Source: Bacteroidales bacterium | GTDB taxonomy: Bacteria; Bacteroidota; Bacteroidia; Bacteroidales; UBA932 | Direction: 5' to 3' | Length of the DNA: 44,290 bases | Assembly: GCA_017473705.1 (NCBI GenBank) | Contig: JAFUJQ010000038.1 | Location: forward strand, 1-44,290 | In this document: positions 1 through 44,290 of the stretch, piece after piece | Layout of the letters: every line of letters begins with the position of its first letter | How positions within the stretch are numbered: the stretch's first letter is position 1 | The notes under the pieces: model-generated | The model's input: only the letters and a program-made list of their open reading frames with translations | The model's database searches: none | Told to the model about the DNA's origin: nothing | Translations under genes and position numbers: made by a program

Positions 1-135
1 CTCCGGCGACTACAGATCAAGCGCTCCGGGCGGCTCGGCCAAAGGGCCGTCCTCGCGCTTGACTGTTGCCCGAGTATCCTACTTTTTGTCCACCCTTGAA
101 AAATCAAGGTAAAATCATCCTACTTTTTGTCCAGG
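1..135. mobile_element. Putative right end of an insertion sequence
   Basis: This non-coding stretch abuts the point where the next gene's reading frame loses its 5' end. It has a 17-bp motif in two identical copies, at 76-92 and 117-133, and a two-tier hairpin (arms 17-24 and 55-62, inner arms 36-40 and 45-49). Repeated terminal motifs of this kind are typical of IS21-family ends, so I infer an IS terminus. No transposase lies in the window, so the family is a guess. The GC-rich first 75 bases differ from the AT-richer DNA that follows. Confidence 0.4.
76..133. repeat. Two 17-bp direct repeats, 41 bp apart
   Basis: ATCCTACTTTTTGTCCA occurs at 76-92 and again, identically, at 117-133. Between the copies is a small hairpin with arms CCTTGA (94-99) and TCAAGG (104-109) and an AAAA loop. 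Repeated motifs near a terminus are the expected binding sites for an IS21-type transposase. Confidence 0.75.
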
Positions 136-138
136 TGA

Positions 139-1278
139 CCTCAAAACTATACTGTCACAAGAGCAGATAATGGCGCAATAACTGTCGCCAAAGATGGAGA
201 AGTCTGCTCAAATGCGAAAGCTGCTTTGAGGGAAATTGCCTCTCAGGCAGGTTTTACGATCGACGAGAAGTGGAATACATATCAGATCGGTGCAAAACTG
301 ATTTCTTTCCTTGAAAATAAGGGTCTTGTCCCAACTACTGATATTGAGAAAGCTGTCGAAGGCAGTGCTGCAGAAATTGCCGGAGCAAAAGTCAGGGTAT
401 ATGGTAAAGCCCAGAACAGGACAGTTCTCGGCATTGCTCATGCATATATGATCATGTATCCTCATGCTAAACTCGAAGATCTTCGAAAGGCCTTTCCAAA
501 CAGCCTCAATCCGACAGCCGGTACCGACGAACTTTTCACATATGCGACAGTTCCGACTCCGAAAGGGGAATATAGAAGTTATTTCGATCTTCCTGAAGAA
601 TTGCTTGTCACAGGTGATGGCAAGAAGGTCCAGATGGCATGCATGTGGACCAAGCCGACATTCGAGAGGATTGTTTCTCACGCTAAACAATATGGTATCA
701 TTATAGCCGATTTCGAAAAGGCATCAGGTGGAGCAAAAAAGGGAGGATTCCGTCTTGAATACCTGAATGGTTATGTGCCGCCAGTTCAAAAGAAATCCAG
801 AGCAGGTCTGTGGATAGCTATTGCCGTCATCGCAATACTGCTGGCTATCCTTGCTTTCCTTCTTGGCCGCAAGCCTGAACCTCAGATTGTCGAGAAGGTG
901 GTGACAGTTGTCGATACCGTATATGTTCAGCAGATAGAAGAGATAGAGAAGAACTTCAATGCAGCTGAATTCGTTGCCGGAAAGGCAGACCTCAGCGAGT
1001 CGGCCAAGTTCGTCCTTCACGATCTGGCCAAGATGATGCAGAAACATCCAGAAATCAAGCTTCAGCTTGTCGGACATACATCGGCAGAGGGGGATGCCGC
1101 TTTCAATCAGAAACTTTCAGTAGACAGAGCTCAGGCTGCGGTAGACTTTATGGTATCGCACGGCGGCATTGATGCTTCGCGTCTGGAGGCTATCGGAAAG
1201 GGTTCGTCAGAACCAAAGAATGCCGAGAACCCCGAGGCACCAGAAAACCGCAGGACCGAATTCATTGTAGTAGAATAA
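139..1278 (+). CDS. 5'-truncated inner-membrane protein with C-terminal OmpA-like domain
   Basis: The frame is open from just after the TGA at 136-138 and has no ATG before the conserved region. A TTG at 226 would cut into a domain, so I read the gene as missing its original start. In order it encodes: a short module (roughly 160-320) with the signature DGEVCSNAKAALREIA, shared with the gene at 2549; an unrecognised globular part; one membrane segment (about 805-867); and an OmpA-like peptidoglycan-binding domain with LVGHTSAEGD and the LSxxRAxxV motif. The likely topology is N-terminus in the cytoplasm and OmpA domain in the periplasm. If the start has really been lost, expression would need a promoter and start supplied by the flanking element, or the gene is dead. 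Confidence 0.75.
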   Translation, partial: PQNYTVTRADNGAITVAKDGEVCSNAKAALREIASQAGFTIDEKWNTYQIGAKLISFLENKGLVPTTDIEKAVEGSAAEIAGAKVRVYGKAQNRTVLGIAHAYMIMYPHAKLEDLRKAFPNSLNPTAGTDELFTYATVPTPKGEYRSYFDLPEELLVTGDGKKVQMACMWTKPTFERIVSHAKQYGIIIADFEKASGGAKKGGFRLEYLNGYVPPVQKKSRAGLWIAIAVIAILLAILAFLLGRKPEPQIVEKVVTVVDTVYVQQIEEIEKNFNAAEFVAGKADLSESAKFVLHDLAKMMQKHPEIKLQLVGHTSAEGDAAFNQKLSVDRAQAAVDFMVSHGGIDASRLEAIGKGSSEPKNAENPEAPENRRTEFIVVE

Positions 1279-1324
1279 TCAGTTTATCTATAAACATTTT
1301 TATTAACCATTAAAACTTAAAATC

Positions 1325-1639
1325 ATGGCAGAATTTACACTCAACGGCCGTACTAAGGTAAAGACCCTTAAGGCTAACTTCAAGGAGAACTTCGGTTCAA
1401 CACTTCGCGTTTACAAGAGCGCAACTTGCAAGGGCGCATTCGCAGACGATGACGCAACTCTCGCTTCAATCCGCGCAGAGGGCTTCAAGGGCGGCGACCT
1501 CGTAGTTAAGGGCAACATGCAGGTAGGCAACTTCGAGAAGAAGGTGGCTGAACTCTACGGTATCGGTGTTCAGGTAGCAAACGCTGACGACACTAAACTC
1601 GCAGACAACACAGTTACTCTCGTAGCAGCTGGTAAGTAA
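1325..1639 (+). CDS. Small conserved protein of unknown function, 104 aa
   Basis: An acidic/basic 104-aa protein with no signal peptide or membrane segment, beginning MAEFTLNGRTKVKTLK. The same module occurs at residues 60-156 of the protein encoded at 2549: NGRTKVKTLKANFKENFGS aligns with NRRTKVIELKKQFHERFGS, and KGNMQVGNF with RGNLQVGTF. The alternating strand-like and helix-like pattern would fit a compact alpha/beta fold. Codon choice is strongly biased (AAG, CGC, CTC, GGC, GAG), like pfkA at the other end of the window, which suggests high expression. I know similar proteins in Bacteroides only as hypothetical. ATG 1325 follows an A/T-rich leader with no clear Shine-Dalgarno sequence. 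Confidence 0.85.
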   Translation: MAEFTLNGRTKVKTLKANFKENFGSTLRVYKSATCKGAFADDDATLASIRAEGFKGGDLVVKGNMQVGNFEKKVAELYGIGVQVANADDTKLADNTVTLVAAGK

Positions 1640-1656
1640 TCTTACATATCATATTG

Positions 1657-1682
1657 TCCAGGCAGCCTGACCGCTGTCTGGA
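1657..1682 (+). promoter_or_regulatory. Intergenic RNA stem-loop
   Basis: A 10-bp stem with one G-U pair (arms 1657-1666 and 1673-1682, loop CTGACC) lies just after the 104-aa gene. No T-run follows, so it is unlikely to be an intrinsic terminator. I infer a role in protecting the 3' end of the abundant upstream message or partly attenuating the downstream genes. Confidence 0.45.
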
Positions 1683-1710
1683 TAGCCAAATAACTATAAT
1701 AATTGCATCT

Positions 1711-1956
1711 ATGACCAAGGAGTATTACAAGAAGAAGATTATCGATCTTCGTGCTGATATTGCGAAGGAGAAGGAAGCAAAGAAGCGTGACAATGAACGT
1801 TATGCAGCACTTATAAAGGGGGCTTCCTCTCCTTCAAGCAAGGCTTCATACAGAAAGAGCAAGGTAGATGCTGCAGCTCGTCATGACCGTGACATTGAGA
1901 GATACAAGCGTCAGATCGAAGATGCCAAGGAGGCATTGGCAAGACTGAAGAAATAG
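1711..1956 (+). CDS. Small charged coiled-coil protein, 81 aa
   Basis: The protein starts MTKEYYKKKIIDLRADIAKE at ATG 1711. An upstream in-frame TTG at 1654 lies inside the stem-loop region and is less likely. It is almost entirely Lys/Glu/Arg/Ala with heptad-like spacing, broken by a short SSPSSKASY linker, which predicts two helices forming a coiled coil. There is no signal peptide. Its TAG stop shares its last base with the GTG start of the next gene, so translation of the two is probably coupled. Function unknown. Confidence 0.7.
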   Translation: MTKEYYKKKIIDLRADIAKEKEAKKRDNERYAALIKGASSPSSKASYRKSKVDAAARHDRDIERYKRQIEDAKEALARLKK

Positions 1957-2531
1957 TGAAAGTTCTGATCACAGGATTTGAACCATTCGGCGGAAGCTCT
2001 ACCAATTCGTCTTGGGAAGTCGCTTCCGCTGTTTCGCGTGTTCATATATCCGGAGTCAGCATTGAGGCCAGGTTGCTTCCGGTCAGTTTTGGAAGAGTGG
2101 GTGATGTGCTGAAAGGTGTCATTGCAGAGGTCGCTCCTGACATCCTTATCATGCTTGGCCAGTCTGGCCAGAGCGAGTCCATCAGGATAGAGCGCATAGC
2201 GATCAATATGATGGATTCGTCAAAGCCCGACAATGACGGCTATGTCCCTGATGAGGAGGTCATACATCCGGACGGCCCTTCTGCATTGTTCTCGACCCTT
2301 CCGCTCAAGCCATTGCGCAATGTGCTGGTCGCTCAGGGACATAAGGTCAAGATATCGAACAGTGCGGGCTTGTATGTCTGCAACAGGACATACTATGAAG
2401 CGTTGTACCATTTATCTTCACAAGGACGTGCCACCCGTTCGGTCTTTGTACACCTTCCGAAGATTTCGGACGAATGGCCGCTTTCAAGACTCCAGCATAC
2501 TGTGATGCAGTTGATTCAAGTCTTAATTTAA
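1956..2531 (+). CDS. pcp: Pyroglutamyl peptidase I (C15 family)
   Basis: Removes N-terminal pyroglutamate from peptides in the cytoplasm. The catalytic residues of peptidase family C15 can all be read: Glu79 in RIERIAIN, Cys142 in AGLYVCN and His166 in FVHLP, with the family N-terminus MKVLITGFEPFGG. At 191 aa it is slightly shorter than the usual 200-215 but looks intact. The start is GTG, overlapping the TAG of the coiled-coil gene by one base (TAGTG). An enzyme of this type is unexpected within a block of structural and unknown proteins. It might process one of their N-termini, but that is speculation. Confidence 0.93.
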   Translation: MKVLITGFEPFGGSSTNSSWEVASAVSRVHISGVSIEARLLPVSFGRVGDVLKGVIAEVAPDILIMLGQSGQSESIRIERIAINMMDSSKPDNDGYVPDEEVIHPDGPSALFSTLPLKPLRNVLVAQGHKVKISNSAGLYVCNRTYYEALYHLSSQGRATRSVFVHLPKISDEWPLSRLQHTVMQLIQVLI

Positions 2532-2548
2532 ATTATAATTATAACAAT

Positions 2549-4390
2549 ATGGGACTATTAGGTAAATTTGCTAGAGGGCTTGCTGGCCTCTCTGAAAAAC
2601 TTGAAGACAGCATTGAAAAGTTCTCCGATAAATTACAAGATGGGATAGAGCATATCTCTGACAAAATTGAGGACGGAGTAACTGACTTTGTTGATAATCT
2701 ATATGGGGATGATGACTCTGCCAATGCATTCATCCTTAACAGAAGAACAAAGGTCATAGAACTGAAGAAGCAGTTCCATGAAAGATTTGGATCAGTACTG
2801 CATGTTTATGAGGGACGTTCGCAGGTTGACGATGCCGCGACTCTTGCGGAAGTAGGGCTTACCAATCAAGGTACATTCGAGTGCAGAGGCAACCTGCAGG
2901 TGGGCACATTCATCACCAGGATGGCAGAAGAACACGGCCTGAAGGTCAAGGTGTACACCTGTGACGACTGGGTGGCAGTACTTGACGGCCTTACTCTTAC
3001 CGCTTCCGGACTCGTGAAGAAGAGTGCGACCAGGGCTGATATGGAAACTATGCTGGCAGGTCCGTCTGAAGGTGCTGCAGCATCAGGAAAGACTCCGGTA
3101 TCGGAAGTCAAGGCCGGAAGTTTCTCCATAATAAAGAACAGCGACGGCAGTTACTCCGTTTCAATTGACGGAAACATATGCTCAAACTCGAAGGGAGCTA
3201 TGCGCCAGATTGCAGAGGCTTTGGGATTTGAGTACGACAAGGCTTGGACAACTCAGCAGTTTGGAGCAAAGCTCAGTAGGTTCATTCAGGAGAATACCGG
3301 AGTTGCCGAGTCTGCCCCGGCGCAGAAAGAGGAACCGGCTCAGGAACCCAACCCTGCCGTAGATGAACTGAAAGCAGAGGCTGAAAGGCTCAAAGCGGAG
3401 GCCGAGGCAGCTAAGGCGGAAGTGGAGGCAGCAAAGGCAGCGGCAGAAGCAGCAAAAGCAGAAGCCGCAGACAAGGCTAGGGCGGAAGCAGAGGCGGCAA
3501 AGGCTGAAATTGAGAGACTAAAAGCAGAAGCCGAGGCTGCAAAGGCTGAAGCGGAGAAAGCAAAACGTAAAGCTGAAAAGGCAAAGGCAGCACCAGCTTC
3601 AGTATCCGTCAAGGCAAATAAGAAGGATGGAGAGCTCCCTGGAGTGTTTACATTGAAAGACGGCAGAAAGATCTGCTTTTCAAAGGGAAATCTGCAGTTC
3701 CACTGCAAGAACTATGAGTTCAAGTTTGCTGAGGAGCAGTATGAGACTTTGGGAAAGGAAGCAAATGAGAAGTGTGCCCCAGATTATGATGGTTGGATTG
3801 ATATTTTCGGATGGGGAACATCCGGATATATGGGTTGTCAGCCGACTCTGCTTAGTTTCAAAGAAAATGCATATGGTCCTGCAGCCGGAGATCTTACTGG
3901 TGAGAATGCAAACTTTGACTGGGGTGCATATAATCCGATATCTAATGGCGGAAATCAAGAGGGTCTTTGGCGTACTCCAACCAAAGAGGAAATGGAGTAT
4001 CTTTTGGAAAGAAGGCCAAACGCAGATAAGCTAGTAATATGGTGCAACGTTTGCGATAACCCCGGTTGGATATTGCTGCCTGATGACTTCTGGAATAATA
4101 GACTACGTTTTGCTATTGATGTTACAGCATCGTATTCGTGTTTGGAAAATAAATTTGATGCCATACAATGGAGCGAGTTGGAGTCAATGGGCGCAGTATT
4201 CTTCCCTAAGTCAGATTATAGATGCGCAAGTAATGAAAAATACTGGGAAAACTATGATGACGGGAGGTGTTACAGACTTTGGACAACTGTGCGAAATTGG
4301 AACTTTGGGAAGAGTGGTGTAGATGAAGAGGATTGTTCATGGATGCGCCCATGTAGATTTCCTGTCCGCCTCATAAAAGACCTAAAATAA
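2549..4390 (+). CDS. Multi-module coiled-coil protein with C-type-lectin-like C-terminus
   Basis: I take ATG 2549 (613 aa) as the start because a longer frame would overlap pcp. In order: an amphipathic helical N-terminus (1-50); the module of the 104-aa protein (60-156); the DGNICSNSKGAMRQIAEALG module shared with the gene at 139 (about 190-250); an Ala/Glu/Lys coiled coil (270-347); and a C-terminal domain (364-613). The last has the pattern FSKGNLQF...WIDIFGWGTSGY...ISNGG...GLWRTPTKEEM...RFPVRLIKD, typical of FISUMP/formylglycine-enzyme-like domains with a C-type-lectin fold, common in Bacteroidota. There is no signal peptide. Such domains bind ligands and are sometimes variable, but no reverse transcriptase is present here. 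Its role may be to link the two smaller modules to a binding domain. Confidence 0.82.
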   Translation: MGLLGKFARGLAGLSEKLEDSIEKFSDKLQDGIEHISDKIEDGVTDFVDNLYGDDDSANAFILNRRTKVIELKKQFHERFGSVLHVYEGRSQVDDAATLAEVGLTNQGTFECRGNLQVGTFITRMAEEHGLKVKVYTCDDWVAVLDGLTLTASGLVKKSATRADMETMLAGPSEGAAASGKTPVSEVKAGSFSIIKNSDGSYSVSIDGNICSNSKGAMRQIAEALGFEYDKAWTTQQFGAKLSRFIQENTGVAESAPAQKEEPAQEPNPAVDELKAEAERLKAEAEAAKAEVEAAKAAAEAAKAEAADKARAEAEAAKAEIERLKAEAEAAKAEAEKAKRKAEKAKAAPASVSVKANKKDGELPGVFTLKDGRKICFSKGNLQFHCKNYEFKFAEEQYETLGKEANEKCAPDYDGWIDIFGWGTSGYMGCQPTLLSFKENAYGPAAGDLTGENANFDWGAYNPISNGGNQEGLWRTPTKEEMEYLLERRPNADKLVIWCNVCDNPGWILLPDDFWNNRLRFAIDVTASYSCLENKFDAIQWSELESMGAVFFPKSDYRCASNEKYWENYDDGRCYRLWTTVRNWNFGKSGVDEEDCSWMRPCRFPVRLIKDLK

Positions 4391-4391
4391 A

Positions 4392-5258
4392 ATGAAGCGA
4401 ACAATCATAGATCTGCTGAAGATCCTCGCAGATGGCATTAAGCAGGAGTCATCCGATCAATGCTTTTCCTATGTCCAGCAAAGACAGATGATCGGAAGGA
4501 TGTTCGGCAAATACGATCAGAAGGATTACGGTATGGCGAAGGTTATGCTTCGCCTTACCGTGATTGATTCTTTGTATTCCACCAATGCCGCATACAGCTA
4601 TTTCTCCATCGAGGAAATGGCGGAAAAGATAGTAGGTCTTGGATCGGAGCGTGAATGTGCCGATTATTTTTATAAAGTAGCGACAGGCGCGACTGATGAA
4701 AAGAGAATCTTTAACGAGCCGTACGGCATCAGAAAGAATCTCAAGGATGGCAGCAAGCAGATGTCGCTGCTTTCGAAATATGCATATTACCTGCTTATGC
4801 AGGATGCCAAGGCCTACCCTCTGGGATTCCCGATTTATGACAGTCTTGCAATCGAATCATATCCCAAGGTATGCAACAAAGTCCGTCTTGCGGAAAGAAA
4901 AAGCATAGGGGCGAGTATTGAGGCATATGTGAGAGCCATCAACGAATTGCGTGAAGCGATTTTCACTGATAAGAAAATACGTTTTGGTCTTCAGCAGTTC
5001 GACCTGCTGGATGCATACCTCTGGAGGCTAGGTAAGTTTGAGAACGGTAACCATTCTCTCCTTCTCGAAAGGAAGGATTATGTATCGCTGATCAATAATC
5101 TGGGACTTGCGGGCAGCTCCTCTGAGTCAGTGAAGTTCAATGAGTCAGTCAAGGCAAAATGCCTGGAACTTAAAGACAGATGCCTCGTTGGAATCATGGA
5201 CGCGGCCTTCAAAGCGATGATGAAACATTGGTTGATGTTCTATGCTCTTAACGAATAG
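4392..5258 (+). CDS. Unknown protein with an OGG-like Lys/Asp motif, 288 aa
   Basis: Starts one base after the previous stop (TAAAATG), so it is probably co-translated. It is a mainly helical cytoplasmic protein. The middle reads SLLSKYAYYLL followed by GFPIYDS, a spacing that resembles the SK...FPIYDS motif of helix-hairpin-helix glycosylase-fold (OGG-like) proteins, in which Lys and Asp are catalytic. I see no clear helix-hairpin-helix, so this is only a hint. I do not otherwise recognise the family. It ends in TAG overlapping a possible GTG start. Confidence 0.75.
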   Translation: MKRTIIDLLKILADGIKQESSDQCFSYVQQRQMIGRMFGKYDQKDYGMAKVMLRLTVIDSLYSTNAAYSYFSIEEMAEKIVGLGSERECADYFYKVATGATDEKRIFNEPYGIRKNLKDGSKQMSLLSKYAYYLLMQDAKAYPLGFPIYDSLAIESYPKVCNKVRLAERKSIGASIEAYVRAINELREAIFTDKKIRFGLQQFDLLDAYLWRLGKFENGNHSLLLERKDYVSLINNLGLAGSSSESVKFNESVKAKCLELKDRCLVGIMDAAFKAMMKHWLMFYALNE

Positions 5259-5353
5259 TGCGATATGAAATCAAGTATTATATAGGAGAACTCAACCCGA
5301 GCAAGCAGAAGTGGGCTGAGAGCAAATTGAGTATGCATCTGAAGGAGAATTAA
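5258..5353 (+). CDS. Possible 31-aa small ORF
   Basis: A GTG start overlaps the upstream TAG by one base (TAGTG), the same arrangement as at pcp. The frame encodes MRYEIKYYIGELNPSKQKWA plus 11 more residues and ends at TAA 5353, five bases before the next ATG. An AAGGAG inside its 3' end could serve the next gene. It fills the whole gap and reads like real protein, but 31 codons is too short to be certain. Confidence 0.35.
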   Translation: MRYEIKYYIGELNPSKQKWAESKLSMHLKEN

Positions 5354-5357
5354 TAAT

Positions 5358-5834
5358 ATGAGAAAATTTGTATCTTTACTTATTGGTTTAATTATCGGAT
5401 CTACGGTATCATTATATTCGACATCAATGGCAGATACACACATTTATCGCGGAAGGTATACGAATACCTCCGATATTCTTACGACCTGGGACGGAAAGCA
5501 TCTTTATTCCGGCAGGTATACAAACACTTCTGACATTCTCTATACATGGGATGGAAGGCATTTATACAGAGGGCGTTATACGAATACCTCCGACATTCTG
5601 TACACGTGGGATGGGAAGCATGTCTATCGTGGAAGATATACGAACACTTCGGATATCCTCTATACATGGGATGGAAGGCATTTATACAGAGATCGTTACA
5701 CTAATACTTCCGACATTCTGTATACATTCGACGGCAAGCATATTTACAGGGGCCGATATACCAATACGAGCGATATACTTTTGACTACAGACGGCATGAT
5801 TCCTATACCCGTAATGTTGATGGTAATTATATAA
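5358..5834 (+). CDS. Secreted or anchored protein with six 20-aa repeats
   Basis: A 158-aa protein with an N-terminal hydrophobic segment (MRKFVSLLIGLIIGSTVSL) acting as signal peptide or anchor. Six nearly identical 20-aa units follow, with consensus H(L/I)YRGRYTNTSDILYTWDG(K/R). The Tyr/Trp/Asp-rich strand-like units suggest a beta-solenoid or propeller-like surface. The last unit breaks into a hydrophobic tail (MIPIPVMLMVII). In the alternative frame the same DNA reads SYTRNVDGNYIIFYE, closer in style to the repeat, so a recent frameshift near 5780 is possible. AAGGAG lies 11 bases before the ATG. Function unknown. Confidence 0.8.
   Translation: MRKFVSLLIGLIIGSTVSLYSTSMADTHIYRGRYTNTSDILTTWDGKHLYSGRYTNTSDILYTWDGRHLYRGRYTNTSDILYTWDGKHVYRGRYTNTSDILYTWDGRHLYRDRYTNTSDILYTFDGKHIYRGRYTNTSDILLTTDGMIPIPVMLMVII
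5439..5798 (+). repeat. Six tandem 60-bp coding repeats
   Basis: Six in-register 60-bp units start at 5439, 5499, 5559, 5619, 5679 and 5739. The block around TATACGAATACCTCCGA is nearly constant. Differences between copies are mostly synonymous or conservative, which implies selection on the protein repeat together with occasional copy exchange. Confidence 0.95.
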
Positions 5835-5840
5835 TTTTCT

Positions 5841-6125
5841 ATGAGATTTTTCGTTGTTTTTACTTTCGTTGTTGCCATTGCCTTTATGATAGGCCTGGAC
5901 GTCGTTTTGTTCTGTGAGAATGCGCTCTATGGCGTCGGTGGCATCATAGGAATAATTGCATTCTTTATCGCTTACTCCATAAGCGGTGACATGATCGTGG
6001 CTCCAAGGGACTACTGGCGCCTCAGCAATTGGGAGGTCTTCAAGAAGAAGTTCGGCTATGGCTTCGGTGCCTTTGTCATGGTGAGTTTTCTCGCAGCCGC
6101 TATTCTGGGGGCATGCTTTGCATGA
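5841..6125 (+). CDS. Small membrane protein, 94 aa
   Basis: Three hydrophobic segments can be seen (about residues 3-24, 30-48 and 74-93), with a charged loop SGDMIVAPRDYWRLSNWEVF between the second and third. No family was recognised. It starts six bases after the stop of the repeat-protein gene, so the two are likely co-expressed, and its ATG lies within the alternative-frame extension of that gene. Confidence 0.7.
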   Translation: MRFFVVFTFVVAIAFMIGLDVVLFCENALYGVGGIIGIIAFFIAYSISGDMIVAPRDYWRLSNWEVFKKKFGYGFGAFVMVSFLAAAILGACFA

Positions 6126-6143
6126 TTTTAAAGAATTACCGAT

Positions 6144-7391
6144 ATGGCAAAATTCATAGGACTTTCTAAAATAACATCAGGTATATCCAATGTTGTCGAT
6201 AAGGTCAAGGACCATTTGAACAGTGAGGACGAGCAGCCACAAGATAATGTGCCGACAGTCGTGGATTCAATGGCTGAGATGGAACAGCTGATCTGTCAGC
6301 TCAGGACTGGAGCGCCTGTAAACGTCGGAATGGTTCTACAGCAGGAGCTCAGCGTCCTGAAATTCATAGAGTCGCCGAGTATGTCAGGAATGATTGTGGA
6401 TAATATAATAGTGTGTCTGCATAAGGCGCTTGATTCAGCGGAAACTGAGGAGGAGAAGCAGCAGCTTCGAGACTCGATAACTTCAATGCTCCAGAGCGTG
6501 CTGTTTGTGTCGGAGGCCAGACTTCAATACGCAATCAGAAAAGACAAGGAAGAGGCAGTTGAAATGATGGCAAATGCCGGCAATCTTCTGGCGGACAGCG
6601 TTTCCGGACTTGCATATATGATGCTTCCCGGCGGTCAGGCCAAGGCTGTTCCAATGGTGAAGAATATCCTTGATCCTGCTGTACTTGGTTCTTCCGTAAC
6701 GAATTTCCTGACTGCTAGAAAAAAGCAGGAGATGCTGGAGGAAAAGATCAAGGATCATAACGAGATGTTGGAGAACCTCTTCAAGACTTTTGACAGATAT
6801 TTCCCGATCATAGGTCCGTCCATACAGATCCATGGAATGCTGTCGAGGTATGTGAAGCAGTTGGAGCGCAGTTATAGGGAGGCACAATATAAAGAGGTCG
6901 AATCTTATACGACCAGACTGTCTGAGCAGAAAGAATCCCTTGTCAGCAATGCTGCATCATCAGTTCACAAGAACCTGGGTAACAGCCTGTACGAGAGGGT
7001 GGCCAAAGGGGTCCTCGACGTGGTAGGTTCGTTGGCGAATGCATTAAAGAAGCCAGATACCTTGACTTATGAGGAAGTGAAGCAGCTCCACATTATCCAG
7101 AAAAACAAAGTAGAAACAGTCCGGGAAAAGATTGCTCTCATCCATACGGTGTTAAGCGACAAGAAGGCACAGCTTGAATCAGCAGGACTCTTCCAGGCAA
7201 GCCTTAAGAGCAGGCTGACGAGTGAAATCAAGGCAACAGAGAAGGAATTAACAGCTCTGAATCAAGAACTCATTGACGCTGAAGAAAAACTGAGGATAGT
7301 CCAAGATATGATAATTCCTGCGGAAGAACGTGTCGCCGCATATGTTTCAGACCTCTGCAGAATAGCAGAGAAATATGCAATCAGCTTATAA
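6144..7391 (+). CDS. Helical coiled-coil protein of unknown function, 415 aa
   Basis: Cytoplasmic, without signal peptide. The N-terminus (SKITSGISNVVDKVKDHL) is an amphipathic helix like that of the protein at 2549. The rest is helical, with one apolar stretch (SVSGLAYMMLPGGQAKAVPMV, about residues 153-172) and long coiled coils in the C-terminal half. The layout, with helices around a short apolar hairpin, could fit a membrane-associating or scaffold protein. I do not recognise a family. It sits 14 bases before the first channel gene and may be its partner. Confidence 0.75.
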   Translation: MAKFIGLSKITSGISNVVDKVKDHLNSEDEQPQDNVPTVVDSMAEMEQLICQLRTGAPVNVGMVLQQELSVLKFIESPSMSGMIVDNIIVCLHKALDSAETEEEKQQLRDSITSMLQSVLFVSEARLQYAIRKDKEEAVEMMANAGNLLADSVSGLAYMMLPGGQAKAVPMVKNILDPAVLGSSVTNFLTARKKQEMLEEKIKDHNEMLENLFKTFDRYFPIIGPSIQIHGMLSRYVKQLERSYREAQYKEVESYTTRLSEQKESLVSNAASSVHKNLGNSLYERVAKGVLDVVGSLANALKKPDTLTYEEVKQLHIIQKNKVETVREKIALIHTVLSDKKAQLESAGLFQASLKSRLTSEIKATEKELTALNQELIDAEEKLRIVQDMIIPAEERVAAYVSDLCRIAEKYAISL

Positions 7392-7405
7392 AAAGATTCT
7401 TACCT

Positions 7406-9118
7406 ATGAATGCGAGGATTGAGAAATTCAGAGAAGAACTGAACAGGGTCTTTGATGATGATCTGCACACTAAACAATGGCATAATTACGTGGATTATGC
7501 CATCATCGGTCTTATTGTCATTTCTACGATAGAAGTTTTCCTGTCCACATATGACGGCATCGTTGAACGTTATGGCAAATGGCTGCATTTTGTGGATTAT
7601 TTCACCACGATATTCTTTACGATAGAGGTCAGTCTCAGAATCTGGTGTGCAGACCTGCTTGATGAGAAGTATAAAGGTTTCTGGGGAAGAGTCAGGTATT
7701 GCTTCTCATTTTATGGACTGATAGACATCCTGTCTACATATCCGTTCTACCTGAGCTTCTTCATGAAGGTTCCATATGCTGCTCTGAAGGCTCTGCGAAT
7801 CGCCCGCCTTCTCCGTATCTTCAGATACATGAAGGCGTTCAACATCCTGTCTCGCGCGATAAAGGCAAAGAAGCAGGAGATGATCGTGTCGCTGCAGTTC
7901 CTCACGATTGTGACGCTGATCCTTTCTTTCGTGCTTTTCTTTGTCGAGCACGCGGCGCAGCCTGAAGTCTATGACAACGGATGGACATCAGTCGTATGGG
8001 CTTTTGCTCAGTATATCGGCGATCCTGGCGGGTTTGCCGACACTCCTCCGATCACATTCACGGGCAGGATCATCGCCTGCATCATCGGTGTGCTTGGAAT
8101 CGCAATCTTCGCAGTGCCAGCCGGTCTTATAGGATCGGCATTCACCGAAGTCATGGATGCGGATAAAGAGGATGAGCACATCAAGAACAATATTGAAAGA
8201 ATACGTCATTCGTTCAAATTTGAAAAGGATCAGCAGCATACCAACCTTTTCCATGTCCCGAGATATCAGCCCGTCGATACGATACTGACGCGAAAGTTCA
8301 TTCCACAGATCGATATCATCAAGGCAGTGGAGGCCTCAGACTGCTTCCATCTATACAATCTTGCCTCTTCTTTGAACCGAAATGACAAGCCGGAAGATAA
8401 AATTGTAGTCATCAACTATCTGAAGAATACTCCTTACGGATGTTGCATAGACCGAGGCTCAAAAGTTACGATAGTGTTTACTTCAGGCCCGACAGAACCG
8501 ATGACAGGATGGTTTGCATATCATATAGCTAAACTTGGCGGATTCAACTATGTCTCAAAAGAGATTGAAGTTGACGCAGATAATCCCGTTACATATTATA
8601 ATATAGAAGATGAAGCTGCTTGTCCGAATATGAGGCTTTTCCTTGATGATATAAATCGCCTGACTTCAAGACCGGGTTCATGGGCGATACCTGTCCTTGG
8701 AGCTGTAGGGCTGATGTCTCGTCCTACGAAGATTCATTTCTGCTATAATACTGTCAAGCACGATGCCGGTTATGATGATCCGGATGCTAGGATAGCTGAT
8801 TATCAGACATTTGATTCGCTGTATTTAAAAGTGGCAGATGTAATGGATGTAAGATATGACTTGAAGTGTGACAGGAATGAATGGTATGCTGTCCAGAAAG
8901 AAAAGAATATTGCATATCACATAAATGCAGAAAATGTATTTACTTTGCGTGTAGAAGCATATCTGTTTACCTTTGATAACCGCTACCTGGAGATTGTCAA
9001 AACCCTTGCAGATGCTTTCAATGGGGCTTTGGAGCCTGAAATCAGGAAAGAACTTCCTTGTGAGATGCTGAACAGACGGATAGGCTATGACTTTGGATTT
9101 AGCGATTATATCAATTAG
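7406..9118 (+). CDS. Voltage-sensor ion channel with non-canonical pore and novel C-terminal domain
   Basis: A six-helix ion-transport-type membrane protein of 570 aa. S4 is clear, with charges every third residue (K128, R131, R134, R137, R140, K143). S6 has the bacterial Kv-like IAIFAVPAGLIGSAF (232-246). Where Kv channels carry TVGYGD, this pore loop reads AQYIGDPGGF (201-210) before TPP, so potassium selectivity cannot be assumed. Residues about 290-570 form a cytoplasmic domain shared with the channel at 9899 and unfamiliar to me, with the signature PYGCCIDRGSKVTI. It is probably co-transcribed with the barrel gene and the second channel. Confidence 0.85.
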   Translation: MNARIEKFREELNRVFDDDLHTKQWHNYVDYAIIGLIVISTIEVFLSTYDGIVERYGKWLHFVDYFTTIFFTIEVSLRIWCADLLDEKYKGFWGRVRYCFSFYGLIDILSTYPFYLSFFMKVPYAALKALRIARLLRIFRYMKAFNILSRAIKAKKQEMIVSLQFLTIVTLILSFVLFFVEHAAQPEVYDNGWTSVVWAFAQYIGDPGGFADTPPITFTGRIIACIIGVLGIAIFAVPAGLIGSAFTEVMDADKEDEHIKNNIERIRHSFKFEKDQQHTNLFHVPRYQPVDTILTRKFIPQIDIIKAVEASDCFHLYNLASSLNRNDKPEDKIVVINYLKNTPYGCCIDRGSKVTIVFTSGPTEPMTGWFAYHIAKLGGFNYVSKEIEVDADNPVTYYNIEDEAACPNMRLFLDDINRLTSRPGSWAIPVLGAVGLMSRPTKIHFCYNTVKHDAGYDDPDARIADYQTFDSLYLKVADVMDVRYDLKCDRNEWYAVQKEKNIAYHINAENVFTLRVEAYLFTFDNRYLEIVKTLADAFNGALEPEIRKELPCEMLNRRIGYDFGFSDYIN

Positions 9119-9133
9119 CAGATAGTGCAGACT

Positions 9134-9889
9134 ATGAAAAAACTATTATTTGTATTGTGTGCCATTTGCGCATCATTGGGAATGCAGGCACAGGATGAGG
9201 CGAGCTTTACGGCTGACAGGCCTGGAGCGTCTACTGGCCCTGGCGTTGTAGGTCATAATGTGATACAGCTTGAGCAGGGACTCCAGTATGATGGTGATGG
9301 CGGGGCAGGAACAATTACTTTCAGCAATACATTGCTCCGATATGGATTATTCCCGGGAATGGAGCTCCGAATCGGAGGAGATGGTTTCCTATATCAGGAC
9401 GATGTCCTGAACAATGGATTCAAGGCTGCATTTTCTGGCTTGAGCTTCGGAACGAAGATTCAGTGCTTCGAGGGCAGGGGAGCCATACCGGCGCTTTCTG
9501 TCATGGCAGACTTCTCCATCCCTCATACAGCCAGCGAGGGCTTTAATGTCGACCATCTTGCACCTTCATTGTATCTCCTTTTCGAAAATCCGGTGACCGA
9601 TTGGTTCAGTATAGGATACAACGTCGGAGCAGAATGGGATGGAACCCTTCCGTCCGCGACCACATTTGCTGCGCTTTGCCTTGGTTTCAGCCTGACGGAC
9701 AACCTCGGATGCTTTGCCGAAAGCTACAATTATTTCGGAAGCCTGGGAAATGTATACGCAATGGATTTCGGATTCAACCTTATGGTCGGCAGGAAGGTGC
9801 AGCTTGACATAGCGGCAAATGTAGACCTTCAGCATCCGGCCCAGAGCTGGGCGATAAGCTGCGGCGTAGCATGGCAGATCAATAAATAA
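9134..9889 (+). CDS. Outer-membrane beta-barrel protein (transporter/phenol_MetA_deg-like)
   Basis: A signal peptide (MKKLLFVLCAICASLGMQAQ) precedes a roughly 230-aa barrel rich in alternating aromatic and small residues, ending with a strand-like VAWQINK. ADRPGASTGPGVV near the mature N-terminus is typical of the annotated 'transporter' barrels related to meta-pathway phenol-degradation proteins. I chose ATG 9134; the GTG at 9125 would add three residues before the signal peptide. It lies between two paralogous inner-membrane channel genes, which suggests passage of a solute or ion across both membranes, but this is inference. Confidence 0.8.
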   Translation: MKKLLFVLCAICASLGMQAQDEASFTADRPGASTGPGVVGHNVIQLEQGLQYDGDGGAGTITFSNTLLRYGLFPGMELRIGGDGFLYQDDVLNNGFKAAFSGLSFGTKIQCFEGRGAIPALSVMADFSIPHTASEGFNVDHLAPSLYLLFENPVTDWFSIGYNVGAEWDGTLPSATTFAALCLGFSLTDNLGCFAESYNYFGSLGNVYAMDFGFNLMVGRKVQLDIAANVDLQHPAQSWAISCGVAWQINK

Positions 9890-9898
9890 ACTTGACAT

Positions 9899-11599
9899 AT
9901 GACTGAATTTCAGAAGATAAGAAGAGCCATTGCAAATGCTCTGGATGACGAGAAGAACACTTTGGTGGACAGGATTGTCGACTGGACTGTCATTGCGCTG
10001 ATTCTTATCAGCAGCATTGAGGTCTTTTTGTCGACCTTCCCGGCTGTAAATGAGAAGCTTGGTGGAGTATTGAACTTCATCGACATATTCACGACTGTTA
10101 TCTTTACAATCGAAGTCACACTGCGAATATGGCTGGCTGGAGACATCAATCCAAAATATAAGGGATTCAAGGGCAGACTGAAATACTGCTTCAGTTTCTA
10201 TGGATTCCTGGATATCATTGCGACGTATCCGTTCTACCTTGGATTCTTCTTCCCGATTCCATATTCTGCATTCAAGGTTCTTCGAATTGCTCGTCTGCTC
10301 AGGATTTTCAGGTATATGACTTCCTTCAAGCTCCTGAAGGCGGCTTTCATGTCGAAGAAGGCGGAGCTGGCGGTGTCTCTTCAGTTCCTGTGCATAATAA
10401 CGCTTATTCTTTCTTTTGTGCTTTTCTTTGTTGAGAACAAGGTGCAGCCGGATGTTTATAAAAACGGGTGGAAGGCTGTCTTATGGGCTTTCAATCAATA
10501 TATCAAAGATCCGGGAGGACTTGCATACACACCTCCGATCTCGATGATCGGAAAACTGATTGCCGTGGCGATCGGTATCTTGAAGATAGCGATCTTTGCA
10601 GTTCCGGCCGGTCTTATCGGCTCCGGCTTCCTTCAGGCTGTGAATGCTGAGAAAGAGAAGGAGAATCTCAAGAACATTTCAGACAAGCTTCACCAGGCAT
10701 TCGAGAGGACTCCTGATGTCTATACAGGATTCTTCCTGTCGCCGATGAGCCTTCCGTTTGGAAACATTCAGGCCTCTCAGGGGCTTGCAGAGGCCGATAT
10801 ATTCAAGGCAGTAGATATTGCAGAAGATTTCAGGGTCGTGAACCTTGCCATCACTCGTCCAATAGACACGATTACTCCAGACAAGCTGGCGATAGAACAT
10901 TTCGTCCTCAATCGTCCTTACGGATGTTTCATAAACAGGGGATCAAAGGTTACAATTGTTGCTCCAACCAGCAGCATGGACCCTGCGATCGGATACTATG
11001 CATATTATCTGGCAAAGATTGGTGGATTCAACCTTGTCAGCCGCGAGCTTGGCGTATCACGCCCATACAGATCGTTCTATAACCAGACTTACAAAGGGGA
11101 TGTACCGGGCTTGAATGAATTTATGGGAGACATCAATTCCTTGACTTCAGAAAATGGTACATGGGTGATCACTCTTCTGCCGTCAAGCGGTAACAAGGAA
11201 CCGGAATTCCCGACAAGCATTCACCTTGCATATGGTGGAGCAAAGGGAGACGAGACCTTCAATGGATCCGATCTGCTTGTCAAGGATGTCCAGCTTGCTG
11301 AGAAACTCTTCTCTGAAATCGAATCGTCTATGGATGACTCGTTCGGATTGAAGACAGACAGGCAGAGATATCATGACACGACAAGTCCTGACCTGTTCAT
11401 GCGCAAGCTTGATAATACTCAGAATATCAATGCATTCGTTCTCCGCATTTCATGGAGTGCCTTCCTTTGGAATGCAAGGAAGATCCAGATGGCGAAGGAA
11501 CTGGCGGATGTCATCAACAGAAACATCGGCAATCCTGACCACGTCATATCTCCGGAACTGAAGGAAAAGGCAATCGGATTTGCTGATTATTCCGATTAA
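9899..11599 (+). CDS. Second voltage-sensor ion channel paralogue
   Basis: At 566 aa it is closely related in layout and sequence to the protein at 7406. S4 is VLRIARLLRIFRYM (127-140). S6 is KIAIFAVPAGLIGSGF. The pore loop reads NQYIKDPGGL (199-208) before AYTPP, again without a TVGYG filter. The C-terminal domain has RPYGCFINRGSKVTI and YYLAKIGGFNLVSREL, matching the paralogue. Conservation of the xYIxDPGG loop in both copies argues that it is functional and not a damaged filter. The stop codon overlaps the stop of the convergent gene by four bases. Confidence 0.85.
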   Translation: MTEFQKIRRAIANALDDEKNTLVDRIVDWTVIALILISSIEVFLSTFPAVNEKLGGVLNFIDIFTTVIFTIEVTLRIWLAGDINPKYKGFKGRLKYCFSFYGFLDIIATYPFYLGFFFPIPYSAFKVLRIARLLRIFRYMTSFKLLKAAFMSKKAELAVSLQFLCIITLILSFVLFFVENKVQPDVYKNGWKAVLWAFNQYIKDPGGLAYTPPISMIGKLIAVAIGILKIAIFAVPAGLIGSGFLQAVNAEKEKENLKNISDKLHQAFERTPDVYTGFFLSPMSLPFGNIQASQGLAEADIFKAVDIAEDFRVVNLAITRPIDTITPDKLAIEHFVLNRPYGCFINRGSKVTIVAPTSSMDPAIGYYAYYLAKIGGFNLVSRELGVSRPYRSFYNQTYKGDVPGLNEFMGDINSLTSENGTWVITLLPSSGNKEPEFPTSIHLAYGGAKGDETFNGSDLLVKDVQLAEKLFSEIESSMDDSFGLKTDRQRYHDTTSPDLFMRKLDNTQNINAFVLRISWSAFLWNARKIQMAKELADVINRNIGNPDHVISPELKEKAIGFADYSD

Positions 11600-12714
11600 T
11601 TCATCCGGAATTCTTCGATAATGTCTACGATCTCATCGACCGAGTCGGTGATCGAGAGAAGCAGGTTGTTGTAGCGTCCCTTTTCAATGAGATGCTGCAT
11701 CAGCCTGTATACCGGCATCTCCTCTGTCCAGAACTTTGAGTCAAGGAAGACCATCGGGCTGGCATATCCGAAGCTCAGGTAATGGTTCTGAACTGCATCC
11801 TGGAAGATCTCCTGCATGGTGCCGGCGCTGCCCGGCGAATATATCACACCGCCTTTGGCGATAGTCAGGATTGTGTCCTCGCGAGTGCTGTTGTCGAAGT
11901 ATTTTGCAATATGAGTGGCGAAAGGAGTTGCAGGCTCATGCCCATACAGCCATGTAGGGACGCCGAGGCTGACATATGACGAGGCAGGGAAGCGCTCCAT
12001 TACTTTGAATGCTGTGTCAAGCCACTCTCTGTCCTTATAAGACGGTGCGACCGAGAGCATCTGCAAGGCTTCATCAACCTCCTCGTCGGTCCTTCCGGCC
12101 ATCCAGGCTCCGAGATGCGTCGCCTCCATGGCTCCCGGCCCTCCACCACTCACCATAAGGCTGCCTCCTTCTGTGAGCTTCTTGCTGAGCATCACCACTT
12201 TGCGATAACTATCGTCACATCTTAACAGTCCGTGTCCACCCATTACTCCCACAACGCTTTTCTCTTCGAATGCTCTGAGAAAATCGTCTATCCCGTCATT
12301 TATCGAATGGTCATGCAGGATGCGTACCAGAGTCTCCTTTATGTCTCCGGTCTGTTTGCCTGCAGCAAGATAGTGTTCATATACCTTGCTGTCATAGCAT
12401 TCCTTATAAGAGTCAGGATCGCCTGTGCGATATCCCTCGTATAGCGATGCGGCATTATACAGACCGCTTCTGAACACTCGGAAAGGAAGGTCATTGAATC
12501 GTGGTATGATCATGCAGGTCTCATCGATGCATTCCTGCATGTCATCGACACCATATCCTCCTAAAAAGATGCAGTCAGAATAACGGCATTTCATGGCTTC
12601 TTCCATCACTGGCCTGAAGTCTATAGCCTGAAAGGCGTAATGCCTGAGCGTTCCGCCGGCTTCGACCGCAGTGCGAAGCGCTTCTATATTTTCAATCTCT
12701 TTATATCTGTTCAT
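11596..12714 (-). CDS. LOG/TIGR00730-like Rossmann-fold protein
   Basis: A 372-aa cytoplasmic protein starting MNRYKEIENIEALR at ATG 12714; an upstream in-frame ATG is disfavoured. The motifs VSGGGPGAMEA and SPGSAGTMQEIFQ are those of the lysine-decarboxylase-like/LOG superfamily (GGGxGxMxA and PGGxGTxxE). Those enzymes release cytokinin-type bases or cleave nucleotide monophosphates. It is longer than classic LOG (about 190 aa), with an N-terminal extension of some 150 residues, so its substrate is unclear; nucleotide-5'-monophosphate nucleosidase activity (PpnN-like) is possible. Confidence 0.8.
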   Translation of the reverse strand: MNRYKEIENIEALRTAVEAGGTLRHYAFQAIDFRPVMEEAMKCRYSDCIFLGGYGVDDMQECIDETCMIIPRFNDLPFRVFRSGLYNAASLYEGYRTGDPDSYKECYDSKVYEHYLAAGKQTGDIKETLVRILHDHSINDGIDDFLRAFEEKSVVGVMGGHGLLRCDDSYRKVVMLSKKLTEGGSLMVSGGGPGAMEATHLGAWMAGRTDEEVDEALQMLSVAPSYKDREWLDTAFKVMERFPASSYVSLGVPTWLYGHEPATPFATHIAKYFDNSTREDTILTIAKGGVIYSPGSAGTMQEIFQDAVQNHYLSFGYASPMVFLDSKFWTEEMPVYRLMQHLIEKGRYNNLLLSITDSVDEIVDIIEEFRMN

Positions 12715-12732
12715 ACAATGACCTTTATGATA

Positions 12733-12792
12733 CAAAATTAATAATTTTCTCATTCAAGGCACAGAAATTGACTTTGCGAATGCGTAAATTTG
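12733..12792. promoter_or_regulatory. Candidate divergent promoter -7 boxes
   Basis: In the gap between divergent genes, TAATTTTG reads on the minus strand (12740-12733) towards the LOG-like gene and TAAATTTG on the plus strand (12785-12792) towards the lipoprotein gene. Both fit TAnnTTTG. The matching upstream TTTG boxes are weak, so only the -7 elements are supported. Confidence 0.35.
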
Positions 12793-12813
12793 ATTAATTA
12801 AAAATTACGGGTT

Positions 12814-13374
12814 ATGAGAAAATTAATGTTAGTAGTGTCTTTTGTGGCAGCAATCGCCGCTATGACCGCTTGTAAGAATGATAAGGCCGAAAGGCAGGCA
12901 ATGAATGAACCGATGCGTCAGGAACGTCAGTTCATGGACCAGGCAATCAAGCATCGCAGTCCAGATGTGCAGAGAGTGGATATAATTGACAGCACTGTGG
13001 TCTATACCCATATTTATGATGGTATTATCGATATCAAGGCATATTCCTTTGATGGTGACGTATGTGTTGAAGCTGAAAGAGTCTATACATTCCCAAATCA
13101 GATGATGGCTCTGCGTCACTACAGAAATGCCATCGAGAAGGCAGAATTGTATGATAATATCGAACTCTTTGAGAATCAGGTTAAGTATGACTTGAAAAAG
13201 AGTCAGCATGAGTTCGAGACCAAAGGACTTACCAAGGAACAGCTGAAAGCGAAGTTCGACAAGCAGATCAGCAAGGCTAAGGCCGATGAAGAATCATGCA
13301 AGGACTGTATCAAGAAAGACGGTCAGAAGATAAAGGATGACTTCAAGAAAGGGATGAAACATCACAAGAAATAA
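12814..13374 (+). CDS. Small lipoprotein of unknown function
   Basis: A 186-aa protein with a lipoprotein signal (MRKLMLVVSFVAAIAAMTAC), so it is probably attached to a membrane by Cys20. The middle has strand-like sequence with VYTHIYDGIIDIKAYSFDGD, and the C-terminal third is a Lys-rich helix ending KKGMKHHKK. No family was recognised. It is monocistronic, closed by the hairpin at 13392. Confidence 0.8.
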   Translation: MRKLMLVVSFVAAIAAMTACKNDKAERQAMNEPMRQERQFMDQAIKHRSPDVQRVDIIDSTVVYTHIYDGIIDIKAYSFDGDVCVEAERVYTFPNQMMALRHYRNAIEKAELYDNIELFENQVKYDLKKSQHEFETKGLTKEQLKAKFDKQISKAKADEESCKDCIKKDGQKIKDDFKKGMKHHKK

Positions 13375-13391
13375 TCAGGACGGTGATATAT

Positions 13392-13429
13392 AAAAATCAG
13401 GGACCCCGAAAAAAAGGTCCCTGATTTTT
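13392..13429. terminator. Bidirectional intrinsic terminator
   Basis: A perfect 14-bp stem (13392-13405 with 13416-13429), A-rich on the left and T-rich on the right, works in both directions between the lipoprotein gene and rho. The rho TAA stop (13430-13428) lies within the stem. Confidence 0.9.
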
Positions 13430-15224
13430 ATATGTCATCGTCCTGTAGGAACTGCAGAAGCTCTTCGTTTGTCTTCCATTTGTTCATCCTTGTCTGGAGG
13501 AGTTCCATCGCTTCGATGCATGTCATGTCAGCAAGGAACTTGCGCATTACCCAGATGCGGTTTGCCACTGCAGGGGAGTAGAGGAGGTCGTCACGACGTG
13601 TACTTGAAAGTGTGACGTCAACTGCAGGGAAGATTCGCTTGTTAGAAAGCCTTCTGTCAAGCTGAAGCTCCATGTTACCTGTTCCCTTGAATTCCTCGAA
13701 GATCACCTCGTCCATTTTTGAACCGGTCTCTGTGAGCGCAGTAGCAAGAATGGTGAGTGAACCACCGTTCTCGATGTTACGTGCGGCTCCGAAGAATCTC
13801 TTCGGCTTGTGGAGTGCGTTCGCATCCACACCACCTGAAAGGACCTTACCTGATGCTGGCTGTACTGTGTTGTAGGCACGTGCAAGACGGGTAATTGAGT
13901 CAAGGAGAATCACAACGTCGTGTCCGCACTCTACCATTCTCTTGGCCTTCTCGAGTACCATGTTGGCAACCTTCACATGTCTTTCAGCAGGTTCGTCGAA
14001 TGTTGACGCCACTACTTCCGCCTTTACGCTGCGAGCCATGTCGGTAACCTCTTCCGGACGCTCGTCAATCAGAAGCACAATCATGTACACTTCAGGATGG
14101 TTGTCTGCGATTGCGTTTGCAATTGACTTCAGGAGCATTGTCTTACCGGTCTTCGGCTGCGCTACGATAAGTCCGCGCTGTCCCTTTCCTATAGGTGTGA
14201 ACATGTCTACGATTCGGCATGACATGTCATTGTGGCCCTTGCCAAGAAGGTTGAATTTCTCGTCTGGGAAAAGAGGCGTGAGGAAATCGAACGGAATCCT
14301 GTCTCTGATGAACTCTGGAGTGCGTCCGTTGATGTACTTGATTCTTACGAGAGGGAAGTATTTATCTCCAGCCTTTGGCGGCTTGATCTCTCCTGTTACT
14401 GTGTCACCGGTCTTGAGAGCGTGCTGTTTGATCTGATACTGTGATACATAGATATCATCCGGAGAGTTCAGATAGTTATAGTCTGATGATCTGAGGAAGC
14501 CATATCCGTCAGGCATGATTTCGAGAACACCTGTGGCTTCTACGACGCCTTCGAATTCAGGAGCCTGCTCCTGCTTCGGTTTCTGTTCCTGTTTTGGCTG
14601 CTGCTCGTTCTTCTGCGGCTGCTCAGGTTTAGCAGGCTGAGGCTTATGCTCGCGCTTCTGCTCCTGCAGCTGTTCCGGTTTTGTTTCCTCCACAGGCTCC
14701 TGGACTGTCTGCACTTCTTCTGCTGCCGGTTTTGCTCCCTTCTTGATTCTTGCTCTTTTCTGCCTTGGCTGCTTAGGCTCGTCTGGCTTGGTATCGGTCT
14801 CTTCAGCCTTAGTCTCTTCTGGCTTTACCTCTTCCACCTTAGGCTCCTCAGGCTGAACCTTGTCCTCTGCCTTCTTCGGCTTTCTTCCACGCTTCTTAGG
14901 CTGTGGAGCAGGCTGAGGAACTTCTTCAACCGGAGCGGCCTTCTCTATCTTTTCTGCTGCCGGAGTCTCTGTTGCAGGCTTGGCCTCTGCAGGGGTCTCC
15001 TTTACTGGTGCAGCAGCTGCCTTCTCTTTCTTCGGACGGCCTCTGCCTCTCTTCTTCTCCGGCTTTTCCGGAGCATTTTTGGCGTTGATTGCCGCTTCGT
15101 GATCAAGAATAGCATAGACGAGGTCCTCTTTCTCCATTCGCTTGTAACCTTTTACTTCAAGTTCTGACGCAATGGTACGGAGCTGCTCCAAGTCCATTTC
15201 TTTCAAATCATTCTTGTTGTGCAT
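13428..15224 (-). CDS. rho: Transcription termination factor Rho with long disordered insert
   Basis: An RNA helicase that ends transcription. Residues 1-47 are the Rho N-terminal helical domain. Residues 48-223 are a Lys/Pro/Glu/Gln-rich disordered insert with AT-hook-like [10 protein letters not shown] and KKRGRKPKK. The RNA-binding cold-shock domain follows ([14 protein letters not shown]), then the ATPase with Walker A QPKTGKT (356-362) and [13 protein letters not shown]. At 598 aa it is far longer than E. coli Rho (419 aa); such inserts are known in Bacteroidota and have been linked to condensate formation in Bacteroides. ATG 15224 has its own promoter. Confidence 0.98.
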
Positions 15225-15341
15225 AAATTTATTTGTAATGATTAATCTTCTGATTTTGCCCTAAAATGAACGGGCTGAAAATGATGTAGCAAAATGCTTG
15301 CTAAAAGGGAATGTGCATACCCAAAAATCGCTTGGGATTCA

Positions 15342-15372
15342 CAAAGATAAGCAAAAAAAGACAATCTGCAAC
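15342..15372 (-). promoter_or_regulatory. rho promoter
   Basis: On the minus strand GTTG (15372-15369), a 19-base spacer and TATCTTTG (15349-15342) match the Bacteroidota consensus. The predicted leader of rho is about 110 bases and includes a small hairpin (CCCAA/TTGGG). Confidence 0.65.
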
Positions 15373-15382
15373 CTGTAAATGT

Positions 15383-15412
15383 AAAAAAGTATGCACTTGA
15401 AGTGTGCATACT
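15383..15412 (-). terminator. Intrinsic terminator after lptD
   Basis: Read on the minus strand, the hairpin AGTATGCAC...GTGCATACT (15412-15388) is followed by six T residues (15388-15383), a few bases beyond the lptD stop and just upstream of the rho promoter. Confidence 0.85.
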
Positions 15413-15417
15413 TATGT

Positions 15418-18162
15418 TTAGAAAGCGTTGTCCCAGTAGCTGCTGCTCTTCTTGAACCTCAGGAGGTCTGCAAGGGCTGCGGCATTTGCCTGTATGCGGA
15501 AACTCCACGACTCCCACTTACCGTTAGGCACCCATGACACGTTGATGTTGAAGCAGTGCAGATCATATGTCGCGCTTATCTGTGTCGCACTCATCTTCAG
15601 TGCCATGAGGTCGAAGTTCGTTGACATCTGCAGGGCGAGTCTTGGCGTGAGCTTGACATTGCCGCTCATTCCGAGAGTCTGGGTATAGTTCTTCACCTTG
15701 GTCATCTGCTCGTTTGCGTACTGATATGTAGGCCTGTAGCTGAACGAGTAGTTGAAGTTTACAGACCAAGGGACGTTAGGATTCATATAATAAAGATATC
15801 CACCAGGAATGTATTCACCTGTGATCGGGTGGTAATAAATTCTGGTGTAGTGGTCAGCCGGGTTTCCACCTGCCTGTTTTGTGCCATCGTTTCCATTTAT
15901 CTTTCCTTCTCCGGAGATAGAGTAGGAGAGTGATACGCTGGCAGTGTTGAGACGAAGGAGACCCTGTCCCTGTGTGATCGCGAACTTGTTCACTCTTACG
16001 ACCCTCTTCTCCTGCACTTCCATTGCGTATGGGTCGAAGTTTGCGTTGGCGCTGATGCCGAGCTTTCCGAAGATCGATGTGTTCATGGTCACTCCGACAT
16101 TGCTCATGTTGAACTGCTCGGCGAGGAAGTTATATCCGGTGGTGAAGTTCAGGTTGTCTATGAGCTTGATCTTCTTGGTACCGGTTCCAGTGGTATCCTT
16201 GAGATCGCGGACCTTTGCCTCGAAGTTGTTTCCGAGGGAGAAGTTAAGGCTGGCGGTCTTGCCCTTGCTCGGGTATGATCCTATGTTGCCGGCATAGATG
16301 TTATAGTCCTGCGTCTTTACCTGACCGTTCTTGTCCACATAGCTCAATGTCCTCCAACCGTTGAAGTATGTTCCCTTTTCAGGGCTGAAGGATGCCGACA
16401 GCGACGGCGTCACGACATGTCGTATCGCCTGCAGCTTGCGGTGTTTGCCGAAGTTGAACATACCATACAGGCGGGTACTCATAGAGAGGCTTCCCGAATA
16501 GTTGTGTGTCGCTCCGAACGATCCGAATGACTTGCCTTTTATATCCTCCACAACGCCTGTGTCCGGATTGTATTCCTTTTCCGTCTGCCGGAAGAACCAG
16601 TTCATTCCATAGCTGACACTCGGCGTCACGTTGATATATTTGAACAGCGTGAAGTTCGGCAGGCCGATCTGGAAGCTGTGCGTCATGCCGTTCTGGAACT
16701 TGTCCCAGAAGCCTGGCGTGTTGAACTCCTTCGCCTTGAAGGCGATCTTGTTCTGGAATGACGTGTTGTATCCGAGGGAGAACTTCTCATAGAATTTCTC
16801 CTTTCCGACTCTGTTCTTTCTCTTGAAAGGATAGAAACGGCTCACCGATAATGTCACGTTAGGCAGGGTGAAGGTATATGAACTGTCTCGTGAGTTCTGG
16901 CTGTGCAGGGCGTTCACGGACAGGTTCACCTTTCCGTTCCAGTTCTTCGAATATGAAATTGAAGATGAAATCTGGTTCTGGAGAGCCTCGGTCACCGATG
17001 TGGAATTGTATCGGTTGTTTGAAGGGCTGGAGAAGTTCACTGATGCGGAGAAGCTTGTTCCCGGACGCGCCTTTGCATCCTGTGAATGTGACCACCTTAT
17101 ACCGAAGTTCCTCATCTGCTGGAAATCCGAACTTCCCTTCTCTCCGACCTGGTCGTTGGAGTAGGTGAGTGAGAAGTTGCCTGAGCATTTGTAGTTGATC
17201 TTGTAACGCGAGTTAAGATCGATGGCCCATGATCCGAGTGTATAGATGTCTCCCGTGAGGGCGATGTCGAAATAGTCGCCGATCACGAAGTACACTCCGG
17301 CATCCCTCATGTAGAAACCTCGCTTGGTCTCCTCACCGAAAGTAGGGAAGAGGATACCTGTGGCTCTGTCCGGCCTCTTCGGGATGAATCCGAATGGAAG
17401 ACCGATCGGGAGCGGTACGTCAGCGATGACCGGATATGCCGGTCCGAAGACTGTCTTCTGGGAAGGCTTTGTCATTACTTTCGCTGCTGTGAGGTGCAGA
17501 TAGTAATGTGGCTCCTCGCAGTCGCAGACCGTATACTTGCCATGTGTCATGTTGATGGAACGGTCAGGCATCATCTTGATGTTCTTTCCGTGAAGGATGC
17601 CCTCCTGTTCCTGAGTGACCATGTTGGTGATCCTGGCCTTGTTGGTCTCGAAGTTATATCTGACCTCCTCCATCGTGTAGGTCTTGCCGCCCTGCTCCAT
17701 CACCGGCATTCCGTTGATGACTCCGGTGGTGTCCTTTGTACCTCTTGCATAAAGGGTTGCTGTATTGAGGTCGTATTCCATATAATCGGCTGTAAGCTTC
17801 ATATTGCCATAAGAGACGCTGACGTCGCCATAGTAATATATCATCTTCTTGCCGTCGCTGAAGTCTTCTATGATGGAGTCCTTGGCAGTTGTGAAAGCGG
17901 GTGCTTCAAGGGAACTCTTGCTGAGCATGTTCATTGAGTCAAGGGCCTCTATTGAGTCTGCTCTATGGATCGAGTCAAGGACCGCTCGTGCGGAATCGGA
18001 TATGACAGGCACTTCAAGAGAATCCAGAGCTTCTCTTGAACGGCGGTTGCGCCTTTCACGTCTGTCATCCTGGGATGATAATGTGAAAGAACTGAGCACA
18101 AGCAGCAAGGCAGCTGCCAGTCCCCATCGTTCAATCCACCTTTTGATATTATGTGTAGACAT
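15418..18162 (-). CDS. lptD: LPS-assembly outer-membrane protein LptD
   Basis: Inserts lipopolysaccharide into the outer leaflet. The protein has 914 aa: signal segment, an Arg/Ser-rich linker, an OstA/LptA-like jellyroll (about 90-300; KMIYYYGDVSVSYGNMKLTA) and a long beta-barrel with the LptD hallmark GLPFGFIPKRPDRATGILFP. The Bacteroidota type is longer than E. coli LptD (784 aa). Two Cys sit close together in YTVCDCEEPHY. It is monocistronic, divergent from the amidase gene. Confidence 0.93.
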   Translation of the reverse strand: MSTHNIKRWIERWGLAAALLLVLSSFTLSSQDDRRERRNRRSREALDSLEVPVISDSARAVLDSIHRADSIEALDSMNMLSKSSLEAPAFTTAKDSIIEDFSDGKKMIYYYGDVSVSYGNMKLTADYMEYDLNTATLYARGTKDTTGVINGMPVMEQGGKTYTMEEVRYNFETNKARITNMVTQEQEGILHGKNIKMMPDRSINMTHGKYTVCDCEEPHYYLHLTAAKVMTKPSQKTVFGPAYPVIADVPLPIGLPFGFIPKRPDRATGILFPTFGEETKRGFYMRDAGVYFVIGDYFDIALTGDIYTLGSWAIDLNSRYKINYKCSGNFSLTYSNDQVGEKGSSDFQQMRNFGIRWSHSQDAKARPGTSFSASVNFSSPSNNRYNSTSVTEALQNQISSSISYSKNWNGKVNLSVNALHSQNSRDSSYTFTLPNVTLSVSRFYPFKRKNRVGKEKFYEKFSLGYNTSFQNKIAFKAKEFNTPGFWDKFQNGMTHSFQIGLPNFTLFKYINVTPSVSYGMNWFFRQTEKEYNPDTGVVEDIKGKSFGSFGATHNYSGSLSMSTRLYGMFNFGKHRKLQAIRHVVTPSLSASFSPEKGTYFNGWRTLSYVDKNGQVKTQDYNIYAGNIGSYPSKGKTASLNFSLGNNFEAKVRDLKDTTGTGTKKIKLIDNLNFTTGYNFLAEQFNMSNVGVTMNTSIFGKLGISANANFDPYAMEVQEKRVVRVNKFAITQGQGLLRLNTASVSLSYSISGEGKINGNDGTKQAGGNPADHYTRIYYHPITGEYIPGGYLYYMNPNVPWSVNFNYSFSYRPTYQYANEQMTKVKNYTQTLGMSGNVKLTPRLALQMSTNFDLMALKMSATQISATYDLHCFNINVSWVPNGKWESWSFRIQANAAALADLLRFKKSSSYWDNAF

Positions 18163-18202
18163 TAATAGTCCTGTCTGTTATCCGTTATTCTTAGTTTTTT
18201 GC

Positions 18203-18210
18203 TATTTTTG
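18203..18210 (+). promoter_or_regulatory. Candidate -7 box for the amidase/mce operon
   Basis: TATTTTTG fits TAnnTTTG. No good TTTG was found about 19-20 bases upstream, so the promoter is only partly supported. It lies just beyond the divergent lptD promoter. Confidence 0.35.
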
Positions 18211-18217
18211 CAAATCG

Positions 18218-18249
18218 CAAATTTAGAACATATTTTCAATTAATACAAA
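18218..18249 (-). promoter_or_regulatory. lptD promoter
   Basis: On the minus strand TTTG (18249-18246), 20 bases, then TAAATTTG (18225-18218): a full match to the Bacteroidota consensus, giving a leader of about 50 bases. Confidence 0.8.
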
Positions 18250-18262
18250 ATTGAGTTTGTCT

Positions 18263-19387
18263 ATGACATATAAATACACCCTTAAGGCAATATTCCTGAT
18301 GACTTTGTGCGTCCTTCTTCCTATCATAGCCCATAGCCAGTCTAAGGGGCTGGGACTTACTACAGTAGTCATAGATCCCGGCCACGGCGGCAAGGATCCG
18401 GGGGCGCTCGGACAGACTTCGAGCACTCACGAGAAGCATATTGTCCTTGCGGTCTCAAAACTCCTGGGTGAGAAGATCGAGAATGCGTATCCGGATGTCA
18501 AGGTCGTGTATACCCGATCTTCAGACAAATTCATCGGACTCCACGAGAGAGCCATGGTTGCCAGGAACAACAATGCCAACCTCTTCATCTCCATACATTG
18601 CAACAGCAATAACAGCAAGTCCGCCAAAGGAAGTTCAGTCCATATCCTCGGCCAGAGGTCCGAGCGCAAAACCAACACTACGGATTATTTTGAGCGCAAC
18701 AAGTCGGTGGCGCAGCGAGAGAATGAAGTTATCGTCATGGAGGATGGCTATGAGACCAAATATACCCACTTCGACCCCAATACTCCAGAGGCGTATATCG
18801 GTTATACGCTGCAGTGGAAGGCCCATTATGAGAGCAGTCTCCTTTTTGCGGCAGAGGTCGTTGACAAGCTTATGGTGAAACCGCTGGCTCCGCGCCAGAT
18901 CGCGATAGACCAGGATATATTCCAGGTCCTTGTAGAGGCGAACATGCCGGCCGTTCTTCTTGAGATTGCGTTCATAAGCAATCCGACGGAATATAAATAT
19001 CTTGCCTCAAAGAACGGACAGGAAGAGATTGCCGAAAGGCTTTTTCAGGCATTCAAGTCATATAAGACGCAGTATGACATGTCTATGAATCTTCCGGTCC
19101 AGGAGACTGCGATGCTTGAAGTCGAGCCGGCCCAGGAGCAGAAGGAAGAACCGGCCGAGGAGGCTGGCCCATATTATGCGGTTCAGATCATGAGCAGCGG
19201 AAAGCTTCTCAAGGCGGGGGATTCGGAATTCAAAGGATTTGACGCCAGGGCTTATAAGCCAGAAGGTGCAAAAGTATATAAATATATTATAGGTAAATAT
19301 AAGACCAGAGATGATGCGGCTAAGGCACTTCCTGAAATCAAGAAGAAGTTTCCGCAGGCATTCATCATAGAGGTTCAGACCAAATAG
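18263..19387 (+). CDS. N-acetylmuramoyl-L-alanine amidase with SPOR-like C-terminus
   Basis: Cleaves the amide bond between muramic acid and the stem peptide in periplasmic peptidoglycan. ATG 18263 gives a signal peptide (MTYKYTLKAIFLMTLCVLLP); the TTG at 18251 would only add four residues. Amidase_3 motifs are present: VVIDPGHGGKDPGA (zinc His), HEKH (Glu), ISIHCN (His) and VLLEIAFISN (catalytic Glu). A Glu-rich linker follows, and the last 75 residues (YYAVQIMSSG...YKYIIGKYKTRDDA) resemble a SPOR domain that binds denuded glycan. It is in an operon with the MCE gene nine bases downstream. Confidence 0.93.
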   Translation: MTYKYTLKAIFLMTLCVLLPIIAHSQSKGLGLTTVVIDPGHGGKDPGALGQTSSTHEKHIVLAVSKLLGEKIENAYPDVKVVYTRSSDKFIGLHERAMVARNNNANLFISIHCNSNNSKSAKGSSVHILGQRSERKTNTTDYFERNKSVAQRENEVIVMEDGYETKYTHFDPNTPEAYIGYTLQWKAHYESSLLFAAEVVDKLMVKPLAPRQIAIDQDIFQVLVEANMPAVLLEIAFISNPTEYKYLASKNGQEEIAERLFQAFKSYKTQYDMSMNLPVQETAMLEVEPAQEQKEEPAEEAGPYYAVQIMSSGKLLKAGDSEFKGFDARAYKPEGAKVYKYIIGKYKTRDDAAKALPEIKKKFPQAFIIEVQTK

Positions 19388-19395
19388 CACACACA

Positions 19396-20307
19396 ATGAA
19401 GTTTTCAAAAGAAGTCAAGATCGGAGTATTTGTAGTCTCCGTACTGGTAGTTTCGTTTTTTGTCATCAACTATCTCCGTGGAAAGGATATCTTCAATAAG
19501 GAGATAGAACTTGTCTCAAGGTATGATAATGTCGAAGGTCTTGTGCCTTCGGCGCCGGTATTTATCAAAGGATATAAGGCCGGTAAAGTAGCGGAGGTCG
19601 AGTATCAGCCCGAGACTGATGATTTCAAGGTCACATGTTCAGTCATGAAGGAATTCAGGATTCCTTCTGATTCGAAGATGACCATATATGCAGTTGACAT
19701 AATGGGTGGAAAGGGAGTGAAGATCGATCTCGGTGTTTCTGAAACCCTGGTCGTAGACGGCTCCGAGTTGGCCCCGGCCAAGGAGGCCGGCCTGCTTGAC
19801 GGCCTTGCAGAGGGTGTCGGTCCGCTTCTGTCCAAGCTTGGCAACACCCTTGACAGCCTCAGCGTGACGGTTGCAGGAGTGAATGCGATGCTTTCGGACT
19901 CAAATCAGGCTGCGATATCCAATACTCTCGCTCATCTTGAGAGGACAATGAAAAGCGTCAATGGCATTGCGTCGACAATAGATGGCAAATCTGCCGAACT
20001 TGTTGCCCTTGTGGATAATCTTGCCTCACTCTCTGCCAAGTTCAGCTCTATTGCTGACAAGGCCGACGGTGCAATGACCGGAGTCTCGTCGATCGTGACA
20101 AAGATAGATGAAACCGACATCGCAGGCCTGGTGTCATCATTCAAGAATCTCCTTGAGAAGATCAACGATCCGGACGGAACTGTAGGAAAGCTTCTTGTTG
20201 ACGGTTCTGTCTATGACTCTGTCGATGAACTTTTAAATGATGTCGACAGTCTGATTAAGAAAATCGAGGAAAATCCTAAGAAATATATTAAAATTTCAGT
20301 GTTCTAA
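19396..20307 (+). CDS. MCE/MlaD-family lipid-transport protein
   Basis: A substrate-binding subunit of an ABC lipid transporter that moves phospholipids between the membranes. One N-terminal membrane anchor (IGVFVVSVLVVSFFVINYL) is followed by an MCE domain with VEGLVPSAPVFIKGYKAGKV and then helical sequence ending ENPKKYIKISVF, common in Bacteroidota members. The permease and ATPase partners are not in this window. It shares an operon with the amidase. Confidence 0.9.
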   Translation: MKFSKEVKIGVFVVSVLVVSFFVINYLRGKDIFNKEIELVSRYDNVEGLVPSAPVFIKGYKAGKVAEVEYQPETDDFKVTCSVMKEFRIPSDSKMTIYAVDIMGGKGVKIDLGVSETLVVDGSELAPAKEAGLLDGLAEGVGPLLSKLGNTLDSLSVTVAGVNAMLSDSNQAAISNTLAHLERTMKSVNGIASTIDGKSAELVALVDNLASLSAKFSSIADKADGAMTGVSSIVTKIDETDIAGLVSSFKNLLEKINDPDGTVGKLLVDGSVYDSVDELLNDVDSLIKKIEENPKKYIKISVF

Positions 20308-20370
20308 GCACGTCTATACAGGAAAAATCGCGCTTTTGTTAATTTAAAATGATTCAAAATTGGTTAACGC

Positions 20371-20423
20371 TTGAATTACTGCAACTTACAGGATTTTTGG
20401 TTTTGTAAGTTGCAGTAATTCAA
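20371..20423. repeat. Perfect 20-bp inverted repeat, 13-base loop
   Basis: Arms 20371-20390 and 20404-20423 are exact reverse complements. The 271-base gap between the MCE gene and dnaA contains nothing else clear, apart from a weak CATCTTTG -7-like box at 20524-20531. No T-run follows, so it is not an ordinary terminator. It may mark the end of the mce transcript, or be a palindromic repeat element. Confidence 0.85.
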
Positions 20424-20578
20424 TGAATTAGCAAAAGTAGCCCGCTTGCGAAAATTATTCTATGCCTGTAAAATAAAATTAAAAAACAATAGAAAAATTT
20501 ATTTTTTATAACTTTTTTTTCCTCATCTTTGTAACCGATTTCAACAATAACACCTGAAACTTGATATAAATCTTGTAA

Positions 20579-22003
20579 ATGACAGCGGAAAGACACATAT
20601 TGGTTTGGAACAACTGCCTGAACTTCATCAGGGAGAATATCGATCCAAAGCAGTTTGCCGTGTGGTTCAGGCCGATCAAGCCTGTTGCACTGGAAGACTC
20701 GACTTTGAAGATCGAGGTTCCGTCAGAGTTCTTCCGCGAATATCTTGAGGATGCATATCTTGACATTCTTAAGGCAGCTCTTAAGAAGGAGTTGGGAGTT
20801 GCAGCAAAGCTCAGATATGTCATTGCGCCAGTCCAGAAGGCTCAGCCGCTTTCATATCCGGCAGCTCACGGCAACACTCCGGTAAACAAGTCGATTTCAG
20901 TAGAGACATACGCAAGGGGAGGAAACCCTGGCCCGTTCGTCTTCCCTGGAGTACAGCGCATTCAGGTAAATCCACAGCTTAATCCTGTTTACTGTTTCGA
21001 GAATCTCGTAGTAGGCGAGTGCAACAGGATGGGATTCACTGCAGGTGAGAGCATTTCTGCCGCACCGGGCAAGACTCCTTTCAACCCGCTATTCCTTTTC
21101 GGTGGACCTGGTCTTGGAAAGACACACCTTGCACAGGCGATAGGTATTGCCATCAAGAAGAAATATCCTGACCTCGTAGTCCTTTATGTTCCTGCAAGCA
21201 GGTTCAAGACACAGTTCATGGATGCCGTTGCAGTCAAGAACAAGTTTACAGACTTCATAGCATTCTACCAGAAGATGGACGTGCTCATCATGGATGATAT
21301 CCAGGACCTTAACGGACCAAGCACCCAGAATGCATTCTTCGCCATCTTCAACCATCTGCACCAGTCCGGCAAGCAGCTGATCTTTACTTCTGACAGAGCC
21401 CCTGCTGAGCTCGAGCATTTCGAGGCAAGGCTTCTATCAAGACTCAAGTGGGGTCTTTCGGTGGAGCTTCAGAAGCCGGATTATGCGACAAGGCTTGAAA
21501 TGCTTCGCGCAAGGGCTGACAGGGAAGGCATTCAGCTCAGCAAGGATGTGCTTGAGTTTCTGGCTCACAGGATCAAGTCTAACTTCCGAGAACTCGAAGG
21601 AGCACTGATATCGCTTCTTGCAAATGCAACACTTGCCCACAAGGAGATCACAGTCGAACTTGCGGAATCCATCACAGAGAAGATTGTCGGCGAAGACCAG
21701 AACGACGTGACAATAGACAAGGTTCAGAGAGTCGTGTGCGACTACTTCAGGATTTCACGAGAGGAGCTTATTTCAAAGACACGCAAGCGTCAGATAGTTC
21801 AGGCAAGACAGATCGCGATGTATATGTCAAGAATTCTGATCAGCAACTGCTCTCTCTCGACAATCGGATCTGAAATCGGTGGCAAGGACCATGCAACGGT
21901 ACTTCATGCATGCACGACAGTGACAGACCTGATGTCTACAGACAAGACATTCAAGCAGTATGTGACGGATATCGAGAAACTTCTCGTTCCGGTCAAGAGA
22001 TAA
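20579..22003 (+). CDS. dnaA: Chromosomal replication initiator DnaA
   Basis: An AAA+ ATPase that opens oriC. Domain I is at the N-terminus, with linker to about residue 130. Walker A is GGPGLGKT (175-182), Walker B is VLIMDDIQDL, and the arginine-containing LLSRLKWGL follows. Domain IV ends with the DnaA-box-binding signature GSEIGGKDHATVLHAC. At 474 aa it is of normal length. No TTATNCACA clusters were seen beside it, so the origin may lie elsewhere. Confidence 0.98.
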   Translation: MTAERHILVWNNCLNFIRENIDPKQFAVWFRPIKPVALEDSTLKIEVPSEFFREYLEDAYLDILKAALKKELGVAAKLRYVIAPVQKAQPLSYPAAHGNTPVNKSISVETYARGGNPGPFVFPGVQRIQVNPQLNPVYCFENLVVGECNRMGFTAGESISAAPGKTPFNPLFLFGGPGLGKTHLAQAIGIAIKKKYPDLVVLYVPASRFKTQFMDAVAVKNKFTDFIAFYQKMDVLIMDDIQDLNGPSTQNAFFAIFNHLHQSGKQLIFTSDRAPAELEHFEARLLSRLKWGLSVELQKPDYATRLEMLRARADREGIQLSKDVLEFLAHRIKSNFRELEGALISLLANATLAHKEITVELAESITEKIVGEDQNDVTIDKVQRVVCDYFRISREELISKTRKRQIVQARQIAMYMSRILISNCSLSTIGSEIGGKDHATVLHACTTVTDLMSTDKTFKQYVTDIEKLLVPVKR

Positions 22004-22011
22004 AGTCCAAT

Positions 22012-22037
22012 TCCAACCCTTTGGGATTGGATTTTTT
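22012..22037 (+). terminator. dnaA intrinsic terminator
   Basis: TCCAACCC pairs with GGGATTGGA (one bulged base) across a short loop and is followed by TTTTTT (22032-22037), right after the dnaA stop. It overlaps the -33 box of the pepD promoter. Confidence 0.75.
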
Positions 22038-22049
22038 GTATTATATTTG
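22020..22049 (+). promoter_or_regulatory. pepD promoter
   Basis: TTTG (22020-22023), 18 bases, then TATATTTG (22042-22049). The -33 box is the loop and right arm of the dnaA terminator, so the two signals share DNA. Confidence 0.7.
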
Positions 22050-22079
22050 TTCTCATACGATAATTAATTTCAAATACAT

Positions 22080-23510
22080 ATGAATTCAGAGCAGGTACTT
22101 TCCTTCTTCAAGGAAATCACAACGATTCCGAGAGAGTCGGGACATGAGGAAAAGATCGTCGCATACCTTCAGGAATTTGCGGCAAAGAATAATCTTGAGT
22201 GCAAGACAGACGAGGCGGGCAATGTCCTGATTGTCAAGGAAGCGGCTCCGGGATTTGAGAATGTTCCTACTATAGTACTCCAGAGCCATACCGACATGGT
22301 CTGCGAGAAGAATGAGGGAGTGGAGCACGATTTTGCAAAGGATCCTATCAGATATATCATCAAGGACGGATGGATGATAGCTCCGGACACCACCCTTGGT
22401 GCTGACTGCGGCATCGGTGTGGCAGCCCAGATGGCAGTTCTTGTAAGCGACGTGCCTTGCGGCAAGATCGAGTGTCTGTTCACGACTGCGGAAGAGACAG
22501 GATTAGACGGGGCCATGGCCCTTCAGCCAGGCTTCTTCAGCGGAAAGGTCCTCCTCAATCTCGATTCTGAAGATGAGGGTGAGATTTTCGTTGGATGTGC
22601 TGGAGGACTTGACACAACAGCAGAATTCCATTACACAGAAGTTCCGGTACAGGAAGACTTCGAGTTTGAGGAAGTTTTCGTCAAGGATGCAATGGGCGGT
22701 CACAGCGGAGATGACATAAACAAGGGTCGCGCAAACGCTGTGCAACTTCTTGGCAGATTCCTCTACAGCTGCCTTGACCTTGACTGGCAGCTTGTGAAGA
22801 TAGATGGAGGCAACAAGCGCAACGCGATAGCCCGTGAGGCAAAGGCTGTGATTGCGGCAGAGCCTGACACTCTTGACATAATCAATGAACGTATGGAAGC
22901 ATTCGCTGCTGACGTAGCCGAGGAATATGGCGCCATCGAGACAGAGCTCAAAGTCGGATATGCTGAGGCGGAGCCAGTTGAAAAGGCGATTGACGAGATG
23001 ACAGCATGGAATCTCGTGACAGCCCTTTGCGCGTCACCTCACGGTGTGCTTGCCATGAGTCAGGAGATAGAGAACTTTGTGGAGACATCTACAAACCTTG
23101 CTTCAGTGAAGATGACCGAGCCAGGCGTCATCCGCATCGGCTCGAGCCAGCGCAGCTGCGTCACCGCAGCTCGCCGCGCCGCCGCTGCCAAGATGGAAGC
23201 ATGCTTCGTTCTCGCAGGCGCAGTTGTGAAGCACGAAGGTGAATACCCGGGATGGGCGCCAGCTGCGGAGTCTCCGATCAGAGATGCATGTGTGGCATCT
23301 TATGTGAAACTATTCGGAGTTGAGCCTAAGGTGAAGGCGATTCATGCGGGTCTCGAGTGCGGACTCTTCACTGAGAAGTTCCCTGGACTCGACATGGTGT
23401 CGTTCGGTCCGACTCTTCGCGGTGTCCACGCGCCAGGAGAGAGACTTGACCTTGCTTCGCTCGACAAATTCGTGGCTCTGCTGAATGATGTAATAGTGAA
23501 CTTCAAATAA
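22080..23510 (+). CDS. pepD: Aminoacyl-histidine dipeptidase (M20 family)
   Basis: Hydrolyses Xaa-His and other dipeptides in the cytoplasm using two metals. Metal-site motifs are VLQSHTDMVCEKN, TTLGADCGIGVA, FTTAEETGLDGA and the late HAGLECGLF. 476 aa is normal for PepD. It is probably co-transcribed with rpe, whose ATG follows the stop by one base. Confidence 0.94.
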   Translation: MNSEQVLSFFKEITTIPRESGHEEKIVAYLQEFAAKNNLECKTDEAGNVLIVKEAAPGFENVPTIVLQSHTDMVCEKNEGVEHDFAKDPIRYIIKDGWMIAPDTTLGADCGIGVAAQMAVLVSDVPCGKIECLFTTAEETGLDGAMALQPGFFSGKVLLNLDSEDEGEIFVGCAGGLDTTAEFHYTEVPVQEDFEFEEVFVKDAMGGHSGDDINKGRANAVQLLGRFLYSCLDLDWQLVKIDGGNKRNAIAREAKAVIAAEPDTLDIINERMEAFAADVAEEYGAIETELKVGYAEAEPVEKAIDEMTAWNLVTALCASPHGVLAMSQEIENFVETSTNLASVKMTEPGVIRIGSSQRSCVTAARRAAAAKMEACFVLAGAVVKHEGEYPGWAPAAESPIRDACVASYVKLFGVEPKVKAIHAGLECGLFTEKFPGLDMVSFGPTLRGVHAPGERLDLASLDKFVALLNDVIVNFK

Positions 23511-23511
23511 T

Positions 23512-24153
23512 ATGGTACTGGTAGCTCCCTCAATGCTTGCTGCAGACTTCCTGCACTTGGAAAAGGATATCCGCATAGTGAACGAATGCGCGGATCTTTT
23601 TCATCTGGATATTATGGATGGAACATTTGTTCCAAACATTTCGTATGGTTTTCCCGTAGTTGAAGCAATATCTTCAATCGCTGTAAAGCCCCTTGATGTG
23701 CATCTTATGATAGTGAATCCTGAGAAGTATGTCGAGAGATTTGCAAAGGTAGGCGCTTCTATGATATCATTCCATCTGAATGCCACTGAGGATCCGGCTG
23801 CGGTTTTAAGAGATATCCGTTCTCTGGGAGTGAAGGCCGGTCTTGTCATAAATCCGGACATCCCTGTTGAAAGCCTTTATCCATATTTGAAGGATGCTGA
23901 TTTCATCTTGCTGATGTCTGTCTATGCTGGTTTCGGCGGACAGAAATTCATCGAGGATACCTATGTGAGAGTAAGGACGTTACGTGAAGAAATCGCACGT
24001 CAGGGACTGGATCTGCCGATTGAGGTTGACGGAGGAGTAGGACCTGCCAATGCCAAAGCATTGATTGAGGCCGGAGCAGAAATCCTTGTTGCGGGAAGTG
24101 CTGTATTCAAGGCTGAGGATCCTGCTGCCGTGGTGGCTCGAATGAGAGGCTGA
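23512..24153 (+). CDS. rpe: Ribulose-phosphate 3-epimerase
   Basis: Interconverts ribulose 5-phosphate and xylulose 5-phosphate in the pentose phosphate pathway. A TIM barrel of 213 aa with the family motifs LHLEKDI, FHLDIMDGTFVPNISYG, VHLMI and IEVDGGVGPANA (catalytic Asp residues in DIMDG and EVDGG). Its stop is immediately followed, with no gap, by the stop of the convergent birA. Confidence 0.97.
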   Translation: MVLVAPSMLAADFLHLEKDIRIVNECADLFHLDIMDGTFVPNISYGFPVVEAISSIAVKPLDVHLMIVNPEKYVERFAKVGASMISFHLNATEDPAAVLRDIRSLGVKAGLVINPDIPVESLYPYLKDADFILLMSVYAGFGGQKFIEDTYVRVRTLREEIARQGLDLPIEVDGGVGPANAKALIEAGAEILVAGSAVFKAEDPAAVVARMRG

Positions 24154-24921
24154 CTACAATATGTATGATATTTCCTTGAAGGCGAATTCTCTGAGTTCGC
24201 CTTCTTCGTTTTCTATAAGCATGTGTCCTACGTCAGATAATCCCCGTATGGTGCCATTGAATTCAGCAGGCTGCTCCGATGTGTGGTCTATGAAGGTCGA
24301 AGGCTCGTCCTTCCTCCACATCTGCGCGAGATAAAGCTTCCTCAGTCTTCCGTATCCGCCTTTGATGTGACAGTATCGGTCCAGGTAATCTCTGAATATG
24401 TCGGTGAACTGTTCCAGAAGACAGTGTGTGTCATATTCCTCCCCGCTGATCTTCTGCATAGACGTAGGGTTGGGGAGTGACGGGTCAAACTCCGTCTGGT
24501 TGACGTTAAGGCCGATTCCTATGATGCTGTGACTCAGTTCGCTGCCTGACAGTGAGTTCTCTATGAGTATGCCGCAGATCTTTTCTGTGCCTACATAGAT
24601 GTCGTTCGGCCATTTGACCCTCGCCTCTATGTCATTGATCGCAAGCAGATCCACGACAGAGAGTGCTGCAATCTCGCTGATGACGAACTGATCATAAGCC
24701 TTGAGCGGCTCGACACCGTCCTGGCCGAACTTGACGATGATGCTGAACAAGAGGTTTTCACCGGCCTTGCTCGACCATGTGTTTCCTCTCTGTCCACGTC
24801 CCGCTGTCTGCTCGAATGCTGACAGGACTGACAAATTGTCAATGTCAGAAATGCGCCTTTTAGCCTCTTCATTGGTCGAATCGACCCTTTCAATCCATAT
24901 AATGTCAGTCCTCTTTGTCAT
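24154..24921 (-). CDS. birA: Biotin--[acetyl-CoA-carboxylase] ligase
   Basis: Attaches biotin to the carrier protein of acyl-CoA carboxylases. I chose ATG 24921 (255 aa, MTKRTDIIWIERVDSTNEEA); a longer upstream frame runs through the rsfS promoter. Motifs: EQTAGRGQRGNTWSS (biotinyl-AMP loop) and VKWPNDIYV with the active-site Lys. It lacks the DNA-binding N-terminus, so it is a pure ligase without repressor function. Confidence 0.94.
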   Translation of the reverse strand: MTKRTDIIWIERVDSTNEEAKRRISDIDNLSVLSAFEQTAGRGQRGNTWSSKAGENLLFSIIVKFGQDGVEPLKAYDQFVISEIAALSVVDLLAINDIEARVKWPNDIYVGTEKICGILIENSLSGSELSHSIIGIGLNVNQTEFDPSLPNPTSMQKISGEEYDTHCLLEQFTDIFRDYLDRYCHIKGGYGRLRKLYLAQMWRKDEPSTFIDHTSEQPAEFNGTIRGLSDVGHMLIENEEGELREFAFKEISYIL

Positions 24922-24944
24922 GGTGCGGAATTTGATTATCTTTG
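24914..24944 (+). promoter_or_regulatory. rsfS-ftsH-cdsA promoter
   Basis: TTTG (24914-24917), exactly 19 bases, then TATCTTTG (24937-24944). The -33 box lies within the first codons of the divergent birA, so the two genes' transcription may interfere. Confidence 0.8.
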
Positions 24945-24979
24945 TCCGTATTTTCACAAATTTAACATAATTTCTTAAT

Positions 24980-25327
24980 ATGGACAACAACGTACTTAAG
25001 GTCATTGCTGATGCAATGCTTGAGAAGAAAGGAAAGGATGTGGTATCACTTGACCTCAAGCCGATCGGAACAGCTATTTCAGATTATTTCATAGTATGCA
25101 ATGCAGATTCAACTCCAAATGTAGTGGCGATTGCTGATAATGTGGAGGACAGGATGATTGAAAAATGCAGAAGGAAGGTCATCAGGACTCAGGGCAAGGA
25201 GAATGCCTTCTGGGTGATCCTTGACTATGGTGATGTAGTGGTGCATGTGTTCCAGACACCTTACAGGGCTTTCTACAGGCTTGAAGATCTCTGGGCAGAC
25301 GCAGAACGCACCGTGTACGAAGACTAA
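24980..25327 (+). CDS. rsfS: Ribosomal silencing factor RsfS
   Basis: Binds L14 on the large ribosomal subunit and blocks subunit joining in starvation. The 115-aa protein carries the family core DYFIVCNADST, a central WVILDYGDVVVHVF and YRLEDLWADA. The first gene of the operon with ftsH (11 bases downstream) and cdsA. Confidence 0.96.
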   Translation: MDNNVLKVIADAMLEKKGKDVVSLDLKPIGTAISDYFIVCNADSTPNVVAIADNVEDRMIEKCRRKVIRTQGKENAFWVILDYGDVVVHVFQTPYRAFYRLEDLWADAERTVYED

Positions 25328-25338
25328 TCAAAGCGAAT

Positions 25339-27315
25339 ATGTCAGAAAACAACAATAATCCACGCGGCAACAAGCCGATAAAGATCAGATTCAACATTTC
25401 CTGGATATACTTCATCCTGCTTGTCGCCATAGGCTGGATGTTCTTCAACCAGGGAGGTGCCAACCCTCAGAAGGAGGAGTGGGCGGACGTGCAGAAGCAA
25501 TGGCTCGCAGGAGACATCAAGGAGGTCGTGTTCATAAGGAATGAATATGAGGGACGTGTCACCATGAGGCCGGAGAGGCTTGATAAGTATGCCGAGAAGT
25601 TTGCCGGCAAGGTTCCCGAGAAGTCTCCGCATTTCGTATTCCTGGTTTCAGGCAGCTTCAATGCCGAGGAGATGTTCGGAGAACTCAATGCCCAGCTTCC
25701 TGAAGACCGTCAGGTGAAGGTCGTCATAGAAAATCATGAAAGCTGGTGGAGTGTGCTCGAATGGCTGATTTTCCCTCTTCTTCTCATCCTCATGTGGGTG
25801 TTCATGTTCAGGGGAATGAACAGGAACATGGGTGGCGGCGGACCTAATGGTCCGGGCGGCATCTTCAATGTAGGCAAGTCCACAGGAAAGCTTGCGGAGA
25901 AAGGTGATACGCAGGTTACATTCAAGGATGTTGCAGGATTGTATGGAGCAAAGGATGAAGTGATGGAGATCGTGGATTTCCTCAAGAATCCTAAGAAATA
26001 TACTGCTCTCGGAGGCAAGATTCCTAAGGGAGCCCTCCTCGTAGGCCCTCCGGGCACAGGTAAGACCTTGCTTGCAAAGGCAGTGGCCGGTGAGGCGAAC
26101 GTGCCGTTCTTCTCGATTTCAGGCTCTGATTTCGTTGAAATGTTCGTCGGTGTGGGAGCTTCACGAGTACGTGACCTCTTCAGACAGGCAAAGGAGAAGG
26201 CTCCATGCATCGTCTTCATCGACGAGATTGATGCTGTCGGACGTGCAAGAAGCAAGAACGGCGGATTCTCTTCGAACGACGAGCGCGAGAACACTCTCAA
26301 TCAGCTCCTTACAGAGATGGACGGATTCGGAACAAATTCCGGAGTCATCATCCTCGCAGCAACCAACCGCGCTGATATCCTTGACAAGGCGCTTATGCGT
26401 GCCGGACGTTTCGACCGTCAGATACATGTGGAGCTTCCTGACCTCAAGGAGAGGGAAGAGATTTTCCAGGTGCATCTGAGAAACCTCAAGCTTGCTGATG
26501 ACTTTGATCTGGAGTTCCTTGCGAAACATACTCCGGGATTCTCAGGAGCAGACATTGCCAATGTCTGCAACGAGGCTGCCCTTACTGCAGCAAGAAAGAA
26601 CAAGAAGGCAATAGACAAGCAGGACTTCCTTGATGCGGTAGACAGAATCATCGGAGGACTTGAAAGAAAGTCAAAGATCATTACTCCGGAAGAGAAGAGG
26701 TCAATCGCGCATCATGAGGCGGGTCATGCTACCGTAAGCTGGCTTCTTCCGAATGCAAATCCACTCTTCAAGGTCACTATCGTTCCAAGAGGACAGGCTC
26801 TCGGAGCTGCATGGTATCTGCCGGAGGAGAGACAGCTTGTGACAAAGGATCAGATGATAGATGAGATGTGCTCGCTTATCGGAGGACGAGTGGCAGAGGA
26901 GATTGTGAACGGCCAGCCTTCAACCGGGGCTTTGAACGATCTTGAGCGTCTGACGAAGATGGCTTATGCGATGGTTACATATTATGGCATGAGCGATGAG
27001 GTCGGCAATATCTCGTACTATGATTCGACAGGAGCTCGCGCATATGACTTCGGAAAACCATATAGCGAGAAGACGGCAGAATTGATCGATAAGGAGGTAA
27101 AAGACCTCGTACAGACCATTCACGACAGGACTGAGAACATTCTTAAGGAAAATTTCGAAGGATTTAGTCAGCTTGCTGCGATATTATTGGAGAAAGAGGT
27201 TATCTTTGCAGATGATCTTGAAAGGATCTTCGGCCCGAGGGCCGGTGCTCCGAAGGGAGAAGATATCCCGAAGGATCCGGAAGAGATCGCTGAAGAGACT
27301 GATACCAATGAATAA
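25339..27315 (+). CDS. ftsH: ATP-dependent zinc metalloprotease FtsH
   Basis: A membrane-bound AAA+ protease for quality control of membrane proteins. Two membrane segments (about 20-37 and 138-157) flank a periplasmic domain. Walker A is GPPGTGKT (236-243), Walker [14 protein letters not shown] region RPGRFDR-like (RAGRFDR), and the zinc site HEAGH (459-463). 658 aa is normal. A Gly/Asn-rich linker follows the second membrane segment. The cdsA start overlaps its 3' end by eight bases. Confidence 0.98.
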
Positions 27316-28165
27316 TTTTGTCAAGAGAACGATTTCAGGAATAGGGTTCGCGGCAATAATGCTTGCCGCTTTCCTTACCAACAAGTTTATATTCGGAGCG
27401 GTGATGCTCTTTGCATTGATCGTGATGATGTGGGAGTTTCTGAGGATGACCTGCGGAAAGGAATACAGGTATTCTCAGATTCTTTCCATCGTTGCCGGTG
27501 TCACCCTCTTTACCCTTGTGTATCTTTACAGGGGATTCAATTTTCCTGGCAGGCTTGTCATCCTTGCATTTGTCCCTGTCTTCATCCTGATGATAAACTC
27601 TCTTTATGTAAAGGACAAGTCCCGTTTTAATAAGTTTGCAAATCTTTATACGGCAATCATTTACATTGCTGTCCCTTGGTCTGTTCTCAACTTTGCGGCG
27701 TTCTCTGCAGAGGGTACATTCAACGGAATGTTGCTTCTTTGCTTCTTTGCGATTATATGGGGTTCTGATGTGGGAGCCTATCTTTTCGGCATCACGCTCG
27801 GTCAGAAATACGGAAAGAAACTTTTTCCATCCATATCTCCGAAGAAGTCATGGATCGGATTCTGGGGCGGAATGCTGATGGCCATAGCTATTTCTGTCAT
27901 CCTTTATTATCTTGGACTGTTCCCGGTCAGTGGCAAATGCGCGACAGCAGATCTCATTCACTGCATCATGATGGCTGTCCTTCTGGATATTGCGGGCGTA
28001 TATGGAGACCTTATAGAGTCCCAGTGGAAAAGACACTATGATGTCAAGGATTCAGGAAATATCATCCCCGGACATGGAGGTCTGCTTGACAGATTTGACA
28101 GTGCGCTCATAGCGGTTCCGATCGGAATAATCTATCTTGTAGCCTGGGATGTGATGTGTCTGTAG
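27308..28165 (+). CDS. cdsA: Phosphatidate cytidylyltransferase
   Basis: Makes CDP-diacylglycerol for phospholipid synthesis at the inner membrane. 285 aa from ATG 27308; the longer frame reads through ftsH and is unlikely. Six to eight membrane helices and the CdsA signature region SPKKSWIGFWGGML...KDSGNIIPGHGGLLDRFDS near the C-terminus. Next to psd, which uses a later product of the same pathway. Confidence 0.95.
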   Translation: MNNFVKRTISGIGFAAIMLAAFLTNKFIFGAVMLFALIVMMWEFLRMTCGKEYRYSQILSIVAGVTLFTLVYLYRGFNFPGRLVILAFVPVFILMINSLYVKDKSRFNKFANLYTAIIYIAVPWSVLNFAAFSAEGTFNGMLLLCFFAIIWGSDVGAYLFGITLGQKYGKKLFPSISPKKSWIGFWGGMLMAIAISVILYYLGLFPVSGKCATADLIHCIMMAVLLDIAGVYGDLIESQWKRHYDVKDSGNIIPGHGGLLDRFDSALIAVPIGIIYLVAWDVMCL

Positions 28166-28170
28166 CCCTA

Positions 28171-28202
28171 TTTGCCTAATTGCCAAATAATTCGTAAATT
28201 TG
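28171..28202 (+). promoter_or_regulatory. psd promoter
   Basis: TTTG (28171-28174), 20 bases, then TAAATTTG (28195-28202), a full consensus match immediately after cdsA. It lets psd and the next gene be transcribed independently of the ftsH operon. Confidence 0.85.
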
Positions 28203-28240
28203 CACGTTTATAAGGCACATTTACTGCATTTACAATTGAT

Positions 28241-28897
28241 ATGGTAATTCATAAGGACTGTTACGGCACAATTCTGCTGGTCTGGCTCATTTGCGCACCG
28301 CTCGCGTACCTTATTCTCCGCTTCATTCCGTGGAGCTTCATTTCATATCCTCTCTGCGTCATTCCTATGTTCTTCATGGGATTCGTGCTCTTCTTCTTCA
28401 GAGTACCGAACCGCGTACGAGTAGGTGATGACAATCATGTCACCTCAGTGGCAGATGGAAAGGTTGTCATCATAGACAAGGTATATGAGAATGAATATAT
28501 CAAAGGCGAGTGCATCCAGGTGTCTGTATACATGGACTTTTTCAATGTCCATGTAAATTATTGGCCGGTAGACGGTGAGGTGACCTATTACAAATATCAT
28601 CCTGGAAAATACATGCTGGCATATCTGCCCAAGGCATCAGAACTCAATGAACATACTTCTGTGGGCATGCGCAGCCAATATGGTGATGTGTTCTTTAAGC
28701 AGCTTGCAGGTACTTTTGCCAGAAGGATCGTATGTTATGCTCAGCCCGGAAATGTTGAAACCAAGTCAGATGAGTGCGGCATAATCAAATTTGGATCGAG
28801 AATAGACATGTATCTGCCACTGGATGCTGAGATCAAGGTGAAGATCGGCGAATGTGTCAGGGGCAGTGAAACGATAATAGCGGAATTACATAAATAA
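28241..28897 (+). CDS. psd: Phosphatidylserine decarboxylase proenzyme
   Basis: Converts phosphatidylserine to phosphatidylethanolamine. 218 aa, of the short Psd type. N-terminal membrane segments are followed by the catalytic core. The self-cleavage site is Gly185-Ser186 in IKFGSRIDMYLP, where the Ser becomes the pyruvoyl group. VNYWPVDGEV and the nearby HVN are family features. Confidence 0.95.
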   Translation: MVIHKDCYGTILLVWLICAPLAYLILRFIPWSFISYPLCVIPMFFMGFVLFFFRVPNRVRVGDDNHVTSVADGKVVIIDKVYENEYIKGECIQVSVYMDFFNVHVNYWPVDGEVTYYKYHPGKYMLAYLPKASELNEHTSVGMRSQYGDVFFKQLAGTFARRIVCYAQPGNVETKSDECGIIKFGSRIDMYLPLDAEIKVKIGECVRGSETIIAELHK

Positions 28898-28899
28898 AG

Positions 28900-29955
28900 A
28901 TGGAAGAATCATTGATATACATCATAATGTTCGCTGCAATAGCGATTTCAGCTCTATGCTCCACGCTTGAAGCTACATTGCTGTCGACTCCATTGTCATA
29001 TATCACAGGACTGGAGGAGCAGGGAGCCAAAGGAGCCCAGAGACTCAAGCGGTTGAAACAGAATCCTGACCGTCCTATATCCGCAATCCTGTGCATCAAT
29101 ACGATCGCAAATACTGTGGGTGCATCCCTTGTAGGTTCGCTTGCCGCTCAGGTATATGATTCTACGATTGTAGGTGTCCTTTCTACAATATTCACTCTTG
29201 CAATTCTGATCTTCTCGGAAATCATCCCTAAGACGATCGGTACAAGTTACTGGAGGTCACTAGCATTGCCGGCATCGGTGATCATCAATGCCATGATCTT
29301 CATATCCTTCCCATTGGTATGGATTCTTGAGCATCTTCAGAGGCTCATATCGTCAAGGTCAACTCAGGTCAGCGTCAGCAGAGAAGACATTTCTGCGATG
29401 GTAAGCGTGGCCACAGAAGAAGAGGTGATCGAGACTGAAGAGAAGAAGATGATTCAGAATCTTCTCAAGCTCGACGAGATCACCGCACATGAGATCATGA
29501 CTCCTAGCTCAGTTGTCGAGATGGCCGAAGGTCAGATGACTATCCGTGAATTCTACGATTCAGAGTTGACGCATTCACGAATCCTCGTATACGATGATGA
29601 TAACAGCGATTATGTGATCGGATATGTGCGTCGACAGGCTGTGCTCGAGAAAATGGCTGAGGATAAGTTCAACATGACAATCCGTGAAATCAGTCGTCCT
29701 ATCATCTCATTCCAGGAAGACGAGCCGGTCGGAAACATATGGGAGAAGTTCCTCGAGAAGAAAGAGCATATCTCGGCTATCATTGATGAATATGGAACAT
29801 TCCGAGGCATTGTCACTATGGAGGACGTAATCGAGACCATGATCGGTCAGGAGATCGTCGACGAGACCGATGAGGTGGTCGATATGCAGGAATATGCCAA
29901 AGAACAGTGGGAGAAGGCCCAGGAACTTATAATCAAGAACGAAGAAGGCGACTAA
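28900..29955 (+). CDS. CNNM/CorC-like membrane protein (DUF21 plus CBS pair)
   Basis: A hemolysin-family protein, probably for Mg2+ or other divalent-ion homeostasis. Residues 1-150 are the DUF21 membrane domain (FSEIIPKTIGTSYW). Residues about 190-315 are two CBS domains (HEIMTPSSVV and DEYGTFRGIVTMEDVIETMIGQEI, split here only as motifs). At 351 aa the CorC_HlyC C-terminal domain present in longer members is missing, a natural short form and not obviously a truncation. Starts three bases after psd. Confidence 0.9.
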   Translation: MEESLIYIIMFAAIAISALCSTLEATLLSTPLSYITGLEEQGAKGAQRLKRLKQNPDRPISAILCINTIANTVGASLVGSLAAQVYDSTIVGVLSTIFTLAILIFSEIIPKTIGTSYWRSLALPASVIINAMIFISFPLVWILEHLQRLISSRSTQVSVSREDISAMVSVATEEEVIETEEKKMIQNLLKLDEITAHEIMTPSSVVEMAEGQMTIREFYDSELTHSRILVYDDDNSDYVIGYVRRQAVLEKMAEDKFNMTIREISRPIISFQEDEPVGNIWEKFLEKKEHISAIIDEYGTFRGIVTMEDVIETMIGQEIVDETDEVVDMQEYAKEQWEKAQELIIKNEEGD

Positions 29956-29978
29956 TTAGTGATTTAGTCGCCTTCTTT
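29944..29978 (+). terminator. Intrinsic terminator closing the psd operon
   Basis: A perfect 12-bp stem pairs 29944-29955 (the last codons and the TAA) with 29964-29975, followed by a short T-run. Most of the left arm is coding sequence. Confidence 0.85.
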
Positions 29979-30001
29979 CGTATTTATATGGATATGACGA
30001 C

Positions 30002-30137
30002 AGTGGCGGTAGGGTAAGTTTGGCTTGGTTCCGTCAGAACAAGTTCCGACTTCATCCCTCCCACGACTACGTCGCGGGCCCCTCCCGTTCACGAGGCCAC
30101 GGGCGGCCACGCCATCCAAACTTACCCTACCGCCACT
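30002..30137 (-). repeat. GC-rich repeat element A with 22-bp terminal inverted repeats
   Basis: The ends (30002-30023 and 30116-30137) are exact reverse complements over 22 bp. The 92-base core is GC-rich and, read on the minus strand, holds GGCGTGG, GGGAGGGGCCCGC and GTGGGAGGG in that order, as in element B. Along with element B it fills the 515-base gap between the CNNM gene and ispG; the DNA between the elements (30138-30259) shows only a small ATAGC/GCTAT hairpin. Confidence 0.75.
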
Positions 30138-30259
30138 TCAGAGCATACGCAATAGCCTTTTGCTATCATCTTTCTGATATTATGAGCTACAGCTATGGCG
30201 GCGAACCTATTCCTTTGATTATCAAAAGAATATCTATATTTTATGTCGTATTTTCAGGA

Positions 30260-30420
30260 GGGAGGATGGTAGGGATTGCGGAGGCGTGTCCACCCCCGGA
30301 CACGGGCAGGGGGAGGGGCCCGCAAGATACGAGTTCCGCGATAGCGGGACGAAGTAGATTGTGGGAGGGGCCGGAGTGAGCGAAGCGAACGGAGTCCTAC
30401 GCAATCACTATCATCCTCCC
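30260..30420 (+). repeat. GC-rich repeat element B with 21-bp terminal inverted repeats
   Basis: The ends (30260-30280 and 30400-30420) are inverted repeats matching at 19 of 21 positions. On the plus strand the core carries GGCGTG, GGGAGGGGCCCGC and GTGGGAGGGG in the same order as element A's minus strand, so the two are related copies in opposite orientation. The inner TGAGCGAAGCGAAC is an extra feature. No coding content is credible. Confidence 0.75.
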
Positions 30421-30470
30421 GGTGAAACCATTTATAAAACAAGAGATTGACTAATCAGTCATATTGACTT

Positions 30471-31805
30471 TTAGTCAGCCTCTTGCTCTATATATTTCAG
30501 CAGTTTGTCAATGGCTTCATTCTCAGGCACATGGCGTTCCAGAGGCTCTTTGCCTTTATAAATGGAAACCTTACCGTTTCCTTCTCCGACATAGCCCCAG
30601 TCTGCATCAGCCATTTCTCCAGGACCGTTTACTATGCAGCCCATCACCGCGATGACCATTCCTTTGAGATGTGCCGTGCGGCGCTTGACTTCCTCAAATG
30701 TCGATTCGAGATTATACATCGTGCGTCCGCATCCAGGGCATGCTATGTATTCCGGCCTGTAGAATCTTCTTCTGGCAGCCTGCATCAGTTCGTCCACGAG
30801 ATATGCCGCATATTCTGAACCTTCGAGAGATATCTCCTCTCCGTTCTCGATATATGTTCCGGTCAGTTCGACTTCATCGAGTTCCTTGTCGAGTAGACGC
30901 TTGCCGAAGTCGCATGAAAAATCGAGAAGCAGCCTTTCACGTGAAGGGGCTGCGTACTCTGCCACTGCTTTCTTTCCGTTCAGCTTGAGGGACACCATGC
31001 TTGAATGCAGACGTCTTCCATATCGGTCTGACAGGTATCTTGCTACTGGAAGTTCGTTCGCTGGATCCTCTGTCAATGATACGCGTATGGTGTTGCCGAT
31101 TCCCTCTGAAAGCAGGGCAGATATGCCGACTGCAGACTTTATTCTTCCCCCGTCTCCATTACCGGCTTCAGTAACACCAAGGTGAAGCGGGAAGACTACG
31201 CCTTTCTTCTGCATCTCATTGGCTAACAGGCGATAAGCCTCTACCATAACAAAAGTGTTACTAGCCTTGAGAGAAACTACTACATTATAGAAATCATTCT
31301 CTACGCACATATTGAGCCATTCCATGACAGCTTCTTTCATCGCGAGAGGAGTGTTTCCGTACATGTTGGTGATCCTGTCTCCAAGCGAGCCATGGTTCAA
31401 CCCTATCCTTATAGCTGTTCCATTGGCTTTGCAGAGTTCTACTAGTCTGGCAAACTGTTCGCGTGCCTTCTCGTGATCCTTATGGAAGTTTCCCGGATTG
31501 ATTCTGACCTTTTCTACTACCTCAGCTGCGGCTATGGCAATCTCTGATGAGAAATGGACATCAGCCACAAGGGGAGTGTCAATGCCTTCTGCCCGTAATC
31601 TCTCCTTGATCTCTTTAAGTGAATCAACCTGAGCCATCGACGGAACGGTCAACCTTATAAGTTCGGCTCCGGCTTCATATAATCTTTCACATTGGCTTAC
31701 AGATGCTTCTACGTCAGAAGTGTGCGTGTTGCACATAGTCTGTATGATTACAGGAGCATCGCCTCCTATTGTGACTTTACCTGCCGTTACTCTGATAGTT
31801 TCCAT
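30471..31805 (-). CDS. ispG: 4-hydroxy-3-methylbut-2-enyl diphosphate synthase
   Basis: Seventh step of the MEP isoprenoid pathway; an iron-sulfur enzyme. An N-terminal TIM barrel (NHGSLGDRI, LHLGVTEAG) is followed by a reductase-like domain whose cluster ligands are Cys356, Cys359 (CPGCGRTMYN), Cys390 and Glu397 (GCIVNGPGE). At 444 aa it lies between the 370-aa E. coli type and the longer inserted form of plants and many Bacteroidota. Its ATG overlaps the upstream gene by 29 bases, the last gene of the ligA operon. Confidence 0.95.
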   Translation of the reverse strand: METIRVTAGKVTIGGDAPVIIQTMCNTHTSDVEASVSQCERLYEAGAELIRLTVPSMAQVDSLKEIKERLRAEGIDTPLVADVHFSSEIAIAAAEVVEKVRINPGNFHKDHEKAREQFARLVELCKANGTAIRIGLNHGSLGDRITNMYGNTPLAMKEAVMEWLNMCVENDFYNVVVSLKASNTFVMVEAYRLLANEMQKKGVVFPLHLGVTEAGNGDGGRIKSAVGISALLSEGIGNTIRVSLTEDPANELPVARYLSDRYGRRLHSSMVSLKLNGKKAVAEYAAPSRERLLLDFSCDFGKRLLDKELDEVELTGTYIENGEEISLEGSEYAAYLVDELMQAARRRFYRPEYIACPGCGRTMYNLESTFEEVKRRTAHLKGMVIAVMGCIVNGPGEMADADWGYVGEGNGKVSIYKGKEPLERHVPENEAIDKLLKYIEQEAD

Positions 31806-32649
31806 TTCTTTGCTTGTTAAACACCATATCCTTCGCCTTTTTCTTGATCTCAGCCTTGGTCATGCCTGATCTCTTGGTAAGATGGAAATGTGCTCCTACC
31901 GAAACGATTATGTTTGACGGATATGCAAATCTATAATAATACTGGCTGTAGTGATCAGGCTCATATAGCGATGACAAAGAGTGCTTGTACATTGCCTGGA
32001 AGTGAATTTCAACAGGATCGAACACTAATGCAAATCCGGCTCCACCCTTCAGACCATAGTCCCACCTTCTGTCTGTGTCAACGAAGGAATGTCTGACCTC
32101 TTCACTTACATATCCTGTCTTTCCCGGGAATCTTTCGATGCTCAGACGATATCCTGCATAGCATCCGAGCTGGGCGAGGATCTTGAAATTCCACATGTCA
32201 TAGTGGAACTGGAAAAGAACAGGTGCTTCCACAACATCTATCAGAGCCTTCTCAGCTCCTTCGATCTTATATGTATAGTCCCTTTCCTCATTATATTCGA
32301 ACTGATATCCTTCTCTTGCATAGAAGAGACCAGCCTGGAAACCGAAGAAAGGCATATATCCGAACATCTTTCCATATGTTGTCACCGTGACTCCGAAATT
32401 CAGCGGCACGAATACCATGTCCTGTTTCTGGCTGGGATTCCACATTACCTGACTGAGTCCGACGCCATACTGCACACCTACCATAGTGTAGTCGTTTATC
32501 ACAAGCTTCTTCTTGACATCAATCGTATCAAGCTGTTCATCAGATATGGCATCCACGTCCATAACGATGAATTCGTCCGTTACCTTGCTTTGTGAGAAAG
32601 CAAGTGTGGAGAACAATATGGTTATGACTATAATTGTAATTCTTCTCAT
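31777..32649 (-). CDS. PorT-like outer-membrane beta-barrel protein
   Basis: A 290-aa protein starting MRRITIIVITILFSTLAFSQ (ATG 32649, preceded by an in-frame TTG), a signal peptide. Its 8-strand-like barrel pattern (GVQYGVGLSQVMW, FGFQAGLFYAREGYQF, YDMWNFKILAQLGCYAGYRL) fits the OMP_b-brl/PorT-like family of Bacteroidota. Role unknown; located between the Ig-like lipoprotein and ispG. Confidence 0.8.
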   Translation of the reverse strand: MRRITIIVITILFSTLAFSQSKVTDEFIVMDVDAISDEQLDTIDVKKKLVINDYTMVGVQYGVGLSQVMWNPSQKQDMVFVPLNFGVTVTTYGKMFGYMPFFGFQAGLFYAREGYQFEYNEERDYTYKIEGAEKALIDVVEAPVLFQFHYDMWNFKILAQLGCYAGYRLSIERFPGKTGYVSEEVRHSFVDTDRRWDYGLKGGAGFALVFDPVEIHFQAMYKHSLSSLYEPDHYSQYYYRFAYPSNIIVSVGAHFHLTKRSGMTKAEIKKKAKDMVFNKQRNGNYQSNGR

Positions 32650-32655
32650 AATCAA

Positions 32656-34449
32656 TTATTTGAACATCTCTGCAACATCCAGGGCCTGTTCTATCTCTGA
32701 CATTTCCGGTATGTCAATCAGGAAGGTGCCGTCTTCAAGCTTGTAGAATCTCACTTTTTCTGGCTGCTTCTTTTCGAGGAGTATACCTGTGTCGACAATG
32801 CCGTTTCTGTTAAGGTCCTCAGTTATTCGTATCGAGTATTTGGATGCCTTGAGATAAGGGAATGTCAGAGTCTGGTCGCTGTCTACGATATAGCTTCTCA
32901 ACACTTTGTCTCTCTTTTCATTAAGGAGATCAACGATATACTTGTTCTTCACATTTGAAAGCTCAAGGAACATCGTGCTCAGCTTGTCATCCTTAGGCAG
33001 TGACACTTTAACCTCGGTGCTGTCATTGTAGAATCCGTTGATATCTTTGAATTTACGATGTGGTACCTTCAGGAAGTATTCATATCCCGGCTGAAGCTTT
33101 TCAGCCGGTGTGACTGTGTACTTTCTAAGATTGAGCGAGTCCTGTATGACTGTATATTTTCCGATCGACTCCTGTTGGCGTGGGTTTACGGACTTGAAGA
33201 CGAGCGAGTCGAATGCTGATTCGACGAGCGGGTATTTGAATTCCATCACAAATCCATATTGCTCGACAGTTTCCGGCTTTGCCTCGATAGTGAAGACCGC
33301 AAGCGTGTCTTCCTTCTTCATGTCTCTTGAGGACGTCTTTCCAGTAGTCTTCTTCGGTTTCAGCAGCTTGATTTCTTCTGTGAAAGGATTCAACATGCCG
33401 AGTGTGTCAGTCTTCATGTACTTCACATTCAGGAACATTGTATCAGGCTGCGGCTTAGGGTCATTCACCCAAATCTCGAGGCTGTCCTTTACAATGTTGA
33501 ACTGGGTGATGAGGTTCTCCGGAGCGACACCGCGGACCCAGATCGAATCGATCTGAGCGTATGGTGCCATGAATGTTATGTATGCAGTCCTGTCACCGAC
33601 GCGCTCCTTGTTTACTATCATCTGTTTTGACGGCTTTTCCTTGAACACGTTGAGCTCGAATTCTGTCTTTCTTGCAAGACAGCTTACAGTGTCCTTCATG
33701 TCGTATTTCTGCAGTTCCGGGAGAGAGTCTACGACGACAGTCGTGGGTCTGATCAGAGTGTCGATGAACGCGACCTTCTCGGACTCCGGATCATATTTGT
33801 TATTGTTGTTGTCATCTATGATCGCGTACATCCTGTAAACTGTGTCCTGAATGTTCCTGAGGCAGAAGAATCCCCATTCATCAGTCTTCACGGCAGCGTC
33901 AGGACGCTTCAGGAAAAGGGCTGAGTCCGCATGATCCTTATAGAGCATTACGGTCGCGCCTTTGAGAGGCTTGAGTGAGTTGCAGTCCTGAACAAGTCCT
34001 GTCACCATCATGGTGTCTATGACGCTACCTGTCGAGAACACGAGAGTGAAGCCCGGGTACATGTTGCCCTCATTGTTGTCTGCTATCGCATTCGTGAGGT
34101 CGAGGGTATAAGTCTTGTTTGAATCCAGATCGCTCTCAAAATATACGACGACTCCTTTTCCCTTGATCTTGAACTTCGGAGATTTCTCCAGAGGAGGGGA
34201 AAGGAAGAGACTCTTCGGATCCTTTACTTTTACATATTCGTCGAAGACAATTTCAAGTTTTGTCTTCTGGGTCGGAACATTGACCTGATTCAGCGCAGGG
34301 TATATCTTGGTTATCACCGGCGGAATCGTATCCTTGGGCCCACCGGTCGGCGGCGTAGTGGTGTTTGCGCAGGAATGCGAGAACATCAGTGAGGCCAATA
34401 TGCCAAGAACCGGAATTATAGGGAAAAATCTGTTCAGAAACTTCTTCAT
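32656..34449 (-). CDS. Ig-like lipoprotein
   Basis: A 597-aa protein with a lipoprotein-type signal ending SHSC, and a Big_5/SbsA-like Ig domain near the N-terminus (PPVITKIYPALNQVNVPTQ, residues about 42-140). The rest is a series of strand-rich units with Asp/Asn-rich DDNNNNKYDPESE, similar to a calcium-binding loop. Widespread next to relA in Bacteroidota; probably an outer-membrane lipoprotein. Function unknown. Confidence 0.82.
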   Translation of the reverse strand: MKKFLNRFFPIIPVLGILASLMFSHSCANTTTPPTGGPKDTIPPVITKIYPALNQVNVPTQKTKLEIVFDEYVKVKDPKSLFLSPPLEKSPKFKIKGKGVVVYFESDLDSNKTYTLDLTNAIADNNEGNMYPGFTLVFSTGSVIDTMMVTGLVQDCNSLKPLKGATVMLYKDHADSALFLKRPDAAVKTDEWGFFCLRNIQDTVYRMYAIIDDNNNNKYDPESEKVAFIDTLIRPTTVVVDSLPELQKYDMKDTVSCLARKTEFELNVFKEKPSKQMIVNKERVGDRTAYITFMAPYAQIDSIWVRGVAPENLITQFNIVKDSLEIWVNDPKPQPDTMFLNVKYMKTDTLGMLNPFTEEIKLLKPKKTTGKTSSRDMKKEDTLAVFTIEAKPETVEQYGFVMEFKYPLVESAFDSLVFKSVNPRQQESIGKYTVIQDSLNLRKYTVTPAEKLQPGYEYFLKVPHRKFKDINGFYNDSTEVKVSLPKDDKLSTMFLELSNVKNKYIVDLLNEKRDKVLRSYIVDSDQTLTFPYLKASKYSIRITEDLNRNGIVDTGILLEKKQPEKVRFYKLEDGTFLIDIPEMSEIEQALDVAEMFK

Positions 34450-34460
34450 TCTCTTTCGTA

Positions 34461-36647
34461 TTATAAGTCGCTCCTCATCACACTATCAATGCCAGGAATC
34501 TTCTTGAGACGCTCTATCAGCTTGTCAAGGTCTTTTATATCATGAACATAGAGGTCGATGAAACCTTCGAATATTCCATCTTCCGTGCCGAGGTTGAATC
34601 TCCTGATGTTGATTGTGAGGTCCTTTGATGTGAGTCTTGTGATGTCGTTGATCATACCGATTCGGTCCGTACCCTTTAGTGATACGCGCGCGAGATATGA
34701 GTTTTCAGAGTTTGCGTCAGCAACCCACTTTACCGTCACGATCTTGTCGCCGAACTTGGCGGCAAGGTTGTTGGCGGTGCTGCAGGTGCGTCTGTGCACT
34801 GTTATCGTGCCGTCAGAAGCCTTGAACCCTACAACACTCTCGCCGAGGATAGGCGTGCAGCATGATGCGAGGATGTATTTGTGATTTACATCAGAATTCG
34901 AGATCACAAAGTATGATTCCTTGTTGATTCCGTTGTATTTCTTCAGTTTCTCAGAGAGGCCTTCAAGGCTGATGAGGCCGCTGCCGATCTTGAAGTACAT
35001 CTCTTCCGGTTTGCTGTCGAAGATCTCGAAGTCATCCATGAGGGAGTTGATCACCTTGTCGGTAAGCCTGCGTCCGATAGCTTTGAGCTGCTCCTCAAGG
35101 AGCTTCTTTCCGAGCGCGACGCTGCTTTGACGCTGGCTCTTCATGTAGTCAAGGATAGTCTTTCTTGCTCTTGAAGTCTTAACGAACTGGAGCCATTCGC
35201 GTTTCGGATTTTCATTCTCGGCCGTGATGATCTCGACCTGGTCACCGGTCTTCAGCACATATGAGAGTGGAACGAGCTTGAGATTTACTTTGGCGGCAAT
35301 CGCCCTGTTTCCTATCTCTGAGTGGATTGCATATGCGAAGTCCAGCACCGTGGCTCCCTTTTCTATGCTCTTCTGTTCGCCCTTAGGCGTGAAGACCATG
35401 ATGTCTGACTTGATGAGGTCGTTGTGGATCATGTCCAGGAGGTCAAGTGCGTTGACATCCGGATTCATGAGGATCTCCTTGACCTTGTTGATCCATTTGC
35501 CGACTTCATTTTCTCCGTCGGATGTGAAGCCGTCCTTCTTATATGCCCAATGTGCAGCTATGCCTTTCTCGGCGATCTCATTCATCCTGCGAGATCTGAT
35601 CTGCACTTCAACCCATATTCCTGAGTGACTCATGAGCGTACAGTGAAGGGCCTCGTAACCGGTATTCTTCGGATGGTTGACCCAGTCGCGCACGCGGTCA
35701 GCCTTATATCTGTAGAGGTTCGTGATGACAGAGAATATCCTGAAGCACTGGTCGCGCTCAGTCTCGCCGTTGTCCTTCGGATCGAAGACGATCCTTACCG
35801 CATACAGGTCGTAGATCTGGTCGAAGGAGATGCCCTTGGTCTTCATCTTGTGCCAGATGGAGTATGGGGTCTTTATTCTCTTCTTGATTTCAAAGGTGAA
35901 TCCAGCCTCTTTCAGTGCCTCATCAATCGGTCCGATGAACTCATTGATCTTCTTGTCCTTGTCAATGATGTTCTTGTTGATCTGCTCGGAAATCTGGTTG
36001 AAAGCATCAGGCTCCTTGTATCTGAGCCAGATGTCTTCCATCTCTGACTTCACGCTATAGAGACCCAGCCTGTGGGCGAGAGGGATGAACACGAACATGG
36101 TCTCGCTGAGGATCTTGTCCCTCTTGTGCTCTGGCATGAACTCTATGGTCCTGCAGTTGTGCAGACGGTCGGCAAGCTTAATGAGAACCACTCTGACGTC
36201 GTCATTAAGAGTGAGGAGGATTCTCTTGAAATTCTCTGCCTGCATACTCTTCTGGCGTGCCTTGTCTTCATTGTCAAGCACGGTCTTGATCTTTGTCAGA
36301 CCCTCTACGATTGTCGCAACCTTGTCGCCGAACAGGTTGCGAAGGTCATCTACGGTGTATTCTGTGTCTTCAACGACATCATGAAGAAGAGCCGCAATTA
36401 TCGACTTGTATCCCAGGCCGATGTTGCTGACAACGATCTTTGCCACCGCTATAGGATGCAGTATGTATGGCTCGCCAGAACGTCTCCTGACGCCCTTGTG
36501 AGCTTCGTTTGCAAAATCAAATGCTTTCTGGACGAGGTCCAGCTCTGTCTGGTCAGCACATCTCTTTCTTGCCGCTTCCTTGAGATCAGCATAATCCCTT
36601 GCGATGACCTCGTAATCGTGCTGATTGAATTCTGAAATCTTTCCCAT
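34461..36647 (-). CDS. Bifunctional (p)ppGpp synthetase/hydrolase
   Basis: A RelA/SpoT homologue controlling the stringent response. In order: HD hydrolase domain (His64, His89-Asp90 in ALLHDVVEDTEY), synthetase domain (SIWHKMKTKGISFDQIYDLY and AAHWAYK), TGS domain (VFTPKGEQKSIEKGATVLDF) and a C-terminal ACT domain. 728 aa is the normal length. The HD residues are intact, so it can probably both make and degrade the alarmone. In an operon, with the BrkB gene stop one base upstream. Confidence 0.96.
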   Translation of the reverse strand: MGKISEFNQHDYEVIARDYADLKEAARKRCADQTELDLVQKAFDFANEAHKGVRRRSGEPYILHPIAVAKIVVSNIGLGYKSIIAALLHDVVEDTEYTVDDLRNLFGDKVATIVEGLTKIKTVLDNEDKARQKSMQAENFKRILLTLNDDVRVVLIKLADRLHNCRTIEFMPEHKRDKILSETMFVFIPLAHRLGLYSVKSEMEDIWLRYKEPDAFNQISEQINKNIIDKDKKINEFIGPIDEALKEAGFTFEIKKRIKTPYSIWHKMKTKGISFDQIYDLYAVRIVFDPKDNGETERDQCFRIFSVITNLYRYKADRVRDWVNHPKNTGYEALHCTLMSHSGIWVEVQIRSRRMNEIAEKGIAAHWAYKKDGFTSDGENEVGKWINKVKEILMNPDVNALDLLDMIHNDLIKSDIMVFTPKGEQKSIEKGATVLDFAYAIHSEIGNRAIAAKVNLKLVPLSYVLKTGDQVEIITAENENPKREWLQFVKTSRARKTILDYMKSQRQSSVALGKKLLEEQLKAIGRRLTDKVINSLMDDFEIFDSKPEEMYFKIGSGLISLEGLSEKLKKYNGINKESYFVISNSDVNHKYILASCCTPILGESVVGFKASDGTITVHRRTCSTANNLAAKFGDKIVTVKWVADANSENSYLARVSLKGTDRIGMINDITRLTSKDLTINIRRFNLGTEDGIFEGFIDLYVHDIKDLDKLIERLKKIPGIDSVMRSDL

Positions 36648-36648
36648 T

Positions 36649-37581
36649 TTAATCCTCCAAATTATATGTGTCTACATTCTGGAATGCATATGAGAGCTCA
36701 GCTCCCATAAGGATTATGTTCCAGCTTATGTTAAGCCATATCATGAACAGCGGAATCGCTGCGAATGTTCCGTATACTCCGTTCAGCCTTGTCACAAACA
36801 CCTGTGTCTCCAGATACATGAACTGAACTGCCGTGAACGCTACTGCTGCAAATACTGCCGCCCTGAAAGCCACTCCATATCTGACTTTATGGCTTGGGAT
36901 GATCTTGTACATTGCCGAGAATGTCAGTGAGGCCACCACGATGAACAGCAGCCACGAAAGAAGTTTCTTGATGAATGAGAATGCCTCCAGGTCAAGTCCT
37001 ATGTTTTCCAGCACATTGGTATATAAGAACGAGCCGGAGAAGAGCACCAGGATCACGAAAGGGGAGAGAAGCAGGATCAGAAGGTAATATGAGCCTCTTC
37101 GGACTATGCTTCTCGAATTGTTCACCTTCCATACATTGTTGAATGCTGACTCTACTCCAGCCATGAGTCTGAATATGATCCATAGGAAGAGCAGGGCGTT
37201 CAGCAATCCCATCCATCCGCTGCGGGCCGTGTCTATGATGTTCTGGGCCAACGACAGAACGGTGTCAATGAAATGCTGGTTTCCGGCTGTGCCGAGATTG
37301 TTGTACAGGAGTTCTCTGAGCTGGTCGTCCAGTCCGAGGCCTCCGGTCACAGCGAAGACAATGGCGAGGAATGGCACGAGCGCCATGACGCTGAAGTAGC
37401 TCAGCGAGACGGCCTGAGGGCCGATCTTCTGCTGGGCATACGTCTTGGCGGTGATAAGCGCGACCTTCACATATTTGATGAAGCGCGCTTTGGCCTTTGA
37501 CAACTCTTCCATTTCGAGCTGCCAGATCTCCTCACTGAAGAAGTTCTTCAGTCTGTAAGTCTTCTTAGTGATCCTTTTCAT
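36649..37581 (-). CDS. YihY/BrkB-family inner-membrane protein
   Basis: 310 aa with six predicted membrane helices and the family pattern ISYFSVMALVPFLAIVFAV-like (here LSYFSVMALVPFLAIVFAV) and VYGTFAAIPLFMIWLNISW. Function is not settled; the old ribonuclease BN name was wrong for homologues. Its ATG overlaps the stop of the thioesterase gene. Confidence 0.9.
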   Translation of the reverse strand: MKRITKKTYRLKNFFSEEIWQLEMEELSKAKARFIKYVKVALITAKTYAQQKIGPQAVSLSYFSVMALVPFLAIVFAVTGGLGLDDQLRELLYNNLGTAGNQHFIDTVLSLAQNIIDTARSGWMGLLNALLFLWIIFRLMAGVESAFNNVWKVNNSRSIVRRGSYYLLILLLSPFVILVLFSGSFLYTNVLENIGLDLEAFSFIKKLLSWLLFIVVASLTFSAMYKIIPSHKVRYGVAFRAAVFAAVAFTAVQFMYLETQVFVTRLNGVYGTFAAIPLFMIWLNISWNIILMGAELSYAFQNVDTYNLED

Positions 37582-37943
37582 TATCCAAGCTTGGCCATAA
37601 ATCTTTCAGGGTCTATGATGAATCGCTGATGCCTGCCTTCACCTATAAGACCTTTTGCATCCTCTACCTTGACAATATATTCAAGACGCCTTCCTTCCAT
37701 TTCAGTCAGTTCGGCTGTGACCTTCACCTCAGTGCCGACCTTGCATGCTCTCAGATGGGATATTTCCACCTTTGTGCCTACAGTCTGATGTCCATATTGC
37801 TCTGCCAACTTGAATGAAGCCAGCTCCATATGGCATATCATCGAGGGGGTCGCATACACAGGCAGTCCGCCTGATCCGAGCATTTCCGCCGTCTCATTTG
37901 CCGCTACAACGCGGTTCAATACATATTTATCTCCTGCTTTCAT
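37581..37943 (-). CDS. Hotdog thioesterase (FlK-like)
   Basis: 120 aa from ATG 37943 (MKAGDKYVLNRVVAANETA), which fits the family start better than an upstream ATG inside ligA. ETAEMLGSGGLPVYATPSMI and VGTKVEISHLRACKVG match the fluoroacetyl-CoA-type hotdog thioesterases; Thr and His of that family can be seen. Substrate unknown, probably an acyl-CoA. Confidence 0.85.
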   Translation of the reverse strand: MKAGDKYVLNRVVAANETAEMLGSGGLPVYATPSMICHMELASFKLAEQYGHQTVGTKVEISHLRACKVGTEVKVTAELTEMEGRRLEYIVKVEDAKGLIGEGRHQRFIIDPERFMAKLG

Positions 37944-37947
37944 ATAC

Positions 37948-40089
<2,142 letters not shown>

Positions 40090-40092
40090 TTA

Positions 40093-40124
40093 CAAAATTA
40101 CGGAAATCTTTTCATATCTGCAAT
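40093..40124 (-). promoter_or_regulatory. ligA operon promoter
   Basis: On the minus strand ATTG (40124-40121), 20 bases, then TAATTTTG (40100-40093). Start of the seven-gene operon that ends with ispG. Confidence 0.65.
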
Positions 40125-40146
40125 ATTGTCTTGAGCTGTCGTTTTT

Positions 40147-40178
40147 CTTGTAATTTCGTGCAAAATATGATAAATTTG
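40147..40178 (+). promoter_or_regulatory. pfkA promoter
   Basis: CTTG (40147-40150), 20 bases, then TAAATTTG (40171-40178), with a roughly 115-base leader before the pfkA ATG. Confidence 0.7.
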
Positions 40179-40206
40179 CGCCGCATTTTATGCAGTTTAC
40201 AATCGT

Positions 40207-40286
40207 CCTGTCATTTCTTTCGCTTGCGATTAAGCGGCAAGCCGATTGCGACAGGGCGAAGCGAATGAAGAAATCTATAAACTTTT
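40207..40286 (+). promoter_or_regulatory. Structured pfkA leader with two exclusive folds
   Basis: Fold 1: CCTGTC (40207-40212) pairs with GACAGG (40250-40255), enclosing GCTTGC (40222-40227)/GCAAGC (40237-40242). Fold 2: ATTTCTTTCGCTT (40213-40225) pairs with AAGCGAATGAAGAAAT (40259-40274, three-base bulge), followed by TTTTT (40283-40287). The two share 40222-40225, so they cannot both form. I see a possible attenuator; no known riboswitch class is recognised. Confidence 0.45.
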
Positions 40287-40301
40287 TAAAATAAGACAAA
40301 G

Positions 40302-41537
40302 ATGAAAGATGCAGTAATTATTCTTTGTGGTGGCGGTCCGGCACCAGGAATGAACTCAGTATCAATGAGTGTGGCAAAGACTTTCCTTGCAAAGGGATTC
40401 AGAGTAATCGGACTTCATGGTGGTTATTCAGGACTTTTCAGCAAGAGTGCACGCACTGAGGATCTCGACTTCTTCAAGGCAGACCGTTACTTCAACAGAG
40501 GTGGATCTTACCTCGAAATGAGCCGCTTCAAGCCAACTGACAAGGACTTCGAGGAAAACTTCAACCTCGACCTGTTCAAGGATAATAATATCAAGCTTTT
40601 GGTGACTATCGGAGGTGATGATACAGCATCTACTGCAAACCGTATCTCAAAGTTCCTCGCAGCAAAGGGATATCCTATCTCAAACATCCACTGCCCTAAG
40701 ACCATCGACAACGACCTTCCTCTTCCAGCGAACGCTCCGACATTCGGATACAACTCTGCAAAGAACGAGGGCGCGCACCTCGCACGCACAGTTTACGAGG
40801 ATGCCCGCACATCTGGTAACTGGTTGGTAATATCAGCAATGGGTCGTACTTGCGGAAGTCTTGCTTTAGGTATCGGTGAGGCTACTCACTGCCCTATGAC
40901 AATCATCCCTGAGATGTTCAACAAGACTGAGATCTGCCTGGAGAAAGTTGTAAAGCTTTCTATCTCGGCTATCCTCAAGAGAAAGGTTCTCGGCATCAAC
41001 TACGGTACTATCGTAGCTGCTGAGGGTCTCTTCCACGAGTTCAAGGCTGAGGAGATGGAGGCTGCAGGCGTACACTTCTCATACGACGATCACGGCCATC
41101 CTGAGCTCGGCAAGGTCTCAAAGGCTGTCCTCTTCAACGATCTCCTCGAGGCAGAGTTCAAGAAGATCGGCCTCAAGGTGAAGAGCCGTCCGGTAGAGAT
41201 CGGATACGACGTTCGCTGTCAGGATCCTGTCGCATATGACCTTACATACTGCACAGAACTCGCAATGGGAGTTTACCAGCTCTACAGCGAGGGCAAGACA
41301 GGTTGCATGGTATACGTTGACTCATACGGAAACGTATCTCCACTCTACCTCGCAGACCTCCAGGACCCGACAACAGGAAAGATCCCTCCACGCGTAGTGG
41401 ACATCAACTCAGGTACAGCCCAGAACTACTACAACTACATCGCCCACTACGTAACCCCAGAGGACTACGAAGCAGTACGCGCTCTCGGCATCGAAAACCC
41501 AGAAGCCTACGACTTCAAGAAGATTCTGGAGTGGTAA
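40302..41537 (+). CDS. pfkA: 6-phosphofructokinase, probably pyrophosphate-dependent
   Basis: Phosphorylates fructose 6-phosphate in glycolysis. 411 aa. CGGGPAPGMNSV is at the N-terminus. The donor-site motif is GGDD (104-107), and PKTIDNDL (132-139) replaces the ATP-type loop. Asp107 and the Lys of PKTIDND are the pattern of PPi-dependent enzymes, so the reaction may be reversible. Codon choice is strongly biased towards a few C-ending codons, a sign of high expression. Its leader and terminator are both structured. Confidence 0.93.
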   Translation: MKDAVIILCGGGPAPGMNSVSMSVAKTFLAKGFRVIGLHGGYSGLFSKSARTEDLDFFKADRYFNRGGSYLEMSRFKPTDKDFEENFNLDLFKDNNIKLLVTIGGDDTASTANRISKFLAAKGYPISNIHCPKTIDNDLPLPANAPTFGYNSAKNEGAHLARTVYEDARTSGNWLVISAMGRTCGSLALGIGEATHCPMTIIPEMFNKTEICLEKVVKLSISAILKRKVLGINYGTIVAAEGLFHEFKAEEMEAAGVHFSYDDHGHPELGKVSKAVLFNDLLEAEFKKIGLKVKSRPVEIGYDVRCQDPVAYDLTYCTELAMGVYQLYSEGKTGCMVYVDSYGNVSPLYLADLQDPTTGKIPPRVVDINSGTAQNYYNYIAHYVTPEDYEAVRALGIENPEAYDFKKILEW

Positions 41538-41607
41538 TCTAAATTTTCATAAGTCATTGATAATCAATTACTTAAGATTTTAGAGAAATTCTAAATTAGA
41601 TAACAAG

Positions 41608-41650
41608 AAAAATAGCTAATAGGTTGTTAATCAATCTATTAGCTATTTTT
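41608..41650 (+). terminator. pfkA intrinsic terminator
   Basis: A perfect 15-bp inverted repeat (41608-41622 with 41636-41650) with an A-rich left arm and a right arm ending in TTTTT. It is symmetric enough to work in both directions. Confidence 0.85.
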
Positions 41651-41726
41651 ATATGATAAGATTTTTGCCGTTTGTTTCCGTTATTAGCAACTATTTGAAG
41701 TCAAAATGACGAAATAATTCACATAG

Positions 41727-41755
41727 CGAAATGTAATGATAATCTTTACATTTCG
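41727..41755. promoter_or_regulatory. Dyad CGAAATGTAA/TTACATTTCG
   Basis: A perfect 10-bp inverted repeat with a nine-base spacer in the 199-base stretch between the pfkA terminator and the recombination gene pair. A possible operator or recombinase site. Confidence 0.6.
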
Positions 41756-41786
41756 GATTCTAATTTAAAGTTGTGATGAATAGATA

Positions 41787-41848
41787 ATAACTTGAATAAT
41801 TGTGAAAATGCCTATATAGCATGAGTATATTAAAAATACTCAAGTTAT
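41787..41848 (+). promoter_or_regulatory. Nested dyads at the HTH gene start
   Basis: Outer arms ATAACTTGA (41787-41795) and TCAAGTTAT (41840-41848) end at the ATG. Inside is GAGTAT (41823-41828)/ATACTC (41836-41841). The position suggests autoregulation or a structured leader that hides the start. Confidence 0.5.
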
Positions 41849-42553
41849 ATGAAACAAGACTTTATCGTAAGACACTGTCAGGTATGTGGTCAGAAATTCG
41901 TGACAGGAAACAGAACGCAACGTTTCTGTTGTGAAAAATGCAATGCTGCATTTTACTTTCAAGTACGAAAGAAAATGCAGGCCTATCTCTCGCAGGTTGA
42001 AGATGATCCTGCCTCAAAAACTTATTTTACCATCACTGAAACTTCAGATATCTTAGGTGTATCTGTCTCTACCGTCTATCGTCTATTAAAATCTCGAAAA
42101 CTTTACGCAGAGCGTCTATCTGAAAAGGAAACTCTGGTAAGTCTAAAATCTATCGAGTCATACAAGGCATACCTCAAGAGTGATGAAATTCTTGCTCAAC
42201 ACAATGCTTATACAATTCATGATCTTATGGAATTGGCAGGAGTGGGTATGACTAGTGCATATGGCCTTATTAAAAAACATAATATCAGAAAGATTCGATT
42301 CAAGAAGTTTGTTGGATATGATAAAGAGGATGTTGACTCAATATTAGAGACAATGCCACGAAAACGTGAGCATTGGATAAACTTCAAGGAAGTATGCGAA
42401 CTTCTGAATTGTGATGACAAGTACCGGGTGATGTTCTTTCTGGTGAATTATCGCATTCCGCGCCGTAAAAGGGCAAATGTGTTCTATTATTTACAGGAGG
42501 ATATAATAGAAAAGAATCAGGACTCACACAAACACTTTAACATAAGCCTATAA
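41849..42553 (+). CDS. Zinc-ribbon protein with three HTH_17-like domains
   Basis: 234 aa. The N-terminus has a zinc ribbon, CQVCGQ...FCCEKC (Cys10, Cys13, Cys27/28, Cys31). Three helix-turn-helix units of excisionase/MerR style follow: YFTITETSDILGVSVSTVYR (about 59-90), YTIHDLMELAGVGMTSAYGL (about 121-150) and WINFKEVCELLNCDDKYR (about 176-200). It lies four bases before an integrase gene and is AT-rich, so I take it for an excisionase-like or regulatory partner of the recombinase. The family is not one I can name. Confidence 0.8.
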   Translation: MKQDFIVRHCQVCGQKFVTGNRTQRFCCEKCNAAFYFQVRKKMQAYLSQVEDDPASKTYFTITETSDILGVSVSTVYRLLKSRKLYAERLSEKETLVSLKSIESYKAYLKSDEILAQHNAYTIHDLMELAGVGMTSAYGLIKKHNIRKIRFKKFVGYDKEDVDSILETMPRKREHWINFKEVCELLNCDDKYRVMFFLVNYRIPRRKRANVFYYLQEDIIEKNQDSHKHFNISL

Positions 42554-42557
42554 TATC

Positions 42558-43637
42558 ATGAATACTGTTAAAATTAAATTAGTTCCCAAGTGCCATGGGA
42601 AATCAATGATATATCTACAATATAGCAAACCAATCATTCTGCCGGATGGTAAAAGACGTAAGTCGGAATCTTTGAAAATGGATATATATACTGATCCTAA
42701 AAATAAAATAGAAAGTCAGTATAATGAAAAGATACTCGAGTGTGCTGAACTTGTCAGATGTAATAGACAGATAGCTCTGATAACAGGTTATTACGGACTT
42801 GACAATATGAATAGAATGGATGATTCTTTCTTTGACTATATTGACGAAAAGATCGATAGATGTCAGAGCGATAAGTATAATGGCATAAAGCAGTGTCTTA
42901 ATAACTGTTTTAATAAGACACTCAAGTTCAAGGACCTGAATGTGGATATGTGTGAAGAATTCAGAGTCTATCTTAACTGTCTGGTAAATGCAGGTCGCTA
43001 CTCTTCAAATACTGTTACTGCTTATTTCAACAAGTTCCTGAATCTGATTAAGCTTGCTTATAATGAGAATATCATTCCATATGATTATAGCCAGAAGGTG
43101 CCGAAGATGAAATGGGTGGAGCCGGTAAAGGAGTATCTTAATGAGCAGGAAGTCAGTAAACTGCTTTCAACACCTTATCCAAATAAGGTGTTCAAACGTG
43201 GTGTTGAGTTCACTCTCAATACTGGCCTCAGACATTCAGATATTCTAGACCTCAAGCATTCGCATATCAAGTATCAGGGTGATGGTAATATTATTCTCAG
43301 CAAGGTGATTGTGAAGACCGGTAAAACACTCATAATTCCATTGAATAATGCAGCAGTAAATCTGATCAGCAAGAAAGGGGAGGGTCAAGTGTTCAAAGGT
43401 TTCCCGGATAACAATCGTGCAAACAAAATGCTGAAGGAATGGCTTAAAAAAGCAAAGATTTTCAAGGCTCTTACATTCCATGGTCTCAGGCATACATTCG
43501 CCATGACTGCAGTTGCCCGTGGAATAGATATTTATGCACTTAAGGAGCTGATGGGACACGCAAGCATAGAGAATACTCTGATATATGCAAAGATGCTCCC
43601 GAGCAAATTAGTTTCGGAAATCAAGAAACTGGATTGA
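42558..43637 (+). CDS. Tyrosine recombinase/integrase
   Basis: 359 aa with an Arm-like N-terminal domain, a SAM-like core-binding domain (about 100-180) and the catalytic domain. Catalytic residues are Arg225 (NTGLRHSD), Lys253, His308/Arg311 (HGLRHTF), His334 (LMGHAS) and Tyr343 (IYAKM), all present. Similar to Bacteroidota integrases of transposons, phages and invertons. No flanking att repeats could be established within the window. Confidence 0.93.
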   Translation: MNTVKIKLVPKCHGKSMIYLQYSKPIILPDGKRRKSESLKMDIYTDPKNKIESQYNEKILECAELVRCNRQIALITGYYGLDNMNRMDDSFFDYIDEKIDRCQSDKYNGIKQCLNNCFNKTLKFKDLNVDMCEEFRVYLNCLVNAGRYSSNTVTAYFNKFLNLIKLAYNENIIPYDYSQKVPKMKWVEPVKEYLNEQEVSKLLSTPYPNKVFKRGVEFTLNTGLRHSDILDLKHSHIKYQGDGNIILSKVIVKTGKTLIIPLNNAAVNLISKKGEGQVFKGFPDNNRANKMLKEWLKKAKIFKALTFHGLRHTFAMTAVARGIDIYALKELMGHASIENTLIYAKMLPSKLVSEIKKLD

Positions 43638-43672
43638 CGTACTGAGATGAACAATAACGGACACTAAAATTT

Positions 43673-43708
43673 CCCCTCTGCCAATCGTAGTCAACATTGA
43701 CAGAGGGG
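43673..43708 (+). terminator. Hairpin after the integrase
   Basis: CCCCTCTG-C-CAAT pairs with ATTG-A-CAGAGGGG (43673-43685 with 43696-43708, one mismatch), followed by ATTGTTT. A probable terminator, though the T-run is imperfect. Confidence 0.7.
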
Positions 43709-43722
43709 ATTGTTTAGTTCAC

Positions 43723-43742
43723 CGCTAAATTCGAATTTGGCG
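43723..43742. promoter_or_regulatory. 20-bp near-palindrome
   Basis: CGCTAAATTCGAATTTGGCG is a palindrome except for one symmetric position pair. It lies between the integrase and the palindromes at 43798, and is probably a protein-binding site. Confidence 0.55.
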
Positions 43743-43745
43743 TGA

Positions 43746-43907
43746 GAAAAATATACCATTTCTCATTTGCCCCTTGACTCATACCTTAGGTCATGTTTTA
43801 TATTTGCAGGCAAATATAATGCAGTCTGCATTCTTCTTGTATTCCCGATTGTCGTGATGATGGGTGCAGGATGTTTTGTCCTCTCAATAGCAAAGGCTTA
43901 CGGATAA
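43746..43907 (+). pseudogene. Possible remnant of a small membrane protein
   Basis: An open frame with no plausible start encodes a tail with a hydrophobic helix, YNAVCILLVFPIVVMMGAG, then CFVLSIAKAYG and a stop at 43905-43907. It could be the 3' end of a gene cut by the recombination event, or chance. Confidence 0.3.
43798..43832. promoter_or_regulatory. Two overlapping palindromes, with a TATATTTG box
   Basis: TTATATTTGC-AG-GCAAATATAA (43798-43819) is a perfect 10-bp dyad, followed at once by AATGCAG-T-CTGCATT (43818-43832). The first contains TATATTTG (43799-43806), a TAnnTTTG match, on both strands. The DNA on to 43944 shows no other feature, apart from the remnant frame. Confidence 0.6.
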
Positions 43908-43944
43908 CTGGCTCAAAAGAAAATAAATCCTTCAGAATCTTATG

Positions 43945-44290
43945 CTATGAGACTTCAATCTCACTCATCTGCACAAGTCCGTTAGCAATGGCATAGATTG
44001 TTATGCCTGCGATTGAATGAATCTGAAGTTTTGATGATATGTTGCGACGATGTGTTGTGACAGTATTGATGGAAATGTTCAACACGTCTGAGATTTCCTT
44101 GTTGGACAGTCCCTTCGCAATGCAGATTATGATTTCCTTTTCTCTCTGACTGAGGATGTCGGTCTTTTCATCATCTGTATCTGTAGTGTCATCTTCACAT
44201 TCCTGAATGTAATCACCTCTTTCGCGGATCTCGTTTTCAAGATTCTCGACAGAAGGTACGAATATGCTGTCCTCTACCGAACAATGCGAA
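43945..44290 (-). CDS. LuxR-type regulator, 3' part (runs off the window)
   Basis: The minus-strand frame is open to the window edge and ends at TAG 43947-43945. It has the LuxR C-terminal HTH: LSQREKEIIICIAKGLSNKE, then ISDVLNISINTVTTHRRNIS. Upstream it reads SHCSVEDSIFVPSVENLENE, resembling the iron-ligand HxxxE helix of hemerythrin domains, so it may be a hemerythrin-LuxR fusion that senses oxygen or NO. That needs the missing 5' part to confirm. Confidence 0.85.
   Translation of the reverse strand, partial: SHCSVEDSIFVPSVENLENEIRERGDYIQECEDDTTDTDDEKTDILSQREKEIIICIAKGLSNKEISDVLNISINTVTTHRRNISSKLQIHSIAGITIYAIANGLVQMSEIEVS

What the first reader, a model, noticed from the sequence alone, without database searches (positions are those of the whole stretch)
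7406..11599. Paired voltage-sensor channels without the potassium filter, flanking an outer-membrane barrel
Both paralogues keep a full S4 ladder and a Kv-type S6, but in place of TVGYGD they have xYIxDPGG before a conserved TPP. Such conservation in two copies implies a different selectivity. Between them is an outer-membrane barrel gene, so the three could move one solute across both membranes under voltage control.
Basis: partly seen in the sequence, partly recalled or inferred. Interest (0 to 1): 0.7.

Follow-up and report, generated by a model that had tools for sequence, protein, structure and literature searches.

The report
Voltage-sensor channels with swappable tails
Some gut and rumen bacteria carry a family of voltage-sensor ion channels that have replaced the potassium filter with a different conserved loop and that exchange their inner tail domain while keeping the channel part constant; what they conduct and why is unknown.

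Summary
Window 7406-9118 (A) and 9899-11599 (B) are 6-TM voltage-sensor proteins with an intact sensor and a Kv/KCNQ-like S6 but no TVGYGD; a PF13557 barrel gene lies between them. They belong to a Bacteroidales family (95 unique sequences) with a nearly invariant pore loop W-x-F-x-x-Y-x-x-D-P-G, forming its own clade (99/99). The ~310-residue tail matches no curated domain.

The three-gene transenvelope conduit is not supported: channel-barrel-channel occurs in 1 of 81 loci, the barrel in 25.

Two unexpected things emerged. (1) The membrane part stays constant while the tail is exchanged: two genomes share 97% DNA up to channel codon 256, then tail (33% aa) and next gene differ. (2) The gene sits in a mosaic island: a 104-aa protein is in 10 of 12 channel-carrying and 0 of 20 channel-less genomes of the genus, and 8 of 9 pyroglutamyl-peptidase genes found in carriers lie within 9 kb of a channel.

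Best reading: a gated channel no longer built for K+ selectivity, with an exchangeable sensor/effector tail. Structure prediction never ran (server busy), so selectivity and tail function are inferred.

The parts
7406..9118 (+). Channel A: voltage sensor + pore + ~310-residue cytosolic tail (570 aa)
   Evidence: Ion_trans 1.5e-20; KCNQ3 1.3e-19; family alignment
7997..8047 (+). Pore loop of A, residues 198-214 (W-A-F-A-Q-Y-I-G-D-P-G-G-F-A-D-T-P), in place of the K+ filter
8174..9118 (+). Exchangeable C-terminal domain of A (from about residue 257); only Ion_trans is found in A, and a profile of residues 285-570 finds no PDB chain better than E 0.41
   Evidence: boundary from other loci
9125..9889 (+). 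Outer-membrane beta-barrel-type gene (PF13557), optional neighbour of these channels
9899..11599 (+). Channel B: diverged paralogue of A (566 aa, 44% identical)
10484..10534 (+). Pore loop of B (W-A-F-N-Q-Y-I-K-D-P-G-G-L-A-Y-T-P)
10661..11599 (+). C-terminal domain of B (32% identical to that of A)
1956..2531 (+). Pyroglutamyl peptidase (Pcp, PF01470), the only match in this 71%-complete genome; recurrent neighbour of the channel family
1711..1956 (+). 81-residue charged protein, coiled-coil-like by eye (family in 46 of 81 loci); its frame overlaps the Pcp start by 1 nt
1325..1639 (+). 104-aa island protein (10 of 12 channel carriers, 0 of 20 non-carriers in the genus)
226..1278 (+). Island protein of the cluster whose member L052:4568-5521 has an OmpA domain (31 of 81 loci); the true start may lie upstream
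2474..4390 (+). 638-aa island protein holding a second, diverged copy of the 104-aa domain (2729-3010, 44%)
5358..5834 (+). 6-fold beta-flower protein (PF21786)
   Evidence: 2e-40
6144..7391 (+). 415-aa island protein of unknown function, 14 nt upstream of A (its cluster is directly beside 5 of 91 channel genes, this one included)

Best explanation
A and B are members of a distinct Bacteroidales clade of 6-TM voltage-sensor channels, nearest in sequence to Kv/KCNQ channels, in which the K+ filter is replaced by a conserved D-P-G loop. SHOWN: intact voltage-sensor residues, Kv-like S6, absence of GYG across the clade, strong purifying selection on the membrane part, an unrecognised C-terminal domain, exchange of that domain at the end of S6 in several loci, and placement in a mosaic island. 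INFERRED: the proteins form tetramers; the pore conducts ions with selectivity other than K+ (a ring of four Asp206 suggests cations, perhaps Ca2+ or non-selective; the Lys209 subgroup must differ); the C-terminal domain is a cytosolic sensor or effector that sets when the pore opens; exchanging it retargets one conserved channel to different inputs or partners. Peptidases (Pcp; M20/M42-like) and the barrel are optional partners that may remove or deliver a ligand.
For: Sensor and pore residues invariant or nearly so in 95 unique proteins. DPG clade 99/99, apart from 20 GYG and 6 Nav-like channels, with filter columns left out. Membrane-part dN/dS 0.02-0.14 in the 36 inter-locus pairs with membrane dS < 1. 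Tail exchange: 6 of 13 same-genome pairs have membrane parts 88-94% but tails 26-41% identical; in the 5 of these that lie on one contig (L028, L030, L034, L045, L101) membrane dS is 0.28-0.63 against tail dS 1.2 to saturated. L032/L066, from different records: 97% DNA over the upstream genes (one ~490-bp indel apart) and up to channel codon 256, then tail 33% aa and a different next gene, then synteny resumes at 84%. L041/L067 and L044/L068 also stop matching at codon 257. Island linkage: 104-aa protein 10 of 12 vs 0 of 20 genomes; 8 of 9 Pcp genes in 18 carrier genomes within 9 kb of a channel, none in 20 non-carriers of the genus (within the genus 3 of 8 carriers, Fisher p 0.017).
Against: No structure, conductance or ligand data: every structure prediction met a busy server. 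Residue 209 varies (G/N/K), so one selectivity for all members is unlikely, and a non-conducting voltage sensor cannot be excluded. Tail type does not predict which peptidase follows (nearest-by-tail match 10 of 31, shuffle mean 15.2; nearest-by-membrane-part 17 of 31), which argues against a specific tail-peptidase pairing. 26 of 81 loci have neither Pcp, barrel nor M20-like gene within three genes, some of them near contig ends; 9 of 18 carrier genomes, several incomplete, show no Pcp. The window pair shows no recent homogenisation (membrane 59%, tail 32%), and in L037 both parts stayed alike. Fisher tests ignore kinship and genome completeness.
Confidence: 0.5

Rival explanations
1. Polymorphic conflict system: the channel is a membrane-depolarising effector of a defence or inter-strain system, its exchangeable tail recognising different triggers, within an island of kinases, KAP NTPases and nuclease-like genes.
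For: Sparse distribution (12 of 400 genomes of the genus with a full-length copy; 11 of 393 in the order sample); tail exchange at one place in the gene; representatives of island gene clusters are a kinase, a KAP NTPase (which hits PADLOC QatA/PifA/PDC-S20 models), a GIY-YIG protein and TerB proteins.
Against: Of 10 island proteins scanned with PADLOC, channel A, barrel, Pcp, M20-like and four others had no hit at E 0.01; the 80-aa protein had a weak SduA hit (0.0013) and only the KAP NTPase strong ones. No relative in viral contigs, none of A's tail in phages. Tails of one type are under purifying, not diversifying, selection.
Confidence: 0.25
2. Transenvelope conduit: the barrel passes a solute through the outer membrane and the channel through the inner membrane, with peptidases digesting it (peptide uptake).
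For: Barrel directly beside a channel in 17 of 81 loci, and in the genus sample only in channel carriers (3 of 12 vs 0 of 18); Pcp and M20-like genes abut the channel gene.
Against: Barrel absent from 56 of 81 loci; channel-barrel-channel order only in the window. A Kv-type pore is narrow for peptides (general knowledge).
Confidence: 0.1
3. Voltage sensor without conduction: the pore loop is structural, and membrane potential drives the cytosolic domain, as voltage-sensing phosphatases couple a sensor to an enzyme (recalled).
For: Voltage-sensor residues complete, K+ filter lost, large conserved cytosolic domain.
Against: Pore helix, DPG and the S6 hinge are about as conserved as the sensor, which a dead pore would not need.
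Confidence: 0.15

Closest known systems
KCNQ/Kv voltage-gated K+ channels (PF00520) and bacterial GYG-type relatives
   Same: 6-TM layout, S4 ladder, F-x-x-E and S3 Asp, PAG hinge in S6; best PDB hits
   Different: No TVGYGD; D-P-G loop, 2 residues longer when anchored on the pore helix; unknown ~310-residue tail; separate clade
Bacterial Nav/Cav-like channels (filters T-x-E-G-W or T-G-D-x-W; label by motif, recalled)
   Same: Superfamily; genes of this kind also lie in 11 of 81 of the same loci
   Different: Different pore loop; separate in the tree
Distant Bacteroidota proteins L131, L132, L133
   Same: 6-TM protein fused to a tail similar to about 100-110 of the 291 positions of the C-terminal profile (E 6e-12 to 1e-7); no TVGYGD
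   Different: Other pore loops (TGSTPQGFEP; NDAIGYQEAGLLP); place in the tree unsure, L131 above all
Polymorphic toxin systems (PMC3482391; only the abstract's start, in the search listing)
   Same: Constant part with diverse C-terminal domains generated by recombination
   Different: Here the constant part is a 6-TM channel; no toxin domain recognised

Membership tests
Voltage-gated cation channel superfamily (Ion_trans) | S1-S6 with S4 charge ladder and charge-transfer residues | tested here: met
Kv/KCNQ K+ channels | TVGY/FG selectivity filter (consensus stated in PMC7576140, passages seen; KcsA TVGYG in PMC4565861, passages seen) | tested here: not met
   0 of 95 family sequences have it
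Kv/KCNQ K+ channels | K+-selective current | not testable with these tools
   needs electrophysiology
Bacterial Nav/Cav-type channels | Acidic residue followed by W in the filter (recalled) | tested here: not met
   alignment; separate clade
Channels with a known cytosolic domain (RCK, CNBD) | Recognisable RCK/TrkA or cyclic-nucleotide-binding domain | tested here: not met
   no such family among the 17 scattered Pfam matches (E up to 1) of 40 tails; the best, PF09062 (intein endonuclease subdomain) at 5.1e-5, is in 1 of 40 members; no PDB profile hit better than E 0.41. Fold not tested.
Known anti-phage systems (PADLOC 2.0.0) | Match to a system protein | tested here: not met
   channel A, barrel, Pcp, M20-like gene: no hit at E 0.01; B was not scanned
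PF13557 outer-membrane barrel (window 9125-9889) | Profile match above cut-off | tested here: met
   50.3 bits vs cut-off 22

The most novel reading that the evidence does not exclude
A polymorphic ion-channel system: one conserved voltage-sensor pore of new selectivity (Asp-ring D-P-G filter, with a Lys-ring subtype) carries interchangeable cytosolic receptor domains that are exchanged by recombination at the end of S6, within a mosaic island, so that bacteria swap the input to a channel as they swap toxin or receptor domains.
Probability: 0.3. Interest if true: 0.85.

Novelty: new variant of a known kind. Interest (0 to 1): 0.62.

Why it matters
A survey of Kv-like and CNBD channels, mainly eukaryotic, says that strong departures from TVGY/FG are rare and a feature of single channels rather than clades, metazoan CNG channels being the one exception in its set (PMC7576140, passages seen). 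A bacterial clade with a new, nearly invariant loop is a natural experiment on how a K+ filter can be rebuilt. Exchange of cytosolic domains under a constant channel would offer ready-made chimeras for testing channel gating. The same paper says that the physiological role of such channels in protists and prokaryotes is not understood; the island linkage gives a concrete genetic handle.

Tried and rejected
Structure prediction: 31 calls to structure prediction all returned 'machine is busy'. No model exists, so fold search was not used and the tetramer pore could not be inspected.

Considered and rejected: a fixed A-barrel-B unit; tail type dictating the peptidase partner (negative); an internal duplication of the tail (hhalign E 0.12); a viral origin (tail of A in phages); a full-length relative on plasmids (0 of 32 matching records cover 80% of A). 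G380 could not show an empty site: its contig ends within the 9.4 kb fetched.

Literature: searches listed no paper whose title or abstract start describes this channel family, its island or a channel-Pcp link; one search showed 15 of 316 papers and one search showed 10 of 21. Passages only were seen of PMC6281302 (one 6-TM K+ channel in six Bacteroides strains), PMC4565861 and PMC7576140; PMC7159879 has no occurrence of 'ion channel'. Subscription papers are not held, so absence from print is not shown.

Limits: loci come from the best 80 of 117 relatives, so the most distant members are missing; the L105-L116 genus loci mostly repeat them. Of the 91 channel ORFs of 400 aa or more in 81 loci, 2 (L068, L077) are cut by contig ends. 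Genes were called mechanically (longest non-overlapping ORFs, first possible start) and clustered by BLAST, so overlaps and neighbour counts are approximate. Nearly all of the 80 loci carry titles of uncultured or metagenome-assembled genomes. The labels M20/M42-like (best Pfam match M42, E 0.0058, below cut-off; none for another member), lipoprotein and coiled-coil-like are by eye.

Full report
What is there. The window carries, co-directionally and with gaps of 6 and 9 nt, channel A (7406-9118), a PF13557 barrel gene (9125-9889) and channel B (9899-11599). A and B share 44% identity; their first ~250 residues match Ion_trans and, in the PDB, KCNQ and Kv channels. The remaining ~310 residues hold no Pfam domain in A or B. 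Forty tails from residue 285 on, scanned one by one, gave 17 scattered families, each in at most 2 members, the best at 5.1e-5 in one; their profile found no PDB chain better than E 0.41. A third copy lies on another contig of the same genome (L019), 94% identical to A in the membrane part but 26% in the tail, with an M20/M42-like peptidase gene directly downstream.

The family. One scan of genome contigs gave 117 relatives, of which the best 80 were kept, all from Bacteroidales or Bacteroidia records, nearly all gut and rumen metagenome assemblies, with one named isolate, Porphyromonas uenonis. In 400 genomes of the window's genus 21 matched at 1e-20; 12 of these have a full-length copy, one a tail fragment, one a short piece with a stop, and 7 match in the membrane part only. 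In 393 genomes of the order 11 matched at 1e-60. The 111 ORFs of the family found reduce to 95 unique proteins.

The pore. None of the 95 has TVGYGD. Instead W198, F200, Y203, D206, G208 (95 of 95) and P207 (94) are kept; residue 209 is G 64, N 17, K 10, other 4; 210 F/I/V/L/Y; 211 A 85 or G 10; 212 D 79 or E 10. On the S6 side the loop aligns without gaps to KCNQ3, PGGFAD opposite TIGYGD; anchored on the pore helix it is two residues longer than bacterial GYG channels. The voltage sensor is complete: K/R128, R131, R134, R137 (94 of 95), R140, F71, E74, D107. A tree without the filter columns puts the 24 sampled DPG proteins in one clade (99/99), apart from 20 GYG and 6 Nav-like channels; the three distant proteins do not form one group, and L131 has a long, unsure branch. 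The membrane part evolves under strong purifying selection: dN/dS 0.02-0.14 in 36 inter-locus pairs. The loop is therefore a maintained feature, not decay. That it alters selectivity is inferred; an Asp ring would favour cations, and a Lys ring in the K209 subgroup something else. Nine of the 10 K209 members lack Pcp, barrel and M20-like neighbours within three genes.

Constant channel, exchanged tail. Of 13 same-genome pairs, 6 have membrane parts 88-94% identical while tails are 26-41%. In the 5 of these that sit on one contig, membrane dS is 0.28-0.63 while tail dS is 1.2 to saturated. In the sixth, window A against the C62 copy, the membrane part is conserved at protein level although synonymous sites are near saturation (dS about 2). 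L037 is an exception with both parts alike (94%, 85%); in the other six pairs, window A and B among them, the membrane parts are themselves diverged (58-81%). The clearest case is between two genomes: L032 and L066 share 97% DNA through their upstream genes (one insertion of about 490 bases apart) up to channel codon 256; then tail and next gene differ (a Pcp gene in L066, a cluster-37 gene in L032, of which L066 keeps a shortened relative), and synteny resumes at 84%. Two further pairs, L041/L067 and L044/L068, stop matching at codon 257. Where tails are of one type they too are conserved (dN/dS 0.04-0.28, the highest at dS 0.02). I read this as recombination exchanging cytosolic domains under a fixed channel; chimeras in metagenome assemblies are the main technical worry.

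The surroundings. In 81 loci (80 plus the window) mechanical gene clustering finds an 80-aa protein in 46, a 104-aa protein in 44, Pcp in 40, an OmpA-domain protein in 31, the barrel in 25, a lipoprotein-like gene in 24, a Ser/Thr kinase in 21 and an M20/M42-like peptidase in 17; 76 of 81 hold at least one of these eight. On the two sides of 91 channel genes the immediate neighbour is Pcp 28 times, barrel 18, M20-like 17; the called Pcp frames overlap the channel frame in 18 of 28 cases, though some overlaps may come from start calling. Genome-wide, Pcp occurs in 9 of 18 channel carriers, one gene each; 8 of these 9 lie within 9 kb of a channel, including the one in this window, and the ninth (G380) on another contig. 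None occurs in 20 channel-less genomes of the genus, against 3 of 8 carriers of the genus (Fisher p 0.017). The 104-aa protein is in 10 of 12 carriers and 0 of 20 non-carriers (Fisher 1e-6). These tests ignore kinship. Eleven loci also hold a Nav/Cav-like channel. So the channel is one module of a mosaic island, not of a barrel-channel pair. The test of whether tail type goes with the kind of peptidase was negative (10 of 31, shuffle mean 15.2).

Verdict. The transenvelope idea is not supported. The best reading is a voltage-sensor channel of changed selectivity with an exchangeable cytosolic sensor or effector; a conflict-system role is the chief rival. Without a structure model or currents this stays at about even confidence.

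Noticed in passing
L026, L033, L035, L036, L058, L059, L063, L068, L076, L096, L101: A second, Nav/Cav-like channel gene (257-333 aa, filters such as TVEGWYEIP or TGDAWTD) lies in the same locus as the DPG channel in 11 of 81 loci.
   Followed up: partly
window 1325-1639 and 2729-3010: A 104-aa protein/domain of unknown fold tracks the channel in the genus (10 of 12 carriers, 0 of 20 non-carriers) and recurs inside longer island proteins.
   Followed up: partly
L002, L065, L088, L089, L093, L094, L095, L099, L100, L104: A subgroup with Lys at the position aligned with the first Gly of GYG (10 of 95); 9 of the 10 lack Pcp, barrel and M20-like neighbours.
   Followed up: partly
L131, L132, L133: Distant Bacteroidota channel proteins with similar tails and other non-GYG loops; L132/L133 (NDAIGYQE) look intermediate between GYG and DPG.
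   Followed up: partly
L005 1483-2031 (genome G031): An apparently truncated copy: only the tail of the channel, 35-36% identical to A.
   Followed up: no
window 5358-5834: A 6-fold beta-flower protein (PF21786) of near-identical repeats; relatives lie in 2 other channel loci, L047 and L053.
   Followed up: no
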